DNA of 64,000 nucleotides from the NCBI GenBank assembly GCA_021819085.1, contig JAKASJ010000001.1, positions 1 through 64,000 on the forward strand. The letters are read 5' to 3'. The translations under genes and the position numbers were made by a program. Numbering within the stretch: position 1 is the first letter of the stretch; the number at the start of each line of letters is the position of its first letter. The notes beneath the pieces are model-generated. The model was not told the origin of the DNA and did not search any database. It saw only the letters and a list, made by a program, of their open reading frames with translations. This document shows, one piece after another, positions 1 through 64,000 of this stretch. This stretch comes from Pseudomonadota bacterium (GTDB lineage: Bacteria > Pseudomonadota > Gammaproteobacteria > Acidiferrobacterales > UBA6901).

Positions 1-161
1 AAACGGAAATAAACCCGAAGAAGACGCGTCAGAGACGCTGATCTGAAGAAGACGGATGAGGAAGAAAATGCACGTTCATACCGGCCGGATCAAGACAGAA
101 TCAGCTTGGCGGCCACAGTCTGCGCAGTCGCGGCCTCGAGGCCGGCCAGTCGGTCGCCATT

Positions 162-2465
162 ATGCTGCCAACGGGCAGTGCCTTCTTCGCTGCCTTTTTC
201 GGTGTGCTTTATGCCGGTGCAGTGCCCGTACCTATCTATCCTCCGTTCCGGCCTTCGCAGCTCGAAGAGCATCTGCGCAGGCAGGCTACGATTCTGTCCA
301 GCGCCCAGGCGCGCCTGCTGGTGACCACCGAGGAGAGCCGCCGCATCGCCCGTCTGGTGCGCGGATTGACCGGAACGATCAAGAGCGTAGATACCGTCGA
401 CGACCTGTCCGCGCACCCCCCGGGGCCGCCAGCCCGGAGCGCACCGGACGATGTCGCACTCATCCAGTACACTTCCGGCAGCACCGGGGACCCCAAAGGC
501 GTCGTGCTGAGCCACGCGAATCTGCTGGCCAACATCCGCGCGATAGGCCAGACAATGGCCGTGAGCTCCACGGACATCTTTGTCAGCTGGCTACCGCTGT
601 ACCACGACATGGGCCTGATCGGGGCCTGGCTGGGATCACTCTATTACGCGGTACTGGTGGTGATCATGTCGCCGTTGCGATTTCTTGCGCGCCCCGAGCG
701 CTGGCTGTGGGCAATTCACCGCTATCGCGCGACCCTGTCGGCCGCGCCGAACTTTGCCTATGAACTGTGCCTGCGCAAGATCGAAGATGCCGATATTTCG
801 GGACTGGACCTCGGTTCATGGCGCATGGCCATCAACGGTGCCGAACCGGTAAGCCCGGACACAGTGCGCGGTTTCGCAAAGCGCTTCGCGCGCTTCGGAT
901 TCCGTCCTGAAGCAATGACTCCGGTGTATGGACTCGCCGAGTGTTCCGTTGGCCTGAGCTTTCCGCCACCGAACCGGACACCGGTCATCGACCACGTGCA
1001 GCGCGCCGCGCTGACCCGCAGTGGCACGGCCACGCCGGCCTCCGCCGGCGATGCCACGGCCCTGGAGTTCGTCGCCTGTGGACATGCCCTGCCGGGTCAT
1101 GAAGTGCGCATCGTTGATTCCGCCGGGCGCGAACTGGAAGACCGTCGCGAAGGCAGACTGCAGTTCCGCGGTCCTTCGACCACCCGTGGCTATCTGCGCA
1201 ATCCCGCCAAGACCGCCGAACTGTTCTCGGGCACGTGGCTTGAGTCGGGAGACCTGGCATATACCGCGGCTGGAGACATTTTTCTCACCGGCCGCAGCAA
1301 GGACATCATCATTCGCGCCGGGCGCAACATCTACCCCCAGGAACTGGAAGAGGCAATCGGCGATCTGCCCGGCGTCCGCCGGGGCTGCGTAGTGACCTTC
1401 GGCAGCCATGACCGCGTCACCGGAACGGAACGGCTAATCGTTGTCGCCGAGACACGGATCGAGGATGAGGAAAACCGCGCCGCACTCAGACGCAAGATCG
1501 AGGATCTTGTGACCACACTGCTCGATACCGCAGCCGATGACGTGGTGCTCGCCTCTGCACATACGGTTCTGAAGACTTCAAGCGGCAAGATTCGCCGTGC
1601 CGCATGCCGCGAGCTGTATGAAAGCGGCCGGCTCGGCGAACGTGCACCGCCGGTGTGGTGGCAGGCAGCACGGCTGTATGTCCGCAGCATCCTCCAAAGC
1701 GTCCGGCGCGCATGGCCGGCCGTGGCCGCACTGCTCTACGCCGCGTACTGGTGGTCACTGCTTTACGTCCTGGGCGTGGTTGCCTGGACGCTGGTAGCGA
1801 TTCTGCCGGGACGCAACCGGCGCTGGCGCATGGTCCACGGCATCGCCCGGATATTCCTGCGCTGGGCCGCAATCCCGTTCCTGCAGACTGGCGTAGAACA
1901 TATTCCGGAACAAGGCGCCGTGCTGGCCGCCAATCACTCAAGCTACTTCGACGGAGTGGTCCTGGCGGCGTTGCTGCCCGGATGCCCGACTTTCATGGCC
2001 AAGCGCGAATTGGCCTCTCAGCTCGTCGCAGGAGTGTTCCTGCGGCGGCTGGGGGCATTGTTTGCCGAACGGGTAGAGCCAAGCGGTGGAGTACAAAGCA
2101 CCGTCGCGGCGCTGGCCGCAATCCGCTCGGGGCAGACCCTCGTGTTCTTTCCCGAGGGCACACTCACGCGCATGCCGGGCGTGCTGCCCTTTCACACCGG
2201 CGCCTTTTACGTCGCCGTCCGGTGCGGCTGCCCGGTCGTTCCCATTGCAATCCGCGGAACCCGCTCGATCCTGCGGGGCGATCAGTGGTTTCCGCGGCAC
2301 GCCGCCGTGCAGGTCGAGGTGTTACCGGCGATAAGCGCTACCGGCAGCGACTGGGCAGATGTGGTGGATCTGCGCGACTCGGTGAGAAAACAGATTCTGC
2401 AGCGGACGGGTGAGCCGGACCTGGTGGCGCAAAGCGTCGAGAGTCCCGCCCCGCCCTCCGCCTGA
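162..2465 (+). CDS. Acyl-AMP ligase fused to PlsC-type acyltransferase (5' end anomalous)
   Basis: Residues 103-115 carry the AMP-binding P-loop (YTSGSTGDPKGVV), followed by YGLAE, ESGDLAY, GRSKDIIIRAGRNIYPQE and the C-terminal lysine motif SSGKIRR, so the first ~500 residues form a complete acyl-adenylate domain apart from its beginning. One or two hydrophobic segments (around YAAYWWSLLYVLGVVAWTL) lead into a PlsC domain with NHSSYFD (HX4D) and FPEGTLTR. It likely activates a fatty acid and transfers it to a lysophospholipid at the inner membrane, like Aas but with the domains in reverse order. Recognisable family sequence (LRSRGLEAGQSVAI) continues in frame upstream of the ATG at 162 to a stop at 57, with no ATG, GTG or TTG in between. 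The usual ~50 N-terminal residues are therefore missing or frameshifted. Product call is firm; the start is not. Confidence 0.85.
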   Translation: MLPTGSAFFAAFFGVLYAGAVPVPIYPPFRPSQLEEHLRRQATILSSAQARLLVTTEESRRIARLVRGLTGTIKSVDTVDDLSAHPPGPPARSAPDDVALIQYTSGSTGDPKGVVLSHANLLANIRAIGQTMAVSSTDIFVSWLPLYHDMGLIGAWLGSLYYAVLVVIMSPLRFLARPERWLWAIHRYRATLSAAPNFAYELCLRKIEDADISGLDLGSWRMAINGAEPVSPDTVRGFAKRFARFGFRPEAMTPVYGLAECSVGLSFPPPNRTPVIDHVQRAALTRSGTATPASAGDATALEFVACGHALPGHEVRIVDSAGRELEDRREGRLQFRGPSTTRGYLRNPAKTAELFSGTWLESGDLAYTAAGDIFLTGRSKDIIIRAGRNIYPQELEEAIGDLPGVRRGCVVTFGSHDRVTGTERLIVVAETRIEDEENRAALRRKIEDLVTTLLDTAADDVVLASAHTVLKTSSGKIRRAACRELYESGRLGERAPPVWWQAARLYVRSILQSVRRAWPAVAALLYAAYWWSLLYVLGVVAWTLVAILPGRNRRWRMVHGIARIFLRWAAIPFLQTGVEHIPEQGAVLAANHSSYFDGVVLAALLPGCPTFMAKRELASQLVAGVFLRRLGALFAERVEPSGGVQSTVAALAAIRSGQTLVFFPEGTLTRMPGVLPFHTGAFYVAVRCGCPVVPIAIRGTRSILRGDQWFPRHAAVQVEVLPAISATGSDWADVVDLRDSVRKQILQRTGEPDLVAQSVESPAPPSA

Positions 2466-2554
2466 ACGTGACGGGGCACGCGGGCGGGCCGTGAATCACC
2501 GACTCGCGATCGGCGCGTCCGGTAACGGGAAACAACAGCGCCGGCGCCGCACAG

Positions 2555-2872
2555 TCAGCTTGCGTCGATCAGATTCACCAGCGCATTGAAAGACGTGTAA
2601 TCGGAACGGCGGAACATCAGACCGACACCATCGTGGTCACTGCGTGCGACCTCCGCCTGCAGCCGGTGGTGGCGTAGCTCCTCCCCGACCTGCAATGTCA
2701 GCGCGAGATCGATCAACGCGCTCTTTGGCAGCGCCTGCCCCCCGGTGTGTACGTAGGCGCCTTCCAGGCTGATATTGCGTGTCTGACAATCCAGCAGCTT
2801 CAGCGAGCTGTAATAGAGCGCTACATCGAGCGCGACCGGCATTCTCGGTTTATCACGACGTTCATGATCCAT
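2555..2872 (-). CDS. PilZ domain protein (1 of 5)
   Basis: A 105-residue single-domain protein. The c-di-GMP binding signature is complete: RxxxR (RDKPR, residues 6-10) and N-x-S-x-x-G (NISLEG). The start is supported by GGGGG five bases before the ATG. It ends convergently against the acyl ligase gene. PilZ proteins change conformation on binding c-di-GMP and act on pili, flagella or polysaccharide machinery; the partner cannot be read from the neighbours. A second PilZ gene follows upstream on the same strand, suggesting a local pair. Confidence 0.9.
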   Translation of the reverse strand: MDHERRDKPRMPVALDVALYYSSLKLLDCQTRNISLEGAYVHTGGQALPKSALIDLALTLQVGEELRHHRLQAEVARSDHDGVGLMFRRSDYTSFNALVNLIDAS

Positions 2873-3020
2873 TGCTGCCCCCTTTTCGAACCAAAAGACC
2901 TCATCTTGCGGCGTCCCTGCCGGCTCACGGCATTTTTGAGCGATATTACGCCAACGGCCCGTCGGAGGGAAACGACAAGGTCAAGCGCCACGGCGATGCG
3001 CACCACGGCGCTTGAAGCCC

Positions 3021-3293
3021 TCAATCTTCGGTGATGAACTGCAGTCCCACCCCATCATCCGTGACCCGCACCACTTTCACTTTCACGGTTGGCGGCTCCT
3101 CCCCGCCCAGCAATCCGCGCAGCTTCAGGTTCATGATGGTGCCGACGGATGGTCGCGCCTGGCCGGGCATGTACAGGAAAACACCGCCGTCACTGATGTC
3201 CTTGGTATTGAGAGTCAGCTTGCCTGTCTCGGCATAGAATACTTCCACCTCCAGCGACATCGCATAACGTTCGTGCCTGCGGTTCTCGCTCAC
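3021..3293 (-). CDS. PilZ domain protein (2 of 5)
   Basis: A 90-residue PilZ protein with RRHER (RxxxR) near the N-terminus and DISDGG (DxSxxG), both intact. The start is a GTG preceded by GGAGG at 7 bases. It lies 148 bases upstream of the other PilZ gene in the same direction. Being a bare PilZ domain, it is a c-di-GMP receptor of unknown target; the GLLGGEEPP loop is an extension between strands. Confidence 0.9.
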   Translation of the reverse strand: MSENRRHERYAMSLEVEVFYAETGKLTLNTKDISDGGVFLYMPGQARPSVGTIMNLKLRGLLGGEEPPTVKVKVVRVTDDGVGLQFITED

Positions 3294-3681
3294 GGATTTC
3301 CTCCGGAAAGTTCATGACAGCACAGTCGTTGCAGAGCTTCCATCCGCGCGCCTCTATGGCAGGGGGCGCAGAAAGCCAGCCGGTATCGGACGTTGGGGGA
3401 AGCCGTGATGCCGATGCCGTCCGGGACAACAGACCGCGGATCCTTCCCGAAGTATAGACATTCCGAGCGACACCCTGCCGGCGGCGCCGTTCCGTCAGGT
3501 TGCGGCAAAGCAGCCCCGTCGAACCGGGCCTTCGCTGGACGGCATGCAGGCGTGCCGGTGGGGCCACGGCCAGCAGACAGGCCCGGCTGCGCAGGGCATC
3601 CTCGCAATGAGGATGCCGCTGGAAACGACACGGTTACACTATCCGATTTTTCCCGCGCCCGGCCGGGCGCAGTGCGATGCG
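3294..3681. other. Non-coding stretch
   Basis: No convincing gene. It holds the upstream region of the PilZ gene at 3293 and, next to the kinase stop, a perfect 16-base palindrome at 3655-3670 (GCGCCCGG and its complement). No U-tract follows it on the minus strand, so a terminator role is only possible. Confidence 0.5.
3655..3670 (-). terminator. GC-rich palindrome after the kinase gene
   Basis: Perfect palindrome built from GCGCCCGG and its complement, 12 bases beyond the kinase-TPR stop codon. Position fits a transcription terminator for the minus-strand gene, but the sequence after it is GGGAAAAA rather than a T-run, so it would have to work with Rho or as a 3'-end protecting hairpin. 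Confidence 0.3.
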
Positions 3682-5073
3682 CTAGCTATACCGCCCGGCC
3701 CCATGACGGGGATTCAACTCCAGCACGCGGTCGTAGCAGGCAAGTTCCGCCTGGCGCTGGCCAAGGGCTGCAAACGTCAGGCCCTTGTCCATCCACGCCT
3801 GCCAGCAGCGTGGATCAAGCTCAAGCGCGCGCTCATGACAGGCAAGCGCCTCGCTGAACCGCTCCAGCACCCGCAGTGCGAGACCGCGATGGTACCAGGC
3901 CGCGACGCATTTCGAATCGAGCTCAATCGACACCTGATGGCAAATCAGGGCCTCGTCGCTTTGGCCGAGCTGGCGCAGAGCCTCACCCTTGTGCGCCCAC
4001 AGCACCGGATGATCGGGACTCAGCTCCAGGGCCCGCTCGAAAGAGCCGAGCGCCTGGCGCAGGTACCCGAAACGCAGCTGGCCGAGTCCCCGATTGTCGC
4101 AATCCTCGGCTTCCAGCTCATCGCCCTCGAGCGGCAAAGCATGGGTCTCACCGGTCAGCGACCGGTACAGCTGTGCTAGGTGCCGGCGCACTGTGGCAAA
4201 GTCGGTGAAGCGCCGCGGTGCTTCCTTGGCAAGGCAGGTCTGAATCACATTGGCGAACAACGGGTGACGCTGCGCAAGCGACGGAGGCTCCCGGGTCTTG
4301 TGCAGCTGCTCGAACTCCGTCCACGATGCGGCAACAAACGGCAGTTCCCCGGTCACCATCTGGAACAGCAGCACACCGAAGGCATAGATGTCCGCGCGCT
4401 GATCGACATGTTTGCTGCCCGCGAACTGCTCGGGAGCGAGATAGGCCGCTGCAGCAACGCCGCGCCGGCCGTCTTCGGTTCTGCGGCCATGGACCAGTTC
4501 TGCGAGGTCGGCGCGGGTGCGTGTTTGGGCCGCGCTGCGCGCATCGCCAGCAGCCGCGATCAGGGAATCATCAAGCGCCCGCGACAAGCCCGGATCAGTG
4601 ACCTTCAGGACGCGCTGCGGGGTAATGAGGCAGTTTTCCGGTCGGACATCGCGGTGCGCACCGATACCGTTCGATTGCGCATGTTCCAGTCCGTCGCACA
4701 GCTGCAGGGCGAACCGCAGGATCATCGCAGCATCGTCGATCAGACATGTCGAGCCGATCCACTGCCCGAGATGGGTGCCACAGACGTATTCCATGAAAAG
4801 CAGCGGGCAACCATCAACACTGTGTATGAAACGCGGCTGGACCACATTCTGATGGTGGCCAAGCTTGAGCCACGGCAGTGCTTCCTTCTTCAGACGATGC
4901 GGGAGAATCCCGTCCCAGTGCAGCAGCACATCGGAAAAAGTTTTCGCCGCCAGAACGTCGCCCGACTCGTTGTCGAAAACGGTATAAACGACCCCGTAGG
5001 GGCCGGCAAGGACCTCGCGAACATGCCAGCGGCCCGCGATCGTATCGCCGGTCCGCCATCTAGCCAGAATCAA
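3682..5073 (-). CDS. Serine/threonine protein kinase with C-terminal TPR repeats
   Basis: About 463 residues. The first ~290 form a protein kinase domain: glycine loop (LAGPYGVVY), VAIK-type lysine (LAAKTF), and catalytic loop HRDVRPEN. The Mg-binding loop reads TDPG where DFG is normal; the metal-binding Asp is kept and the Phe is Pro. From about residue 310 there are four TPR units, two with the classic ALELxP ending, giving a soluble docking surface. No transmembrane helix is seen, unlike PknB-type kinases. The only start in frame is TTG at 5073 with a weak upstream GAGG. Catalytic Lys, Asp and Asn are present, so activity is plausible. Targets are unknown; the neighbours are PilZ and acyltransferase genes. 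Confidence 0.85.
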   Translation of the reverse strand: MILARWRTGDTIAGRWHVREVLAGPYGVVYTVFDNESGDVLAAKTFSDVLLHWDGILPHRLKKEALPWLKLGHHQNVVQPRFIHSVDGCPLLFMEYVCGTHLGQWIGSTCLIDDAAMILRFALQLCDGLEHAQSNGIGAHRDVRPENCLITPQRVLKVTDPGLSRALDDSLIAAAGDARSAAQTRTRADLAELVHGRRTEDGRRGVAAAAYLAPEQFAGSKHVDQRADIYAFGVLLFQMVTGELPFVAASWTEFEQLHKTREPPSLAQRHPLFANVIQTCLAKEAPRRFTDFATVRRHLAQLYRSLTGETHALPLEGDELEAEDCDNRGLGQLRFGYLRQALGSFERALELSPDHPVLWAHKGEALRQLGQSDEALICHQVSIELDSKCVAAWYHRGLALRVLERFSEALACHERALELDPRCWQAWMDKGLTFAALGQRQAELACYDRVLELNPRHGAGRYS

Positions 5074-5207
5074 TGGAGGCCTACCTCACGCCGGGATTCC
5101 GGGCGCGCCAAACTGGATCAATCCGAACATACACCACGGTCAGGGTGATACCAATTTCCCCCCGATGAATTGGAGGCCGCGCCCGACATCCGGCAGCGCC
5201 CCTGGAG

Positions 5208-5957
5208 TCAGTCAAGATATTTCGCCTGCCAGGCGAGGTAAAGATTGTGGACGTAGTCGCAGTAGGTGCACTTGTCCGTGAACCTGGCCGGATCGATGGC
5301 ATCATACACATAGTAGTTCACGCGGTTGTTCGGAGCCGTGAGAAAATGCCAAAGCTTCTGCACGGGCGTCTCGTTCGGCTTCCATTCGAAGACATCCTGG
5401 GCCTCGTAATGGAGAAAAACCGGCAGGATCGGCACACCGGTGCGCAGAGAGATATCGAATGCGCCGTAGCGGAAAGACGAGAAGATGCGCTTGCCCTTGC
5501 AACCGCCTTCCGGATAGATGACGACGTTGCGCCCTTTGCGTAGTTGACCGACGATCTGTTCGGCGGCAGCCCGTCGCGATTCGCGCGATTCGCGCTTGAC
5601 GAACAAGGTACCTGCGGCACGGTTTATCCTCCCGGCGATCCACCAGTCGAGAACTTCGATCTTGGCCAGCGAAACCACATTGAACAGCGCCGGTACACCG
5701 ATGTCCTCGAATGCGGACGGATGATTGGCGATCAGAATGAAATGCTTCGGCAGAGGATCGCGATTTTTTTGATGCAGTCGCAGATCAACGCCAAGTGCGC
5801 GGACGAAGAACCGGCACCAAAGACGGAACAGAGTGAAGTACGCCGGTTGCGTGCGCTCTGCGCTCACGAACGATGCGACATAGAGTACGGCGGTGAATGC
5901 CGTAAGTTCCAGCCAGCACAGTCCGAGCCACACGATGCGCGCCAGATAACAGATCAA
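5208..5957 (-). CDS. 1-acylglycerol-3-phosphate acyltransferase-like protein (PlsC family)
   Basis: 249 residues with an N-terminal hydrophobic segment (about residues 6-30) that anchors it to the inner membrane. Motif III is clear (YPEGG) and motif IV is PILPV. Motif I reads NHPSAFED: the usual acidic residue four after the His is Glu, with Asp one position later, which departs from the canonical HX4D. The family acylates lysophosphatidate or similar lysolipids. It may be an acyltransferase with altered substrate, or a homolog with shifted catalytic geometry. It is a single transcription unit opposite a methyltransferase tail. Confidence 0.8.
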   Translation of the reverse strand: MICYLARIVWLGLCWLELTAFTAVLYVASFVSAERTQPAYFTLFRLWCRFFVRALGVDLRLHQKNRDPLPKHFILIANHPSAFEDIGVPALFNVVSLAKIEVLDWWIAGRINRAAGTLFVKRESRESRRAAAEQIVGQLRKGRNVVIYPEGGCKGKRIFSSFRYGAFDISLRTGVPILPVFLHYEAQDVFEWKPNETPVQKLWHFLTAPNNRVNYYVYDAIDPARFTDKCTYCDYVHNLYLAWQAKYLD

Positions 5958-6228
5958 GCTCCCTCCACGACCGCTGAAAGAATCGGCACGACAGATCCCC
6001 GTTCAGTAAAGGAGTATAGGCTGTCGCAGACGTGCGGATTTGCAGGCACTTCGCCCAGGGATCCGTAGCGACGGGACGTGGTCGGGGACAGGACATCGCG
6101 GCACGCAACGAGGCTGCGCAGAGTTGAAAGATTTCCGTACCTGCGGATGCATGAATCGCCTGCATGCCGGCCTTTCCCCGGACTTCAGTCACCGCATGCG
6201 CCCGATTCCACCTGCGGTGTCCGCTGAC

Positions 6229-7098
6229 TCAGGGTTTGTGTCCGGAGGCAAACAGGGTCTGAACATCGAGCCACAGTCCGTTTTCGCCAGCCAGGCGACT
6301 TACCTCCGCCAGGTGTTCGCTGCGGATCAGCTCGACCTGCCCGGGATTCAGCCGGTCAACGAGATCACGGAAGCTGCTGCCCATCACGACTTCCCACCAT
6401 TCGTGTGCATCGCGCAGGTGATAGCCCACCTGCTCTTCAGCGACCCGGCTGTCCGGAATACCCGCGTCGTGCAGCAGCTGCCGGCATCGACTGGACGCAG
6501 CCAGACTGTGGAGACCGGGAGCAAGCGGCTTGCCGGGTCCCGGCACACCCCCATCTTCGACGCGGTGCAGGAGCAATCCGGCCATGGGCTCAAACGCTCC
6601 CTCCCCGAAGGCGGAAAAGGCGATCGTACCGCCAGGTCTGAGCACGCGCACCCACCCGCGGATTGCGGCCTCCATGTCGGGCAACAGGTCAAGGGCATGC
6701 GAACAGAGCACCGCATCGAAATACCCGGCACGGAATTCCAGATGCCCGGCATCCATCAGGTGCAGATCTACGTTGGTGATACCGAACTGCACGATCTTGG
6801 CCTGCGTGCGATCAAGCATCTGTTCTGCCATATCGATCGCCATCACCCGCCCCGCCGGCCCAACGATCTGCGCTGCTGCAATCGCCACCGCACCGGTACC
6901 CGTGCCTGCATCCAGCACCTTTTGCCCCGGCTTTATGCCGGCATGCGTAATCAGCCGGTCGGCTGAAAAGGCGGAAAACCGCAGCGGCTCTTTGTCGTAG
7001 CCGGCCGCGGCGCGGTTGAACACTGCGCAGATGCGCCGGCTGGCGTGCTGGTCGTCGCGCATCGCATCGCGATCACCCGACGCATTGGTACCGATCAT
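6229..7098 (-). CDS. SAM-dependent class I methyltransferase
   Basis: The glycine-rich SAM-binding motif (VLDAGTGTGAVAIAAA) lies about 60 residues from the start, followed by the acidic end of strand 2 (VMAIDMAEQML) and post-motif LHLMDAGHLEF, giving a UbiE/Methyltransf_11-type fold of about 289 residues. The ATG at 7098 is preferred because GAGG stands eight bases before it; an ATG at 7176 in the same frame would add 26 low-complexity residues. The substrate is not evident; quinone or small-molecule C- or O-methylation are both possible. The gene stands alone. Confidence 0.8.
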   Translation of the reverse strand: MIGTNASGDRDAMRDDQHASRRICAVFNRAAAGYDKEPLRFSAFSADRLITHAGIKPGQKVLDAGTGTGAVAIAAAQIVGPAGRVMAIDMAEQMLDRTQAKIVQFGITNVDLHLMDAGHLEFRAGYFDAVLCSHALDLLPDMEAAIRGWVRVLRPGGTIAFSAFGEGAFEPMAGLLLHRVEDGGVPGPGKPLAPGLHSLAASSRCRQLLHDAGIPDSRVAEEQVGYHLRDAHEWWEVVMGSSFRDLVDRLNPGQVELIRSEHLAEVSRLAGENGLWLDVQTLFASGHKP

Positions 7099-7508
7099 CA
7101 CTTCATCCTCGCGCGGATCAGTGTTGTTGCCCGGCCGGGGCGTGGCTGCCCAATCCGGCACCGGCCCGCCTGCCAAACGTCCGTGCGGCTGGCGATTCCG
7201 TGCGGTTCCGGGGCATGCCGTAACCCGGCCCTGCCGCCAGCCGCGCGATCCTCCAGCCCTCCAAACGGCGCATGGGCCGGTTCCGCAGATATGCGGCCCG
7301 TTTCCTGGAGCGGGCGCCCGCCCGGGGATGCCCAGCCGGGATCGCTTTCCCCCGGGTCGTGGCGCTTACGGCTTGGTCTTTGGGCTTTCAATCTTGAAAT
7401 TTTGTTCTATAAGTTTAGACAGAAGCCCGGGAACCATAACGGGTGCAACGGTCATAGGCAGCAACAATACCCATAAATTTCGGTAGGCCAGTTCGGGGAG
7501 TAGTCCAG
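7099..7508. other. Divergent intergenic region
   Basis: No gene apart from a possible N-terminal extension of the methyltransferase to 7176. The right end becomes AT-rich near 7390-7415 (CTTTCA, then TATAAG 17 bases on), a weak promoter candidate for the Sel1 protein gene at 7509. Confidence 0.4.
7384..7412 (+). promoter_or_regulatory. Possible promoter for the Sel1 protein gene
   Basis: CTTTCA at 7384 and TATAAG at 7407 are 17 bases apart in an AT-rich island within GC-rich DNA, about 95 bases before the start codon. The -35 match is poor (3 of 6), so this is tentative. Confidence 0.25.
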
Positions 7509-8450
7509 ATGTCGAGAGTCGCCATTGCCTTATTGTGCGCCCTTTTCGTGCTGCCGGCGTATGCCCAGCCTAACCAAGGTGTCCAGGTGCGGATCTTCCA
7601 GTATTTCCTGGCCAAGGCCCAAGGCGGCGATCCCAATGCGGAGTTCATCGTCGGAAACCTTTACGAAACCGGCAAGGGCGTCCAGCAGGACAGCAAGGAG
7701 GCCAAGAAGTGGTACGAAAAGGCCGCGGCACAGGGCAACCAGTCCGCCAAGGACAAGCTCGACGGGGGGAAACACGCTGCCGAACAGGCCGCCAAGGCGA
7801 GACAACTGGCCGCCGAGCAGGCTGCTCAGAAACGCGCCGATGCCGCCCGTGCCAGAATGAAAGCGGAGATCGCCGCCCGTGCCAGAATGAAAGCCGAGAC
7901 GACCGCCCGTGCCAAAATGCAGGCCGAGATGGCCGCCCGCGCCCACCTTGCCGCGGAACGTGCTGCACAGGCGCGCGCGGAAGCGGCCCGCAGGCTGGCT
8001 GCCGCCAGGGCAGCGCAGGCACGGGCACAACGGTCCATTGATGCCATGCCGATCGTTCTGGGCGGCAATTGGTATCACAGCCAGAACGCAGCACAATTCC
8101 TGCCGTCAGCCAGCACCAGCTGTCTCCAGGTCGGCAGCAGCGAGATTGTCTGTTTCTCCAGGCGGCTGCACCGCGATGTCGGCGGCTCGGCGCTTACATA
8201 CACCGTGAAATCCACGCTGTCCGACTTCAACCACACGGGGGACTTCACGGCGAATTATCTCTACGATGTCCTGGACATAGGCAGTGCCGGGTCCGACGCA
8301 CCGGCCGACCCTTCCGCGGCTGTCCTCGCCCCGGCGGCAAAGCTCGGCTGGCAGCAGCCCGGACAGACGCTGCACTGCCGGACGAGCAACGCGCAAACCG
8401 TTATCTGCGCAAACCGGAACAATCAGATGTTCGAGTTTACCAAACGTTGA
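7509..8450 (+). CDS. Exported Sel1-repeat protein with Ala-rich coiled coil
   Basis: Residues 1-20 are a signal peptide ending in PAYA-Q. About residues 30-75 hold two Sel1/TPR-like units (AEFIVGNLYETGKGV, AKKWYEKAAAQGN). Residues ~80-180 are an Ala/Arg/Lys/Glu heptad-rich helix containing a tandem 10-residue unit of the form ARARMKAE. A Cys-containing globular C-terminal domain (about 180-313, four Cys) follows, which suggests disulphides in the periplasm. Sel1 proteins are protein-protein adaptors. The next gene encodes the same signal-Sel1-coil layout, so the two look like diverged duplicates. I do not recognise the C-terminal domain. Confidence 0.8.
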   Translation: MSRVAIALLCALFVLPAYAQPNQGVQVRIFQYFLAKAQGGDPNAEFIVGNLYETGKGVQQDSKEAKKWYEKAAAQGNQSAKDKLDGGKHAAEQAAKARQLAAEQAAQKRADAARARMKAEIAARARMKAETTARAKMQAEMAARAHLAAERAAQARAEAARRLAAARAAQARAQRSIDAMPIVLGGNWYHSQNAAQFLPSASTSCLQVGSSEIVCFSRRLHRDVGGSALTYTVKSTLSDFNHTGDFTANYLYDVLDIGSAGSDAPADPSAAVLAPAAKLGWQQPGQTLHCRTSNAQTVICANRNNQMFEFTKR

Positions 8451-8630
8451 CAGCCGGTCACCTGCACCGGCCATCATGAGTCGACCTCCAATGAATCGAG
8501 GATACCGTCACAACCCAGAGTTGCAACGCTGCCGGAGGCATTGCCGGCCGCCGGCTGTTTCCTGTGTCTGGCTGGATCATCGGGCGTTGCCGGATGGACA
8601 GCCGCAGGGTCAGGTTTCCGGATTAAGACC

Positions 8631-9401
8631 ATGATGCAATCGAAACTGAGCCAGTGCTGCGGAATCCTTCTCATCGCGCTCACCCTGGGTACTGCCTATG
8701 CCGGCACGGTGAGTCAGGCCGAAGAGCGGCTGTTCAACGTACAGCTTCGCCTGGCTAAGAGCGGTGATCCCAATGGCGAGTTCTACGTGGGCGAAATGTA
8801 CGAACAGGGCCTCGGAACTCCGCGCAACCTCGAACTGGCCCACGCGTGGTACGAGAAATCGGCCGACAAGGGCAATATCGAAGCCAAGGACAAACTGGCG
8901 AACTGGGACGAGGTAGTGAAACACGCCGCGGATAGCCAGCAGCAGGTGCGGGCGGCGGCCCGGGCAAAGGCGCAAGCCGAGGCGCGCGCGAAGGCACAGG
9001 CATTAGCACAGGCCCGTGCACTTGCGCAGCAAAAAGCGCAGGCCCTTGCGCTCGCCAGAGAGCGTGCCGCTGCCGAGCGCGCCAGAAAGCGGGCGGCAGC
9101 CGAAGCGGCGGCAAAAAAACTGGAACACGAACGTGCCGAAGCGCTGGCACGCGCCCGCGAACATGCAGCGGCGTTGCGCGCCAGAAAAATCGCCGAGGAG
9201 AAGGCACAGGCCGAGGCCAGACAGCGTGCTACGGCGATTGCTGCCGCCAAGTCCCGCGAAGCTGCAGCGGCTGTCGCGCACGCCAAGAAGCCGGCGCCGG
9301 AAGTTTCATCGTCGACTCACAAGAATAAGCATCACGTCGTCCAGTTTTCCCCCAACCCCTGCAAGGGGGTTGCGGCCCAGTTTCTCTCGACCTGCCACTA
9401 G
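8631..9401 (+). CDS. Exported Sel1-repeat coiled-coil protein (paralog of the preceding gene)
   Basis: The chosen start (ATG 8631, with a second ATG at once after) gives a signal peptide of about 24 residues ending in GTAYA; starts further upstream would bury it. Sel1 units follow (GEFYVGEMYEQGLGT, AHAWYEKSADKGN), then ~130 residues of Ala/Arg/Lys/Glu-rich coiled coil, and a short tail with two Cys (NPCKGVAAQFLSTCH). It shares layout and several Sel1 positions with the gene at 7509 but lacks that protein's C-terminal domain. A GC hairpin begins five bases after the stop. Function unknown; probably a periplasmic structural or adaptor protein. Confidence 0.8.
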   Translation: MMQSKLSQCCGILLIALTLGTAYAGTVSQAEERLFNVQLRLAKSGDPNGEFYVGEMYEQGLGTPRNLELAHAWYEKSADKGNIEAKDKLANWDEVVKHAADSQQQVRAAARAKAQAEARAKAQALAQARALAQQKAQALALARERAAAERARKRAAAEAAAKKLEHERAEALARAREHAAALRARKIAEEKAQAEARQRATAIAAAKSREAAAAVAHAKKPAPEVSSSTHKNKHHVVQFSPNPCKGVAAQFLSTCH

Positions 9402-9405
9402 TAGC

Positions 9406-9428
9406 CGCCGGGCCCCATCGGCCCGGCG
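9406..9428 (+). terminator. GC-rich hairpin after the Sel1 gene
   Basis: Arms CGCCGGGCC and GGCCCGGCG pair perfectly around a five-base loop, immediately after the stop codon at 9401. No T-run follows, so it is a likely 3'-end hairpin rather than a textbook intrinsic terminator. Confidence 0.45.
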
Positions 9429-10009
9429 CAATCGCCAAGCCGGCAGGAAACAGCAGCGCACCCGGCACATCTGTTCCAGGTTCCAGACGATGGCGCGAGG
9501 TCACCCAGCCACCTTTGCCGGATCGGTGGGTCGCGGTACCTGATGACAGCCGCCGCGTCGGCCGCCAACGCAGCCACTTGCGCTCCGGACGGACCCGGGA
9601 ACGGGTGGGGTTATGCCTGGTCCTAAAGGTCCACAAATCTGCGCGGCCAGCCCGTACGTGGAGTGTCGTTGGGCATGGCAGGCAATCGCGGGACCGTATC
9701 GCCCGGCATCACGTCTTTATATTCGGGCGAAAGCAACGATGCGCAACGCGACATGGGCAACGAACCATCAAGGTGCCCGATGACGGCAGGGGCCGCCCAT
9801 GGACTCGCCGGTGTCGGCTCCTGCCCGTCGCGTCGCCGTTACCAGCCGGCAAGGGGCAGGAGTACCTCGGGGCCGGCCGGGTTGCCGATACCGTCCTTGA
9901 TCCGCTGATCCACCACCCGCGACACCCCACCGGAACCCGGGTATCGCGTGCTGCGCGATGCATTGCGCCTGGAACTACCCGCCCTGCCGCCGCACCGAAC
10001 ATAAACGCC

Positions 10010-10072
10010 AAACCACCCCTGTCTCCCGCCGCGCTACGCAGATCGCGTAGCGCAGAAGCGGTGGGGTGGTTT
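10010..10072. repeat. Long imperfect inverted repeat
   Basis: Outer arms AAACCACCCC (10010-10019) and GGGGTGGTTT (10063-10072) and inner arms GCGCTACGC (10031-10039) and GCGTAGCGC (10045-10053) pair around the loop AGATC; the segments between are unmatched. The element could fold on either strand. It could be a bidirectional terminator or a remnant of a small palindromic mobile element. Confidence 0.7.
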
Positions 10073-10181
10073 ACCGATAAATCCATAAACTGGTCTCGCT
10101 ACCGGGGCCAAATAGCGAAATCCGGGATGGCGGATCGACAGGAATCAGCACAGGCGGCCTCCGGCAAGCTGCGCGCTTCGG

Positions 10182-10211
10182 GAACGGCGTCCCCCGCCGG
10201 GGGTCCCGTTC
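10182..10211. repeat. Hairpin in non-coding DNA
   Basis: GAACGG (10182-10187) pairs with CCGTTC (10206-10211), and CCCCC (10191-10195) with GGGGG (10199-10203), with a small internal bulge. It lies about 140 bases beyond the stop of the substrate-binding protein gene on the minus strand. Confidence 0.55.
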
Positions 10212-10348
10212 GGTCATGACCAACCGGCCTTCACCCGCGGTGCTTAGCGGCGCTGCCGCACCTGCGGCCCGCGCCGGGGTGGCAGGCGGAGACTCTCAAC
10301 GCAAAGCCGCCCTGCGCCCGGACCCGTCGTCCGCGCCGGACCCGTCCG

Positions 10349-10789
10349 TCAGGGCACGATCAGCAGGACCTTGACTGTACGATCCAGCACCTTGCCATCA
10401 ACATAGCCGATGCCATCGGGGTGGCGGGCAACCCAGCGCTTGACGGCCTCGTTGCCACCCACCGCACGCGGCGGTTCGCCCCTGCCGGAAAAAATGAGCT
10501 TTGACCAATAGGACTTGAGTCTCACCGGACCCATTCCGACTACCTTTCGGTAGAATTCGGCCCGCACCGGACTGTGCCGATACTGATCTACTGCCACGGC
10601 CCTCCGGCCATCGGGAAATTCGTCAGACTTGCCGAGATAAATCATGGCAACATCGGCTGCGCTGATGCCCTCTAGCGGATTTGCGGGATTTCCGATGATC
10701 GCGAGCGCAGCATTGGCCGCGTTCATCATTCCCGAAAACCCGACGACGACGAGCACGAGGACAGTAAGCTTTTTCAGTAGTCTTGCCAT
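10349..10789 (-). CDS. Small PstS-like periplasmic substrate-binding protein
   Basis: About 146 residues starting at the internal ATG (MARLLKKLTVLVLVVV), which gives a clear signal peptide ending in NAANA and leaves a 13-base gap to the porin gene; a further upstream ATG would overlap the porin. The mature part (NPLEGISAADVAMIYLGK, then FYRKVVGM, WSKLIFSG, PDGIGYVDG) matches the pattern of short phosphate-ABC-transporter-type substrate-binding proteins, roughly one lobe of a full PstS. No ABC transporter genes are adjacent. It is co-directional with and downstream of the porin, so the pair probably works together at the outer membrane/periplasm. Ligand unknown. Confidence 0.75.
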   Translation of the reverse strand: MARLLKKLTVLVLVVVGFSGMMNAANAALAIIGNPANPLEGISAADVAMIYLGKSDEFPDGRRAVAVDQYRHSPVRAEFYRKVVGMGPVRLKSYWSKLIFSGRGEPPRAVGGNEAVKRWVARHPDGIGYVDGKVLDRTVKVLLIVP

Positions 10790-10802
10790 TTGTCCGAATC
10801 TC

Positions 10803-12011
10803 CTAGAACACGAGGTCGAGGGCAACGCTGTAGATCATCACGTGGCTCTTGCCTGCGGGCAGAGGCCCGATGAGCAACCCGCGCGTTCCGTCGAGCGGTT
10901 TGACCTCTTCCGCTTCGAACTTGATATCTGCACCGGTGCCCAATTCGTACCGCAGACCGCCGGTCACCGAGCTTTGCGCAAGCGGCGTGCCATAGCCCTG
11001 CCCGACAGGGTTGTTGTTATCCTCGAGCTTGGCGAAGGTCACGTTGGGCAGGAATTTCCCGATGCGATAGCCGACGGTCGCATACCAGCCCTTCTGGTCA
11101 GGAAAAGCTGCGTTGGCGCCCTGCTCGATCTTGCGCTGGAAATACTCCGAATACAGCACGATGTTCTCCCAGTCCATGCTGCCACCGACGCTGGAGAAGG
11201 TCGCCGTCTTGTCACTTACACCGAACGCCGGCGCACTGACCAGGGTCTTGAGGTACCCGGCGCGCAGGGTGAATGCATTGGTGCCACCGCTCACGTTGAT
11301 GCCGTACATGCTGTCGGCAGTGAAGTCTGTGTAAGCCACAGTACCCGGAGGCGAAGGCTGGACACTGCCGACACCCGTTTGCGGGTTTACGACTGTTTCC
11401 GGAACGGCACCGATGACTTCCTGCGGAACCAGCGCCTGTTCACCCGAGCTCGCGCCGTAATAGGGCTGTATCAGCATCGAAAACCGGCCGAAATTGACCC
11501 GATAGAGCATGTCCAAGCCGTTGATCGTTGAGATCGGGTTGGAGTAGTAGACCTCCTGCGGCGGGCGTATCCACGGATAGGCATAGCCGACCTCCAGGTA
11601 ATCGGAGATCAGAAAGGTCGTGAGCTTCAGCTTGCCGGCGCGGATCGCCAGCGGATCGGCCAGATGGTAAGTCACGAACGCCCAGTTCGCTTTCATCGCG
11701 TAGTTGCCTTCACGGGCCCGCGACAGCAACTGTCCGGTCACATCCACCTTCGAATTGATCTTGGCGGATATCTGCAGACCGAAGCGGCTGTCGTTGGTGA
11801 ACCCGACCTTGTTGGCGATGTTTCCATCCTGACTCACCAGGCCTCGCCCTGGCCCTGCGGTGCATGCAACATCACCTTGGCAGGGTGCTGTATCAGCATA
11901 GGTGGCCCCGGCGGTGAGAAAGCCATTCACCCGGACTCCTTCAATTCCAAACGCCTGACCAGCGCTGAGGATCGACAAGACCCCCATTGCGCTAATTAGC
12001 CATTTCTTCAT
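10803..12011 (-). CDS. Outer-membrane porin-like beta-barrel protein
   Basis: 402 residues with a signal peptide ending near GQAFG, alternating hydrophobic strands through the length, and a C-terminal aromatic residue (ALDLVF), the hallmark of outer-membrane barrels. FGLQISAKINSKVDVTGQLLS and FVTYHLADPLAIRAGKLKLTTFL resemble general or DcaP/OprP-type porins. It is the first gene of a two-gene unit with the small PstS-like protein. Anion or phosphate uptake is a reasonable guess from that neighbour but is inference. Confidence 0.8.
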   Translation of the reverse strand: MKKWLISAMGVLSILSAGQAFGIEGVRVNGFLTAGATYADTAPCQGDVACTAGPGRGLVSQDGNIANKVGFTNDSRFGLQISAKINSKVDVTGQLLSRAREGNYAMKANWAFVTYHLADPLAIRAGKLKLTTFLISDYLEVGYAYPWIRPPQEVYYSNPISTINGLDMLYRVNFGRFSMLIQPYYGASSGEQALVPQEVIGAVPETVVNPQTGVGSVQPSPPGTVAYTDFTADSMYGINVSGGTNAFTLRAGYLKTLVSAPAFGVSDKTATFSSVGGSMDWENIVLYSEYFQRKIEQGANAAFPDQKGWYATVGYRIGKFLPNVTFAKLEDNNNPVGQGYGTPLAQSSVTGGLRYELGTGADIKFEAEEVKPLDGTRGLLIGPLPAGKSHVMIYSVALDLVF

Positions 12012-12300
12012 CGTATGATCCCCTCACGTTTTGTGGAGAATTTTGGCTCTTGTTATGCCGTCCCAAGCAATTGAAATGGGCACGACCGCAACCACCGCGG
12101 ACCATCCAGTTCGCAATCCACTGGTTTTACTATAGTCAAGGACTACGGCGGCGCAAGAAAACAATTGGCCGTTTCTGTCTCTGGCCAAGGCGCGTGCACG
12201 GAACGGACAGAAGCCTGGCGCCGACACAGCCTCGCGCCTCGCCGGATTTGCCTCCCGTCCGGCACGGAACCCGGGGTGCAGGACTCGTGTCGAATCTGCA

Positions 12301-12624
12301 ATGAGCGTGAACCAATATGAAACACTTTCCGAGGCGATTACGGCACTCAAGCGCCGTGGATACGGTGTGTACTTCGAGGCGTTCGACGGCCTGATCAGCA
12401 CCCCCGACCACCGCAAATCCTTCAGCGCGGACGAAGTGGCCGTACGCGAGCATCATCGTTTCGAGGGAACCTCCGATCCGGATGAAATGGCCGTGGTCTA
12501 CGCCATTGAGACGGCCGATGGCACCCGTGGCATTCTCATTGATGCTTTCGGGGTCTACGCCGACCCGAAACTGGGCCGACTGATCACCACCGCGCAGATG
12601 CGTGAATACACGCCCTCCCTCTGA
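12301..12624 (+). CDS. Small conserved protein (family often labelled phosphoribosylpyrophosphate synthetase)
   Basis: 107 residues, soluble. The pattern SxDEVAVREHHRFEGTSDPDEMAVVYAIE, followed by GTRGILIDAFGVYAD, matches a short family found in many bacteria. Database entries sometimes call it phosphoribosylpyrophosphate synthetase, but it is far too short and lacks the PRPP-binding motif, so that name should not be trusted. It starts divergently from the porin. Function unknown. Confidence 0.75.
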   Translation: MSVNQYETLSEAITALKRRGYGVYFEAFDGLISTPDHRKSFSADEVAVREHHRFEGTSDPDEMAVVYAIETADGTRGILIDAFGVYADPKLGRLITTAQMREYTPSL

Positions 12625-12889
12625 GCAAAAGTGACCCATTTCCTGCGGTTGCCTACACCCCTCTCCCCCCGCATCCTGTCTCGCATCATGCCTTTGCGGC
12701 CACAGGAACCCGGATCCGCAGATGCCGTGCCAGAATAGACACCACTTGTCCGGCGGACAGATCTGATCGTCTGACACCGGATGCAGATCCGGATGCGTGT
12801 GCCATAGTTGATGCGAGAACCATCCCGGACCAACCGCAGTAACGGGTTCAAGACACCCATCGCCGGGGCACATCGCTAAGGAAGAACGT

Positions 12890-14044
12890 GTGAGCATCTT
12901 CTATAAGGACTGTCCCCAATGTGCCGCCACCCATGCCGCGAGCGCTGTCCGCTGCAGCTGCGGCCATTTCTTCGTCCTGGAAAGCGAAGCGGGACCGGAG
13001 TTGAGTCCCGAGCTGCGCGCCCAGGAAGAAAAACTCTATGAAATCTACCTTGCAGCCCGGCGTGACCAGACCGCCAGGGCCATGGAGGCAGCACGCGCCG
13101 AGGCCTCCAGGGCGCCCGGAAGCGCTCAGGCAGCCCGCCTGCTGGCAGAGGCTGAAGCAGCCCTGAAGGCGGCTCAGGCAGAACTCGATATCCAGATGGA
13201 AAAAAGCGCTGAATCGCGAAGACTGGCGGAGGCCGCCAGAGCCGCGGCCGTCGAGCCCCGGACTGCCGTGGAGACCGGTACCGGCCCGAACCCGGATTCG
13301 GCTCAGCCCACTGCTCCAATCGCGGCCAAGCCTGCCGCCAGATCAGCGAAGATCCGCGCGCGCTCTGTGCACGAGGCAGCAGCCAGGGCAGACAAGAGTA
13401 ACGTAGCCGCTGCGACACACGCCAGACCGGCACCGGCTCCCGCCGGCGCCCGGGCTAAAGCCGAGACACGCGCCCAGGTGAAAGCACAGAAGGCGGCGCG
13501 GGCAGCACTCGCCAGAACACGTGCCGAGGAGCTCGCCTGCTCCGAGGCCGACAGCCGGGCGCGTCAGCGTGCACAGAGCGAGGAAGCCCTGAGGCTCGCC
13601 CAAGCGGAATCCGAGCGATCTGCGCAGGCGGCTAGCGTCCAGGCCGACGCACAACGGGCGGCGCACGAAAACAGGGAAACGCCGGCGCAGACCCAGCCGG
13701 AACTGGCGCCGCTTGCGCGCCAGGAAATGGCCGAACAGGCATTCCGCGCAGCACAGGCGGCGAAGGCTGATCATGCTTTGGTCATGGTCAAGGCGGAACA
13801 GCACGCCGCACAGGCCGGGGGTGGTGCGGCATTTCGGGCGGCACAATCGGCACGCGCGGCTCAGATCGTCGCCACGGTCCAGGCCGCGGACACGAAGGAA
13901 TGCCCCAGCTGCACCGCATCGGTCGCGCTCCTTGCCAAAACATGCCGCTGCGGATTCACTTTTCCCGCAGGCTCGACGGAGCTGCCGGTGCTGACGCTCA
14001 GCGCGGTGGAACTCGCCGAGCTGTTCGGTACCCCACGGTCCTGA
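12890..14044 (+). CDS. Coiled-coil protein with a zinc ribbon at each end
   Basis: 384 residues from a GTG with AAGGAAG upstream. The N-terminus holds CPQC (Cys8, Cys11) and CSCG (Cys22, Cys24); the C-terminal region holds CPSC and CRCG at nearly the same spacing. Both look like UPF0547-type zinc ribbons (CPxC...CxCG-x-x-F). The ~330 residues between are Ala/Arg/Glu/Gln-rich helix, probably a long coiled coil, broken by a Pro-rich part at ~125-155. There is no signal peptide, so it should be cytoplasmic. Composition resembles the Sel1 coiled-coil genes at 7.5-9.4 kb. Function unknown; a zinc-dependent scaffold is a guess. Confidence 0.75.
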   Translation: MSIFYKDCPQCAATHAASAVRCSCGHFFVLESEAGPELSPELRAQEEKLYEIYLAARRDQTARAMEAARAEASRAPGSAQAARLLAEAEAALKAAQAELDIQMEKSAESRRLAEAARAAAVEPRTAVETGTGPNPDSAQPTAPIAAKPAARSAKIRARSVHEAAARADKSNVAAATHARPAPAPAGARAKAETRAQVKAQKAARAALARTRAEELACSEADSRARQRAQSEEALRLAQAESERSAQAASVQADAQRAAHENRETPAQTQPELAPLARQEMAEQAFRAAQAAKADHALVMVKAEQHAAQAGGGAAFRAAQSARAAQIVATVQAADTKECPSCTASVALLAKTCRCGFTFPAGSTELPVLTLSAVELAELFGTPRS

Positions 14045-14116
14045 TCCAGACCGCAACAGTCCAGCATAGCGGTCGCACCACGCCCTCCGGCGTTCCTCCG
14101 GCGCGCGGAAACACCG

Positions 14117-16003
14117 TCACACGACGGCCAACACCTCCAGCAGTTGGTTCAGGCGCTGGACGAACCCCGCCGGATCATCGAGCTGCCCGCCTTCACTAAG
14201 CAACGCCTGATCGAAAAGCAGCCGACTCCAGTCGGAAAATCGCCCGGCATCGTCCTCCGACCTGAGCCTGACGACCAGCGGATGCGCAGGATTGATCTCC
14301 AGAATCGGCCTGACTGAAGCGCCGCTCTGGCCAGCCGCCCTGAGCAGGCGTTCCATATTGACGCTGATATCGTTCTCACCGGTCACCAGACAGGCTGGTG
14401 ACGTGGTCAGGCGGTGTGTGACACGCACATCGCGCACGCGCTCCCCGAGCACGCTCTTGATCCTGTCCGCGAGATCCTTGAATTCGGTCGCCGTCTTCTC
14501 CTGCTGCGCCTTGTCCTCCTTGTCTTCCAGCTTGCCGAGGTCCAGGTCGCCCTTGGTCACCGACTGAAGCCGCTTTCCTTCGAACTCGGTAAGGTGAGTC
14601 ACCACCCATTCATCAATGCGGTCATGCATCAGCAGGACTTCAACGCCCTTCTTGCGGAAGATTTCCAGATGCGGACTGCCCTTGGCGGCGCCGAAGCTGT
14701 CGGCGGTGACGTAATAGATCTTGTCCTGACCCTCTTTCATGCGCGCCACGTAGTCGCCGAACGAGACAGCCTGGGCATCGGTATCCGTGTGCGTAGACGC
14801 AAAGCGCAGCAAACGGGCAATGCGATCGCGATTGCCGTAATCCTCAACGATGCCCTCCTTGAGCACACGGCCAAATTCCTTCCAGAACACGGTGTACTTC
14901 TCGCTATCCTTCTGGGCCAGGTCATCAAGCAGGTCGAGAACTTTCTTCACCGAGCCGGCGCGCATGGCATCGATGTCCTTGCTGTGCTGCAGGATTTCCC
15001 GGGAGATATTGAGCGGCAGGTCGTTCGAATCGACCACGCCGCGGACGAAGCGCAGATACGCGGGCAGCAACTGCTCGGCGTCGTCCATGATAAACACCCG
15101 GCGCACGTAGAGCTTCACGCCATGCCGTTTCTCCCTGTCCCAGAGATCGAATGGAGCGCGCTGCGGCAAATAAAGCAATGCTGTGTATTCCTGCTTTCCT
15201 TCCACGTGGCTGTGTACGTGGGCCAGCGGCGGCTCGAAGTCGTGCGCGACATGCTTGTAGAATTCCTCGTATTCCTGCGCGGTGATCTCGCTGCGCGGGC
15301 GCGCCCAAAGCGCGGAAGCGCGGTTGACGACCTCCTCTGGCCCATCCGCTTCGCCTTCCTTGCGCATGCGAATCGGGAGTGTGATGTGGTCGGAGTATTT
15401 GTGCACAATGTCCCGCAGCCGGTGCGGGTCGAGAAATTCCTCTTCGCCCTCGCGCAAATGCAGCACCACTTCCGTGCCACGCGCAGGGCGCTCGACCGTC
15501 TCGAGCGTATACTCGCCCTTGCCGTCCGACTCCCAGCGCACTCCATGCTCCGGTCCGAGGCCTGCGCGTCGCGTATACAGCGTCACCTTGTCGGCAACGA
15601 TGAATGTCGAGTAGAAACCGACCCCGAACTGGCCTATAAGCCGCAGGTCTTTTGCGCGGTCTCCGGTGAGCGAAGCCAGGAACTGGCGGGTACCCGATTT
15701 GGCAATGGTACCGATGTTGTCGACTACCTCCGCGCGACTCATGCCGACGCCATTGTCCGAAACCGTAACCGTCCGCGCCTGCGGATCGAACTGCACCCTG
15801 ATCGCCAGATCGCTGTCACCTTCGAACAGGCCATCGTCGGTCAGCGCTTCAAAGCGCAGCTTGTCGGCAGCATCCGATGCGTTGGATATCAGCTCTCGCA
15901 GGAAGATTTCCTTGTTGCTGTAGAGCGAATGGATCATGAGATCCAGAAGCTGGCGGACCTCGGCTTGAAATCCGAGGGTTTCCTTGTGCATCTCTGTGGT
16001 CAT
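14117..16003 (-). CDS. htpG: Molecular chaperone HtpG (Hsp90)
   Basis: Starting at the ATG at 16003 gives 628 residues, the normal length; the longer frame to 16159 only adds non-homologous sequence. The GHKL ATPase motifs are present: [32 protein letters not shown]. The middle domain follows with [16 protein letters not shown], then the C-terminal dimerisation region. HtpG is the cytosolic ATP-dependent Hsp90 that remodels client proteins with DnaK. It converges with the zinc-ribbon gene. No sigma-32 promoter was identified. Confidence 0.97.
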
Positions 16004-16133
16004 GGGGAAAAACAGGCTCCTCTTGAAGGTTGTCCGGAAACTGCCAGATGGGAATTTAGGGTCTGCGGGGATGGGTTTCAAGGGCACCGCCCATCCTTCG
16101 AAAATTGCTGCCCCCAGGCCGCCCGAAAGCCGT

Positions 16134-16706
16134 CTAGCGGCGGACGGGGTGCAGGTCATCCGGGGTGTCGATGTCCTGCACGATGCCCGGATCGTCTACG
16201 GGGATGCGCACGACACGGCCGGGGTGACGTGCAATGAGGTCGCGGGCGCCGGTGTCGCCGCGCAGCTGCAACAATTGCGCGCGCAATGGTGCGCCGAATC
16301 CGACCGGGTGACCGCGCTGCCCCCGATATTCCACAACCGCGATTTCGGCGCCGCCTTCAATGGCACCGGCCACCGCAGCGATGGTGGCAGGCCGGATATA
16401 CGGCATGTCCGCCAGGGCAAGAACCCAGCCTCCGGCCTGGGCGCTGGCGGTCACACCACAGACGATGCTGTGACCCAGGCCGTGCGCCGAGTCGCGGCAA
16501 TATACCACGTCCAGGCCCTCCTCCCGCAGCCGTCGCGCGAGCTCCTCATCGCCCGACCGGACCACGCCCAGGGATTGGGGCAGTCCCTGGGCCAGATGGC
16601 GCGCCGCCGATACGCCGATGGCACAGCCGTCGGCAAGCGGGCAGAGAAGCTTGTTTGCTCCGAAGCGCAATCCAGCGCCACCCGCCAGCAACAGACCCTG
16701 GATCAT
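16134..16706 (-). CDS. MobA-like nucleotidyltransferase (molybdenum cofactor cytidylyltransferase type)
   Basis: About 190 residues from the ATG at 16706, where the stop of xdhC and this start are arranged TGACATG, so translation is probably coupled. The N-terminus has the NTP-transferase signature [17 protein letters not shown], followed by [17 protein letters not shown] and GHPVGF, and IDTPDDL at the end. In molybdenum hydroxylase operons such proteins (MocA) add CMP to molybdopterin to make MCD for xanthine-oxidase-family enzymes. It is the last gene of a four-gene operon with the hydroxylase subunits and XdhC, which supports that role. Confidence 0.85.
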
Positions 16707-16707
16707 G

Positions 16708-17718
16708 TCATGCGGCGGGTTCACGCCCGGGCACGTTGCGCTCAACAGACGCATCGCATCCGGACAGCGACACAGCGGCCGGAGCGCGGCGCACAGCGGT
16801 CAGTTCCGCGAGGATCGCGACCGCGATCTCCGGCGGGGTGCGGCTTCCGATCCGCAATCCGACCGGACCGTGAAGCCGCGCGGTCGCGTCCGGCGGCAGA
16901 CCGAGTGACGCCAGGCGCTCGCGGCGCCGGGCGTTGTTGACCGTCGACCCGAGCGCACCGACATAGAAAGCAGCCGAGCCGAGCGCCTCCATCAGAGCCA
17001 GATCGTCGAGTTTGGGATCGTGAGTGAGGGCGATGACCGCACTACGCGCATCGCAAGCCGAGGCCACAACGGCATCATCCGGCATGGACGCGTCGACCGC
17101 GACGCCGTCTACCGGCCAGGTATCACGGTATTCCACGCGTGGATCGCACACGATCACTTCGTAATCGAGCGCCAATGCCATCTGCGCGAGATAGCGTGAG
17201 ACCTGACCCGCGCCGATGAGCAGCAAACGCCAGGCAGGACCGAAAACCTTGATCATGTCCCGGCCGTCCCAGGAGAAATCGCTGTCGCGCCCGGCCGCAT
17301 GCAGGCTCGCTTCGCCGGTGGCCACGCACAGCCTCCGCGCGATGAGCCTGCGCGCATCGATGGCATGCGCGATGGCCCTGAAGGGATCGACGGAGCTCAG
17401 CCTCTCCGTGACGAGCTCCAGACGCCCCCCGCACGGCAGACCGAAGCGATGGGCCTCCTCCACACTGACACCATAACGGACGATTTCGGGCAATCCGTCG
17501 ACGGGTGCCCGCTCGCGCAGCCGCCGCACGAGGTCTTCTTCCACGCAGCCGCCGGATACCGATCCGGCCATGCGGCCATCGGCACGCAGCGCCAGCATTG
17601 AGCCCGCGGGACGCGGAGACGAGCCCCAGGTGGCGGCCACCGTCACGAGACTCACGTCACGGCCCTGCTCCTTCCATGCCATCGCAGTGCGCAGCACTTC
17701 CAGATCCGGGGCTTCCAT
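16708..17718 (-). CDS. XdhC/CoxI family molybdenum hydroxylase maturation protein
   Basis: 336 residues. The N-terminal part (VTVAATWGSSPRPAGSMLAL, then SVSGGCVEEDLV) is the XdhC_CoxI motif and the C-terminal part (LLLIGAGQVSRYLAQMALAL) is a Rossmann-type XdhC_C domain. XdhC proteins bind sulphurated cofactor and insert it into the apo-hydroxylase. It sits 15 bases after the Mo-subunit gene and directly before the MobA-like gene, exactly where a dedicated maturation factor is expected. Confidence 0.92.
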   Translation of the reverse strand: MEAPDLEVLRTAMAWKEQGRDVSLVTVAATWGSSPRPAGSMLALRADGRMAGSVSGGCVEEDLVRRLRERAPVDGLPEIVRYGVSVEEAHRFGLPCGGRLELVTERLSSVDPFRAIAHAIDARRLIARRLCVATGEASLHAAGRDSDFSWDGRDMIKVFGPAWRLLLIGAGQVSRYLAQMALALDYEVIVCDPRVEYRDTWPVDGVAVDASMPDDAVVASACDARSAVIALTHDPKLDDLALMEALGSAAFYVGALGSTVNNARRRERLASLGLPPDATARLHGPVGLRIGSRTPPEIAVAILAELTAVRRAPAAVSLSGCDASVERNVPGREPAA

Positions 17719-17732
17719 GGTGATGGTCCGGT

Positions 17733-19874
17733 TTAGCCAACCCGAATCGGCAGGCGCCGCACGGGCCTGCCGGTGGCAGCAAACACCGCATTCGCGACCG
17801 CCGGGGCGATCGGCGGAGTTCCCGGCTCGCCGATGCCGCCGGGCGATTCGGCGCTGTGCACGATATGCACTTCGATCTCAGGCATATTGTCCATGCGCAG
17901 CACCGGATAATTGTCGAAATTGCTCTGCTGGACACGCCCATCCTTGATCGTGATCTCGTCCGCGAGTGCCGCCGACAGGCCGAAAACTATCGCGCTTTCC
18001 ATCTGCGCAACCACGGTATCGGGATTGACCACCATTCCGCAGTCGACCGCGCAGACCACCCGGTGCACACGCAGCCTGCCGCGTTCGGAAATCGAAACCT
18101 CGGCAACCTCGGCAACATAGCTGCCGAACGACCCGGCCACCGCAATGCCCCGGTGCCGGCCCGGCGGCGGCGGACTGCCCCAGCCGGCTTTGCTGGCGGC
18201 CAGTTCGAGCACCGCAAGGTGCCGCGGATGCTTCTTGAGCAGCGATCTGCGCAGCTGATACGGATCCTTGCCGGTTGCATGCGCGATCTCGTCGAGAAAG
18301 CACTCGGTCACGAAGGTGTTCTGCGATGACCCCACCGAACGCCAGAAACCGACCGGCACTCCCGGGTCATCGAGCACATAGCTCACATGGATGTTCGGCA
18401 CCGCATAGGGCAGATTGGCCGCACCCTCGACCGAGGTGGGATCAATGCCGTTCTTGACGGATTTCGGGAACACGCGCGCGAATATCGAGGGACCGACGAT
18501 ATGATGACGCCAGGACTGGAGCGCGCCGTGAGCACCGATGCCTGCCGACAGGCGGTTATAGGTCGCTGGCCGGTAAAAATCATGCCGCATGTCGTCCTCG
18601 CGCGTCCACTGCAGCTTCACCGGGGCGCCGACGGCCTTCGAAATCTGAACGGCTTCCGCGACGAAATCCTGCTCCGAGCGCCGGCCGAACCCTCCGCCCA
18701 GAAACGTCGTATGGATCCTGACCCGTTCCTCCGCCAACCCCGTGATCCTGACCGCGGTCTGTTGGGCACCGGTCTGGGCCTGCGTCGGAACCCATATATC
18801 GCAGCCGTCCGGACGTACATCGGCGGTACAGTTCATCGGCTCCATGCAGGCGTGCGCCAGGTACGGAACCTGGTATATCGCATCGAGCTTCCTGGCCGAA
18901 CGCGCCTCGGCAGCGCCGGCGTTGCCGACGCTGCGGGCAACGGCGCCGGGCCGGCGCGCCGCCGCCTGAAAGCGCTGCTCAATGAGAGCGCTGCTCAACC
19001 CGGCAAGCGCACCCTCCTCCCAACGCACGCGTAGCGCATCCCGGCCAACCTTGGCGGGCCAGAAGCCGTCAGCGACCACGGCCACACCCGAGTCGATGGC
19101 GAAAACCCGGCGCACGCCCGGGACAGCAAGTGCTGCGGCGGCTTCGAATCCGGCCAGCTTGCCTCCAAACACCGGACAGCGCAGCACCAGCGCGGTGAGC
19201 ATTCCCCGGAGCTGCACGTCCTGTCCGAAGACCGCCTTCCCGGTAACCTTGGCATGCGTGTCGACCCGCGGCACGGGCGTGCCGATCAGGCGGAATTCCG
19301 ACGGCTCCTTGAGAAACACGGTCTTTGGCACGGGCAGGGTCGCCGCGCGGCGCGCCAGCGCACCGTAACCCAGCCGCCGGCCGCTCGGGGGGTGTATGAC
19401 CGCACCGTTCTCGGTACGGCATTCTGCAGCCGGTACCTGCCACGTTTCCGCTGCAGCATCGAGCAGCACCGCGCGGGCGGCAGCACCGGCCTGCCGCACG
19501 GGCATCCAGAAAGCGCGCACCGCAGTGCTGCCGCCGGTGAGCTGCTGACCGATCAGCGGATTGAAATACGCTCTTGCGGCCGGCGCGGTCTCGATGCGCA
19601 CCCTGCTCCAGTCGGCATCCATTTCGTCGGCGGCCAGCATCGGGATGGCGGTCATCACGCCCTGCCCCATCTCCGAGCTTGCCACCATGAGCGTGACCAC
19701 ATCGTCCGTACCGACGCGAATCCACGCGTTGGGCACGAATGCAGCCGGGTCCGATGATGCCGGCTCGCTGGCCGATGCACGCTCGGGCAGATAGAAACCG
19801 ACGAGCAATCCGCCACCCGCCGCGGCGGTGATCTTCAGGAAATTGCGCCGTCCGATAGCGACCATCTCGCCCAT
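17733..19874 (-). CDS. Molybdopterin-binding subunit of an isoquinoline-1-oxidoreductase/aldehyde-oxidase-type hydroxylase
   Basis: About 713 residues from the ATG at 19874, two bases past the stop of the 2Fe-2S gene. A Tat signal ([15 protein letters not shown]) at the N-terminus indicates export, typical of IorB-type enzymes. [14 protein letters not shown] and [13 protein letters not shown] are Mo-cofactor binding segments, and [17 protein letters not shown] and the C-terminal [18 protein letters not shown] carry the region of the conserved catalytic Glu (GEPGTPP). With the adjacent 2Fe-2S subunit it forms a two-subunit hydroxylase that lacks an FAD subunit and so probably passes electrons to a cytochrome or quinone. 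Substrate unknown: an N-heterocycle or an aldehyde. Confidence 0.92.
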
Positions 19875-19875
19875 A

Positions 19876-20340
19876 TCATGCCTCCTTGGCCATGTTCCGC
19901 ACGGCGCGCCGGATGGCCCGGCGGATACGCTGATAGGTGCCGCACCGGCAGATAATTCCCGACATGGCATCGTCTATGTCCGCATCGCTGGGCCGCGGAT
20001 TTTTTTCAAGTAGCGCAACGGCCGTCATGATCTGGCCGGACTGGCAGAAACCGCACTGCGGAACCTCTTCGGCAATCCATGCACGCTGTACCGGATGGCT
20101 GCCGTCCGCCGACAATCCTTCGATCGTGGTGATGTGTTTTCCTGAGACCGACGATATCGGCGTGATGCAAGACCGCAGCGGCTGACCATCGACGTGCACG
20201 GTGCACGCTCCGCAGGCCGCGATCCCGCAGCCGTACTTGGTCCCGGTCAGTCCGATGGTCTCGCGCAGAACCCACAGCAGCGGAGTGCTGGGGTCGACTT
20301 CGACGGAATGGGGCGTGCCATTTACGTAGATTCGCATCAT
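19876..20340 (-). CDS. 2Fe-2S subunit of the molybdenum hydroxylase
   Basis: 154 residues from the ATG at 20340, preceded by GGAGGAG at a good distance; the longer frame to 20418 has no support. The plant-type cluster ligands are in [14 protein letters not shown] plus LRSC, and the second cluster in [10 protein letters not shown] and CRCGTY, as in IorA, CoxS and XdhA N-terminal domains. It is the first gene of the operon and its stop nearly touches the start of the Mo subunit (TGATATG), so production is coupled. Confidence 0.95.
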
Positions 20341-20777
20341 GCGTGCTCCTCCATGACCGATGCTTTTCGGGAACTGCGCAATGTGGGGACGGATCAGCCG
20401 CGGGGCACCGCGGTACACGTCGCGTCGAGGCTAACACCGGGAATCATACCCCAGACGCAGGCGTGCGCAACCGGACAACGCCTATGCCGACAATCGGCAC
20501 GAACATGCCGTCGATCAGCGCTCGCCCGCAGCCGAAGCGATCGCAAAGATGTCCGCTGCGCCAGACGAAACATGTTTAAATTCATTTATTTAAACAACGT
20601 AAAAGCGGCCTCAGCAGCCGATTGGTATGAAATATGCTGTGAATAAGTCGTCACGATGATTGGCCGCAGGTCTGCGGAACCCCGGCACAAGCATCGCGAT
20701 CGCCCGGATCCGGGCAACAGCCGACGGCTGGCAAACCCTCGGGCCGAACCGACATCGGGATCACGACGACCAAAAAA
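20341..20777. other. Divergent control region between the hydroxylase operon and fimX-like gene
   Basis: No gene. It contains an AT-rich island with the inverted repeat at 20573-20596 and should hold promoters for both flanking units. Confidence 0.5.
20573..20596. promoter_or_regulatory. Operator-like inverted repeat
   Basis: TGTTTAAAT and ATTTAAACA are perfect nine-base arms separated by six bases. The site sits in a short AT-rich island 181 bases before the fimX-like start and 233 bases before the 2Fe-2S subunit start, a typical place for a dimeric regulator to bind. The regulator is unknown. Confidence 0.5.
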
Positions 20778-22883
20778 ATGATAAGAATACTGATCGCTGA
20801 CGACTCGCCAGACGACGCCGAGCAGTGCATCCAGGCGTTGCGCCAGGCAAAAGAACCCGTGCGGACCGGTCGCGTGATGGATTCCGCCGAACTCAGGGCG
20901 GCACTGTCGGGAGCCGAATGGGATGCCCTGCTCATCGAGCAGCGGATGGCCAACCTGAGCGTGCCGAAGGCGCTCGCGACACTCAGAGACCATGGTCTCG
21001 ACATCCCCGTGATCGTTGTAACCCGGAAGATCGCGGATCCGGAACTGCAGCAGGCTATGGTAGACGGCGCACGCGATGTGGTGATCAAGGGGCGTTGGGC
21101 ACGTTTGTTACCCGCGCTGCGTCGCGAACTGCTGGCGTCCGCCGATCGGCGGTCGTCGGCCAGGGTATCGGAAGAGATGCGCCGCCTCGAGGACCGGTAC
21201 CGCGTGATGATAGAGGGGTCGCGCGAGGCGGTATGCTACTGTCACGACGGCATGTACGTGGACGCTAATCCGGCCTACCTCGCGCTTGTGGGCTACCATG
21301 ACATCGGCGAACTGAAGGGCGTCCCGATTCTCAACCTGGTCGCCAACAAGGATCGGGCCCGGCTCAAATCCCAGCTCCGCAGTCCCGATGGATTCCGCGA
21401 TTCGCGCGAGTACACCGCCATCACGAGCGGCGGCGAGCAATTGCCTGTCGAAATTGCGGTATCCGCGGTAAATATCGAGGGCGAACCCTGCGTGCAAGTC
21501 GTGGTCACCGACATATCGAAACGCAAGGCGCTCGAAACCAGGCTGCAGTTCCTGCATCAGCGCGACGTCCTCACGGGGTTGTGCAACAGGCCGTACTTCC
21601 TGCAGGAACTGGGCAAGGCGATCGATCTCGTACGCGCCGACTACGGCTCATGCTTTCTGATCAGTCTGGAACTGCACCAGATAAGGGAAATCAACGAAGC
21701 CCTGGGGCATGAGGCGTGCGATCGCCTGCTGCTCATGCTGACCCGCCAGCTACTCGAGCGCGTGACCGGACAGCAGCTCATCGGCCGGGTAGGCGGAGGC
21801 CAGTTCGCAATCCTGCAGTGTGCAACTGCGCGCGAGTCGGCCGAGCAGCTCATGCAGGCACTGCGGCAGATGACCGCCGCCTTCCGGTTCAGCGAAGGAG
21901 CCGAGCGCTTCGATTTCCGATTTGGACTGAACCTGGTGGAGATCGACCGCTCGATCGAAGATCGTCAGCGGTTGCTGGCAGAGGCATTCCACCGTGACGT
22001 TCCGGCAGAACCGGTCCGGATTCCCGAGGCACCGCAGCACACCCCGGCCCCTGTCGTCGCTGAAGCCGCCACCGCGCAGATCGTGCAGCTGGTGACACTG
22101 AATCCCACCCTTCAGGAGGCGATGTCAAAGGAGCGCTATCAAATGCTGTTCCAGCCCCTGATCAATCTGCGCGGCGAGCCGCGCCAGTACTATGAGGCAT
22201 TCGTGTTTCTGGAAACCGGTGATGGGGCGCTGGTGCCGGCGGCGCAATTCATGCCGGCAGCCGAAAAAGCCGGTCTGGCAGCCAAAGTCGACCGCTGGGT
22301 CGTCCAGCGTGCGATCACCGCGCTGTCCAAGTGCGCCCGTCAGCAGGCGCACGCCGAGCTTTTCATTCCTCTGTCGCAGTCTGCTGCCACTGACCCCATG
22401 CTTCTGCCAGCCATCGCACAACACCTGAAGGCGATGCGTCTGAGCCCGGCGCGCCTTCACTTCCAGGTTGCGGGGCTGGCCGTGAAGCAACAGGGTGCCG
22501 CCATGCTTCACTTCCTGCATCAGGCAAGAAAAGCGGGTATTGGTGTAGTGCTGGACGACTACAACCCGAGGCTGTTTACCGCGCAGGAACTGGCAGGCAT
22601 TCCCGCCGATTTCATCAAGATCAATTGCGCGCTTCCGGAATGCGCGGAAGAGGCCGCGCTGCGGCACGCAGCGGACAACGCCAGGTCGTGCAGCAAGCAG
22701 AGCGTCGCAACCCGTGTGGAAGACATGGCTGTGTTCACGTTGCTGTGGAATTGCGGGCTCGACTACGTGCAGGGAGAAAGTCTCAGCCCGCCCGGCAATG
22801 ACATGGATTACAGCTTCGAAAGCGAGCAGACCCTGACCTCAGACCGGCCCCCGGCCAATCCGTGGCAACTGTCCGCAGGCTGA
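20778..22883 (+). CDS. fimX: FimX-like protein: pseudo-receiver, PAS, degenerate GGDEF and EAL domains
   Basis: 701 residues, near the length of Pseudomonas FimX. Residues ~1-118 are a response-regulator fold (IRILIADDSPDDAEQ) with Glu where the phosphorylated Asp belongs (DALLIEQRM). A PAS domain (~139-252) follows. The GGDEF core reads GGGQF (about residue 338) and cannot be a normal cyclase. The EAL start reads YEAF and the later DDFG-type loop DDYNPRL, so hydrolysis is unlikely. The end (DYVQG, then MDYSFESE) resembles FimX/FilP. FimX binds c-di-GMP through its dead EAL domain and, with PilZ and PilB, controls type IV pilus assembly at the pole. It stands alone here, but five PilZ genes lie in the same window. 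Confidence 0.8.
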   Translation: MIRILIADDSPDDAEQCIQALRQAKEPVRTGRVMDSAELRAALSGAEWDALLIEQRMANLSVPKALATLRDHGLDIPVIVVTRKIADPELQQAMVDGARDVVIKGRWARLLPALRRELLASADRRSSARVSEEMRRLEDRYRVMIEGSREAVCYCHDGMYVDANPAYLALVGYHDIGELKGVPILNLVANKDRARLKSQLRSPDGFRDSREYTAITSGGEQLPVEIAVSAVNIEGEPCVQVVVTDISKRKALETRLQFLHQRDVLTGLCNRPYFLQELGKAIDLVRADYGSCFLISLELHQIREINEALGHEACDRLLLMLTRQLLERVTGQQLIGRVGGGQFAILQCATARESAEQLMQALRQMTAAFRFSEGAERFDFRFGLNLVEIDRSIEDRQRLLAEAFHRDVPAEPVRIPEAPQHTPAPVVAEAATAQIVQLVTLNPTLQEAMSKERYQMLFQPLINLRGEPRQYYEAFVFLETGDGALVPAAQFMPAAEKAGLAAKVDRWVVQRAITALSKCARQQAHAELFIPLSQSAATDPMLLPAIAQHLKAMRLSPARLHFQVAGLAVKQQGAAMLHFLHQARKAGIGVVLDDYNPRLFTAQELAGIPADFIKINCALPECAEEAALRHAADNARSCSKQSVATRVEDMAVFTLLWNCGLDYVQGESLSPPGNDMDYSFESEQTLTSDRPPANPWQLSAG

Positions 22884-22908
22884 CCCACCCAGGGCACAAC
22901 CGACACGT

Positions 22909-23580
22909 TCACAGAATGCTGCGGCCGGTTCGGATCGCTGCGTCCTGCGCACCGGGGGAGGCGCGCTCCGTCTTGGCAGGCACGGCTAACCCGCGCTTCA
23001 CCGCCGGTCGCGCAGACAGGGTATCCAGCCATCGGCGCACGTTAGGCATTCCGTCGATCGAGAGCCCTGCCCACTCGTGACTCCGCACCCATGGGAAGGT
23101 GGCAAAATCCGCGATTGACACCTCGTCGACCAGGAACTCGCGCCCATCGAGCTGCCGCTCCAGTACCTGGTACAGCCGTAAGGTTTCCTTCTGGTAGCGC
23201 TCGATGGCAAAAGGAATCTTCTCCGGCGCGTAGCGGAAGAAGACGTTGGCCTGTCCCTGCATCGGACCGATGCCGCCCATCTGAAACATGAGCCACTGGA
23301 TCACCCGTGAGCGCCCCTTGGCATCGGCTGGCAGAAACTTGCCTGCCTTCTCCGCCAGATAGATCAGGATCGCCCCTGATTCGAACACGATGAAATCGTC
23401 TGAATCATGGTCGATGATCGCCGGGATGCGCCCGTTGGGATTGATCTTCAGGAACCAGGGTTCCTTTTGCTCCTTGCGGCCGAGGTCTATCGGCCGCACC
23501 GTGTATGGCAGGGCCAGCTCTTCGAGCATGATGGACACCTTGTATCCGTTCGGCGTGCCTGCGGTAAATAGTTCGATCAT
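22909..23580 (-). CDS. Glutathione S-transferase family protein (YfcG/Nu-class-like)
   Basis: 223 residues from the internal ATG ([21 protein letters not shown]). The N-terminal thioredoxin-like half has TPNGYK at the active-site position, [11 protein letters not shown] (cis-Pro region) and [13 protein letters not shown], the glutathione-binding segment. The all-helical C-terminal half has the [12 protein letters not shown] pattern of the GST core. It resembles YfcG/YghU disulphide-bond oxidoreductases of the Nu class, which use glutathione without a catalytic Ser or Cys. It converges with the fimX-like gene. Confidence 0.88.
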
Positions 23581-23948
23581 TATCCAGTCTCCGTCACCTG
23601 GCGTTCCCGGCAATAACGTTTAGGACCGCCGGCATCGACCGCGGGTTCCTTCCGCAGCGGCTGCCGCCGGCAATCACCGACCTGCATCATGCACCGTTAT
23701 CGCGCACGTCGTGCGGACCGGACCCTGCGCGGGGTTGGATCATGACCCATGCGGTCGAACCGGGCCTGCATCGCATTCCGCTTTCTCCTGACGATACCGG
23801 ATTGCTGTCCGGACCACCCCAGTTATGCCCAACACGACCGCGGGCAGTCCAGATGAAAATGACAATCTTGCGATTTTTTGTCACTTTTTCTTGACTTTTG
23901 TCGCCATCCTCCCCTAACCTTGCCGCGATCCGCATCCCTGGAGGTTCA
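23581..23948. other. Divergent region between GST and the MerR-ParA cassette
   Basis: No gene. It ends in a T-rich segment containing a good sigma-70-type promoter for the MerR-like gene. Confidence 0.5.
23891..23920 (+). promoter_or_regulatory. Likely promoter of the MerR-ParA cassette
   Basis: TTGACT at 23891 and TAACCT at 23915 are 18 bases apart, in a T-rich block within GC-rich DNA. Transcription would start near 23927, which rules out an ATG at 23898 as the start and supports the GTG at 23949. The slightly long spacer fits MerR-family regulated promoters, hinting at autoregulation (inference). Confidence 0.5.
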
Positions 23949-24491
23949 GTGCCCGGGACCGACTTGGGGTTCACAAGCAGACAAGTTAGCGCTGTCACCG
24001 GACTGACGCATCGCCAGCTGCATTACTGGCGCAAGACCAGTCTCGTCGTCCCATCCGGCCGCACAAGCGGCGGGCATGCGCGCTACAGCTTCACCGACCT
24101 CGTCGCCCTGCGGACCGCCAAGCAATTGCTCGATGCGGGCATATCTCTGCGACATATCCGCCGAAGCATCGTTTCCCTGCAACGCCTGCTTCCCACCCTT
24201 CAGCAACCGCTCACCGAGCTCTCGATCGTGGCAACCGGCGATGTGGTTCTCGTATTCCACGAGGGCGTTGCCTTTGAAGCGGTGACCGGCCAGGAGTGGA
24301 TTCTGCCGCTTGCGGCACTGCACCGGCAGCTGACACGGCTCGGATTTGAGGCCGACGCACGTTCGCCACAGCAGGGCGAACTGTTCACCGGTCCAGATCA
24401 CGCGGGACGAAAACGACGGCCGGGGCGGACGGCCGGGGACAGCGAGGGCAACGACCATACCCGGCCGGCGGGAAGCCGGCACAGCGGGTAG
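23949..24491 (+). CDS. MerR-like transcriptional regulator
   Basis: 180 residues from GTG at 23949, with GGAGG four bases before it. An N-terminal winged helix-turn-helix of MerR type (FTSRQVSAVTGLTHRQLHYW, then RYSFTDLVALRTAKQLLDAG) occupies residues ~8-80. The remainder (~85-150) is a small alpha/beta segment (VLVFHEGVAFEAVTGQEWILPL) with no obvious ligand-binding Cys, ending in a charged disordered tail. It is the first gene of the ParA-CBM48 cassette, 60 bases upstream of parA, and probably controls it. Its C-terminal part is not one of the metal- or drug-sensing types I recognise. Confidence 0.8.
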   Translation: MPGTDLGFTSRQVSAVTGLTHRQLHYWRKTSLVVPSGRTSGGHARYSFTDLVALRTAKQLLDAGISLRHIRRSIVSLQRLLPTLQQPLTELSIVATGDVVLVFHEGVAFEAVTGQEWILPLAALHRQLTRLGFEADARSPQQGELFTGPDHAGRKRRPGRTAGDSEGNDHTRPAGSRHSG

Positions 24492-24551
24492 GCGCGTGCG
24501 CGGTGCACACAGCCGATCTTTTCGGAGTCGACATCTCAGCGAGGTGACCAC

Positions 24552-25700
24552 ATGACTGTTATCGCGATTGCCAACCAGAAAGGGGGTTGCGGGAAGACGA
24601 CGACGGCGATCAATCTGGCAGCCTGCCTCGGCAAGAAGGGTCAGCGCGTACTGCTCGTCGACATGGATCCCCAGGGGCATGCCTGCCTCGGACTGGGGAT
24701 GCGCTGTGAAGAGATCCCGGGACTGTACGAGGTCTTCGCCGGCCAGGCATCGCTTGGCGAAGTGATCCTGCCCCAGGCCGTTGCAGGGGTAGACGTGGTT
24801 CCGGCCACCATTTCGCTCGCAGCCGCCGAACACAGCCTGCCGGACAACAGCGAGCGCGAGCGTCAGCTCACGATGCATCTGGCACGCTTCCGGCACCGTT
24901 ATGACTACGTCATCATCGACTGCCCGCCAACGCTCGGTTTCCTTTCGATCAACGCGTTGCGCGCTGCGGACCAGGTTCTGATTCCCATGGAACTGAGTCT
25001 GTTCGCAGTCGACGGTATCGAGCGCCTGCGCGAAACGATCTCGTTGCTGCGCGAAAAATACGGCCTCGACATCCCGATGCGCATCCTGCCAACCCTGGTG
25101 GACGACCGTACCCGCCTGTCGCGGAAACTTCTGCGCCAGATCTGGGAACGGTTTGCCGACGAAGTCACGCCGCTGATGGTGCACTACACGGTACGGCTGA
25201 AGGAAGCGGTCTGCGACGGCCGTCCGATCGTCGAATTCGATCCGGCCTGTGTCGCCACCATCGAGTACAACCGCCTCGCTGACGAAGTAATGAAGGGCCT
25301 TGCCGAGCGGCGACGTGAGGGACCGCGCCAGGCCGGGGAAGCCGCTGCCGCTCCGGCCAACGCCGCCCAGCCGCTGTGCACGCCGAAAACCCCATCCCGC
25401 TCGACAGGCCGCGGTCAGCCGCAGCGCACCGTGCTGCGTTTTCCAGGTCTTGCGGGGAAAAACATCCAGGTCGCGGGCGACTTCAATGACTGGGTGCCAG
25501 ATCAGGGCGTTGAAACAAAGATTGTGGGCAACAGCATAGAAAAGGTCCTGCTGGTCACCCCGGGATTGTACCAGTACCGTCTGGTCGTCGACGGCCGCTG
25601 GCAGGATGACCCTGTCAATCCTGCCCGCATCCCGAATCATGTCGGCGGCCACAACTCCCTTTTGCGCGTGCAGGAACCTGCCGAACTCATGGATCTGTGA
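24552..25700 (+). CDS. ParA-type ATPase fused to a glycogen-binding CBM48 domain
   Basis: 382 residues. Residues ~1-255 are a full ParA/Soj ATPase: deviant Walker A (QKGGCGKTT, residues 9-17) with signature Lys10, VLLVDMDPQG, YDYVIIDCPPTLGFL and the SLFAVDGIERL segment. A Pro/Ala/Arg-rich linker (~255-295) leads to a CBM48/AMPK-beta-type module (~298-375): FPGLAGKNIQVAGDFNDW, YQYRLVVDGRWQDDP and GGHNSLLRV, with the two sugar-stacking Trp positions present. ParA proteins bind DNA in an ATP-dependent way and move cargo; CBM48 binds alpha-glucan. The fusion suggests an ATPase that positions a glycogen-related cargo on the nucleoid (inference). No ParB gene is adjacent. Confidence 0.9.
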   Translation: MTVIAIANQKGGCGKTTTAINLAACLGKKGQRVLLVDMDPQGHACLGLGMRCEEIPGLYEVFAGQASLGEVILPQAVAGVDVVPATISLAAAEHSLPDNSERERQLTMHLARFRHRYDYVIIDCPPTLGFLSINALRAADQVLIPMELSLFAVDGIERLRETISLLREKYGLDIPMRILPTLVDDRTRLSRKLLRQIWERFADEVTPLMVHYTVRLKEAVCDGRPIVEFDPACVATIEYNRLADEVMKGLAERRREGPRQAGEAAAAPANAAQPLCTPKTPSRSTGRGQPQRTVLRFPGLAGKNIQVAGDFNDWVPDQGVETKIVGNSIEKVLLVTPGLYQYRLVVDGRWQDDPVNPARIPNHVGGHNSLLRVQEPAELMDL

Positions 25701-25726
25701 TGGCTATATCCCGCGGAGGCAAGGTC

Positions 25727-26494
25727 ATGGGCACGCGCGAGCGGCTCGCCGGCATCAGCCAGTATTTTCTGAGCGAACCGGACACGGGCGCAGCCGCGAA
25801 AAGCACCGCGCCGCACGAGACATGGCTGCTTCCGGTGCTGGTGGACTCCGAACTCACACAGGTCTTTGTCTATGCTCTGGCACGCGCCCTGCACGCACGT
25901 CGCCTCACGGCGATTGTGCTGCACGTCGATTCCAGCCTGCGCAGCACCGACCCGCGCTCTTCGTCGCTGCGCAGCCGCCTGGATTCCCCGGCGGTCCTGC
26001 GCCACCATCTGAAGGAGGAGCTCGGCGAATCCAAGCTGCCGCCGCGCGTCTGCCTGATACCGGTTACGGATTCCGGGAATCCGCACCTGCGCGAATACGA
26101 TCGGGCGCTGATCGCAGTCGGTGCGTCGCAGCTGGCACTGAAGCGCTCCTATCTCAACATCAAGCGGCTCGCCGGAGATGGAGTGCCCACCCGCATCGGC
26201 GCCATCGTTGTCGGCGCGGTGAGCGACGAAGATGCCCGTCGTTATTCCGACCGGCTGGCCGCCGCTGCGATGCGCTTCCTTGGGCGTACCGTTACCCGCA
26301 TCGGTGGCGTCGTCACTCCGGAATCCACCACAGATCCGGCCGATAACCTCGGCGAGGTCTCAGGGAATTCGCTCACCGCCATCGTCGATGCGCTGATCAG
26401 GGAGGGGTTCCTCGGCAGCAATCCGGATTCCGGTGCGGCTCCGGCCAGCGCTGCCGAGACTACAAAAAGCCCGCCGCCGGCGCGGAACCGCTGA
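25727..26494 (+). CDS. Unknown protein resembling a ParA/MinD ATPase without Walker A
   Basis: About 255 residues from the ATG at 25727, preceded by GGAGG at 7 bases; an ATG at 25700 overlapping the parA stop is the alternative. I do not recognise the family by name. The order of segments is MinD/FlhG-like: an N-terminal strand (WLLPVLVD), a helix and strand (LTAIVLHVDSSL), a central RALIAVGASQLALKRSYLNIKRL helix, then RIGAIVVGAVSDEDARRYSDRLAAAAMRFLG, which strongly resembles the late region of MinD/FlhG. There is no KGGxGKT loop, so it probably does not hydrolyse ATP. As the neighbour of a true ParA it may be a regulatory or heterodimer partner. Confidence 0.7.
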   Translation: MGTRERLAGISQYFLSEPDTGAAAKSTAPHETWLLPVLVDSELTQVFVYALARALHARRLTAIVLHVDSSLRSTDPRSSSLRSRLDSPAVLRHHLKEELGESKLPPRVCLIPVTDSGNPHLREYDRALIAVGASQLALKRSYLNIKRLAGDGVPTRIGAIVVGAVSDEDARRYSDRLAAAAMRFLGRTVTRIGGVVTPESTTDPADNLGEVSGNSLTAIVDALIREGFLGSNPDSGAAPASAAETTKSPPPARNR

Positions 26495-26495
26495 C

Positions 26496-27050
26496 ATGGC
26501 TTTGCACATCCGCCCCGAGCCGATGCCCTCAAAGCCCGCCCTGCGGGCGCTCATCGTCGCATCCCTGGATGCGTTCCTCGGTCCGACGACCGTCTTGGAC
26601 CCCGAATTGGCATGCACCGGGCATCCGGTCCTGGCGCTCGATGCGGCACACCGGCTGACACTCGTCAGCTTCGATCCCGGGGACGGCATTCAGGCACTCC
26701 TTTCCGGACTTTCCGCGTGGCATGAAACGCGCGCCGGAAACCCGTGGCTGAAGCGGCTTTATCCGGAATTGCACCAGCTCGATGGATCGCCGGCGCCGCG
26801 CCTCATCGTCCTGATGCCGGAGCTGCCGCCCGGGATCAGCCTGATCGCGTCGGATGAATGTGGCCTGGAGATCTTCTGCTTTCGCGTCCTGGCGGTGGAC
26901 GGACAGCCTGCGCTTCTGGTCGAGCCCGCGACGGAATCTCCCCCTGCGCCTGAAGTCGGCGCGGCGCCCCGCCACTCGCAACCAGTCCCGAACGTCGATT
27001 CGGAACTGACCGAGGAGGAAACCGCCTTCCTGGAGTCTATCCGGCCATGA
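26496..27050 (+). CDS. Unknown protein, last gene of the ParA-CBM48 cassette
   Basis: 184 residues. The start (ATG 26496) follows the preceding stop as TGACATG, so it is translationally coupled to the pseudo-ParA gene. Residues ~1-140 are an alpha/beta domain (HPVLALDAAHRLTLVSFD, APRLIVLMPELPPG, LEIFCFRVLAVDGQPALLVEP); the layout recalls a PD-(D/E)XK-like core, but no catalytic set is evident and I do not assign it. A Pro-rich stretch then joins a short acidic helix (DSELTEEETAFLESIRP) that could be a docking tail. The context makes it a candidate cargo adaptor or regulator of the ParA system. Confidence 0.65.
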   Translation: MALHIRPEPMPSKPALRALIVASLDAFLGPTTVLDPELACTGHPVLALDAAHRLTLVSFDPGDGIQALLSGLSAWHETRAGNPWLKRLYPELHQLDGSPAPRLIVLMPELPPGISLIASDECGLEIFCFRVLAVDGQPALLVEPATESPPAPEVGAAPRHSQPVPNVDSELTEEETAFLESIRP

Positions 27051-27195
27051 CAAGCGCCGGCGCCTGATCGGCCGCCGGCCGACATGCACGCAGTGCCGCC
27101 CCTCCGGTTCGCAGGGCGCCCCGGGCATTACCGCTTTGGGAGCACGGGCCGCAACCACATCGCGCCCGCCTCAGGCAGGCGCGATGCAATGCGCA

Positions 27196-29937
27196 TCAGT
27201 GCGGAGTCGGTCCCTCGGTCACCTGGGCCAGGTCGGCGGGACGAAGCCAGCGGGCATACGCCGCTTTCACGTCGGCCGCCGTCAGCTTGAGGTACCGATG
27301 GGCGGCGATCGTAGGCTCATCCAGAGGCAGATGCAGGCGTGCGCGCTCGATCAGCCCGGCAGCGATGAGATCCAGGCTCGATTCGGACAGCGGAATCTCG
27401 CGCAACAGCAGCGCCTTCGCGCGCCGCAGTTCCGACGCGCTCACCGGCGCTGTCTGCATGGCGCGAAGGTCACGGACGATGATAGCTCGCGCGCGCGATA
27501 CATTCGGAGGATCACAGGCGTAACTGACCGAATACACCGACCGCGTCCGGCCAACGTCGAAGGACGAGGACACGTAGTAAACCAGGCCGGATTCTTCGCG
27601 CAGATCGTGATAGAGGCGTGTGGCATAAAACGCGCCGCCAAGAACGTGGTTGCCAAGCTGCAAGGCATAGTAATCCGGATTCGAACGCGTAAGCCCGAGG
27701 TTAACCGCCAGCGTGACATTGTCCTGAACCCGGCTCGAATCCGGCACGTTCGTGATCGATGGCTTGTTGAGCGGCACACGCGGCAGAAGCGTGCGTGGCT
27801 TCGGCCCCGTCGCCTTCCATTCCCCGAAGTACCTCTCCACCGTTCGACGCGCGGCCGCCGGAGAGACCTTTCCGATAACCACGATCGTGGTTAGGTCCGG
27901 CCGGAAGATGCGATGGTAATAGGCCTTGACGTCCGACAGGGTCAGCGAAGATACCGATGCGGGCGTCGCCTCGCGCAGCGTTGGATCGTGCGGAGGATTC
28001 AGCGCTTTGGTCAGCGCACGGCCTGCCAGATAGTCCGGACTCTGCAGCAAACCAGCAACGCTGGCAGCCGATTGATGCTGCACTATCTTGAAGGCCTTCT
28101 CCGGCAATGCGGGATGAAGCTCATTGTCGGCAAGCAGTGCAACGCCCCGGCCGAAGTCGGCTGCCGGCACCTTGAGCGAGAAATTCGTGCCGGCAGACTC
28201 GCTGGCAGCGATATCATCCAGGGCCTTCTGGAACGCAACGCGGTCAAGCGTTTTCGTGCCATACCGGAAAAGCTGGGCGAGTACGTCGCTGACGCCGTCC
28301 TGTCCGCGGGGGGTTTCGAGCGCCGAATTATTGCGCACGTAGCCGAACACGCTCACCGTGTTACTGACCGTTTCCGGCTGGACGATGAGCCGTATGCCGT
28401 TCGGCAGACGTGAATCGACTGGATGCACGGTTGATTCCGGCACCTCCAGCTTGCGCAGACTTAGCCGCGCCCAAGCCGGAAGAGAAACCGGCTTGGATGG
28501 CGTGGAGGCAAACGATTCCTTGCCACCGAAGCCCTTTGCGGTCACGGGCTTGCCCGAGGCCGTGGGCGTCAATATGGCGACCAGGGTGTTATTTGACGCC
28601 AGGTACTTGCGTGCGACTCGATTGACGTCGGCGAGCGTGACGCGCGAAATGGCACGCAGGTCATCATCCGGAGATTTCCGTCCTTCCACGGCCAACGCCT
28701 CCGACCACGTGTCAGCAAGCCCGGCAACCGAGTTCTTCTCGAACTCGGCGGATGCCAGCTCGCGCCGCTTCGCGGCGTTGACGAGATCCTGCGGGAACCC
28801 CTTTTTCAGGTCATCAGCGAGAATCTTCTGCATGCGCCTGATGAGCGTCGTCCCGCGCTTTCCTTTGGGAAAAGCCGCGACCGCGTAACCGATGCCCGCG
28901 CGAGGAAGCTGGTCGAGGGCAAAACCGGTATCCAAAGCCTGGCCGTGCGGCACCATCGAATAGAGTGATCCTCTGCGGTTGTTCAGCACATCGGACAGGA
29001 CCTCCATCGCCGCGAAATCCCGGCTTTTCAGGCCTGGCACACGGTACGCAATGACCGCCAGACCGTATGGCTGGTCGGTCGGCATTTTGATCACCTGGGA
29101 TTTGAACGGCTGCAATACGACAGCGGGGCGCGGCGGAAGCTTTTTCGCCGGAATTCCGCCGAAGAATTTCCTGACCTGGCGCAGGGTCTGCTGCGGCCGG
29201 ACATCGCCGACGATCACGAGAATTGCATTGTTCGGTACATACCAGGCTTCGTGAAATTTCTTGAGCATCGCTCCCGTGGTCTTGTTGAACGATGCACGTG
29301 TCCCGAGTGCATCGTGAGCATACGGGCTGCCCTTGAACATCGTCCCGATCAGTTTCGTGTAGAGCACGTACTGCGGACTGGAGAGATCCTGTGCGACCTC
29401 CTGTTCGATCGCACCGCGTTCCTTCGACCACAAGGCCTCGCTGTCGAGTACACCGCGCATCCGTATGGATTCGACATGCAGGGCGACATCCAGGTCCTGG
29501 GCAGGAATTGTGAAGTAGTACTGGGTCACCGTCTGCTGCGTATCGGCATCGAAATTGCCCCCCATCTCGGCGATGATACCGGCAAGCTGGTCAGCGGACA
29601 GGCCCGGACTTCCGCGGAACATCATGTGTTCCTGTGCATGGGCCATGCCGGGGAATCCCTCGGGTGCCTCATTCGACCCCACCAGATAATTGACTTCGGT
29701 AGTGACCACCGGGGCAAGGGTGTCGCGTACGATGACGACGCGCAGCCCGTTGGCCAGGGTCGCACGCAATACCGAATGCCCAAACACCGTCGTCTGGCCG
29801 GAAGTGGCAGCCGCTGCGGTACCGGCAGCCAGCAGTGCCAACATCACCATAATACTGACCAGACCGCTGCGCCGGACTATGGACAAAAACCTGCGCTCAA
29901 GGCCACGGGCCTCATGCCTGCTTTCTTGCCTGCTCAC
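27196..29937 (-). CDS. M16 family zinc metallopeptidase (two-domain, exported)
   Basis: 913 residues with an N-terminal hydrophobic signal (~28-45, ending GTAAAA). The inverted zinc site HAQEH lies near residue 100, with the distal Glu in ERGAIEQEVAQDL. The protein has two M16 halves; the second lacks the zinc motif, as is normal for this family, and keeps the R/Y segment (GGAFYATRLYHDLREESGLVYYV). It probably degrades peptides in the periplasm. It is a single gene converging with the ParA cassette. Confidence 0.92.
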   Translation of the reverse strand: MSRQESRHEARGLERRFLSIVRRSGLVSIMVMLALLAAGTAAAATSGQTTVFGHSVLRATLANGLRVVIVRDTLAPVVTTEVNYLVGSNEAPEGFPGMAHAQEHMMFRGSPGLSADQLAGIIAEMGGNFDADTQQTVTQYYFTIPAQDLDVALHVESIRMRGVLDSEALWSKERGAIEQEVAQDLSSPQYVLYTKLIGTMFKGSPYAHDALGTRASFNKTTGAMLKKFHEAWYVPNNAILVIVGDVRPQQTLRQVRKFFGGIPAKKLPPRPAVVLQPFKSQVIKMPTDQPYGLAVIAYRVPGLKSRDFAAMEVLSDVLNNRRGSLYSMVPHGQALDTGFALDQLPRAGIGYAVAAFPKGKRGTTLIRRMQKILADDLKKGFPQDLVNAAKRRELASAEFEKNSVAGLADTWSEALAVEGRKSPDDDLRAISRVTLADVNRVARKYLASNNTLVAILTPTASGKPVTAKGFGGKESFASTPSKPVSLPAWARLSLRKLEVPESTVHPVDSRLPNGIRLIVQPETVSNTVSVFGYVRNNSALETPRGQDGVSDVLAQLFRYGTKTLDRVAFQKALDDIAASESAGTNFSLKVPAADFGRGVALLADNELHPALPEKAFKIVQHQSAASVAGLLQSPDYLAGRALTKALNPPHDPTLREATPASVSSLTLSDVKAYYHRIFRPDLTTIVVIGKVSPAAARRTVERYFGEWKATGPKPRTLLPRVPLNKPSITNVPDSSRVQDNVTLAVNLGLTRSNPDYYALQLGNHVLGGAFYATRLYHDLREESGLVYYVSSSFDVGRTRSVYSVSYACDPPNVSRARAIIVRDLRAMQTAPVSASELRRAKALLLREIPLSESSLDLIAAGLIERARLHLPLDEPTIAAHRYLKLTAADVKAAYARWLRPADLAQVTEGPTPH

Positions 29938-30577
29938 GATTATTTATCCTGATTGAGACCAAAATCCGATGATTGTTTTTGCCCGCACGATGCGGCGCAC
30001 CTAGTTGGGACGTCCGACGCATGGACGCAGCCATGACTGCGTCGCCGCAAGGTCCGCGCTGCTTGCTAACATAGCACGTCGCCTCTGCTGCGTGCCACAC
30101 GCTGCAGAGGCCTTAGCGGATGAACCGTGCTCGCACCTGCGTCATGGCACACGCGAAATCACGCCTCCTTAGAAGAAGAAGAAAAAAGCCGCGGCATGCC
30201 TCCTTTCAGACCCGTCCGATGGAACGCAGTTCCCTGCATCGGCCGGCATCGGAAAAATTCCGAAGCGGTTCCAGCCAGTCTTCGTCAACCGTCCGTCCCC
30301 GGGATCTTGTACGGCATGGTGACCCGCCGTACCATGGATACAGAGGGAATTGCCGGTGCCGAAAAAACAATGAACGAAAGGCAAAAGCCGTTACTCCGTT
30401 GCCGACTGCATCCGGGAATCCCGTATCCCCAGCCCGAAGCGCTCCACGAATCAAGCTTCACCCTTGCCCGGCGTTTTCCATTCCGGCCCGGGCATTTCTC
30501 GAATGTTCTGCGGTTATATCCGGCCGCGGGCCTGCAGGCATTAGGCCTCGCCACACGTCCTGATTGGAGGACCAGCT
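29938..30577. other. Intergenic stretch
   Basis: About 640 bases with no gene I would support; frames here are Pro/Arg-rich and lack ribosome sites. It should contain promoters for the divergent M16 protease and BON protein genes, but none is clear. Confidence 0.4.
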
Positions 30578-31303
30578 ATGACAGCCAATGAGACAATCCT
30601 GAGGGAAATCCGCGCGGCCCTGGAACACGAACCGCGCGTCAGGACGCATCACGGCGCTATTCACATCGCCATCAGCGATGGTGCATTGACCGTTGAGGGA
30701 GAGGTTGAGAACATTGCGGTCAAGCGCCTGGCACTGGAACAGGCCAGGGCGCTCAGCGGCACCCACAGCACAATCGACCGGCTGCGCATTGCCCCGGGCG
30801 AACGCAAGGGGGACGGGGCCGTGCGCGATGCCCTGTCACGTTTTCTGCTCACCGAAAGCGTGTTCCTGGACTACGCGATCCGCGCGAGGGCCAAGGGTGA
30901 GTTGATTGTCCTGCGCGACCCGGGCGCACAGGCGCAGGGCCCGATCACCCTGGAGGTACAGGAGGGCGTGGTGACGCTTAGCGGCAATGTCGGAAGCCTG
31001 TCGCACCGGCGGCTCGCAGGCGTCCTTGCGTGGTGGACCCCGGGATGTCGTGACGTCATCAACGAACTGGAAGTGACGCCGCTCGAAAGCGATCACGACG
31101 ACGAGATTCTCGACGCATTGCGGCTCGTGCTCGAAAAGGATCCGCTGGTGCACGCCGACCAGATACGCGCCGATGCACACAACGGCGTCGTCACACTGCA
31201 CGGGTTTCTGGGCACGTCGGAAGAGCGCAAGATGGCCGAACTCGACGCTTGGTACCTGCTCGGCGTGCGGGATGTGGTCAACCGCATCGAAGTCCGTCAG
31301 TAA
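30578..31303 (+). CDS. BON domain protein (three BON repeats, cytoplasmic)
   Basis: 241 residues. Three BON units are visible, each with the core hhhxDGxhTLxGxV: GAIHIAISDGALTVEGEV (~25-45), ITLEVQEGVVTLSGNV (~125-145) and HNGVVTLHGFLGT (~200-215). Each is followed by a helix and a V-x-N-x-h-x-V strand (DVINELEV, DVVNRIEV). Most BON proteins are periplasmic, but this one has no signal peptide. BON domains bind phospholipid or form contacts between proteins. GGAGG lies seven bases before the ATG. A hairpin overlaps the stop codon. Confidence 0.88.
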   Translation: MTANETILREIRAALEHEPRVRTHHGAIHIAISDGALTVEGEVENIAVKRLALEQARALSGTHSTIDRLRIAPGERKGDGAVRDALSRFLLTESVFLDYAIRARAKGELIVLRDPGAQAQGPITLEVQEGVVTLSGNVGSLSHRRLAGVLAWWTPGCRDVINELEVTPLESDHDDEILDALRLVLEKDPLVHADQIRADAHNGVVTLHGFLGTSEERKMAELDAWYLLGVRDVVNRIEVRQ

Positions 31304-31323
31304 CCGGCCACGGCCGGTTACTG
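31298..31323. terminator. Perfect hairpin between convergent genes
   Basis: CAGTAACCGGCC and its exact complement GGCCGGTTACTG are separated by two bases. The left arm contains the TAA stop of the BON gene and the right arm ends one base before the SDR stop, so one short element could end both transcripts. There is no T-run on either side. Confidence 0.5.
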
Positions 31324-32034
31324 TCAGAATTTCTCGACATCCGGCCTCAGATCCAGCTCCTGTGTCCAGGCAGACCGGTCCTGGCCGATGAGCTGCAGAT
31401 AGCAGTCGGCGATGGCCTCGGGCATCAGACATTTTTCCTCGGGAACACCGCGGCGCATGTTCCCGGACCAGATCAGGCCGTCGATGACCACATGCGCTAC
31501 GTGGATCCCGCGCGGCCCGAATTCGCGCGCCAGAGACTGGGTCAGCCCGCGCAGCGCGAACTTAGCCGACGCAAAGGCAGCGAACCCGGCTCCGCCGCGC
31601 AGCGCGCCGGTCGCGCCGGTGAACAGCAGCGTCCCGCGTCCCTCCTGCAGCATGCCGGGGATGACCTTCTGTGCGCACAGCAAGGCCCCCAGGCAGGTGA
31701 CGCGCCATGCGTCGGAAAAATCCGCCGAAGTGAGCTCCAGAGACGGCGTCGCAACCAGGCGGCTGGCGTTGTGGATGTACACGGATGCGGCACCGATATC
31801 CCGGGAAATCCGCGCAAATGCGGCATCGACGGATGCGCCGTCGGCCACGTCGCATTTCACGGGTAACAATGAGCCGCCCGATCGCTGCAGTTCTTGCGCC
31901 AGATCCTGCGTGAATTCCTCGGTGCGTGCCAGGGCAGCCACGGCATAGCCAGATCGCGCCAACGTCCGGCACAGCGCGGCACCGAGGCCTGGTCCGACTC
32001 CGGCGACAACCGCAACCTGTTTTTGGCCCATCAC
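31324..32034 (-). CDS. Short-chain dehydrogenase/reductase with Phe at the catalytic Tyr position
   Basis: 236 residues, Rossmann fold with a glycine motif of variant form (GVGPGLGAALC), IHNAS in place of NNAG, and a Ser-position segment LLFTGATGALRG. The YxxxK motif reads FASAK: Lys is kept but the Tyr is Phe. A subgroup of SDR proteins ending VAHVVIDG shares this substitution, so it may be a family trait rather than damage. Normal proton-donor chemistry would be impaired, and the true activity is unknown. Confidence 0.8.
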   Translation of the reverse strand: MMGQKQVAVVAGVGPGLGAALCRTLARSGYAVAALARTEEFTQDLAQELQRSGGSLLPVKCDVADGASVDAAFARISRDIGAASVYIHNASRLVATPSLELTSADFSDAWRVTCLGALLCAQKVIPGMLQEGRGTLLFTGATGALRGGAGFAAFASAKFALRGLTQSLAREFGPRGIHVAHVVIDGLIWSGNMRRGVPEEKCLMPEAIADCYLQLIGQDRSAWTQELDLRPDVEKF

Positions 32035-32114
32035 GATTCCGCCCCTCCGCCACGGCAGCGCCGGCGTTCATGATAACCTGTTGTCTGGCTCTGTTGGTCC
32101 TTCCTGCGACGCCG

Positions 32115-32450
32115 ATGCCACAGAATCAGCGTTCATCTCTCTGGCTGGTTCCGCAACCGGCAGACACCGGCGTGCTTCAGCGCACGATTTGCATGCTCGC
32201 GCAGGAGCACGGTGGCGCGCCGTTCCGCCCCTTACCGGACCCTGCTCGGCGGACTGTCCGCACCGCGGCAAGCGCTGGCTGACTGCGCGGCGCGTCTCGC
32301 TGCCGCACTCGACCCCGTTACGCTGCGTCCGCTCTCGGTCGACGGAGAACAGAACCACTTCCGCTGCCTGTACCTACGCTGTGCACACAGTCGCAAACTC
32401 GACTCCGCCCGACACCGGGCGGAGTCGATCATGCTGCCGTCAGACGGCAC
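32115..32450 (+). pseudogene. Decayed 2H phosphoesterase (cyclic phosphodiesterase-like)
   Basis: The frame from 32115 (NQRSSLWLVPQPAD, ending EHGGAPFRP) matches the N-terminus of cyclic phosphodiesterase-like 2H proteins. The family pattern then continues one frame over, from 32227: TLLGGLSAPRQAL, then HFRCLYLRCAHSRKLDSA. The joint near 32222-32235 is where PHVTLLG should stand; the His of the first HxT motif is lost there together with the frame. The remaining C-terminus is cut short against the DoxX gene. Loss of the active-site His as well as the frame argues for real decay rather than a read error. Confidence 0.65.
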
Positions 32451-32498
32451 GTTTCTGCCATCTTCCGGCTTCGGTTCCTGGTCCGGCCGGAGCCGGCG

Positions 32499-32885
32499 CT
32501 ACCGCCACCTGAGCTTGAACCGCTCGTCGAGGCTCAGCTTGCCTGCGCCATAGGCTGCCAGTATCAGAAACCCGCCGGTCATGCTGATGTTCTTCATGAA
32601 ATTGATCATCTGCATCTCGTCTTGCGGGTGATAATGCACCAGCACCGCAGTCGCGATGCAGAATGCAGCCAGAGCGAGTGCCATCACGCGCGTATACAAA
32701 CCCAGCAACACGGCGATCCCACCGCCAAGCTCCAGCAGAATGACTAGCGGCGTAAGCCAGGGCGCCAGCCCCAGGTGCTGCATGTACTGTTCAAAGCCGG
32801 CATAGCCTTTGATCTTCCCCAGAGCGCCCCACAGGAAAATCGCCACCATCAGGATACGCCCGATCAGGTTTGTCGCATTGCGCAT
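32499..32885 (-). CDS. DoxX family membrane protein
   Basis: 128 residues with four transmembrane helices: ILMVAIFLWGALGKI, LTPLVILLELGGGIAVLLGL, MALALAAFCIATAVLVHY and ISMTGGFLILAAYGAG. ALGKIKGY and LELGGGIAVLLGLYTR are typical of DoxX/SURF4-like proteins. It lies 46 bases downstream of the ene-reductase gene and probably belongs to its operon. DoxX-like proteins are linked to oxidative or electrophile stress in several bacteria; the exact role is open. Confidence 0.9.
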   Translation of the reverse strand: MRNATNLIGRILMVAIFLWGALGKIKGYAGFEQYMQHLGLAPWLTPLVILLELGGGIAVLLGLYTRVMALALAAFCIATAVLVHYHPQDEMQMINFMKNISMTGGFLILAAYGAGKLSLDERFKLRWR

Positions 32886-32931
32886 GAATTGTCTCCTTGT
32901 CGTTATTGTGAAGGTAATCCGGCCTGTCGAG

Positions 32932-34026
32932 TCAGGCTACCGGCGAAAGCGCCGGATAGTCAATGAAGCCTTTGCTCCCACCCTGGTAGAAGGTCTGCTG
33001 GTCCGCCTGGTTTAGCGGGGCGCCGCGGCGGAAGCGCTCGGGCAGATCCGGGTTGCCGATAAACAACGTACCGAATGCCACAAGATCTGCGTGACCCTTG
33101 CGGATCACCTCGTTGGCCCGCTCGCGATCAAAGCCCGTGTTAGTCATGAGGGTGCCCCGGTACACGCGGCGGTAGTGCTCGGTCACGTTGGTCACCATGT
33201 TCGGAATGGCCGACAGGTCGCCTTGCGCCTCGCGCAGGTGCAGATAGGCCAGATCGTATCCGGACAGGGTACCGATCACGCTATCATAAAGACCGCGCAT
33301 ATCGGAATCTGCCGGCACGTTCCAGGTATTGGCCGGCGACAGCCGCACACCGACACGATCGGCGCCGATTGCGGCGATGACCGCCTCGGTAACCTCGAAC
33401 AGAAAGCGCGCGCGGTTGGCCACACTTCCGCCGTACTGATCGGTACGCCGGTTGGTACCATCACGCAGGAACTGTTCGATGAGATAGCCGTTGGCGCCAT
33501 GGATCTCGACCCCATCAAGCCCGGCGGCGATCGCGTTCTTCGCAGCCTGTGCATAGTCCTGGACGATGAGCTTCACTTCATGGGTTTCGAGGGCACGCGG
33601 AGTAACGGTGTCCTTCATGCCCTGAGGCGTATACGACTGGGTATTCGGATTGATGGCCGAAGGCGCGACCGGCAGCGCGCCACCATGAAAGTCCGGATGC
33701 GACACGTATCCGACGTGCCATAACTGAAGGAAAATTCGTCCGTTCCCGGCATGCACCGCGTCACTTACCTTGCGCCATCCGGCGATCTGCGCAGGGGTAT
33801 GGATCCCGGGCGTGTGAATATAACCCACTGCCTGCGGGGAGATCTGACTGCCCTCCGTGATGATCAAGCCGGCGGAAGCGCGTTGCGCGTAGTACTGGGC
33901 ATGCAGTTCGGTCGGGGCGTTGTCGGGATTGTCCGCGCGCGAGCGTGTCATGGGCGCCATGACGATTCGATTGCTCAGCTGGTACCGGCCCAACCTGACA
34001 GGGGTCAATAAAGGTTGTTCATTCAT
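32932..34026 (-). CDS. Old yellow enzyme family ene reductase (NemA-like)
   Basis: 364 residues, FMN-dependent TIM barrel. Diagnostic segments: NRIVMAPMTRSRA near the N-terminus, QLWHVG, the substrate-binding HGANGYL (His-x-x-Asn) and FLRDGTNRRTDQYGGS, and the C-terminal VAFGTLFIGNPDLPERF. Such enzymes reduce activated alkenes, N-ethylmaleimide and nitro esters with NAD(P)H. The gene sits between an ArsR-type regulator upstream and DoxX downstream, an arrangement typical of electrophile-responsive operons. An inverted repeat 33-58 bases before its start matches one before arsR. Confidence 0.93.
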   Translation of the reverse strand: MNEQPLLTPVRLGRYQLSNRIVMAPMTRSRADNPDNAPTELHAQYYAQRASAGLIITEGSQISPQAVGYIHTPGIHTPAQIAGWRKVSDAVHAGNGRIFLQLWHVGYVSHPDFHGGALPVAPSAINPNTQSYTPQGMKDTVTPRALETHEVKLIVQDYAQAAKNAIAAGLDGVEIHGANGYLIEQFLRDGTNRRTDQYGGSVANRARFLFEVTEAVIAAIGADRVGVRLSPANTWNVPADSDMRGLYDSVIGTLSGYDLAYLHLREAQGDLSAIPNMVTNVTEHYRRVYRGTLMTNTGFDRERANEVIRKGHADLVAFGTLFIGNPDLPERFRRGAPLNQADQQTFYQGGSKGFIDYPALSPVA

Positions 34027-34058
34027 CGCGTTCTCCTTGATCGATATTTCTCTGTTTT

Positions 34059-34084
34059 CATATATCTAGTAAGATCGATATATG
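34059..34084 (-). promoter_or_regulatory. Candidate ArsR operator before the ene reductase
   Basis: CATATATC and GATATATG form perfect eight-base arms with a ten-base spacer. The core ATATC-N10-GATAT recurs before arsR at 34440-34459. It lies between the arsR stop and the ene-reductase start, where a repressor would block transcription. Confidence 0.55.
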
Positions 34085-34126
34085 AGGCCTGAAAAAATTC
34101 CCCGGGCGGGGAAAACCTGATACTGC

Positions 34127-34438
34127 CTAAATCTCGTCCTTCAAAAACCGTTCCAGGGCCTTGATCGTATTCTCGTTGCGCTCGTAAAACGTCCACTGCC
34201 CTTCACGCTTGGCCAGCAGCAGGTCGGCCTGCAGCAGCAAAGAGAGGAAATGCGATACGGTCGACTGCGACAAACCCAGCTTCGCCTGGATTTCGCCCAC
34301 ACAAACCGCTTTCCCGCGCGGGCGCCCGTTCGGGGCAGCGCCGAAATGCTTCTCCGGATCCTTCATCCACTGAAGAATTCTGAGCCGCGATTCATTGGCC
34401 AATGCCTTGAAAACTGCGACCTGATCCATGTCACCCAT
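34127..34438 (-). CDS. ArsR-family winged-helix regulator
   Basis: 103 residues. VFKALANESRLRILQWM at the start and the recognition helix LSQSTVSHFLSLLLQADLL followed by the wing (AKREGQWTFYERNENTI) are typical ArsR. A single Cys (AVCVGEI, in the position of the metal box helix) is the obvious candidate for sensing electrophiles or metals. It is upstream of and co-directional with the ene reductase and DoxX genes, with matching inverted repeats before both units, so it probably represses itself and them. Confidence 0.92.
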   Translation of the reverse strand: MGDMDQVAVFKALANESRLRILQWMKDPEKHFGAAPNGRPRGKAVCVGEIQAKLGLSQSTVSHFLSLLLQADLLLAKREGQWTFYERNENTIKALERFLKDEI

Positions 34439-34439
34439 T

Positions 34440-34459
34440 ATATCGATGTTTTTAGATAT
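34440..34459 (-). promoter_or_regulatory. Candidate ArsR operator before arsR
   Basis: ATATC and GATAT separated by ten bases, starting one base before the arsR start codon. Same core and spacing as the site before the ene reductase, which suggests autoregulation by the ArsR-type protein. Confidence 0.5.
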
Positions 34460-34514
34460 GTCAATACATTACCCCGGCCTCGGCCGTAAACTGCTTGAGA
34501 CCGGGACGCAGTCT

Positions 34515-34832
34515 TCATTCCGCATACAGGAGTCTGGCGAGCGCGGTATAGGTGTGGTTGCCGTAGTCACGGAACATCAATGCCACGCCATCCGGCCCGG
34601 TGCGCACAACCCGCGCGGTCACGTGATGCCGCTCCAGACGGTCCCGGTCCATGAACGCGAGAATCGCCTCGACCTCGGCCTGCAGCGACAGATCCTCCCC
34701 GGGCATTTCGACAAACGCGCCATTGAGACTCAGATTCTTCGTTTTCCACAGGCCGGTGTAATCAAGTTCATGGTTCACGATGACGTCGACGCAGACCGGC
34801 TTGCGAATGGCGAATCGCTTGTCCTGGACCAT
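34515..34832 (-). CDS. PilZ domain protein (3 of 5)
   Basis: 105 residues from the internal ATG (MVQDKRFAIRKPVCV), preferred because the family motif begins at once and an AGG lies upstream; the frame extends to 34892 without support. RFAIR (RxxxR) and NLSLNG (NxSxxG) are intact, so c-di-GMP binding is expected. The end (YGNHTYTALARLLYAE) closely resembles the neighbouring PilZ protein at 35135 (YGNKTYTALTHLLYVK), so these two are recent paralogs. Confidence 0.9.
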   Translation of the reverse strand: MVQDKRFAIRKPVCVDVIVNHELDYTGLWKTKNLSLNGAFVEMPGEDLSLQAEVEAILAFMDRDRLERHHVTARVVRTGPDGVALMFRDYGNHTYTALARLLYAE

Positions 34833-35134
34833 TTGCCTGCCTTCTCCCAGAATTGAATCGCTTGCGGCGCTGGCCCGGAGTTCCCTTGACAACGGAACCC
34901 GGATTCTTTATGGCGCTATCTGACGTGCTGACGAATGCTGCTCTGAACCGAACCATGATGAGTGCTGCCCGGCACGATGCGGGCGAATCCGCCTGCCGGA
35001 AAAGTACGCCATTGCGCCGAGTTCACCGAAGCTCGCGCCCTGTGAGCGGTCCCGTGGCAATCCTGGAGCATCCACGCACGCCCGGGGGGCCGCCCTCCTC
35101 CTCGACGCGCGCGCAGACCGTCGATGCGGCCGAA
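34833..35134. other. Intergenic stretch between PilZ genes
   Basis: About 300 bases holding the upstream region of the PilZ gene at 34832. I see no gene or clear signal. Confidence 0.4.
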
Positions 35135-35500
35135 TCAGCCGCCCTGACCGGCGATCATGCCCGACGTTGTCGGCAAGCCTGTGCGCTTGACGTAAAGCAG
35201 GTGCGTCAATGCGGTGTAGGTCTTATTCCCGTATCCACCGAAACGCAGGGCAACTCCGTTCTTTCCTGTCCGGACGATGCGTGCGGCTATGTGATGGCGC
35301 ACTTCGCGGCCGCACGATCCCACGACAAGAATCGCCTCCACGTCACAGTTCGGCGCAAGATCGTCTTGCGCCATGTCGATGAGTGCCCCGTGCAGACTGA
35401 GGTCCTTCGTCTTCCAGCGCGCGGAATATTCGAGTTTGTGCGTGATATAGATATCGAGCGTCACCGCGCGACGCTCGGTAGCGCGTTTCTTGTACGCCAT
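35135..35500 (-). CDS. PilZ domain protein (4 of 5)
   Basis: 121 residues from the ATG at 35500, preceded by GGGGAG. RATER (RxxxR) and DLSLHG (DxSxxG) are intact. It shares WKTKxLSLxGAxxxM and YGNxTYTAL with the PilZ gene at 34515, pointing to tandem duplication, and carries an extra 15-residue C-terminal tail. It forms a same-strand group with the PilZ genes on either side. Confidence 0.9.
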   Translation of the reverse strand: MAYKKRATERRAVTLDIYITHKLEYSARWKTKDLSLHGALIDMAQDDLAPNCDVEAILVVGSCGREVRHHIAARIVRTGKNGVALRFGGYGNKTYTALTHLLYVKRTGLPTTSGMIAGQGG

Positions 35501-35709
35501 TTTGATTCTCCCCAATCCCCGAAAGACACAACCATCCTTTCGATGCCGCCGATCATTCAAAGAAATGGCGCAGGCATCCCAGCAGTTCCGACGAGCGAGT
35601 CACCGGCTCCGATACCGGTGTCTGTCTGGAGCTGAACTTCCCCTGCAGGTGGCGTATGATCTTCCCCGGGGCCTCAATTTACGCCTACACGCCGGTGAGA
35701 TCAACGGAA

Positions 35710-36039
35710 ATGGCTGAACTTACGGTGCACCGCAATCTCCTGCCCGCCGAGCCCCTGCGCAAGCGGGTGCCTGAGCGCGACACAGACGGCGGTCCCTTGG
35801 CCGACGTAATGGTTCTGCTGCCCGGGCTGCGGGACCTGCCGCAACACCTTCTGCAGACGGCGATCGCCCAGATCCAGGCGGTGTGCGCGTACTATTCTCA
35901 CGCGGTCGCCTTCGCCGAGCTGAACATACGTCTAAACCTGCTTTTTGTTTCGGTGAGGCCCATCACTGGCATCCGCAACGAGATTTTCGACGCAGTGCGC
36001 GGTTTCCTGCCGCAAGCCCGCCTCGTATCCCACATCTGA
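35710..36039 (+). CDS. Conserved-looking small protein of unknown function
   Basis: 109 residues from ATG at 35710. I do not recognise it. It reads like a genuine soluble alpha/beta protein: VMVLLPGLRDLPQHLLQTAIAQI, a helix of AELN type, LNLLFVSVRPITGIRNEIFDAVRGFLP and a final strand ARLVSHI. It is encoded opposite to the surrounding PilZ genes. The pattern strand-GI-helix-P-x-A-x-h-h at the end is regular and argues against a chance frame. Confidence 0.55.
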   Translation: MAELTVHRNLLPAEPLRKRVPERDTDGGPLADVMVLLPGLRDLPQHLLQTAIAQIQAVCAYYSHAVAFAELNIRLNLLFVSVRPITGIRNEIFDAVRGFLPQARLVSHI

Positions 36040-36205
36040 CCTGGAAGGCGCAAATCCGTCGGATTCCTGGTCAGTCCGGGAACAGCGGCGCAGCGGGAAA
36101 CTCCTCGTTGCCGGTGGGTGCGATGCGGGGGTGCGTCGAAGAGGGCGCATACGGGCGCCACACAGACTGATCCGATTGGGAAGGAGCCTGCCCGCCGACC
36201 GGGCG

Positions 36206-36652
36206 CTACCGCGCGTACAGCAGGTTTACCAGCTGGGTATAGGTTTCGTCGTCGTAACGGCCGAATTTCAGCGCGACGCCGTATTGCTGAATACGGGTCA
36301 CCGTGGCGGGGAGCCGGTGCTCCATCCGCTCGCCCTTGTAAAAGCACTTGAGCACGAACTCCACAGCCGCTCCTTCGTCCAGATCCCCGACGTCCATTTC
36401 GACAAACGCGCCGCTCATGCTCATGTCGCGGACCCGTCCTGCGCAGGAGATGGTCATACCATGATTGATGATCACCTCGTAAGGCAGTTCGGCGCGCAGG
36501 CTGGTGCGCAGATGAGGATCCTTGCTGTGATCGCGAACCGGCGGCTTCGGCGGCCATGCCTGCTCCGACGACTGCGGCAGTGCCCGCCCAATCCACACCG
36601 CATCGCTCAATGCAGTCGCTGGCCGTCTACCACGCGTGATTTTTCGGTCCAT
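36206..36652 (-). CDS. PilZ domain protein (5 of 5) with N-terminal extension
   Basis: 148 residues. A basic/Pro-rich N-terminal extension of ~50 residues precedes a PilZ domain with RTSLR (RxxxR) and DMSMSG (DxSxxG), both intact. The end (YDDETYTQLVNLLYAR) resembles the two PilZ proteins downstream, so all three on this stretch are related. The upstream region is AT-rich at 36715-36735 and may hold its promoter. Confidence 0.88.
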   Translation of the reverse strand: MDRKITRGRRPATALSDAVWIGRALPQSSEQAWPPKPPVRDHSKDPHLRTSLRAELPYEVIINHGMTISCAGRVRDMSMSGAFVEMDVGDLDEGAAVEFVLKCFYKGERMEHRLPATVTRIQQYGVALKFGRYDDETYTQLVNLLYAR

Positions 36653-36832
36653 AATTCTTTATGACTCCTCATCCCTTCGCAGAACTGACTCCCTGCCTCA
36701 CGACGACCCACGATCCAATTTTAATTTTCAGTTTGCGTCCGGCAATTCGCCGCGCTGATTGCCCGCTGTCCTGACAGCCCATTCCCGGTCTATCCCGGTT
36801 GTTGCCCAAGAACTCCGACCGGGCCAGTTGGC

Positions 36833-36973
36833 GTGCCGTTCATTAAACTATACACCCACCCCGCGCAGACCTGGATGGCCTGGGACACCACTTGGCGCGC
36901 GTTCTGGGCACTTTGTCCGGAGAAACACCCGGAACACACGCTGGCGTTGCCTTCATCGCCTGGAAGCGAATAA
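36833..36973 (+). CDS. Possible very small protein (doubtful)
   Basis: A GTG-initiated frame of 46 codons (starts VPFIKLYTHPAQ) with four Trp and two HP pairs. Its composition is unlike the Arg/Pro/Gly pattern of chance frames here, but there is no ribosome-binding site and no neighbour to support it. Most likely spurious; listed so it can be checked. Confidence 0.15.
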   Translation: MPFIKLYTHPAQTWMAWDTTWRAFWALCPEKHPEHTLALPSSPGSE

Positions 36974-37342
36974 AATCTGCCAAAAAATTACAGGTATTAT
37001 TTAAGGCATCCGACTGGCATGCGATGTCGCACGATGGGGCGGTGACGCCGCCTCCTCCGAAGCCGGAAGCATCGTTTATCCCGGGATATCCGGATGAGGC
37101 CCAGGCGGGAAATGGCGCAACGACCCATGAAACCAGATGGCCGGGTCATAGTCTAAGGCGATGGAGACGGTGGATAGGTCTGGCCTGAGGGATCCGCCAG
37201 ATCCGGCATTGCGCCGATGGGGAGACTCGGGCACGCGCGCCCGCCGCGCGACGAAAATCTGGCCGATTTGTCCCCGTCGAACAGACCGGGTCGGCGTCCG
37301 GCCGTCGGGAAAAATTTGCCGTGTAGCGGCAGCGATCAAGTT

Positions 37343-37351
37343 TGCTATACT
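37343..37351 (+). promoter_or_regulatory. Extended -10 promoter element
   Basis: TGCTATACT matches the extended -10 consensus TGnTATAAT in all but one position. It lies about 145 bases before the gene at 37497. No good -35 is present at 17 bases, as extended -10 promoters allow. Confidence 0.4.
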
Positions 37352-37496
37352 CTTCCGAACTCGGGAGGCGTCCGGGTGCCACCGCAGCCAGCACGCCAAA
37401 TAACAATTCGGGCACCCGTGAGTCGATACGCAAGCCCGATCGGCAACGGACATTGCCGGGAAGCATCACTGATAAAGGATGCATCGGGAAAGAATA

Positions 37497-38216
37497 ATGG
37501 CCATGCGTTCCCTCGTGAAATCGGACAATCTGGCAGAATACGGCCTGACGGCCGAGACTTTTCCTGCATTTTACAACAAGATCACCTCCATCCGTTTTCC
37601 CATCGCGGTCGAGGAGGTGCTGGATTTCCGGTCCCTGATCAATCACACAGCGGATGCCTTCGAGGAGCCGACGGATTCACCCCAGAACCGGGAGTTCCAG
37701 GAGTCGCTGTTGGCGGCCATCCACTCGTTCGGTATCGAGAACAGCCACCACGCCGAGCGACTGCTGAGACTGCTGATGGTGATACGCGGGCTGCATTACC
37801 AGCACACGATCGATTCGCGGGACACCGAGCAACGACTGCGCACGGCCCTGGCCGACAACCGCGAGGCCCGCTCGCGTTCGGTGCGCTATGGGACCTACGC
37901 GCTGCTCGCCATGGCTTCCTGTGCCGTTGGCTGGTTCATGATGCGGCAGCCGGAGTGGCCTATTAAGCTCCTGACCCTGGCGTTTGCCGTCCTCGGCCTC
38001 GATTACTTCCACTCCCTGCCGAGACTGGACCGGGAACGGGACGGTTACGCCAGGGAGATCAATGAGGTGCTGCGCGCGCGCGTTGAGAGTCTCAACTGGC
38101 GAACCCTGATCCACAAGCTGTCGCTGATTCTCGGCTATAAGCAGATCAGGGGTATCGAGGTCTTCTGCCACAATGACGAGCGAGGCAGCGTGCACCGCCC
38201 GCGTTCCCTCCACTGA
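37497..38216 (+). CDS. Membrane protein of unknown function
   Basis: 239 residues from ATG at 37497. Residues ~1-125 are soluble and helix-rich (a bundle ending LLMVIRGLHYQHTIDSRDTEQRLRTALADN). Two adjacent transmembrane segments follow (YGTYALLAMASCAVGWFMM and PIKLLTLAFAVLGLDYF), then a ~70-residue basic cytoplasmic tail. The hairpin membrane topology puts both ends on the same side. I do not recognise a family; it stands alone and converges with ilvD. Confidence 0.7.
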   Translation: MAMRSLVKSDNLAEYGLTAETFPAFYNKITSIRFPIAVEEVLDFRSLINHTADAFEEPTDSPQNREFQESLLAAIHSFGIENSHHAERLLRLLMVIRGLHYQHTIDSRDTEQRLRTALADNREARSRSVRYGTYALLAMASCAVGWFMMRQPEWPIKLLTLAFAVLGLDYFHSLPRLDRERDGYAREINEVLRARVESLNWRTLIHKLSLILGYKQIRGIEVFCHNDERGSVHRPRSLH

Positions 38217-38318
38217 ATACGGCATAGGCACCGGACTCAACGCCGCCGCGCCGCTGACCACGATGAGCCGCGTTCGACGGCCTTTCGCAACCCCCCCAGG
38301 GCACTTCCCGACAACGCG

Positions 38319-39998
38319 CTACTCGTCGGTAACGCAACCTTCAGAAGCGTTCTTCACGGTCTTGATGAACTTGTACAGCGTGCCACGCTGCACCTTGTAC
38401 GGAGGCATCACCCAGGCGGCACGGCGACTGGCCATTTCCGTGTCGCTCACCTCGACGAGGAGAGAGTTTTTCTCGGCATCGATGGTGATGATGTCGCCGT
38501 CGCGCAGAAGCGCGATCGGCCCGCCCTCCTGGGCCTCCGGGACCACGTGTCCGATGATGAAACCATGGGATCCGCCCGAAAAGCGCCCGTCGGTCATCAG
38601 CGCGACATCCTTCCCGAGACCGGCCCCCATGATGGCCGAAGTCGGCGTCAGCATCTCGGGCATACCGGGACCGCCCTTGGGACCTTCGTATCGGATCACG
38701 ACCACGTCACCTTTGAGAATGCGGCCCTGCTCGAGAGCGTGCAGCATGTCTTCCTCGGAGTCATAGACCTTGGCCGGACCCTTGAAATGCAGCCCTTCCT
38801 TGCCGGTGATCTTGGCCACCGCTCCACCCGGCGCAAGATTGCCGCGCAGAATCTGGATGTGTCCGGTACGCTTCAGCGGCCGATCCAGGGGGTGTATCAC
38901 ATCCTGACCCGCCGCGAGTCCGGGCACATCCTTGATGTTCTCGGCCAGGGTTCGGCCCGTCACGGTGATGCAGTCTCCGCGCAGCAATCCCTTCTCCCAC
39001 AGAAATTTGAGCACGGCCGGCGTGCCGCCCACCCTGTGCAGGTCTTCCATCACGTAGCGTCCGCTCGGCTTCAAATCGGCCAGAAACGGGGTGCGGTCGC
39101 TGGCTGCCTGAAAGTCATCGATCGTCAGCGGTACATCGACGGCGCGCGCCATGGCGATCAGGTGCAACACCGCATTGGTGGAACCGCCCAGCGCCATCAC
39201 AGTCACCATGGCATTTTCGAATGCCGCGCGCGTCATGATGTCGCGCGGCTTGAGGTCCATTTCGAGAAGCTTCTTGATAGCCTGTCCGGAGCGCAAACAC
39301 TCCTCCGTCTTCGCAGCGTCCACGGCCGGCGTTGACGAACTGTACGGCAGTGACATGCCCAGGGCTTCAATGGCACATGCCATGGTGTTGGCGGTATACA
39401 TCCCGCCGCACGCGCCCGGGCCCGGACAGGCATGTCTGACTATGTCCTGGCGGGTGGCATCATCGATCCTGCCTGTGATGAATTCGCCGTAGCTCTGGAA
39501 CGCCGAGATGATATCCAGGACCTTGGAGTCGCTGTGCCCGGGCTTGATAGTGCCTCCGTAAATCATGAGCGACGGGCGGTTGATACGTGCCATACCCATA
39601 ATCACGCCCGGCATGTTCTTGTCGCAGCCGGGAATGGAGATGTTGGCGTCATACCACTGGGCACCCATCACCGTTTCGATGGAATCCGCGATGATTTCGC
39701 GCGACTGGAGCGAAAAACTCATGCCGTCGGTACCCATGGAGATACCGTCCGATACGCCGATGGTGTTGAACCTCAGCCCGGCCAGTCCGGCTGCCTCAAC
39801 GCCCTCCTTCACCTTGGCGGCGAGGTCGTTAAGGTGCATGTTGCAGGTGTTGCCTTCCCACCAGACGCTGGCGATCCCCACTTCCGCCTTGTCCATGTCA
39901 CGCTCGTTCATCCCGGTGCCGTAGAGCATCGCCTGGGACGCGCCCTGTGATTTCGGCTGGGTGATACGGGAACTGTAGCGATTCAATTTCTGAGCCAT
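38319..39998 (-). CDS. ilvD: Dihydroxy-acid dehydratase
   Basis: 559 residues, the usual length. Family signatures: [20 protein letters not shown] with a cluster-ligand Cys, [29 protein letters not shown] with another, and [20 protein letters not shown] near the C-terminus. IlvD dehydrates 2,3-dihydroxy-isovalerate and its methyl homolog to the keto acids for valine, isoleucine and leucine, using an Fe-S cluster. It is monocistronic here, away from other ilv genes. Confidence 0.98.
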
Positions 39999-40383
39999 GA
40001 CCTTCTCCGGACGAGGATCTAAAACGTCGTATTTTACCTGAAAGCCGGCGTCTGTTCACCGGACAACACCGCGTCCCCGGCGGTCATGCACCAGTTTCTT
40101 TCGCACCGCGATAGAACAGACAGGGCACCGCATGCGGTGCCCTGTGCAGAGATCGCCGTGATGGAAGCGGATGTGCTCCGGCCCGGGTCTGAACGGCTAC
40201 GCGCTCACGGCGTCTCACCCGAACATAAAAACAGAACGGCGGGGACCGCCAGCACGGCCGAAGCATCATCGGACACCACGCAGCACCGGTCCTGATGTCC
40301 GGAAGGCGGCTCCCGCGGTCCGTGAATGCCTCACCCTCCGCCGCGCCGACGCGTCCGGCGTCCGCTGCGCACAACGGTGGTAT
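39999..40383. other. Intergenic stretch upstream of ilvD
   Basis: About 385 bases with the 26-base palindrome at 40120-40145 as the only notable structure. A minus-strand frame here is Arg/Pro-rich and not rich in Ile, Val or Leu, so I see no attenuator leader peptide for ilvD. Confidence 0.45.
40120..40145. repeat. Perfect 26-base palindrome
   Basis: ACAGGGCACCGCA is followed directly by its exact reverse complement TGCGGTGCCCTGT. It lies 122-147 bases before the ilvD start and about 240 bases after the ACT-domain gene, on the shared minus strand. It could be a terminator stem for the upstream gene or a protein-binding site. Confidence 0.6.
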
Positions 40384-40797
40384 CTAGGATGCGCCCAAGG
40401 ATCTCGCAGCCTTGCGCACGTCTTTCGGCTTCACCCACAAAAGCGCACCGAAACGTCCCTTCCCGGCACAGACCGCGTCTATCGCCGTCACATTGATGCC
40501 GACACCGGCAAGCCGCGACAGCACCGATCCGATGGCTCCGGGACGATCGTCGCCTTGAACCAGGAATCCGGTCTTCTTTTTCTTGAGCGCCCATTCGGCG
40601 TGCTTGGCTGTTGCCATAAACGAGGCGGTGTCCTCCGGAATGAAATCAAGCTGTCCGCGCGACCCCCGCGGAAACCCGGTAAATCCCAGCAGATTGACGC
40701 GCGCCGTGCGCAACGTCTCGAGAACCTCCGCCGCCTTTCCCGGCCTGTTGGAAATGCCCATTGTGAAGTAATCAATCTTCCGTGCTTTCTGTGCCAT
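40384..40797 (-). CDS. ACT domain protein (two ACT repeats)
   Basis: 137 residues from the ATG at 40797, which has GGAGG five bases upstream; the frame continues to 40875 without support. Two ACT-type beta-alpha-beta units are visible: ISNRPGKAAEVLETLRTARVNLLGFTGF (~15-45) and GDDRPGAIGSVLSRLAGVGINVTAIDAV (~80-110). ACT domains bind amino acids or related small ligands and regulate metabolism. With no enzyme domain attached this is a stand-alone sensor; its ligand is unknown, but ilvD is the next gene on the strand. Confidence 0.85.
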   Translation of the reverse strand: MAQKARKIDYFTMGISNRPGKAAEVLETLRTARVNLLGFTGFPRGSRGQLDFIPEDTASFMATAKHAEWALKKKKTGFLVQGDDRPGAIGSVLSRLAGVGINVTAIDAVCAGKGRFGALLWVKPKDVRKAARSLGAS

Positions 40798-41018
40798 GAT
40801 CGCCTCCTGCCTGAATGGTTGTCCGCCGAACGGGCATTGTAGCGCTAGGATTGCATCGCAACCATTGCTTTCCACGTCGCACCCGCCGAATCCGGAATTG
40901 CCGCCGTCCGGGATCCAGCCCGCGCGCCCGAGTGCGCGCGACTCGCCGTTACCGGTGTACCCGCGTTAAGATTGATACAGCCGCTGCGGACTCGCCGCAC
41001 ATGCATCCCCGGGGGAAA

Positions 41019-41978
41019 ATGATTCCGATCCACTTCATCGACTACGAACACGGCATCACCGCGGTCGATGCCGGATACGGCAGGCCAGGTGTGGCCGCGA
41101 TCCATCTGCTGATCGAACGCGGCCGCGCCGCGATCGTCGACACCGGCACCGTACATTCGGTCGACGGCTTGATGGAGGTGCTCACGGCCAAGGGCATCCG
41201 ACCGTGCGACGTGGACTATGTGATCGTGACACATGTGCATCTGGATCATGCGGGTGGCGCCGGTGAACTCATGCGGCGCCTGCCTGAGGCGCGCGTGGTC
41301 GTGCATCCGCGCGGTGCGCGCCACCTGATCGACCCGGACAGGCTGGTCGCCGGCGTAGCCGGCGTCTATGGTGCAGAGGAAACCGTCCGGCGCTTTGGAC
41401 AAATCGTACCGATCGCAGCCGAGCGGATCATGGAGGCGCCGGACGGCTTGTGTCTGCAACTCAACGGACGGGAACTGCTGTGCCTCGACACGCCCGGGCA
41501 CGCACGCCACCATATCTGCGTATTCGACGGAATCAGCAACGGATTCTTCACAGGCGACACCTTCGGTCTGTCTTACCGCGAATTCGACACCGAGCGCGGT
41601 GAGTTCATTTTCCCGACGACCACGCCCGTCCAGTTCGACCCTGTGGCACTACATGGATCGATCGACCGTCTTGTGGCAATGGGTCCGGACCAGATGTTTC
41701 TCACTCACTTCGGCCGCGTGGGTAATCCTGGCCGCATGGCGACAGACCTGCACGAATGCATCGATGCCTTTACCAGCGTAGCGCGGCAGGCAGCCGATGC
41801 AGGAAGGCAACGCCATGCCCGGATCAGGGACGGCCTGGCACGCGTGCTGCTCGAACGACTCACCGAACACGGCTGCCGCCTGGCGCGTGAACGCATGCTT
41901 GAGCTTCTGGAGATGGATATCGAATTGAACGCCCAGGGTCTGGGTGTATGGCTCGACAGCAGCGGCTTCGCGCACTGA
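41019..41978 (+). CDS. Metallo-beta-lactamase-fold hydrolase
   Basis: About 319 residues from the ATG at 41019 (GGGGGA upstream); an in-frame ATG at 41001 is the alternative. The zinc motif THVHLDHAGG (HxHxDH) is at about residue 75-84, followed by DTPGHARHHICVF and GDTFGLSYREF carrying the further His and Asp ligands, and LTHFGRV for the last His. No signal peptide, so cytoplasmic. The substrate cannot be assigned; glyoxalase II-like or lactonase-like activity are both possible. Confidence 0.88.
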   Translation: MIPIHFIDYEHGITAVDAGYGRPGVAAIHLLIERGRAAIVDTGTVHSVDGLMEVLTAKGIRPCDVDYVIVTHVHLDHAGGAGELMRRLPEARVVVHPRGARHLIDPDRLVAGVAGVYGAEETVRRFGQIVPIAAERIMEAPDGLCLQLNGRELLCLDTPGHARHHICVFDGISNGFFTGDTFGLSYREFDTERGEFIFPTTTPVQFDPVALHGSIDRLVAMGPDQMFLTHFGRVGNPGRMATDLHECIDAFTSVARQAADAGRQRHARIRDGLARVLLERLTEHGCRLARERMLELLEMDIELNAQGLGVWLDSSGFAH

Positions 41979-42344
41979 TGCCGGCACGGGTCCCCGCACA
42001 ATGCATTGCACCGGGACAAGGAACCTGCCCAGCACTCGCCCACGCATGCCGCTGATCATCGTCGGGATCCTCCGCGCCCGATGGCGGATTCGAACCGCCA
42101 GCTGCGGGTGTCGCGCGCATTCCACGGACTGGCAACGGCATCGCGACCGAGGTCCATGGACTACTCCGGCGCGAAACCCGGCGCTGGCTGTTCGACACCC
42201 AGACCGGCAATTGCGCTCCCGGATCCCGGGAAAACCGGCGCTGTGCGGGTCCATGGTTCAACAAGGAAGCCAGCCGGCCGAGACTGGCGCACGTCGCCGC
42301 TAACCGGGATAATCGGCGGCTACGATCAGGAAGCGTATCGGGAA
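41979..42344. other. Intergenic stretch
   Basis: No gene supported. It contains a tRNA T-arm lookalike on the minus strand near 42091 that lacks the rest of a tRNA. Confidence 0.4.
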
Positions 42345-43076
42345 GTGGAAAAGCTCAGGTTGTCGAAGCTGATGTCTGAACTCGGTCTGTGTTCGCGCCG
42401 CGAGGCGGACCAGTATATCGAGCGCGGCTGGGTCTACGTGGACGGTGAGCGGGTCACGGAACTGGGCACCAAGGTCTATGCCGGGCAGCAGGTCACGCTC
42501 GACCCGCAGGCCGCGGCGAGCCAGCAGCGGCGTGTCACCATCCTGCTGCACAAACCGGTCGGAATTGTCTCGGCGCAGCCGGAAAAGGGGTATCAGGCGG
42601 CGGTGTCTCTCATCCGCGCGCAGACCCGCGACCCTGGCGACCACACGCCGACTCGATTCAACCGCAGCCATCTCCTGGGACTGGCTCCAGCCGGACGCCT
42701 CGATATCGATTCGACCGGACTGCTGGTGCTGACCCAGGACGGCCGGGTGGCGCGGCAGCTTGTGGGCGATCACAATGGGGTCGAGAAGGAATACTTGGTG
42801 CGGGTCGAAGGCCATCTGAGCGACGAGGGACTGCGTCTGCTCAATCATGGCCTGTCGCTGGACGGGAAAGCGCTGCGTCCGGCCCGCGTTTCGTGGCAGA
42901 ATCGCGATCAGCTGCGCTTCACGCTGCGGGAGGGCAAGAAGCGCCAGATCCGCCGCATGTGCGAACTGGTGGGGCTCAAGGTTACGGGCCTCAAGCGAAC
43001 CCGGATCGGGAACGTGAAGCTCGGCTCGCTACCCGTCGGCATGTGGCGGTACCTGCGGGAAGACGAAAGCTTTTGA
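42345..43076 (+). CDS. 23S rRNA pseudouridine synthase, RluF-like (RsuA family)
   Basis: 243 residues from GTG at 42345, chosen because the S4 domain starts right after it ([24 protein letters not shown]); a later ATG would cut into that domain. The synthase domain has [13 protein letters not shown], the catalytic-Asp motif [21 protein letters not shown] and [13 protein letters not shown]. The spacing and the ending ([20 protein letters not shown]) are closest to RluF, which makes pseudouridine in 23S rRNA helix 90 region; RluB, RluE and RsuA are alternatives. It precedes pyrD. Confidence 0.88.
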
Positions 43077-43157
43077 CAACTGCATGCGCCCCGCGGCCAA
43101 CCGGCTGAGAAGCGCGGCACCGGAGCCGGACGCACCCATGGCAAGACGCAAACGGCC

Positions 43158-44279
43158 TTGTACAGACTGATCCGACCGCTGCTGTTCTCCCTTGATCCGG
43201 AACGCGCCCACGACATTATGCTCGGAGCGCTGCGCCAGACCTATCGGGTTCCGGGCGCGGGCGCGCTCATCCGCAGCGCCTATGCACGCCGTACTCCGCA
43301 TCTGCCGGTTCGCGCCATGGGCCTGCAGCTGCGCAATCCGCTCGGGCTGGCCGCGGGTCTCGACAAGAACGCAAACTGCATCGGACCGCTGACCGACTTC
43401 GGGTTCGGCTTTCTGGAACTCGGGACCGTGACGCCCCACGCCCAGCCCGGCAATCCCAGGAAGCGCATGTTCCGCCTGTCGGCACACGAGGCGATCATCA
43501 ACCGCATGGGCTTCAACAGCATTGGCCTCGATGCGTTCATCGCGAATCTCGCACGCGTACGGCGCACCTGCCCGCTCGGCATCAACATCGGCAAGAATCG
43601 CGATACACCCGGGGAACACGCACTCGACGACTACCTCCATGGCCTGCGTGCAGCCTACCCGTTCGCCGATTACATCACGGTGAACATCTCCTCGCCCAAC
43701 ACCCCCGGGCTGCGCGCGCTTCAGGAGCGGGACACTCTGGCGGTGCTGCTTGCCGCACTCAAATCGGAACAGGAGATCCTGGCGCGCGCGCACGCACGCT
43801 ATGTACCGCTCGCTATCAAGATCGCGCCTGATCTGGCTGACGCGGAGATCGACGCGATTGCACGTCTGCTTCTCGAGCACAACATCGACGCGGTCGTCGC
43901 CACCAACACCACGATCAGCCGTCCGCAGCTCGAGGATGCACCCCTGTCCAGGGAGGGCGGCGGGTTGAGCGGACGGCCGCTGCGGCCTCTGGCCACGCAC
44001 GTCATCCGCGAGCTTCATCGCGGCGTTGCGGGACGGATTCCCATAATCGGGGTCGGCGGAATCAGCGACGCTGATGATGCCTGGGAAAAAATTCTCGCCG
44101 GTGCTGATCTGCTGCAGATCTACACTGCCCTGATCTACCGTGGCCCGATCGTGGTACGCAACATCGTCTCCGGCATCCGCGCACGGCTGGTGGCGCTGGG
44201 CGTTGAGACCTTCGCCCAGGCGCGGGCCGCACACGCGCATCCCCCGGGCGCGAGCGGGCACAGTGCGACGGCAGGTTGA
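43158..44279 (+). CDS. pyrD: Dihydroorotate dehydrogenase (quinone), class 2
   Basis: 373 residues from a TTG start; no ATG or GTG upstream in frame fits better, and the N-terminus (YRLIRPLLFSLDPERAHD) aligns with known PyrD starts. The class 2 membrane-associating N-terminal helix is present. Core motifs: NPLGLAAGLDKN, FGFLELGTVTPHAQPGNPRKRMFR, INRMGFNS, NISSPNTPGLRALQ, catalytic-Ser region included, and IGVGGISDADDA. It oxidises dihydroorotate to orotate with FMN, passing electrons to quinone, in pyrimidine synthesis. Confidence 0.97.
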   Translation: MYRLIRPLLFSLDPERAHDIMLGALRQTYRVPGAGALIRSAYARRTPHLPVRAMGLQLRNPLGLAAGLDKNANCIGPLTDFGFGFLELGTVTPHAQPGNPRKRMFRLSAHEAIINRMGFNSIGLDAFIANLARVRRTCPLGINIGKNRDTPGEHALDDYLHGLRAAYPFADYITVNISSPNTPGLRALQERDTLAVLLAALKSEQEILARAHARYVPLAIKIAPDLADAEIDAIARLLLEHNIDAVVATNTTISRPQLEDAPLSREGGGLSGRPLRPLATHVIRELHRGVAGRIPIIGVGGISDADDAWEKILAGADLLQIYTALIYRGPIVVRNIVSGIRARLVALGVETFAQARAAHAHPPGASGHSATAG

Positions 44280-44299
44280 AACCTGGATTCCCGGTGCGG

Positions 44300-44308
44300 T
44301 GATATGAT
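44300..44308 (+). promoter_or_regulatory. Extended -10 element before the tautomerase gene
   Basis: TGATATGAT matches TGnTATAAT with one mismatch, 138 bases before the tautomerase start and after the pyrD stop. A TTGAAA stands upstream but too far (21 bases) for a standard spacer. Confidence 0.35.
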
Positions 44309-44446
44309 CCCGGTGTGGCATCGGGGTCGCGGTGAACGTCGGCAAGCAGAACCAGGCTCGCTGCAATCTGCGTACCGTGCAGCGCCGGATTCCGCATCCG
44401 TTGCGCCCCGGCACCGGTCTTGCAGCAGAACAACAGGAGGTCAGCC

Positions 44447-44791
44447 GTGCCCTATCTCAGAATACAGACGAACCGTCCGGTCGATGACGCCGAGAAGAAG
44501 AATCTCGCACAACTTGCATCCGCACTTGTGGCGCGCGAACTCGGCAAGCCCGAGAGCTACGTCATGATCGCGTTTGCGCCGCAACAGCCCATGCTTTTCG
44601 GGGGCAACGATGCGCCCTGCGCGTACCTTGAGCTGAAATCCATCGGACTCCCGGCGGCACGGGTCCAGGCACTTTCACAAGCACTGTGCCAGCTTCTTGA
44701 CGATGCGCTGAAAATTCCGCCGGCGCGCGTGTACATCGAGTTCAGCGACGCCAAGGCATCGCTTTGGGGCTGGGATGGTGCTACGTTCTGA
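44447..44791 (+). CDS. Tautomerase/MIF superfamily protein
   Basis: 114 residues from GTG at 44447, with GGAGG six bases before it. This start places Pro directly after Met (MPYLRIQTN), so the catalytic amino-terminal Pro is exposed after Met removal, which confirms the choice. ESYVMIAFAPQQPMLFGG and RVYIEFSDAKASLWGWDGATF are typical of MIF-like proteins. It probably has phenylpyruvate tautomerase-type activity; the physiological substrate is unknown. Confidence 0.9.
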   Translation: MPYLRIQTNRPVDDAEKKNLAQLASALVARELGKPESYVMIAFAPQQPMLFGGNDAPCAYLELKSIGLPAARVQALSQALCQLLDDALKIPPARVYIEFSDAKASLWGWDGATF

Positions 44792-45531
44792 ACGGGCACG
44801 TTGCCCATGGGCCGCGTGATCCGGATGCCACCACGATGCGGCTCGCGACAGAACCGGATCCTCTGCGGCAGATATTCCAGCGCGCCATTGCGCGACGCGG
44901 ACAGCAATCGGAAGTTGTCTTCTCCGCCCTGGGTCGTGCCTGGCGCATGGCCAGACCGTGGGCACGGCCCCAGCCGCCTGCCGCGCGAACGTACCTACCC
45001 CATTTTGTCCTTTCGCGTAACGGCGGGACCCGCTGGACACCGGGCCCAGGGAATCCAGCAGGGCCTGGCGGGCACGCGTCGTGCGGACATCCGATAGAAA
45101 TGAAATCGTCTCTCCCCAAGGAGGGAAGGAGGCCAAGGCCAGTCGACTTTTGGCTGACGTCAAACAGTCATTTCGCGGGTTTGGCTGCGGGCAGCATGTT
45201 GACACATCGCCCGCCTTCCGGGATCACCATCCAGATGGCGTAGCCTGCGGCGCCGTGACTCGTTTGGCGGTCTGCATGCGGCCATGCTGCTACACTTGTC
45301 GAAGGGCAGGCGACGCCGGACGGCGGTCCTTGTTCTGTCGGCTCACACGATGACGACGACGCACCGGCAGGTGCGGGGCACTCATGGCAATTTCCGGCAG
45401 GAAAAATACGCCGGTGCATGCCGTTCGTCGCGATATCAACCCGGCCGGTGATGCGCCGTGAAAAGGCGCTGTCGGCTGACGGGTCGGGACGAAAACCTGC
45501 ACGGACAACAATTCGATTCGGGAGAAGAATC
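44792..45531. other. Long intergenic stretch
   Basis: About 740 bases without a gene I would support. Frames on both strands are Arg/Pro/Gly-rich and lack ribosome sites. Confidence 0.4.
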
Positions 45532-46917
45532 TTGAAAATTTCCTTTCACGGCGCCGATCGGGGCGTAACCGGGTCCTGCCACCTGGTGGAATGTGCAGGA
45601 CAGCTTGTCCTTATCGACTGTGGTCTGTACCAGGGCGGACGCGAACTGAATGAGGAGAACGCTGAGCCTTTCGGATTTGAAGCCTCGGATATCAATTATG
45701 TACTGTTAACGCACGCCCACCTGGACCATTGTGGACGCCTGCCGCTGCTGATGAAGCGCGGCTTCCGCGGCGAGATCATCGCCACCTCGGCAACCCGGGA
45801 GCTCGCTCGCGTCGTGATGCTCGACTCGGCTCATCTGCAGGAAGAGGATGCCGAATACCAGGCCCGCAAGGCGGCGCGGCATAACGGCCACAGTGTGCCA
45901 CAACCTCTTTACACTCGGCTCGATGCGCTCAATACGCTTGAGTATTTCGGACGCAGCGCCGCCTACGGCAAAGTAATGGAGATCGCGCCAGGTCTGCGTG
46001 TCACATTTTTCGATGCCGGGCATATCCTGGGTTCTGCGAGCCTCTACCTGCAGCTTGAGGAAAATGGACGCAGCTGTCGCGTGGCGTTTTCCGGGGATCT
46101 GGGCAATGCCGGCCGCCCGCTGCTTCGCGCCCCGGTGGTGCCGCCGGCATCTGATGTGGTGGTGATGGAAACCACCTATGGTGATCGCCTGCACAAATCC
46201 TTCGCGAAATCCAAAGAAGAACTCCGGCGGGCGATTGCAGATACGTTTCAGCGCGGCGGTAATGTCGTAATCCCCACCTTCGCGCTGGAGCGGGCACAGG
46301 AGCTGCTCTATTTCCTGCGCGAAGGAGTGGCGACAGGCCTGATACCACACAGTGCCCAGGTCTTCCTCGATTCGCCCATGGCCATTTCGGCCACCGATAT
46401 ATTCAGACATCACCCGGAAGGCTACGACGCCGAAACAGCCGAGTTGTTCCATGAAGGCGCAGACCCGTTCAATTTCCCGGGGCTGCACTTCACCCGTGAA
46501 ACCGCGGATTCGATCGCGATCAATCGCATCGGCGGCGGCGCGGTCATCCTCGCGGGATCCGGCATGGCCACCGGCGGACGGGTGCGCCACCACCTCAAGC
46601 ACAATCTGTGGCGTGAGAACTCTAGTGTGATCTTTGTCGGTTTTGCATCCAAGGGCACGCTGGCCCGTCAGATTATCGATGGGGCCAAAAGTGTGCGCCT
46701 GTTCGGCGAGGAAATTCCGGTACGAGCCCACATCCACACCATAAACGGATTCTCTGCCCATGCCGACCGCGACGAGCTGATTGCCTGGCACCGTAACATC
46801 GGTGCGGCACGCACGTTTCTGGTTCATGGCGAGGAAAACGTCATGCGCCAGTTTTCGGCACAGCTTCAACATACCCAGGTCGAGATGCCGGCCCGCGGAC
46901 AGGCATTTGACCTGTAG
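45532..46917 (+). CDS. Beta-CASP metallo-beta-lactamase RNA-processing-type hydrolase
   Basis: 461 residues from TTG at 45532, with GGGAGAAG seven bases before it; the start is right at the first beta strand (KISFHGADRGVTGSCH). Zinc motif THAHLDHCG, then DAGHILGSAS and FSGDLGN. The beta-CASP insert follows (ALERAQELLYFLREG; LDSPMA), and the closing motifs ILAGSGMATGGRVRHHL and INGFSAHADRDEL. This is the bacterial CPSF73/YSH1-like family, probable exo/endoribonucleases. Alone in its transcription unit. Confidence 0.92.
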   Translation: MKISFHGADRGVTGSCHLVECAGQLVLIDCGLYQGGRELNEENAEPFGFEASDINYVLLTHAHLDHCGRLPLLMKRGFRGEIIATSATRELARVVMLDSAHLQEEDAEYQARKAARHNGHSVPQPLYTRLDALNTLEYFGRSAAYGKVMEIAPGLRVTFFDAGHILGSASLYLQLEENGRSCRVAFSGDLGNAGRPLLRAPVVPPASDVVVMETTYGDRLHKSFAKSKEELRRAIADTFQRGGNVVIPTFALERAQELLYFLREGVATGLIPHSAQVFLDSPMAISATDIFRHHPEGYDAETAELFHEGADPFNFPGLHFTRETADSIAINRIGGGAVILAGSGMATGGRVRHHLKHNLWRENSSVIFVGFASKGTLARQIIDGAKSVRLFGEEIPVRAHIHTINGFSAHADRDELIAWHRNIGAARTFLVHGEENVMRQFSAQLQHTQVEMPARGQAFDL

Positions 46918-47337
46918 CGGCCATGCAGCCTGAACCCCGGCCATCGCATTGAGGATAGCAGCCGGTGCCCCACCCAGCGGAGTGCTGGCGGGCACTTAGC
47001 CGCCTTCCATCGCCACCAAATAGCCGGCCAGCCTGGCCACCCCGTCCGGCGAGCCGCTGACATGGCGCCAGCCCGACGCGCAGGAATCGAGGAGCAGCCT
47101 GCTGAAATTGAAATGAGCGTCGCGGGCTGATCCGGGCGGTCCGTCAGGAACAAGGCTGGCCGGAACGAAGGCTTTCGACCCAAACGTGCTGCATGTCACC
47201 CGCGTGATGGTGAACCGGATCAGAATCAATCAGCCGCACAAGCGTGACATCTTCAGGAGCGTTACACAGTGCCGCCGGACATGACTGGCATGACCGCTAA
47301 AAAAGCGAAGTTGGCGCCCTTGTCGCTTAAGTCACGT
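46918..47337. other. Intergenic stretch
   Basis: About 420 bases between convergent genes; no gene or clear hairpin seen. Confidence 0.4.
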
Positions 47338-49884
47338 TCACCGCTGCCACAGAATGTATGCGGCTTCCAAAGGCACTGAGACGCCGGGGCGGGACGGTAT
47401 CAGTCGCACCGTGTAGTCAGTCACCGGGCGGCCGGAGTGCACCCATGCACGATAGGCGTAGCTGTTTCTGGCATCCATGAGTTGCCGCACGCGCTCCATT
47501 TCCAGACGTACGGGTGCGCCGTCCGGGACGCCGTCAGCATAGAGTTCGACCCGTATGTCCACCGGATCCAGGTCATCCAGGTAGACCTGGACTTCAAATA
47601 GGTATTGTCCGCGCTCCATCTCGGTTTTCACTTCCCTGATGCGCAGCGCACTCCAATGCCGTTCAAGCGCACTCCGCCAGCGGACCAGATCCGCTGCGAG
47701 CGCACCGTTGCCGGCAGCGCGGTTACGATATGCGGCGGCCGCCGGGAGGTAATGCTGCTCAGTGTACTCGCGCACGGCGCGGTCGGCGGAAAAACGTGGG
47801 GTCAACCGTGCCATGCTCTCCCGCATGCGCGCCACCCAGGCTGTGGGAATGCCCTGCCCGTCGCGGCTGTAGAACGCCGGAATTACCTCGTGCTCGAGCA
47901 GTCCGTAGAGTGCCTCGGCTTCCCTCGCGTCCCAGGACGGATCATCGTCATGTTCCTGACCGTCCCCCAATGCCCATCCCACGTCCGGGGCGTAGGCTTC
48001 CGCCCACCATCCGTCGAGCTCCGACACATTGATACCGCCATTGACGAGCACTTTCATGCCGCTCGTGCCGCAGGCCTCCCACGGCCGCCGGGGTGTATTG
48101 ATCCACACGTCCACCCCCTGCACCAGCTGTTCAGTCAGGAGCATGTCGTCATCGCTGAGGAAGATCGCATAGGGACGCACTTCGGGCCGCCGGATAAACT
48201 GCACCCACTGCTGTATCAGGGCCTGTCCGGCCGCATCGGCAGGGTGGGCTTTGCCGGCCACGATGAGCTGCACCGGGCGTTGCGGATCGGTCAGCAGCCG
48301 CAGCAGCCGTTGGGGGTCATGCAGCAACAGATTCGGTCTCTTATAGGTGGCGAACCGGCGCGCAAAACCCAGTGTCAGTGTGCCGGGATCGAACAACTGC
48401 TGCGCGCGCTCGACCGCCTCGGCCGGTGCGCCGGACGCAGCCAATTGCCGTGACAACCTCTGGCGGACATATTCAACGAGCACACCGGTCGATGCAGTAC
48501 GGAATTGCCAGAGACGGGTATCGGAAAGGCTGCGAATGTCCTGTTCCATGGTTTCCACCGTTCCCAGCCAGCGGTTCTTGCCGCAGGTTTCAGTCCAGAG
48601 GTGGTCGGCCGGTGCCGAATCCCATGTCGGCATGTGGACCCCGTTGGTCACATACCCGACAGGGACTTCATCTTGTGGCCAGCGCGGAAAGAGCGGCTGA
48701 AAGAGCCGCCGGCTCACCTTGCCGTGCAGACGGCTCACGCCGTTCACTGCTCCGCTGCCGCGGATAGCCAGGTATGCCATGTTGAATTCTTCTGCTGAGT
48801 CGTCGGGGTTGCAGCGCCCCAGAGCCAGCAGATCGTGCCGCGAAATGCCGAGCTGTTTCTCCGCATAACCGCCGAGGTACTGCTCGATGATCGCCGGCGG
48901 ATAGCGGTCGAAACCGGCTGCCACTGCCGTGTGGGTGGTAAAAAGATTGCCTGCGCGCGTTACAGACAGTGCGATTTCGAAAGATTGGCCGGTTGCCTGC
49001 ATGAAGCTGCGGGCCCGCTCCAGCACAGCGAAAGCTGCATGTCCCTCGTTCAGATGACAGACTTCCGGTTCCATGCCGAGCGCCACGAGCAGCCGCCAGC
49101 CGCCGATGCCGAGCAGCAGCTCCTGTTTCAGACGCAGTTCCAGACCGCCACCGTAGAGCTCACTCGTGATACCGCGATGCGCGGGGTAGTTCGCGGCGTC
49201 ATTGCTGTCCAGCAAATAAAGCTTCACGCGACCTACCTGAACCTGCCAGGTGCGCAGCCAGATCGGATAACCCGGCAGGTCCAGCTTCAGCCGCAGCCAC
49301 TCCCCGTCTGGTTGACGCAAAGGCGTGATCGGCAGCTGTCCCGGGTCGTTATAAGGGAAAATGGCCTGCTGCGCACCGTCCTGACCGATCAGCTGGCGAA
49401 AATAGCCCTGCTGGTACAGCAGTCCGATGCCAGTGACCGGAATGCCCAGATTGCCGGCGGCCTTGAGCTGATCGCCAGCGACATTGCCGAGCCCGCCCGA
49501 GTAGATCGGCAAGGCCTCGCTCAGCATGAACTCCATGCTGAAATACGCGATGCTGCCCAGCGCAGATTGCGGATAGGTATGCTGAAACCATGCCGGCGCC
49601 TCTGCGGCATCGCGCCGGGCACGCACCAAATCGTCGACGCTTTGGCGGAAAGACGGATCGGCCAGAACCTGCTGGAGTTTCTCGCGTGAGACCGTCTGCA
49701 AAACCACCCAGGGGTTACGGGTAAGATCCCAGAGTTCCGGGTCCAGGCGCTGCCACACCTGGTCGGTTGTGTGATTCCACGACGAACGCATATCCAGGGC
49801 CAGTCGCGTCAGGGCATCGTACCCCTCTACGTCCCGCGAAAAGAGGCGCTGCTTAGGGTAGCCGAGCTGTGTCGTTTCGCTCAT
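47338..49884 (-). CDS. glgP: Alpha-glucan (glycogen) phosphorylase, short type
   Basis: 848 residues from the ATG at 49884, preceded by AAGGAG at five bases. It belongs to the shorter GT35 branch: IAYFSMEFMLSEALPIYSGGLGNVAGDQLK near the N-terminus, CHLNEGHAAFAVLER, and the C-terminal pyridoxal-phosphate region with EACGTSGMKVLVNGG. It releases glucose-1-phosphate from glycogen. The phosphoglucomutase gene lies 40 bases upstream on the same strand, giving a two-step route from glycogen to glucose-6-phosphate in one operon. Confidence 0.96.
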   Translation of the reverse strand: MSETTQLGYPKQRLFSRDVEGYDALTRLALDMRSSWNHTTDQVWQRLDPELWDLTRNPWVVLQTVSREKLQQVLADPSFRQSVDDLVRARRDAAEAPAWFQHTYPQSALGSIAYFSMEFMLSEALPIYSGGLGNVAGDQLKAAGNLGIPVTGIGLLYQQGYFRQLIGQDGAQQAIFPYNDPGQLPITPLRQPDGEWLRLKLDLPGYPIWLRTWQVQVGRVKLYLLDSNDAANYPAHRGITSELYGGGLELRLKQELLLGIGGWRLLVALGMEPEVCHLNEGHAAFAVLERARSFMQATGQSFEIALSVTRAGNLFTTHTAVAAGFDRYPPAIIEQYLGGYAEKQLGISRHDLLALGRCNPDDSAEEFNMAYLAIRGSGAVNGVSRLHGKVSRRLFQPLFPRWPQDEVPVGYVTNGVHMPTWDSAPADHLWTETCGKNRWLGTVETMEQDIRSLSDTRLWQFRTASTGVLVEYVRQRLSRQLAASGAPAEAVERAQQLFDPGTLTLGFARRFATYKRPNLLLHDPQRLLRLLTDPQRPVQLIVAGKAHPADAAGQALIQQWVQFIRRPEVRPYAIFLSDDDMLLTEQLVQGVDVWINTPRRPWEACGTSGMKVLVNGGINVSELDGWWAEAYAPDVGWALGDGQEHDDDPSWDAREAEALYGLLEHEVIPAFYSRDGQGIPTAWVARMRESMARLTPRFSADRAVREYTEQHYLPAAAAYRNRAAGNGALAADLVRWRSALERHWSALRIREVKTEMERGQYLFEVQVYLDDLDPVDIRVELYADGVPDGAPVRLEMERVRQLMDARNSYAYRAWVHSGRPVTDYTVRLIPSRPGVSVPLEAAYILWQR

Positions 49885-49924
49885 GGTTGCTCCTTGCGGC
49901 GGTTCCGGAACTCTGCCCGGGAGG

Positions 49925-51598
49925 TCATGAGACCGGGGACAGCGCCGCACTGACAAGGACCTGCGCCTCTTCCTGGATAGAGCGCAGGTGATCTGCGCCC
50001 CGGAAGCTTTCCGCATAGATCTTGTAGATGTTCTCAGTGCCGGACGGACGCGCCGCGAACCATCCGTTTTCCGTCACGACTTTCAATCCACCGATGGCAG
50101 CGCCATTACCCGGCGCGCGGGTAAGGATGGACTGGATCTTTTCACCGGCGAGATCCGCAGAGCGAATCTGCTGGGGTGAAAGCCGCGCCAGCATCGCTTT
50201 CTGTGCGGGTGTCGCTGGCGCATCTATCCGTTCATAGGCCGACTCCCCGAACTCTTGAGTGAGTTCGCGGTAGAGTTCGCCTGGATCGCGGCCCGTACGC
50301 GCAGTGATCTCCGCCGATAGCAGCGCCGGGATCATTCCGTCCTTGTCAGTCGTCCAGACGCTGCCGTCGCGGCGTACGAACGATGCACCGGCACTTTCCT
50401 CCCCGCCAAAGCCCAGTGATCCGTCCAGCAGACCCTGCACGAACCATTTGAAGCCGACCGGGACCTCGTAAAGTCTGCGGCCGATGCGTGCCGCGATACG
50501 ATCGATCATCTGGCTGCTGACCACCGTTTTGCCTACCGCGGCTTCCGTACGCCATTGCGGCCGGTGCCCGAACAGATAGAAAACGGCGGCTGCAAGATAG
50601 TGGTTTGGCGGCAGCAATCCGGCGCTGCGCACGACGATGCCATGGCGGTCATGATCGGTGTCACAGGCAAAGGCGATCTCAAAACGGTCTTTCAGGTCGA
50701 TCAAGCGACGCATGGCATAGGGGGAGGATGGATCCATGCGGATCTGTCCGTCCCAGTCGACGGTCATGAAGCGGAAGGTGGGATCGACCTCCCCGTTGAC
50801 CACCGTCAGGTCCAGCCCATAGCGCTCGGCGATCGCGCCCCAGTAGTGAACGCCGGCTCCGCCGAGCGGATCCACGCCCATGTGCAGCTGCGAACCGCGA
50901 ATCACCTCCATGTCGAGGACCGTACCGAGGTCGCTCACATACGCGTCGAGATAGTCGTGCCGATGCGTCGTGGCAGCGTGCAGCGCCCTCTCGAGTGACA
51001 TTCTCTTTACGCCCTGAAGACCGTTTTCCAGTAATTCGTTGGCGCTGGCCTCGATCCACCCCGTGACGTCGCTGTCCGCCGGTCCACCTGACGGAGGATT
51101 GTACTTGAATCCCCCGTCGTGCGGCGGATTGTGCGAAGGCGTGACGACGATGCCATCAGAAAGCCCCCGGTCACGGCCACGGTTATGCGTGAGGATGGCA
51201 TGAGAAACCGCGGGGGTCGGCGTGAATTCATCACCCGTGGCGATCATGACTTCCACACCGTTGGCCGCAAGCACTTCCAGCGCCGTGGCCAGGGCGGGCC
51301 CTGACAGGGCGTGCGTATCCATCCCCAGGAACAGCGGGCCATCGATATTGCGCTGGCTTCGGTAGCGACAAATGGCCTGGCTGATGGCAAGTACATGGCG
51401 TTCGTTGAAGCTGCGTTCGAATGCGCAGCCACGATGCCCCGAGGTGCCGAAGGCGACGCGTTGCTCAGGCACCGACGGATCCGGCACCTGCGTATAGTAC
51501 GCAGCGATGAGTTCCGGTACATCGACAAGCATCGATGGCTCAGCCGGATTTCCTGCCCGGGGATCGATCTTCATTGCCGCATCGTTCTGATTGCCCAT
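49925..51598 (-). CDS. pgm: Phosphoglucomutase (alpha-D-glucose type)
   Basis: 557 residues. VAFGTSGHRG near the N-terminus, the phosphoserine loop GIVVTPSHNPPHDGGFKYN, the metal loop DTDHDRHG, the sugar loop GGEESAG and the phosphate loop RPSGTENIYKIY are all present, so the enzyme should be active. It interconverts glucose-1-phosphate and glucose-6-phosphate. First gene of the operon with glycogen phosphorylase. Confidence 0.97.
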   Translation of the reverse strand: MGNQNDAAMKIDPRAGNPAEPSMLVDVPELIAAYYTQVPDPSVPEQRVAFGTSGHRGCAFERSFNERHVLAISQAICRYRSQRNIDGPLFLGMDTHALSGPALATALEVLAANGVEVMIATGDEFTPTPAVSHAILTHNRGRDRGLSDGIVVTPSHNPPHDGGFKYNPPSGGPADSDVTGWIEASANELLENGLQGVKRMSLERALHAATTHRHDYLDAYVSDLGTVLDMEVIRGSQLHMGVDPLGGAGVHYWGAIAERYGLDLTVVNGEVDPTFRFMTVDWDGQIRMDPSSPYAMRRLIDLKDRFEIAFACDTDHDRHGIVVRSAGLLPPNHYLAAAVFYLFGHRPQWRTEAAVGKTVVSSQMIDRIAARIGRRLYEVPVGFKWFVQGLLDGSLGFGGEESAGASFVRRDGSVWTTDKDGMIPALLSAEITARTGRDPGELYRELTQEFGESAYERIDAPATPAQKAMLARLSPQQIRSADLAGEKIQSILTRAPGNGAAIGGLKVVTENGWFAARPSGTENIYKIYAESFRGADHLRSIQEEAQVLVSAALSPVS

Positions 51599-52070
51599 GT
51601 CACATCTCCATTAAAAGACCCGTACCCCAGTGTTCATCTCTGCGCGGGTGCCCCGCCTTGCGTTCCCGGGCGGCGGGCGAGACGAATCCGGAATCTGCAC
51701 CCGGCATAGGCAGGTGCACCGCAATCGCGTCAGCACTCCCGGACCGGTCCCAACGGCTACGCGCGGCCTCGCGTACCCGCGCCGATGTCTCCCAGGTTGC
51801 GCTCGCCCGCGTCCTGCTGCACGCCGCCGAGCTCCGCGTTTGGCGACGAATCCGGCGGCACAACTCACTCACATACCGATGTGTCCGAGCGCACATGCAA
51901 TCCTGTGGCGGACACAACGGTCGGGTCGCGCCGCAAATACTCTGGGTCTGGACCCGTCCAGCCGCCAGCATTTACGGGACAAACGATGCCGGATGCCGCA
52001 ATCACGCCGTTATCGATCCTTGAAATCGCTGTTCCGGCCATCGCAGGCAAGGTCATCCGGGACAGCCACG
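51599..52070. other. Intergenic stretch
   Basis: About 470 bases upstream of pgm and downstream of the cardiolipin synthase gene. No gene or structure I would support. Confidence 0.4.
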
Positions 52071-53456
52071 CTAGAGTTGCGGCGCAAGCAGTCTTGCCAT
52101 CCCTTCCTCAAGTTGCCCCACAGCACCGGTTTCTGCGAGCCCGGAACGTGCCCCTGCCATAAGCCCATCTATCCATTCCTCCAATAACCGAATATGTTTA
52201 GAGCTATAAACGAGCATCCCGACCTCGTAGTTGAGCAGCAGGCTGCGCAGGTCGATGTTGGCGGAACCGATCATCGCCAGTTCGTCGTCCATCAGCACGG
52301 CTTTGGCATGCAGCATGCCGCCGGCAAAAAAGAGCACCTTTCCGCCCTCGTCTGCGATGTCGCGCAGGTAGCTGCGCCCGGCGATATCGGCGATGCGATG
52401 GTTCGAGCGGTCTGGTACCAAGATACGCACCTCGATGCCGCGATGGACTGCCAGAATCAACGCCCGGCACAGTGCATCATCGGGAACAAAATAAGGCGTG
52501 ACCACCCACAAGCGGCGACGGGCGGCAAACGTCATGCTGAGCAGCACGTCGTAAAGCGGATCCCCGGGCACATCCGGCCCGGACGGAACCACTTGAATGC
52601 CGGCATCTGCATCGCAGGCCGTGGTCAGTCCACCCGCCGGCCGCACTGTGTCGAGCACCTCGCCGCTGGCGAAGTGCCAGTCGGACCGGAACAGGTCGAC
52701 GTAATGGTTCACCGCCGGCCCTTCGATCGTGAACGTCAGATCCGGCCAGCGCCCTGGATACATCACCGGACCCATATATTCCGCGGCGATATTGGCTCCG
52801 CCGGCCAACACCCGGCGCCCGTCTGCAATGACAGTCTTGCGATGATTGCGCAGGTTCGAGCGGCCGCGGAACGGGCGGTGCATCACCGGCATGAAAAACG
52901 CACATCGACCACCGGCCGCCACCAGCGGCTCGAGTGCGCGATGATGCGTCTGTAGCGAGCCGACACCATCGAGCAGCAGCCGCACCGCAAGCCCTTCGGA
53001 AGCACGTCGGGTGAGGCGCGCAAGGATATCCTTCCCTACCGAGTCCGGGTGCAGAATGAAAACCCCGATGTAGATGCTGTGGGTCGCCTTTTCGATGAGA
53101 TCCACCAGCGCGGCATAGCTGTCCTCACCCGTGTGCTGCAGCGCCAGGCAGTTGCCGGAGGTGGCCGGTGGCATGTTGTGGGCCAGCAGCAGCCGCTCGG
53201 TCTCGGAAAGCGCGGCCGGCACGGGCGCTATGGGCAGGATGATCCGGTTCTTGCCGGCCGAGAGTTTGCGCATCTTGCGCCCGCCGATCAGCAGATACAG
53301 CGGGACTCCGACATAGGGAGCTAGCACAATGACCAGCAGCCAGGCAATCGTTGCCGTGGGCGGCCGTCGCTGCCGAACGATATGCGTGAGCAGCACCGCC
53401 GCGAACAGGAATCCTGCGGTCGACGCCAGATAGGGCCAAAGCCAGAACACAATCAT
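52071..53456 (-). CDS. Cardiolipin synthase (phospholipase D superfamily)
   Basis: 461 residues from the ATG at 53456. Two N-terminal transmembrane helices (LWPYLASTAGFLFAAVLLTHIV and TIAWLLVIVLAPYVGVPLYLLIG) match the Cls phospholipase D N-terminal region. Both HKD motifs are intact: HRKTVIADG with GGANIAAEY, and HAKAVLMDD with GSANIDLRS. It condenses phosphatidylglycerol into cardiolipin at the inner membrane. Of the Cls types it is closest in layout to ClsA. Confidence 0.94.
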   Translation of the reverse strand: MIVFWLWPYLASTAGFLFAAVLLTHIVRQRRPPTATIAWLLVIVLAPYVGVPLYLLIGGRKMRKLSAGKNRIILPIAPVPAALSETERLLLAHNMPPATSGNCLALQHTGEDSYAALVDLIEKATHSIYIGVFILHPDSVGKDILARLTRRASEGLAVRLLLDGVGSLQTHHRALEPLVAAGGRCAFFMPVMHRPFRGRSNLRNHRKTVIADGRRVLAGGANIAAEYMGPVMYPGRWPDLTFTIEGPAVNHYVDLFRSDWHFASGEVLDTVRPAGGLTTACDADAGIQVVPSGPDVPGDPLYDVLLSMTFAARRRLWVVTPYFVPDDALCRALILAVHRGIEVRILVPDRSNHRIADIAGRSYLRDIADEGGKVLFFAGGMLHAKAVLMDDELAMIGSANIDLRSLLLNYEVGMLVYSSKHIRLLEEWIDGLMAGARSGLAETGAVGQLEEGMARLLAPQL

Positions 53457-53944
53457 GCGATGCCGCGCTGTCTCCGAAACCCGCACATCCCGGCCGACCG
53501 GCCGGGATGTATTGCCGATACGGCCAGCCTGCACCATTTTCCGGTCCTGCAGTCCGAATGAACCACTGCGACATCGGCACTCTGTCGCCGCTGTCTGTGA
53601 ACTGCGCGGCCCGGCTCCACGGCATCACTGGCCCGTGCAGCGCCCGTCACGCTGCTGCATAATTATGCTCATCATACGCGTTAACGTGAAACAACTTTGG
53701 TTACTGGCAGCAAAAACTCATAAACAGTAATGTCTGCGACGCAAAATGAAACGGCAGTGAGAGATGGCTTCAATGGCAGGGGTCCGGGCCCCGCCTAGGT
53801 ATTTCGGCCATACCCGGTGAGCAAGCCGCGGCGCTCCAAGCGCTTCATCACAGAGGTGGCTTCGGCCGCTTTCCGCCTTGAAAGCCCGTATCTTGTGGTT
53901 GGTATCGCCTCGCAAACAGGCTCCTCCGGTGGTTTTCGTACGCT
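53457..53944. other. Intergenic stretch with decayed sequence
   Basis: Promoter side of the cardiolipin synthase gene, with an AT-rich part at 53660-53735. A minus-strand fragment near 53790-53890 (ATSVMKRLERRGLLTGYG) looks like part of a helix-turn-helix protein or transposon-type protein but is too short to assign. Confidence 0.35.
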
Positions 53945-54369
53945 CTAGGGCGTACGGCAACGAGGTCGATGAGGCTGATCTTTCCGGGGTGCTTCGGTAT
54001 CGCCATACCCGCGGTAATGCAGCAACACCGCGATGGCCGCGGAGGCGAGCCGCGCCGCCGGTGGATCGGATCGCGACGGCAGCACAATCGGCACGCGGGC
54101 GCCAACCACGACGCCAGCCAGCGTGGCCCCTGCCAGATATTCCAGGTCCTTGGCCAGAATGTTTCCGGATGCGAGGTCGGGTGCAAGCAGGATATCCACC
54201 TCGCCGGCGACCGGACTGTCGATACGCTTGGTGAGCGCTGCTTCCCGGGATATGGCGTTGTCGAAGGCCAATGGCCCGTCGACAACCGCATGGCGTAATC
54301 GACCACCGCCATCGGTATCAGTGCCAGCTTGCGTGCCTGCTCAATGATCATCTGCAGGCGCCGCGGCAT
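53945..54369 (-). pseudogene. Phosphate acetyl/butyryltransferase with large internal deletion
   Basis: The first ~27 codons (MPRRLQMIIEQARKLALIPMAVVDYA) match the N-terminus of the Pta/Ptb-type domain. Near 54283-54300 the reading jumps a frame into VVDGPLAFDNAISREAALTKR, the C-terminal ~100 residues of the same family, continuing through ILLAPDLASGNILAKDLEYLAG and VVGARVPIVLPSRSD. About 200 residues between the two are gone. The joint lies between near-identical GTGGTCGA and GTTGTCGA, suggesting deletion between short repeats. Clearly non-functional. Confidence 0.85.
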
Positions 54370-54454
54370 TTTTGATGACTGCGCTAGCGCCATGCCATCC
54401 CCCTGCGCCACCACCAGACCGTACCACGCGCAGCCTGGGCCGGGCGGTGCGGGC

Positions 54455-54546
54455 GGCCTTCCACCTCCAGTACATGCCGGGTGGTAATAAGTACGGTATC
54501 GGGATTGAGACTCATGGAGTCGATGCCAATCTCCACTCGATCAACG
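54455..54546 (-). pseudogene. C-terminal remnant of phosphoenolpyruvate synthase
   Basis: A 30-codon stretch reading VEIGIDSMSLNPDTVLITTR then HVLEVEGR matches the extreme C-terminus of PEP synthase, where IDSxSLNPD is diagnostic. Nothing of the rest of the ~800-residue enzyme remains nearby. It lies just upstream of the broken acetyltransferase, consistent with an old ppsA-pta gene order that has collapsed. Confidence 0.7.
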
Positions 54547-54724
54547 TTGGAACAGGCCTGACGGAAGAACCAAAATTTTAGACCCGTATCCGGTCTGCAG
54601 CGTTGATCTGCGGCAAAATTTATATGCGTACTTCGCGGTCCGCCTGGTGCGGGCGCACCAGGAGACCGGAAACATTGCACGGCGGCGCTGGCATACCGAT
54701 GACGGGCGCCGCGGCGCGGATCTC

Positions 54725-55449
54725 TCAGAGGTCTGATGCGTTCCCGGTATCCGCGGGGCGGGGTTTCAGATAGTGGCTGGCGACTGGACGCAATGAAACG
54801 TCAAGCGTGTAGATCAGAGGAATACCAGTCGGGATTTCAAGGCCAGGAATATCCTCATCGGGTATCCGGTCGAGATATTTCACCAAGGCGCGAAGGCTGT
54901 TGCCGTGTGCGGAGACCAGAACGGTCTTTCCGGCACGAAGCTGCGGCGCCAGCGTCGCCTCCCAGTACGGCAGGAAGCGTGCGACCGTGTCCTTGAGACT
55001 CTCCGTTTTCGGCAGATCGTTGCGGGAAAGATTCGCGTAGCGACGGTCACGCCCGGGAAGGCGCTCATCGCCATCATCAAGCGCCGGGGGCCGGACTTCA
55101 TAACTGCGACGCCATAGCTGCACCTGCTCCGCACCGGATTTTCTGCGGCTTCCGCTTTATTCAGCCCTTGCAGCGTCCCATAGTGCCGTTCGTTCAGCCT
55201 CCAGCTCTTGTCCACCGGCAATCACATGCAATCCAGGTCATCCAGCACAATCCACAGCGTCCGGATGGCGCGCCTGAGATAAGATGTGCAGCACCACTGC
55301 GGCAAGATTCCGGCCTCCTTTAGGAGGATCGCTGCCCCATGCGCCTCGGCAACGCCATGAGCAGAAAGATCCACGTCGGTCCAGCCGGTGAAGCGGTTGT
55401 CCCGGTTCCAGATGCTTTCTCCATGCCGCAAAAAAATGAGTTGCGTCAT
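54725..55449 (-). pseudogene. gpmA: gpmA, 2,3-bisphosphoglycerate-dependent phosphoglycerate mutase, broken
   Basis: From ATG 55449 the frame reads [20 protein letters not shown] with the catalytic RHG, through [21 protein letters not shown] then stands at 55222-55224 exactly where the family has Trp (WLPVEKSW), and the same frame continues [21 protein letters not shown] second lesion, loss of one A in an A-run near 55139-55142, shifts the frame before [12 protein letters not shown], which runs to [17 protein letters not shown] and the end. All parts of a ~235-residue GpmA are otherwise recognisable. Two independent lesions make an active product unlikely. Confidence 0.88.
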
Positions 55450-56226
55450 GATATCGCCGTTCAGATGGAGTGGAGTACCTGTCAACGTCGACATCATACT
55501 TCGGTCGGGGTTCCCGTCGTTACCGCCCGGTTCCGCTTAATCCAGGACAGGGATCCTGTTGCATCGCGCGAAAACGGTCAGGCTGCATCGAACCGAGTTC
55601 GATGATTCGGCACGCAGGCTTCCAGATGCGTGCAGCGGTGCGCCCCAGCGGACTGGCATTGGGTCATCTGGGAATAGCCGTCACACCCAGGACCAGCCGC
55701 TACCTTTGAAGACGCAAGATCAAGCATGCGCTTTTCCGGAATGCACTTCTGTGGCAGGCTTGAATAGCCGAGGTCGTACGACACGACAACATTTCATATT
55801 GAGCAGCCAGTTCGCCTCGAACAAGGCTGTAGCGGGCAGACCGCCTGCTGCGGGTACCGATCATCTGGCCCATTGCGTCGCTCCGTATCGTTCGGCACGC
55901 GAGGGACTGCTGAAAAGTGAGGGCGCGTTTGTCTGCTTTTACCTCCTGGCGGATGTCCGGTTTTTGACTGAAAACAGCCCTCCGCACGCCACCGTCCTGG
56001 ACTTGTCCTCTGCCAGTACCACGGCATGTCCGTTGACTCCGCCGATCAGTGCCACACAAAATAGCGGAGAATCATGCAGCGACAAGCAACCGGCTCGGAA
56101 TTATTACGTATTGACCGGGAATCTCCGAAATCGCCCGATGGCGCACGCAGCCTTTCCTCCCCGGCCGCGAAAAGGCACCACCGCCATTATTGGCCCTTTC
56201 CGTAACGGAGAAGACGGAACCGACGC
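55450..56226. other. Long intergenic stretch
   Basis: About 780 bases between the broken gpmA and the aminotransferase gene. No gene is supported; given its neighbours it may contain unrecognisable decayed sequence. Confidence 0.4.
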
Positions 56227-57342
56227 TCAGTCCAGAGCATCCAGCACGGTCTGGCACACGCGCGCAATATGGGCATCCGGCATTCCCGGATAGACCGGCA
56301 GCGACAGCACCTCGGTCGTCGCCTGTTCGCACACCGGCAGACTGCCGGGCTGGTACCCGAGGTGCCGGTATACGTCCTGAAGGTGCAAGCCCTGCGGATA
56401 GCATAGCGATGAACCTATCTGGCGATCGGTCAGACGCTGGCGAACCTGGTCGCGCCGCGCGGTGCGTATGGTGTAGAGGTTGTAGACATGCGCATCCCCG
56501 GTCCGGGTCGTAGGCCCCCTGACTGCTGTGCCGGCGAAGCGGCGACTGTAGGTTTCGGCCACCCGACGACGGCCGGTGATGGCAGCATCGATGCCGCGAA
56601 GCTTGATGCGCAGGGCTGCGGCCTGGATCTCGTCCAGACGACTGTTGCAGCCGACCTCGACATGAATGAACGGCTTGATCGCGCCGTGGTTGCGCAGGCG
56701 GCGGATGCGCTCATCGATCTGCGCGCTGTTGGTCGTGACCATACCGCCATCACCGTATCCGCCGAGCACCTTGGTGGGGTAAAAGCTGAAGCTTCCGGTC
56801 GTTCCGATGCTGCCGGTGACCCTGTCCCCGACCCTTGCCCCGAAGCACTGGGCGCAATCCTCGATCACCGCCAGCCCATGCTCGCGGGCAAGCTCCATGA
56901 TGGAATCCATGTCGGCCGCATGTCCGAATATGTGCACCGGCAGTATGGCGCGAGTCTTCGGTCCGATCCGCTCGCGGACACTCTCTGGGTCAAGTGTGAA
57001 GTCATCCGGCAGGATGTCGGCGAACACCGGTGTGGCCCCGACTACGTCGATCGCCTCGGCCGACGCAAAGAAGGTAAATGGCGTTGTGATCACTTCATCG
57101 CCGCGGCCGATGTTTAGGGCGCGCAATGAGAGCACCAGCGAGTCCGTGCCATTGGCCACTGCGATCGCGTGCTTAACCCCGACGTACTCGGCGAACTCGC
57201 GCTCAAAGGCCGAAACCTGCGGCCCGAGAATGAAGCTGCCCCGGGCCCCGCTGGCACGTACCGCCTCGAGCCACTCGCCTTCGAGGTCCTTGAACTGGGC
57301 AGTGAGATCCAGGAACGGAACGGGAATTACGCTTTCAGACAT
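56227..57342 (-). CDS. DegT/DnrJ/EryC1-family sugar aminotransferase (GnnB/WbpE-like)
   Basis: 371 residues, PLP-dependent. PFLDLTAQF at the start, GTDSLVLSLRAL, PFTFFASAEAI, VIEDCAQCFGA and the PLP-lysine motif FSFYPTKVLGGYGDGG identify the family. Its start overlaps the 3' end of the dehydrogenase gene, so the two are translated together. Such a pair converts UDP-GlcNAc to the 3-amino sugar (GnnA/GnnB, giving amide-linked lipid A) or makes a 3-amino uronic sugar (WbpB/WbpE). The absence of acetyltransferase and dehydratase genes here leans slightly to GnnB. Confidence 0.9.
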   Translation of the reverse strand: MSESVIPVPFLDLTAQFKDLEGEWLEAVRASGARGSFILGPQVSAFEREFAEYVGVKHAIAVANGTDSLVLSLRALNIGRGDEVITTPFTFFASAEAIDVVGATPVFADILPDDFTLDPESVRERIGPKTRAILPVHIFGHAADMDSIMELAREHGLAVIEDCAQCFGARVGDRVTGSIGTTGSFSFYPTKVLGGYGDGGMVTTNSAQIDERIRRLRNHGAIKPFIHVEVGCNSRLDEIQAAALRIKLRGIDAAITGRRRVAETYSRRFAGTAVRGPTTRTGDAHVYNLYTIRTARRDQVRQRLTDRQIGSSLCYPQGLHLQDVYRHLGYQPGSLPVCEQATTEVLSLPVYPGMPDAHIARVCQTVLDALD

Positions 57343-58274
57343 GATGCGATTTTCTCCTTGACCATAAGTGCCACGCGCAGCGCCTCGAGGCCGGTGCGCC
57401 CGCCAACCAGCGGCGGCTTGCCGGTGCGCACTGAATTGATGAATTCCGCCAGCTCGGCGTCGAGCGGCTGCCGCGGCTCCACTTCGATCCGCTCGGCGAC
57501 GATCTCGGCACGTCCGCCTGCCTGGCCACTGACGGCACGCACGACTTCGATCTGCTGGTCCATGAAGTTGAGGGCGTAATAGCCGTTGTGCCCGAAAACG
57601 CGCATGCGGCGCTGCTTCTTGTTGGACACGCGACTCGCGGTGACGTTGGCCACGGCGCCGTTGGCAAACTCGATGCGGGCATTGGCGATATCGACGTGTT
57701 CGGTCAGTACCGGCAGCCCGGTGGCGGCGATTTCCCTGATAGGGGATCCAACCAGCGACATGACGATGTCGATGTCGTGGATCATGAGGTCGGTGACCAC
57801 GTCCACGTCGGTGGCGCGTTCGACGAATTCCCCGAGCCGATGCACTTCAATGAAGCGCGGCTCGCGCACGCGCTCGGCCAGCGCCATGACTCCGGCATTG
57901 AATCGCTCCAGATGTCCCACCTGGAACACGACCCCGTTGCGTTCGGCGATCTCCACTAGCGCGAGCGCATCTTCATAGCTGGGAGCGAGCGGCTTCTCCA
58001 TCAGCATGTGCACGCCGCTTTCCAGGAACGGGCGCGCCACCGACAAATGATGGATCGTCGGTACTACGATGCTCACCGCGTCGACATTGCCGAGCAGCGC
58101 CTCGGGCCTGGTGTAGGCCTGACAGCCGTGCTGCGCGGCGATAGCCTGACCTGCCGCCGCATCCACATCGACAACACCGACCAGCGCCACATCCGGCATG
58201 GCCGAATAGATGCGTGCATGAAACTTGCCCAGATAGCCGACGCCGATGACCCCCACGCGCAGCCTGTCACTCAT
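57327..58274 (-). CDS. Gfo/Idh/MocA-family sugar dehydrogenase (GnnA/WlbA-like)
   Basis: 315 residues from the ATG at 58274, with an AAGGAGGT upstream; an ATG at 58298 is possible. Rossmann motif GVIGVGYLGKFHARIYS, then MEKPLAPS (the Lys-Pro catalytic motif), FQVGHLERFN and MIHDIDIV with the active-site His/Asp. It oxidises C3 of a nucleotide sugar for the partner aminotransferase, which overlaps its end. Length and the EKPLAPS...GHLERFN pattern fit GnnA as well as WlbA; not resolved. Confidence 0.9.
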   Translation of the reverse strand: MSDRLRVGVIGVGYLGKFHARIYSAMPDVALVGVVDVDAAAGQAIAAQHGCQAYTRPEALLGNVDAVSIVVPTIHHLSVARPFLESGVHMLMEKPLAPSYEDALALVEIAERNGVVFQVGHLERFNAGVMALAERVREPRFIEVHRLGEFVERATDVDVVTDLMIHDIDIVMSLVGSPIREIAATGLPVLTEHVDIANARIEFANGAVANVTASRVSNKKQRRMRVFGHNGYYALNFMDQQIEVVRAVSGQAGGRAEIVAERIEVEPRQPLDAELAEFINSVRTGKPPLVGGRTGLEALRVALMVKEKIASCLKA

Positions 58275-58473
58275 TTCCCGTACGACCTCCTTCGCCATAT
58301 CCTGCGCATACCCGCGCAGGCATCACGAAAGAGCCTGCCGGCCGGAAAGACCGGAACGCAAACGCGGCCATTTTAAACTATCCCCGGGAATAAGGGCACA
58401 GGCAGTGTCGGCGTGCGGTTCCTTTCGTCCGCCTGCAACGCTATAGTGGCGGGAAAATCGACGGGTCAGCGCC

Positions 58474-59028
58474 ATGGCATCGATGCCGGAAAAAGATCAG
58501 CAGATTCTGCAATCCCACGCTGGGCTTATCCACCGGGTAGTCATAGGCTGTCAGAACCTCAGCCTGGTGCCGGACCTGGAGGAGATCCTGGATACGGCCA
58601 CCGCTAACGGCTGGACTGGCCTGGTCCGCGCGATCCGTGAAATCCTCAAAGGTCGTCGCGATACGGCCCTTTTGCGTCCCCTGGACGAAGAGGATCAGGT
58701 GATCGTTACGGCCATTCTGCGTGGCCTGCAGGATCCTGCGACGCTGCCCGACCTCAACACCAAACCCGACCCGGGCCTGGCGGCGCCGGCGCTTGCGGCG
58801 ATGGTGCACGCGGTGCGCCGCGGCGACGCGCAGGCGCTGCAGGTTCTCGCTGCCATGGCCGAGACCATGCTCCGCTCGGGTGGCGACATGGCACGCCTGT
58901 CCGGCATCATGCATCCGCTCATTTCCGGGGAACACGACGCCGAGAAGCTAACCAAGGGCATGACCGCCCAAGGCGAAGCCCTGGTGCTGGCACTGCTCGA
59001 AGAACTGGCCAAGCTCGAAGCACATTAG
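58474..59028 (+). CDS. Conserved-looking helical protein of unknown function
   Basis: 184 residues, soluble and almost entirely helical. It starts MASMPEKDQQILQSHAGLIH and contains NGWTGLVRAIREILKGRRDTALLRPLDEEDQVIVTAILRGLQDP, then a helix-loop array with Ala/Leu pairs and a Met-rich MAETMLRSGGDMARLSGIMH. The regular helix spacing and clean start argue that it is real. I do not recognise the family. It is divergent from the sugar operon and upstream of an SDR gene. Confidence 0.7.
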   Translation: MASMPEKDQQILQSHAGLIHRVVIGCQNLSLVPDLEEILDTATANGWTGLVRAIREILKGRRDTALLRPLDEEDQVIVTAILRGLQDPATLPDLNTKPDPGLAAPALAAMVHAVRRGDAQALQVLAAMAETMLRSGGDMARLSGIMHPLISGEHDAEKLTKGMTAQGEALVLALLEELAKLEAH

Positions 59029-59187
59029 CCGCCCGGCCCCGGTCTGGTTCGCCCGGCATCGCCGCAGTAAACCGGTTTACGCTGTGCCTTCTCCACGTGG
59101 CCACCACGGAACGAGACGCGCGCCCTTATCAGCCACGCCCTCATGGGCTATGCTGCGCAGCAAGCCAGGATCAAGTGGAGGAAAGTC

Positions 59188-60036
59188 GTGGAAGCCGGTC
59201 AACGGTCCGTGCTGGTTACCGGCTGCTCGTCCGGCATTGGCCGGGCGACAGCGTTGCTGCTGCGGCAGCACAGGTACCGCGTATTCGCAACCGTACGGCG
59301 GACCGAAGACATCGCCGCGCTCGCCGGCACGGGACTGGAGAGTCTCAGCCTCGATCTGTCTTCGAGCGACTCGATTCGTGCAGCCGTCGCCGAGATCCTG
59401 GACAAGACCCAGGGCTGCATCCATGGCATCGTGAACAACGGCGCCTACGGCCAGCCCGGCGCAGTGGAAGATCTGACGCGCGACGCCCTGCGCGAGCAGT
59501 TCGAGACCAACGTGTTCGGCACCCAGGAGTTGACCAACCGTATCATTCCCGCATTCCGCGCCCAGGGATCGGGACGCATCGTTCAGATCAGTTCGCTGCT
59601 GGGCGTGGTCTGCCTCGCCTATCGCGGCGCCTACAGCGCAAGCAAATTCGCGCTCGAGGCGCTCAGTGACACCCTGCGCCTGGAACTGCGGGGAACCAAT
59701 ATCCACGTCTGCCTGGTGGAGCCCGGCCCGATCAGCAGTCGCTTCCGGGAGAATGCCTACCAGGCCTATCTGCGCCACATCGACCGTGCGCACAGCGTGC
59801 ACCGTGACTATTACGCACGCGTGGAAGCCCGCCTGGGCGGCACGAAATCCCTGCCGTTCACTCTGGCACCCGAGGCGGTAGCCGACAAAGTGGTCCATGC
59901 GCTCGGGGCACGCCGCCCGAAAATCCGCTATCCCGTCACCGTTCCCACCCGCTTTCTGGCCGCGGCCCGGCGCCTGCTGCCGGGCCGTGCCCTCGACCTG
60001 CTGGCCGCCGCAATCGGCAGCAGCGGTCAGCGCTGA
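59188..60036 (+). CDS. Short-chain dehydrogenase/reductase
   Basis: 282 residues from GTG at 59188, with GGAGG six bases before it; the earlier ATG at 59143 lacks this. Classical SDR: TGCSSGIG cofactor motif, NNGAYG, ISSLLG and YSASK with the catalytic Ser, Tyr and Lys all present. The C-terminal extension (RYPVTVPTRFLAAARRLLPGRALDLL) is like YbbO-type and retinol dehydrogenase-like SDRs, which act on lipids or steroids-like ketones; the substrate here is unknown. Confidence 0.9.
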   Translation: MEAGQRSVLVTGCSSGIGRATALLLRQHRYRVFATVRRTEDIAALAGTGLESLSLDLSSSDSIRAAVAEILDKTQGCIHGIVNNGAYGQPGAVEDLTRDALREQFETNVFGTQELTNRIIPAFRAQGSGRIVQISSLLGVVCLAYRGAYSASKFALEALSDTLRLELRGTNIHVCLVEPGPISSRFRENAYQAYLRHIDRAHSVHRDYYARVEARLGGTKSLPFTLAPEAVADKVVHALGARRPKIRYPVTVPTRFLAAARRLLPGRALDLLAAAIGSSGQR

Positions 60037-60331
60037 GGCCGCGGACGCAGCTTCCGACCCGGGTACCGCGTAACCTGCCGGCGATTTAAGGATGCCCGGG
60101 ACATCGAAGCAGCCCGCGCTATCCGGTTGGACCGGCACGGGTCCGGCGCAATTCCTGCCGCGTTGTCATCCCGGGCCCTGCAACTGCGTTAAAGTGGTCG
60201 GGAAGACCAAGGAGAACGGTCGGGCTGAGGCATACCGAGGAGGTAGCTTACCAAGGTGGTTTACCAGCTTGCCAACATTTATCATTGCCAGTGCTCCCAC
60301 CGCACCGGATGGCAAAGACACCGGAATTGTT

Positions 60332-61033
60332 ATGTCCGACATGTTCCCGGATCCCCTGAGTGACGAGAACGCCGGCAACGACTGGCTGCCTCGGACGGGC
60401 GTGGCTACGGGCAGCACTGCGCGTCCGGTGCGCAAGCTGACCGCGGTCGACACCACGGCGCCCCCTGGCGATCCGCTGGAGGCGTTTCTGGCCCGCATCG
60501 AAAACCAGGCCTACCGGATAGCCCGGATGGCACTGTGGGATCACGAACTCGCCCTGGACATCGTACAGGACAGCATGCTCAGGCTGGTGGAACATTACCG
60601 GGACAAACCGCAGGCTGAATGGCCGGCGCTGTTCTTCACGATTCTCAGGAACCGGATCAACGATGCGCGCCGGCAGCGCCAGATCCAGGAGCGTATCGGC
60701 AGGATCATTCCCCTTTTCGGACACCGGCCCGATGGGGAACCGCAGGAGGAAGTCGATCTTCTGGAGCTGGGACTGGGCGTCGACAGCACCCGACGGGACA
60801 GTGACCCTGAAAACTTGCTAAGCGCGCAGCGCGTGCGCCAATCGATCGAAGCGGCAGTGTGCCGGCTGCCGGAGCGCCAACGCCAGGTTTTCATGTTGCG
60901 CGAAGGCCAGGAGCTCAGCGTGAAGGAGACATCGCAGATCCTGGGCTGCTCTGAGGGTACGGTGAAACAGCACCACTTTCGCGCCATGCAGACACTGCGC
61001 CATCTGCTAGCGGAGGTATGGAACCATGAATGA
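60332..61033 (+). CDS. ECF-type RNA polymerase sigma factor
   Basis: About 233 residues from the ATG at 60332; starts further upstream give only non-homologous sequence. Region 2 is AFLARIENQAYRIARMALWDHELALDIVQDSMLRLVEHY with the WPALFFTILRNRINDARRQ core; region 4 is VCRLPERQRQVFMLREGQELSVKETSQILGCSEGTVKQHHFRAMQTLRHLL. A ~70-residue acidic linker separates them. It overlaps the anti-sigma gene by 8 bases, so the two proteins are made together and the operon is probably autoregulated. Confidence 0.93.
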   Translation: MSDMFPDPLSDENAGNDWLPRTGVATGSTARPVRKLTAVDTTAPPGDPLEAFLARIENQAYRIARMALWDHELALDIVQDSMLRLVEHYRDKPQAEWPALFFTILRNRINDARRQRQIQERIGRIIPLFGHRPDGEPQEEVDLLELGLGVDSTRRDSDPENLLSAQRVRQSIEAAVCRLPERQRQVFMLREGQELSVKETSQILGCSEGTVKQHHFRAMQTLRHLLAEVWNHE

Positions 61034-61499
61034 GGACATGGCGGCCGGATCCCATCCGGACGACGTAAAGCTCGACCTGCTGCGCGCGGGTCTTCTCGAC
61101 GAGACCGCGGAGGAAAAGGCTTCGATACAGCACCACCTGCAGGGATGCGGCGTCTGCCGAGGACGCATGGCACGCTGGAAGTGGATCGCTGAAAACGGGA
61201 CACCGCGGAACGAGCTGCTTTCGCGTCAGCTGCAGGAACGCCGGCGCCGTGCGCTCGGCGGTCGCCGCTCGGCGCGCGCGCAGCGCCGAGCGATGGCGCG
61301 CATGGCCATCGCCGGCGTTGCCGCCGCACTGATTCTCGCGCTCGGCACGGTTCTGAACCTGCAACTGTGGCGGACAAAAGCGCCGCTGCCGGATGTGGCG
61401 CGGGCGGAAAGCGTCCCGGATCTGTATTCGCATATCGATTTTTATCTCTGGGTGTCACGTGAAGGGGCCCCGGACAGCAGCCACGAAAACCAGTCATGA
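61026..61499 (+). CDS. Anti-sigma factor with zinc-binding motif and one transmembrane helix
   Basis: 157 residues. The N-terminal part carries the ZAS signature HHLQGCGVC (His-x3-Cys-x2-Cys). A single transmembrane helix (MARMAIAGVAAALILALGTVLNLQLW, ~95-120) is followed by a short periplasmic tail. It overlaps the sigma gene and should hold that sigma factor at the membrane until an envelope signal releases it. Confidence 0.88.
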   Translation: MNEDMAAGSHPDDVKLDLLRAGLLDETAEEKASIQHHLQGCGVCRGRMARWKWIAENGTPRNELLSRQLQERRRRALGGRRSARAQRRAMARMAIAGVAAALILALGTVLNLQLWRTKAPLPDVARAESVPDLYSHIDFYLWVSREGAPDSSHENQS

Positions 61500-61506
61500 C
61501 CGATAG

Positions 61507-61872
61507 ATGAAGCGCCGATCCTTGATCTATTTCGCCGCGATGCTCGCGCTCTGCGCCGGCCAGTTCGCGTCTGCACCCGCACGGGCATCCGCAGGATTGG
61601 GGCACGAATGGCAGGTAGCGGCGGCGTATGACTGGAACAGCCTGAGCCCTGCTGAAAGACGGCTTCTCGCAAAGCACCGTGGACGCTGGAACTCCTATCC
61701 GCCGGCGCGGCGCGCGCGCCTTGTGCATGGAGTACGGCGCTACCAGCACCTGAGCCCGGCGGAGCAGGCCGAAGCGCGGCGCGCACGCCGGCGATTCAGG
61801 AGAATGAGTCCGCAGGAGCGTCGACGCCTGCGCCAGGAGTACCTGCGCTATCGCCGCATGCCCCGTCGTTGA
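61507..61872 (+). CDS. Exported DUF3106 protein
   Basis: 121 residues with a signal peptide (RRSLIYFAAMLALCAGQFASAPARA). The mature part is a basic helical repeat: WNSLSPAERRLLAKHRGRWNSYPPARRARL, then LSPAEQAEARRARRRF and MSPQERRRLRQEYLRYR, the typical DUF3106 pattern with repeated L/MSPxE. It is the third gene of the sigma/anti-sigma operon, eight bases after the anti-sigma stop, and may be the periplasmic sensor or a target of that regulon (inference). Confidence 0.88.
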   Translation: MKRRSLIYFAAMLALCAGQFASAPARASAGLGHEWQVAAAYDWNSLSPAERRLLAKHRGRWNSYPPARRARLVHGVRRYQHLSPAEQAEARRARRRFRRMSPQERRRLRQEYLRYRRMPRR

Positions 61873-61903
61873 GAGCGCACAGGCGTGGCATGGAGGCAAA
61901 CAC

Positions 61904-63142
61904 TCAGTCGAGCATCTGGGATACCAGCCCGTCGGCCAGTTTCGGTTCGAACCAGGTGGATTTGGGTGGCATCACCTCGCCGGCATCAGCCACCGTCATG
62001 AGATCGGCAAGCGCGGTCGGGAACATGGAAAAAGCCACCGCCATCTCGCCGCTGTCCACGCGTCGCTGCAGTTCGTCCAATCCGCGGATGCCGCCGACAA
62101 AGTCGATGCGCTTGTCGCGCCGCGGATCCTGTATGCCGAGCACGGGCGCCAGCAGATGATCGGCCAACAGACTCACGTCCAGACGCCGCACCGCATTGTG
62201 CCGGGGTATGCAATCGGCATGGATCGAGATACGGTACCACTGGCCGCTGAAGTACATGCCGAACTCGCCGGTGCGCACCGGTGTAACGGCGGAAGCCGCA
62301 CGTTGTACCTCGAAATCAACTGCCACACGCCCCACGAAGTCCTCCGGCGTCAGGCCGTTCAGATCCCTTACCACGCGGTTGTACGGCAGAATCTGCATCT
62401 GGTTGTCGGGAAATATCACGGACAGGAAATAGTCGCATGCCTGCTCTGCGTCCGGCGCTCCGCGGCCGTGACGCGCAGCGGCGACACGTGCCGCCGCTGC
62501 GGAGCGATGATGGCCATCGGCAACATAGAGGCAGTCGATGGCCTCGAACCCACTGGTAAGCGCCTCTATGGCATGTGGTTCCCGAACGACCCAAAGACTG
62601 TGACGTACGGCGTCGTCGGCCGTGACATCGACCTCGGGGGGATGGCTCGTCAGATTGGCGACGATGCGGTCAATGCCCGCACTGCGGCGGTAGGTCAGAA
62701 ACACCGGGCCGGTCTGTGCATTGAGTGCCTCGATCTGGCGGACCCGGTCGTCCTCCTTGTCCGGACGGGTATGTTCATGTCGGCGGATGCGCTGGCTTTC
62801 GTAGGCCGCAACGGACGCCGCTGCAACCAGCCCGGTCTGCGTGTGCGAACCCATCACCAGGCGGTACAGGTAATAACAGGGCCCAGGATCGCGCCCGAGC
62901 ACACCGGCGGCAATCTGCCTGTCGAAATTCTCGCGTCCCTTGCGGTACACCTCGGGCGCATACGGATCGGTGCCGGGCGGCAGGTCGATTTCCGGGCGAG
63001 AAATGTGCAGAAAGCTCCATGGTCTGCCGGCGGCGCGTGCCCGCGCTTCGTCCACGGTCACCACATCATAGGGCGGGGCCAGCACCTGTGCCGCGAATTC
63101 GGCACGCGGGCGCAACCCGGCAAACGGTCGAATCAGCGGCAT
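61904..63142 (-). CDS. DUF1015 family protein
   Basis: 412 residues from the ATG at 63142, which has GGAG upstream; the longer frame to 63277 has no support. It starts MPLIRPFAGLRPR, with APPYDVV, SFLHISRPEID, RRHEHTRPDKEDDRVRQIEALNAQTGPVF and LYVADGHHRSAAAARVA, all typical of DUF1015. The family includes a free-serine/phosphoserine-type kinase in archaea, but bacterial members are uncharacterised. The adenine- or phosphate-handling role remains open. Divergent from the agmatine deiminase gene. Confidence 0.92.
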   Translation of the reverse strand: MPLIRPFAGLRPRAEFAAQVLAPPYDVVTVDEARARAAGRPWSFLHISRPEIDLPPGTDPYAPEVYRKGRENFDRQIAAGVLGRDPGPCYYLYRLVMGSHTQTGLVAAASVAAYESQRIRRHEHTRPDKEDDRVRQIEALNAQTGPVFLTYRRSAGIDRIVANLTSHPPEVDVTADDAVRHSLWVVREPHAIEALTSGFEAIDCLYVADGHHRSAAAARVAAARHGRGAPDAEQACDYFLSVIFPDNQMQILPYNRVVRDLNGLTPEDFVGRVAVDFEVQRAASAVTPVRTGEFGMYFSGQWYRISIHADCIPRHNAVRRLDVSLLADHLLAPVLGIQDPRRDKRIDFVGGIRGLDELQRRVDSGEMAVAFSMFPTALADLMTVADAGEVMPPKSTWFEPKLADGLVSQMLD

Positions 63143-63302
63143 CGGAGCATCTCCACAGCGAACCGGCACCGCATGCAGGCGGTGCGAAAGGGGCACATTC
63201 AAATACACTCCGCCGCGCAGGTCAAATACCATTGCGCACCCCGCGCAGTTGGCCGGCAACGAGCAACCGGCTATCATCCCCCGCTTTCCAGGGAAATCGC
63301 CG

Positions 63303-64000
63303 ATGAATTTTCCGACTTCGGATTCGTGCCGGCCGTATCTTCCTCCCGAATGGGCGCCTCAGAGCGGCGTGATGGTTACCTGGCCGCATGTACACAGCGA
63401 CTGGGCCCCGTGTCTGGCCGAGGTCGAGCCGGTGTTCGTCGAGATTGCGCGGGCAATTTCGAATTACGAGACCGTGCTCGTCGTCTGCTTTGATGCCGCG
63501 CACCGCACACACGTCGAGCAGCAGCTGCGGCAAGCCGACATAGCCGCCGAGCGGCTGGTCTTCGCGCTTGCCCCCTCGAACGACAGCTGGGCCCGTGACC
63601 ATGGTCCCATCGGCGTGATCTGCCGCAACCGTCCACTGCTGCTTGATTTCGGCTTCAACGGCTGGGGCGGGAAATATCCTGCGGACCTCGACAATGCCGT
63701 TTCGCAGCAGCTCGCCCGGCAAGGCGCATTCCGCGACACACCGCTCGAGCCCGTAGACCTGATACTCGAAGGCGGAAGCATAGAAGTGGACGGCTCCGGC
63801 AGCCTGCTGACCACCGCGCGCTGCCTGCTTGCACCCACGCGCAATCGGCAGACCGGCCGCGAACAGCTGGAACAGCAGCTCGGAGACTGGCTGGGAATCA
63901 CGCGCGTGCTCTGGCTCAATCATGGTTACCTCGCCGGAGACGATACCGACAGCCACATCGACACGCTGGCGCGCTTCTGCGACATCGACACGATTGCCTA
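63303..64000 (+). CDS. Agmatine deiminase family protein (truncated by window end)
   Basis: The gene runs off the window; 232 codons are visible of about 340. It starts MNFPTSDSCRPYLPPEW and reads WAPQSGVMVTWPH, NDSWARDHGPIG, GWGGKYPADLDNAV, LEGGSIEVDG and SHIDTLARF, the substrate-binding and catalytic Asp/His segments of the peptidyl-arginine-deiminase-like fold. The active-site Cys would lie beyond the end. The family hydrolyses agmatine to N-carbamoylputrescine. It is divergent from the DUF1015 gene, about 160 bases apart. Confidence 0.93.
   Translation, partial: MNFPTSDSCRPYLPPEWAPQSGVMVTWPHVHSDWAPCLAEVEPVFVEIARAISNYETVLVVCFDAAHRTHVEQQLRQADIAAERLVFALAPSNDSWARDHGPIGVICRNRPLLLDFGFNGWGGKYPADLDNAVSQQLARQGAFRDTPLEPVDLILEGGSIEVDGSGSLLTTARCLLAPTRNRQTGREQLEQQLGDWLGITRVLWLNHGYLAGDDTDSHIDTLARFCDIDTIA

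Follow-up and report, generated by a model that had tools for sequence, protein, structure and literature searches.

Do bacteria possess a ParA-family machine that anchors or sorts their glycogen? This question is raised by a locus of the window (the whole stretch of DNA analysed, 64,000 nucleotides in length) in which a ParA-type ATPase is fused to a glycogen-recognition domain. Four same-strand genes had been described here in an earlier note, and all four ORFs were found on the plus strand between 23949 and 27050. The features of the locus are as follows:

23860..23948, plus strand: promoter/operator region with an inverted repeat, a -35-like hexamer and the SD sequence GGAGG
23949..24491, plus strand: gene 1, MerR-type regulator of 180 aa, with a GTG start behind GGAGG
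24552-25700, plus strand: gene 2, ParA-CBM fusion of 382 aa
24552..25301, plus strand: ParA ATPase domain of gene 2, residues 1-250 (AAA_31, 1e-53; QKGGCGKTT, DMDPQGH, IIDCPP)
25302..25421, plus strand: variable linker of gene 2, about residues 251-290, differing in length and sequence in the alignment
25422..25679, plus strand: AMPK-beta-type glycogen-recognition domain of gene 2 (CBM48, PF16561; Pfam 4.4e-9)
25700..26494, plus strand: gene 3, pseudo-ATPase of FlhG/MinD fold (AF2 model), probable start 25727
26496..27050, plus strand: gene 4, degenerate PD-(D/E)XK nuclease-like fold (AF2 model)

The more likely start of gene 3 is the in-frame ATG at 25727, behind GGAGG, rather than 25700. Coupling had been proposed for the last two genes, whose junction is TGAcATG; the stop codon of gene 2 likewise runs into the earliest start that gene 3 could use (TGATG). 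The promoter had been judged a good one. A sigma-70 consensus scan returned no match, but TTGACT-N17-TAACCT, which includes the -35-like hexamer TTGACT, and the inverted repeat TGACAA-N12-TTGTCA upstream of the MerR gene are largely conserved in L035 and L036, the congeners whose contigs reach far enough. On the minus strand an opposing ORF of 568 aa is present at 23946-25652, which looks like a high-GC artefact. Gene 1 has a MerR HTH domain (MerR_1, PF13411, 1e-16 by Pfam; Alr3614, PDB 7xn2, 1.8e-8) and a conserved, family-specific C-terminal stretch.

The ATPase portion of gene 2 is complete, as had been claimed, with a strong Pfam match (AAA_31) and intact ATPase motifs. The deviant Walker A, K10-G-G-C-G-K15-T, with its signature lysine, is kept in all fusions having sequence at that position (74 of 78), while the Walker A' aspartates D37 and D39 are found in 74/74 and the Walker B D123 in 77/77. 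The core also possesses a 'VRLKEA' segment of ParA type, and in a ParA tree the fusions lie on one side, as a single clade separate from ordinary ParA. A combination of KGGCGKTT, DPQGH and a C-terminal FNxW...DGxW can serve annotators as a signature of the family. BcsQ is a MinD-like protein serving cellulose secretion, and the ParA-CBM protein (P0002) scores 53 bits against its Pfam model. It is nevertheless very improbable that the fusion is a BcsQ-like accessory for polysaccharide synthesis or export, given that its score against the NCBIfam BcsQ equivalog (79) is half the cut-off of 158, that the conserved neighbourhood contains no recurring synthase or exporter and that its CBM belongs to the intracellular alpha-glucan type.

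The C-terminal part of the fusion had been described as a CBM48 module with glucan-binding aromatic residues. It matches AMPK1_CBM (PF16561) above cut-off (residues 293-376, 4.4e-9, 36.9 bits versus 26.8) and is thus of AMPK-beta type and not PF02922 proper, both families being placed under CBM48 by CAZy; its tryptophan dyad is invariant. The best matches of the CBM profile are the glycogen-binding domains of AMPK beta (1z0n, 8.9e-13). Equivalents of the AMPK contact residues W100, W133 and N150 are invariant in 78/78 fusions, W100 having belonged to the fusion search pattern and W133 and N150 not. The K126 equivalent is R or K, and those of L146 and T148 are not conserved among the fusions. 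An Ig-like domain other than CBM48, which would have spoken against the earlier proposal, is ruled out by the profile match and the contact residues, the CBM48 identity holding in this check by sequence.

Gene 3 had been termed a pseudo-ParA. A Pfam scan of the protein itself matched no family, and among 28 members CbiA was matched weakly by two, with no other usable family. The AF2 model (pLDDT 80) nevertheless has a MinD-type fold, matching FlhG (4rz3) with Z 18.0 over 185 residues at 3.2 A. Its nearest folds are FlhG/FleN (Z 15-18), with FleN-FleQ complexes among them. No P-loop/Walker A motif is present in the 28 aligned members and gene 3 is therefore not classed as an ATPase, which agrees with the name it had been given. 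It shares its fold with the FlhG/FleN MinD-like ATPases but differs from these in lacking Walker A and in being tied to a second, intact ParA. A plasmid-borne partition system was rejected, as gene 3 had no match in 72,556 plasmids. The partners of ParA proteins use an N-terminal segment and are usually encoded immediately downstream (PMC8262871). Gene 3 lies directly downstream of the fusion, with f7, f88 and many planctomycetes as exceptions, and has a conserved N-terminal helix, RLxxISxxFLS. In the class sample it adjoins 13/16 fusions, against 1/353 for non-fusion genomes. We infer that it is the partner of ParA-CBM.

The AF2 model of gene 4 (pLDDT 89) has a PD-(D/E)XK fold, matching EndoMS (5gke; Z 10.5 over 108 residues at 2.5 A) and XisH (2okf; Z 8.5), while Foldseek alone gave a weak match (E 4e-3). 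Scans of gene 4 and its homologues against Pfam found no usable family. The fold is that of the C-terminal nuclease domain of EndoMS/NucS, but alignment and a motif check found the catalytic E-x-K residues absent at the expected strand in 22/22 homologues. A C-terminal tail, LSxEExxFF, is conserved.

A single scan across some 85,000 species genomes identified fusions of ParA to a CBM in Gammaproteobacteria, Nitrospirota, Myxococcota, Planctomycetota and others, and the entire cassette recurs in the same order in the first three of these. A conserved neighbourhood had been set beforehand as a point on which the proposal could fail; the genes do recur together across phyla. Because of this conservation, and with the fusions forming a single ParA clade, a chance or isolated fusion is ruled out. 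A defence system was also rejected, PADLOC giving only weak cross-matches to MerR and ParA. Two variants would not be expected of a simple positioning machine, namely ParA-less cassettes (L153, L055), in which MerR, CBM, pseudo-MinD and nuclease fold stay together, and ParA-CBM fusions standing without partners (f7, f88).

The first of these variants is among the points in favour of a regulatory reading, in which ParA-CBM and pseudo-MinD would form a glucan-sensing ATPase that controls the MerR regulator or glycogen enzymes and moves nothing, by analogy with the control of FleQ by FleN and the sensing of glycogen by the AMPK-beta domain. The FleN-FleQ complexes among the nearest folds of gene 3 fit such a role, as does the MerR gene, which heads the cassette on the same strand in 29 loci and is missing from the loci with a solitary fusion (f7/f88). 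However, no MerR gene was found at L062, L070, L083, L089 and L092 despite the presence of the fusion and genes 3 and 4, the ATPase core has all the ParA-type motifs together with the 'VRLKEA' segment, and the footprint is local, with no regulon seen. On this evidence the regulatory reading appears rather unlikely.

The relation to glycogen differs between lineages. The host genome encodes GlgA, GlgB, a GH57 branching enzyme and a GH13 cluster. GlgA was found in 16/16 gammaproteobacterial fusion genomes compared with 194/353 others (55%), an association with p = 9e-5 when counted by genome and p of about 0.002 when counted by family. All 16 cassette or fusion genomes tested from lineages other than the Myxococcota clade and Planctomycetota have a GT5 GlgA (E below 1e-74). 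PHA as an alternative to glycogen was rejected, as PhaC, found in 2/21 genomes with a fusion and 7/45 without one, shows no link. Nine Myxococcota fusion genomes have no full-length GT5 GlgA, PF02922 proteins or GT35 phosphorylase, six of them also having no GH13 enzyme, and the planctomycete fusion genome G456 has no GT5 GlgA, PF02922, GT35 or GH13, the four groups of glycogen enzymes covered in these genomes. These absences are evidence against a universal glycogen role. AMPK-type CBMs contact protein partners too, and the persistence of the cassette in such Myxococcota would fit a CBM acting as a protein-interaction or regulatory domain, with a cargo other than alpha-glucan (an enzyme complex, for example) and glycogen incidental in glycogen-making lineages. 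This is unlikely in view of the invariant glucan-contact residues, including the two outside the search pattern, and of the co-occurrence of GlgA in Gammaproteobacteria.

The domain architecture, its conservation, the pseudo-enzyme status of genes 3 and 4 and the gammaproteobacterial GlgA link are the established part of this analysis. The earlier interpretation is supported as far as the intact ParA, the AMPK-beta-type module, the conserved neighbourhood and this GlgA link go, and is countered by the Myxococcota and planctomycete genomes where a universal glycogen role is concerned. We tentatively prefer to see here a ParA-family cassette for ATP-gated tethering and distribution of alpha-glucan, with pseudo-MinD as partner and the cargo binder on the ATPase, which is quite possible if somewhat short of probable. 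Judging from its intact motifs, ATP-bound ParA-CBM would dimerise and bind the nucleoid non-specifically, like ParA proteins. The two C-terminal CBMs of the dimer, with their conserved tryptophan dyad, would bind alpha-glucan chains of glycogen particles or condensates, and the dimer would thereby act as an ATP-dependent tether between glycogen and the nucleoid. The RLxxISxxFLS helix of pseudo-MinD, alone or with the nuclease-fold protein, may trigger ATP hydrolysis and release, as gene order, motif position and the precedent of ParA partners suggest. Glucan would then be distributed over the length of the nucleoid and divided between the daughter cells instead of being piled at one pole. From its position, the MerR protein would be the regulator of the operon and might respond to glucan status. 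Against tethering stand the conserved neighbourhoods of the loci examined, in which no glycogen enzyme recurs next to the cassette, and the placing of the cargo binder on the ATPase, which inverts the usual ParA/ParB geometry. In E. coli, glycogen phase-separates into condensates, which accumulate at the old pole, are inherited there and push the nucleoid aside (PMC12706056); this behaviour gives a glycogen-distributing system a purpose.

Among known systems, McdAB, which positions carboxysomes, resembles the cassette in having a ParA-type ATPase (McdA), a partner gene directly downstream (McdB) and a metabolic cargo. Unlike McdAB, the cassette has its cargo-binding module fused to the ATPase, a pseudo-MinD as partner and, in addition, a MerR gene and a protein of nuclease fold; no carboxysome genes were noticed in its vicinity. 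The AMPK beta-subunit glycogen-binding domain is of the same family as the CBM of the fusion, both having the glucan-contact tryptophans and Asn, but it sits in a kinase complex and not on a bacterial ParA ATPase. The cassette would likewise join a storage granule to the nucleoid as do the tethers PhaM, PhaF, PhaH and AlgP; these, however, are DNA-binding proteins without an ATPase, and their cargo is PHB or polyphosphate (PMC13052382). The earlier remark that no system of this kind is known to have been described agrees with the open literature searched, in which no description was found and no paper brings ParA, CBM48 and ATPase together. Glycogen goes unmentioned both in a Halothiobacillus study on seven ParA/MinD ATPases and in a 2025 review on organelle positioning.

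The spatial organisation of bacterial glycogen is largely unknown, and the ParA-CBM fusion is a concrete candidate for its active positioning, suggesting that in some bacteria glycogen is anchored or sorted by an active process. The wider proposition is that of an ancient and widespread ParA system in bacteria for the active positioning and partitioning of a polysaccharide store. Its adaptor would be built into the ATPase, its co-factors would be a pseudo-MinD and a pseudo-nuclease, and its cargo would differ from DNA and protein assemblies alike; this proposition is doubtful at present but worth entertaining. If true, it would extend the cargoes of ParA to polysaccharides, and two degenerate enzyme folds would have been recruited as partners.

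Reading of the ORFs in the window placed four genes on one strand at 23949-27050, and together with the gene junctions it bore out the same-strand four-gene cassette proposed in an earlier note on this DNA. The two genes with family matches are as follows:

Gene 1, within 23949-27050, + strand: MerR-type regulator (PF13411, 1e-16)
Gene 2, within 23949-27050, + strand: ParA ATPase (AAA_31, 1e-53) joined to a C-terminal AMPK-beta-type glycogen-recognition domain, here CBM (PF16561, under CBM48; 4.4e-9, above the family cut-off)

Genes 3 and 4 were found to have no family match in Pfam, NCBIfam or PADLOC. In TGATG, the ParA stop codon and the first gene 3 ATG overlap. The likelier start is the ATG at 25727, behind GGAGG; with this start, gene 3 has a conserved helix at its very N terminus. 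One base separates the gene 3 stop from the gene 4 start. An inverted repeat (TGACAA-N12-TTGTCA, window 23860-23895) lies ahead of the MerR gene and is a candidate operator; it is conserved or nearly conserved in two congeners (L035 and L036).

Among 145 genomes of relatives, a fused-type match was found in 17, not counting the window's own, with a sharp score drop between the fused type and ordinary ParA; in one of the 17 (G026) the contig end precedes the CBM region, leaving the CBM unseen. One congener (G003) is without the fusion. The genome search for ParA-CBM48 fusions suggested in the earlier note was run over ~85,000 species genomes using a CBM alignment of 87 residues as query, and its 80 best loci were mostly single ORFs with ParA at the N terminus and CBM at the C terminus. 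These occur in Gammaproteobacteria, Nitrospirota, Myxococcota, Planctomycetota, Zixibacteria, Thermodesulfobacteriota and Auribacterota, the genomes being mostly MAGs with taxon labels as given in the database. The sequences fit a single origin of the fused family, as ordinary ParA proteins separate from all fusions in a maximum-likelihood tree of the ParA domain (100% SH-aLRT; a quick short search with only 12 outside rows). The family is marked by QKGGCGKTT and DPQGH.

Both halves of the fusion were as the earlier note had described them, namely a complete ParA ATPase and a CBM48 with aromatic glucan-contact residues. The signature lysine and Walker A, A' and B motifs are kept in essentially every fusion with sequence there, indicating an intact ATPase. 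The CBM profile matched AMPK beta glycogen-binding domains best (1z0n, 8.9e-13), followed by the phosphoglucan phosphatase LSF1 and a pullulanase, with a weak match to the glucan phosphatase SEX4. Among the AMPK glucan contacts (W100, K126, W133, L146, T148, N150), 78 of 78 fusions keep W100, W133 and N150 unchanged at the equivalent positions (only W133 and N150 being unbiased, as W100 formed part of the search pattern); the K126 position is R or K, and the L146 and T148 positions are not conserved. The domain thus looks able to bind glucan.

The host encodes GlgA, GlgB, a GH57 branching enzyme and a GH13 cluster, presumably TreZ/TreY/TreS. In the class sample (369 gammaproteobacterial genomes), GlgA was present in 16 of 16 fusion genomes against 194 of 353 others (p = 9e-5 by genome; ~0.002 with 11 families as draws). 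It was also present in 18/18 fusion genomes of the relatives sample, host included, and, outside the class sample (with some overlap), in 16/16 tested genomes belonging neither to the Myxococcota clade nor to Planctomycetota. PhaC showed no comparable link to the fusion. Nine Myxococcota fusion genomes lacked full GT5 GlgA, PF02922 and GT35 phosphorylase, six of them also any GH13; the cassette with its glycogen-type CBM is kept at L067, L069, L071, L075, L080 and L104, in Myxococcota genomes apparently without full GlgA, GlgP or any GH13. The planctomycete G456 lacked GT5 GlgA, PF02922, GT35 phosphorylase and GH13. Because of the GlgA link in Gammaproteobacteria and allies, and the absence of the tested glycogen enzymes from several Myxococcota genomes, glycogen is a good candidate cargo in the former but doubtful in the latter.

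The AF2 model of gene 3 (pLDDT 80) aligned with FlhG (4rz3; Z 18.0, 185 residues, 3.2 A) and FleN (Z 15-16), and no P-loop motif was present in the gene 3 alignment. Gene 3, which the earlier note had called a pseudo-ParA, is therefore a predicted pseudo-MinD; CbiA is still matched by 2/28 members. Its short N-terminal helix is kept across sub-lineages, as RLxxISxxFLS in Gammaproteobacteria, LxDVLHYF in Myxococcota and LEEISHxFLS in Thermodesulfobacteriota and others. The motif is a separable module, since at L116 (9104-10225 and the ORF directly downstream) a single ORF of 282 aa joins ISHLFLS to a domain resembling gene 4, and the pseudo-ATPase is absent. A response-regulator receiver lies upstream at this locus. 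The model of gene 4 (pLDDT 89) matched EndoMS/NucS catalytic domains (Z 10.5, 108 residues, 2.5 A) and other PD-(D/E)XK proteins, Foldseek on its own giving only E 4e-3. On the strand where the E-x-K motif would be expected, 22/22 homologues lack it, and gene 4 is predicted to be a nuclease fold without an active site.

Co-occurrence of the neighbouring genes, which the earlier note had proposed to tabulate, was found at 23 of 79 loci, where the fusion has same-strand neighbours homologous to MerR, gene 3 and gene 4 alike. At sixteen more, gene 3 is present either alone or together with MerR or gene 4 (weak planctomycete matches included), and at ~15 of the remainder contig ends limit the view. 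Full cassettes were seen in Gammaproteobacteria, Myxococcota and MAGs labelled Nitrospirota. In the class sample the fusion or its CBM was detected in 16 genomes, with gene 3 beside it in 13, and a comparably specific gene 3 in one of the other 353 (G234, a 3.3-kb contig; Fisher p = 3e-20, ignoring kinship among genomes). Lower-scoring matches in the 353 look like FlhG/MinD cross-matches.

Several natural variants were observed. At L153 (5851-8206) and L055 (9450-11537) MerR, a free CBM (97-116 aa), pseudo-MinD and the nuclease-fold gene follow in order; the ParA domain is absent from these cassettes, one of which lies in the single-contig genome G136. Lone fusions, which have none of MerR, gene 3 and gene 4 close by, occur in family f7 and in f88 (L037-L045, L048, L050, L164); the f7 fusion often lies directly 3' of a DsbA-like gene. 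At L062 one ORF comprises genes 3 and 4. In planctomycetes (L078, L096, L099, L111, L125) the fusion is followed by a long protein (476-579 aa) with a gene-3-like region and, at L125, a gene-4-like part. Every form seen retains the CBM, ParA-less, lone-fusion and joined-gene variants alike; the CBM was also the search query, so forms without it would go unseen.

The partner of a ParA protein is normally encoded by the next gene downstream, and in several cases an N-terminal segment of the partner stimulates the ATPase (PMC8262871), a pattern which gene 3 fits by both place and motif. The CBM of an ATP-bound, DNA-bound ParA-CBM dimer would hold glucan to the nucleoid, and gene 3 would trigger release of this tether. 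The chief alternative is that the cassette senses glucan and regulates through MerR, in the manner of FleN-FleQ. In line with the earlier note, whose author knew of no such described system, no report of a ParA-CBM48 protein was found among 5.4 million open papers (subscription papers and preprints lying outside that scope), and glycogen goes unmentioned in a 2025 review of organelle positioning. For the tethering reading, it is relevant that E. coli glycogen forms condensates which are inherited at the old pole and push the nucleoid aside (PMC12706056), and a nucleoid tether would thus be useful. We rate the cassette as a ParA-family system whose adaptor layout is new and whose cargo is probably new as well.

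Follow-up and report, generated by a model that had tools for sequence, protein, structure and literature searches.

ParA/MinD ATPases give chromosomes, plasmids, carboxysomes, chemoreceptors and flagella their place in the cell. Many of them are known as orphans, owing to the great diversity of their partners, according to the available part of one published study (PMC10241942). The question of the partner arises in a particular form in the window, by which is meant the whole stretch of 64,000 nucleotides analysed here: next to a true ParA, with the P-loop KGGCGKT, lies the gene of a protein that reads like MinD or FlhG and has no KGGxGKT motif. An earlier note had pointed to this pair and proposed that the protein without the P-loop, here called X, either forms a heterodimer with the ATPase or tunes its cycle, a role that ParB-type partners, which it held to be absent, normally play. 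What kind of protein is X, and what might it do for its neighbor?

Protein X and its lost P-loop

The operon runs on the + strand in the order MerR regulator, ParA-CBM48, X and Y, with the following features.

23898..24491, + strand: MerR-family HTH regulator, first gene of the operon (PF13411, E 1.2e-16; start codon uncertain)
24552..25700, + strand: ParA ATPase (KGGCGKT) fused to a C-terminal AMPK-type CBM48, called ParA-CBM48 (AAA_31 1e-53, AMPK1_CBM 4.4e-9)
about 25428-25679, + strand: CBM48 domain of ParA-CBM48, residues 293-376 (AMPK1_CBM, PF16561, above cut-off)
25700..26494, + strand: X, predicted FlhG-type pseudo-ATPase, alternative start 25727 (profile-profile comparison, AlphaFold2 fold)
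25742..25774, + strand: conserved N-terminal peptide of X, RLAGISQYFLS, proposed to bind and activate ParA (comparison of partner proteins)
25835..25861, + strand: site of the missing P-loop of X, a VDSELTQVF region replacing GKGGVGKT (hhalign alignment)
26093..26314, limits approximate, + strand: best-kept FlhG-like part of X, RALIAVGAS...AYxxIKxL...RFLG...G (profile searches)
26496..27050, + strand: Y, predicted PD-(D/E)XK nuclease fold without catalytic residues (AlphaFold2; NucS/EndoMS Z 10.4)

The open reading frame of X is real, as homologues occupy the same locus elsewhere, and it is present in one copy in its own genome. Two start codons are possible. The ATG at 25700 overlaps the stop codon of ParA-CBM48, and the ATG at 25727 has a GGAGG 7 bases upstream; in two X orthologues of the same genus no start codon matches 25727, so that these begin at the equivalent of 25700, which is probably the start of X as well. 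Y starts one base past the end of X. Searches of Pfam and NCBIfam gave no match to X, and no relatives of X were found among viral contigs. Upstream of the operon, a receiver-PAS-GGDEF-EAL protein is encoded at 20778-22883 of the window.

Using hhalign, X was compared with 21 FlhG proteins, giving a probability of 97.8% and an E-value of 9.5e-13 over 180 columns that include the P-loop region, where DSELTQVF of X is aligned onto GGVGKT of FlhG. The corresponding comparison with the ParA-CBM48 family gave a probability of only 1%, and for this reason X was rejected as a recent duplicate of ParA. A PDB profile search with X found FleN (5j1j, E 4.7e-8) and FlhG (4rz2, E 1.8e-5). The AlphaFold2 model of X has a mean pLDDT of 75.7 and a pTM of 0.69, with core blocks above 90 pLDDT and the first ~36 residues below 60. 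This model matches FlhG 4rz3 with a Z of 17.7 and an rmsd of 3.4 over 186 residues, and FlhG/FleN structures are the seven best matches in the structure comparison (Z 15.0-17.7) and the ten best in the Foldseek search. The likeness to MinD/FlhG read earlier from the letters is borne out by these values. A fold unrelated to SIMIBI ATPases, which the earlier note had named as its refutation, is not what the model shows, its best matches being FlhG/FleN.

The absence of the motif, also noticed earlier, extends to the counterparts of X in other genomes. Neither the Walker A pattern [AG]xxxxGK[ST] nor the deviant Walker A KGGxGK[ST], the hallmark of FlhG/FleN, occurs in any of 39 partner proteins, that is, proteins homologous or positionally equivalent to X. 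This set excludes L093, which lies on the same contig as L018, and L087, where the open reading frame after ParA-CBM48 has no similarity to X; L009, L010, L012 and L013 are repeats of the X genes in L001, L005, L006 and L007, and L011 is the X of L046. In an Omnitrophota relative of X (L111), the surroundings of the lost P-loop are well kept, and the Pfam family CbiA matches from just after it with an E-value of 3.7e-4, which is below the curated cut-off. A profile made from 8 X rows and run over 369 class genomes also matches FlhG-like genes, at model positions of about 130-206, and such genes are matched elsewhere in the phylum as well. On re-reading 45 loci from the X profile searches, SGKGGVG[KR][ST] was present in open frame at 38, and the 7 loci without it include one true X locus, L026. 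Sequence and model comparisons together confirm X as an FlhG/FleN-type SIMIBI domain without a P-loop, predicted to be a catalytically dead paralogue of the FlhG branch.

X is like FlhG/FleN (YlxH, MinD-like ATPase) in its predicted fold, in the order of its elements and in a C-terminal half with the AYxxIK helix and the RFL...G region. It is unlike FlhG in having no P-loop, in being paired with ParA-CBM48 and not with flagellar genes, and at the N-terminus, where RLxxISxxFLS contrasts with the DQAQRLR of FlhG in L194 and L195. The N-terminal DQAxxLR of FlhG is the activator helix for FlhF, and this helix was not found in X.

ParA-CBM48, protein Y and the conserved operon

The ParA-CBM48 alignment shows no variation in the P-loop or at most ParA positions. 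The closest solved structures to the CBM48 domain are the glycogen-binding domains of AMPK beta (AMPK beta-2, E 1.9e-12). Residues W29, R58, W65 and N83 of the domain are invariant in 14 of 14 gammaproteobacterial rows, and in a wider set of 39, assessed by patterns, the first Trp is kept in 39, the second Trp in 37, the Asn in 33 and the basic residue in 35; the two Trp, the Asn and the basic residue are taken here to form the carbohydrate face. Compared with AMPK beta, the key W/W/N is kept and K is replaced by R, whereas the fusion to a ParA ATPase sets the domain apart. The folds in this operon are known and the proposed mode of action is of a known class; a search of the open-access literature, which leaves out most subscription journals, gave no description of a CBM48-ParA fusion or of the X/ParA-CBM48 system.

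Y (P0003) also has no match in Pfam or NCBIfam. Its AlphaFold2 model, with a pLDDT of 82.4, matches the nuclease domain of NucS/EndoMS (2vld) with a Z of 10.4 and an rmsd of 2.4 over 105 residues, and a Foldseek search gave a probability of 1.0 with an E-value of 4.8e-3, the nearest folds being DNA repair nucleases. The predicted PD-(D/E)XK fold is thus shared with the catalytic domain of NucS/EndoMS, but Y stands alone, is acidic (pI 4.68) and has no ExK signature: in 15 Y rows the catalytic D...ExK is absent, with an SFD-like motif at the ExK strand. The C-terminal helix LTEEExxFLxx of Y is conserved. PDB profile matches to designed PPR/solenoid proteins were judged spurious. Y, which the earlier note does not mention, belongs to the X/ParA-CBM48 operon unit, and a natural X-Y fusion in G026 suggests that the two proteins work together.

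X is present in 8 of 145 relatives, its own genome counted, and in 15 of 369 class genomes after FlhG-only matches were removed and the neighbors were used to judge. Eighteen gammaproteobacterial loci (L039-L056) were read, and ParA-CBM48 adjoins X in 14 of the 16 that could be assessed; L042 and L048 end at the contig edge, and as G026 (L008/L042) and G234 (L048) lie on short contigs their upstream genes are not assessable. At L045 the CBM alone is left, and L055 keeps X and Y with no peptide, MerR, ParA or CBM at the locus. MerR occurs in 15 of the 18 loci (one partial) and in L088-L094, and none was found at the loci of other phyla that were searched. Y likewise occurs in 15 of the 18, once fused to X (L042). 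In L044, L048 and L049, which lack Y, its place is taken by a response-regulator GGDEF-EAL gene convergent with X.

Across the 369 class genomes, X and ParA-CBM48 are both present in 12, X alone in 3, ParA-CBM48 alone in 3 and neither in 351, a co-occurrence with a Fisher p of 2e-17 that is uncorrected for kinship and takes the partly matched gene of G291 as ParA-CBM48. X occurs without a fused ParA-CBM48 in G387 and in G136, the latter having X with its peptide and a lone CBM. ParA-CBM48 without an adjacent X was also found (three gammaproteobacterial genomes, L087), and G233 and G339 carry a near relative of its ParA part with no CBM in frame and no X. The comparison of these loci indicates that the MerR/ParA-CBM48/X/Y operon is old and specific.

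The N-terminal peptide and its likeness to ParB

The N-terminal peptide of X, GTRERLAGISQYFLS, combines basic with spaced hydrophobic residues. Its loose core pattern is found in 36 of the 39 partner proteins, the misses being L014 and L021, which are one residue off, and L055, which has no tail and no ParA at the locus. A strict pattern, sought near the start of open reading frames of at least 120 residues in six frames of 97 loci, matches the partner genes and the DUF4912 protein of L111/L184 only. In Omnitrophota and Rokubacteria the peptide reads LG[KR]GLEDxSxLFLS, close to the ParA-activating peptide of ParB. The Omnitrophota form is LGKGLEDISYLFLS, or KKLGKGLEDISYLFLS in its longer version (3 of 3: L111, L190, L191), and the Rokubacteria form is LGRGLEDVSHLFLS, or PLGRGLEDVSHLFLS when extended; the ParB of the own genome starts MNMTTKKPRLGRGLDALLGG, with the peptide RLGRGLDALLG. 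Judged by eye, only the Omnitrophota, Rokubacteria and Auribacter peptides reproduce the spacing of ParB exactly (L, basic +2, L +4, hydrophobic +7). In most gammaproteobacteria the arginine of the peptide comes one place later than in ParB, and most Planctomycetota peptides have no basic residue at the ParB-equivalent place.

Known activators carry a common short peptide at or near the N-terminus in which positive charge is essential, as stated in the accessible part of one source (PMC13170346). For M. xanthus ParB, the available portion of another reports that binding to a hydrophobic cleft of ParA requires L11, L15, L18 and I19, and that R13 drives the stimulation of ParA (PMC12462528). The M. 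xanthus ParA sites were mapped onto ParA-CBM48 via the printed alignment with 8ray_B, an entry taken to be M. xanthus ParA on the strength of ten matching residue letters. The cleft for the ParB peptide (L150/L152/L155/L187, M. xanthus numbering) is hydrophobic in 14 of 14 ParA-CBM48 rows and Y81/E82 are kept in 12 of 14, whereas V116, D110 and E117 are not conserved in these rows, so the ParB-peptide site is kept in part only. At residue 43 of ParA-CBM48 (window 24552-25700), His stands for the catalytic-motif Asn64 of M. xanthus ParA, giving DPQGH in 14 of 14 rows.

X is like the partners in ParABS and in the ParB/MinE/McdB/PomX systems in that it adjoins a ParA and has a short N-terminal amphipathic peptide, and in some phyla the X-type partners come near to a match with the LG[KR]GL peptide of ParB. 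Unlike ParB, the body of the partner consists of a dead FlhG domain and a dead PD-(D/E)XK protein, and no ParB CTPase or HTH domain was found in X or Y with Pfam and NCBIfam; unlike the ParA of ParABS, ParA-CBM48 itself bears a glycogen-binding domain. By analogy with these systems, X is probably a ParB-type activating partner of ParA-CBM48. The earlier statement that ParB-type partners are absent is then probably wrong, because X itself looks like one: its peptide is of the activator kind, and its Omnitrophota and Rokubacteria relatives lie near the peptide of the genome's own ParB.

A scan of named genomes by CBM alignment kept 80 loci, chosen by the CBM and not by X. A ParA-CBM48 fusion at E <1e-60 is present in 41 of them, with Planctomycetota, Omnitrophota, Rokubacteria, Auribacter, Zixibacteria and Desulfobacterota among the records. 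In 19 of these 41 the next open reading frame has the X-type N-terminal peptide (RLxxISxxFLS), and in 22 no motif-bearing frame was seen directly downstream. The bodies behind the peptide differ. In L111, L129 and others it is a pseudo-FlhG, in L106 (Rokubacteria) a Y domain follows the peptide directly, with the X body absent, and in L149 a pseudo-FlhG is joined to a Y-like C-terminus (E 8e-5), as is weakly the case in L107. A Desulfobacterota protein (L120, 1614-2966) that adjoins ParA-CBM48 combines the peptide with a MerR-like HTH, a long middle and RodZ_C.

Some further loci are recorded here as observations. Omnitrophota L096, L112, L115, L132, L136 and L143 have ParA-CBM48 without X directly downstream; a short Lys-rich protein follows ParA-CBM48 in L112, L115, L132, L136 and L143, several of these with a THYFPHVQAAVIKLKG-type stretch. 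L089, labelled Nitrospirota, has a complete gamma-type operon including MerR, from horizontal transfer or mis-binning.

Glycogen as a possible cargo

A GH57 branching enzyme is encoded downstream in 3 of 3 Omnitrophota operons (L111, L190, L191), the gene in L190 and L191 being recognized by its near-identical N-terminus. In L111 a laccase-like gene comes next in the operon, followed by those of a Lys-rich DUF4912 protein (E 1.5e-37) and of the GH57 branching enzyme (PF03065 5.9e-39, PF09210 4.5e-40). This DUF4912 protein (8894-10429), upstream of the GH57 gene, holds a second copy of a LGKGLEDISHLFLS-type peptide. In L190, a Lys-rich protein at the equivalent place (5384-6916) has a peptide of this type one residue off, and none was seen in the first 140 residues of the L191 protein at that place. 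Near the other named ParA-CBM48 loci no relatives of GH57 or DUF4912 turned up, bar a weak GH57 match in L112. Among the gammaproteobacterial loci read, with neighbors partly searched against families, no glycogen genes were seen beside the operon. A search of the open-access literature gave nothing relevant on a link between glycogen and ParA, and for DUF4912 it gave one paper, on cotton callus.

The distribution of GlgB was compared in two sets of genomes. It is present in 18 of 18 system-bearing class genomes vs 192 of 351 others, against a background of 210 of 369 genomes in which GlgB is common in the class, and this co-occurrence may follow genome size or kinship, neither of which is controlled in the counts. 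In a 78-genome comparison, GlgB is found in 18 of 19 system-bearing genomes (own genome included) vs 42 of 60, the one miss being a 71%-complete assembly; with genomes of at least 1.9 Mb, the association in this set has p = 0.056.

The reading favored here, with modest confidence, is that X is an FlhG-derived pseudo-ATPase that serves ParA-CBM48 as an adaptor and as the activator of its ATPase, probably within a system for positioning alpha-glucan. On the nucleoid, ParA-CBM48 with ATP would form dimers, and the CBM48 domain would bind alpha-glucan (glycogen). X would dock on the ParA dimer by its flexible N-terminal tail, with basic residues and the amphipathic helix RLxxISxxFLS, and this tail would stimulate hydrolysis, like the peptides of ParB, MinE and PomX, and the dead FlhG-fold body of X would serve as a protein-protein platform holding Y. 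Through X and Y together, the cycling of ParA would be tied to a cargo, for which glycogen or the machinery that makes it is the likeliest candidate, and the store would in this way be distributed over the nucleoid or divided among the daughter cells. What the analysis shows of this is the homology, the loss of the active sites, the conserved gene order, the common peptide, the type of the CBM and the linkage to a branching enzyme in Omnitrophota; from these are inferred the contact of peptide and ParA, the activation of the ATPase, the X-Y complex, the glycogen cargo and its positioning. A wider proposal, of a pan-phylum ParA system that positions or partitions glycogen by means of an AMPK-type CBM on the motor, a ParB-like peptide on a dead FlhG domain and a dead nuclease-fold partner, is offered tentatively, as possible and somewhat short of probable. 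The main facts against are the genomes with a lone ParA-CBM48 or a lone X, the lack of the basic residue in most Planctomycetota peptides and the gammaproteobacterial operons with no glycogen genes seen beside them.

Of the two roles proposed for X in the earlier note, tuning of the ATPase is the best reading and the heterodimer has become less likely. In a mixed SIMIBI dimer, X would join ParA-CBM48 (or the cell's FlhG) through the ATP-sandwich face and so inhibit or tune the ATPase, which would suit a protein that keeps the entire SIMIBI fold, lies beside a live ParA and co-occurs with it. However, the signature lysine of the P-loop is part of the SIMIBI dimer face, and because X has lost the P-loop with this lysine, as have 39 of 39 partner proteins, such a dimer is less likely. 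The conservation of X also speaks against it: it is highest in the N-terminal peptide and in the C-terminal half that resembles FlhG, and the short-X gammaproteobacterial genomes are without much of the N-terminal half; X further occurs without a fused ParA-CBM48 in the two genomes named above. A mixed dimer is considered unlikely.

FleN regulates FleQ, and the descent of X from the FleN/FlhG branch would also fit a transcriptional role, in which X and Y act on MerR or an enhancer-binding activator and ParA-CBM48 senses glycogen and moves nothing. This agrees with the MerR gene at the head of the operon in gammaproteobacteria, with the MerR-like HTH behind the same peptide in the Desulfobacterota protein and with the response-regulator GGDEF-EAL genes beside X in L044, L048 and L049, but MerR was not found at the loci of other phyla, the common peptide resembles ParA activators, and the P-loop and most ParA positions of ParA-CBM48 are invariant; it is regarded as improbable. 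Some ParA partners are HTH proteins, and together with the DNA repair nucleases as the nearest folds of Y this would allow a DNA-partition module, where a DNA site is marked by MerR or by Y, which would bind DNA and not cut it, X connects that site with ParA, and CBM48 is just a protein-protein E-set domain. Given an acidic Y that has lost the nuclease signature, and a CBM whose carbohydrate-face residues are kept in all 14 gammaproteobacterial rows and in 33 to 39 of the 39 of the wider set, this module is very unlikely.

If X is the activating adaptor of ParA-CBM48, the locus would supply an entire ParA subfamily with a concrete partner, and it would offer as a mechanism a dead MinD/FlhG paralogue turned partner scaffold. 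Glycogen would be a testable cargo that is absent from the ParA cargoes in the available part of PMC10241942. The seven Halothiobacillus ParA/MinD systems were considered as counterparts of X and rejected, none of them being linked to glycogen or a CBM in that same part of the source (PMC10241942). The analysis also gives domain-level readings for X and Y, both without family matches, and a possible role for DUF4912; if true, it would describe a bacterial system, as yet undescribed, that positions starch-like energy stores.

In L175 (G012), a ParA-CBM48 gene without X lies directly before a gene that, read by eye, is hexose-6-phosphate mutarotase-like.
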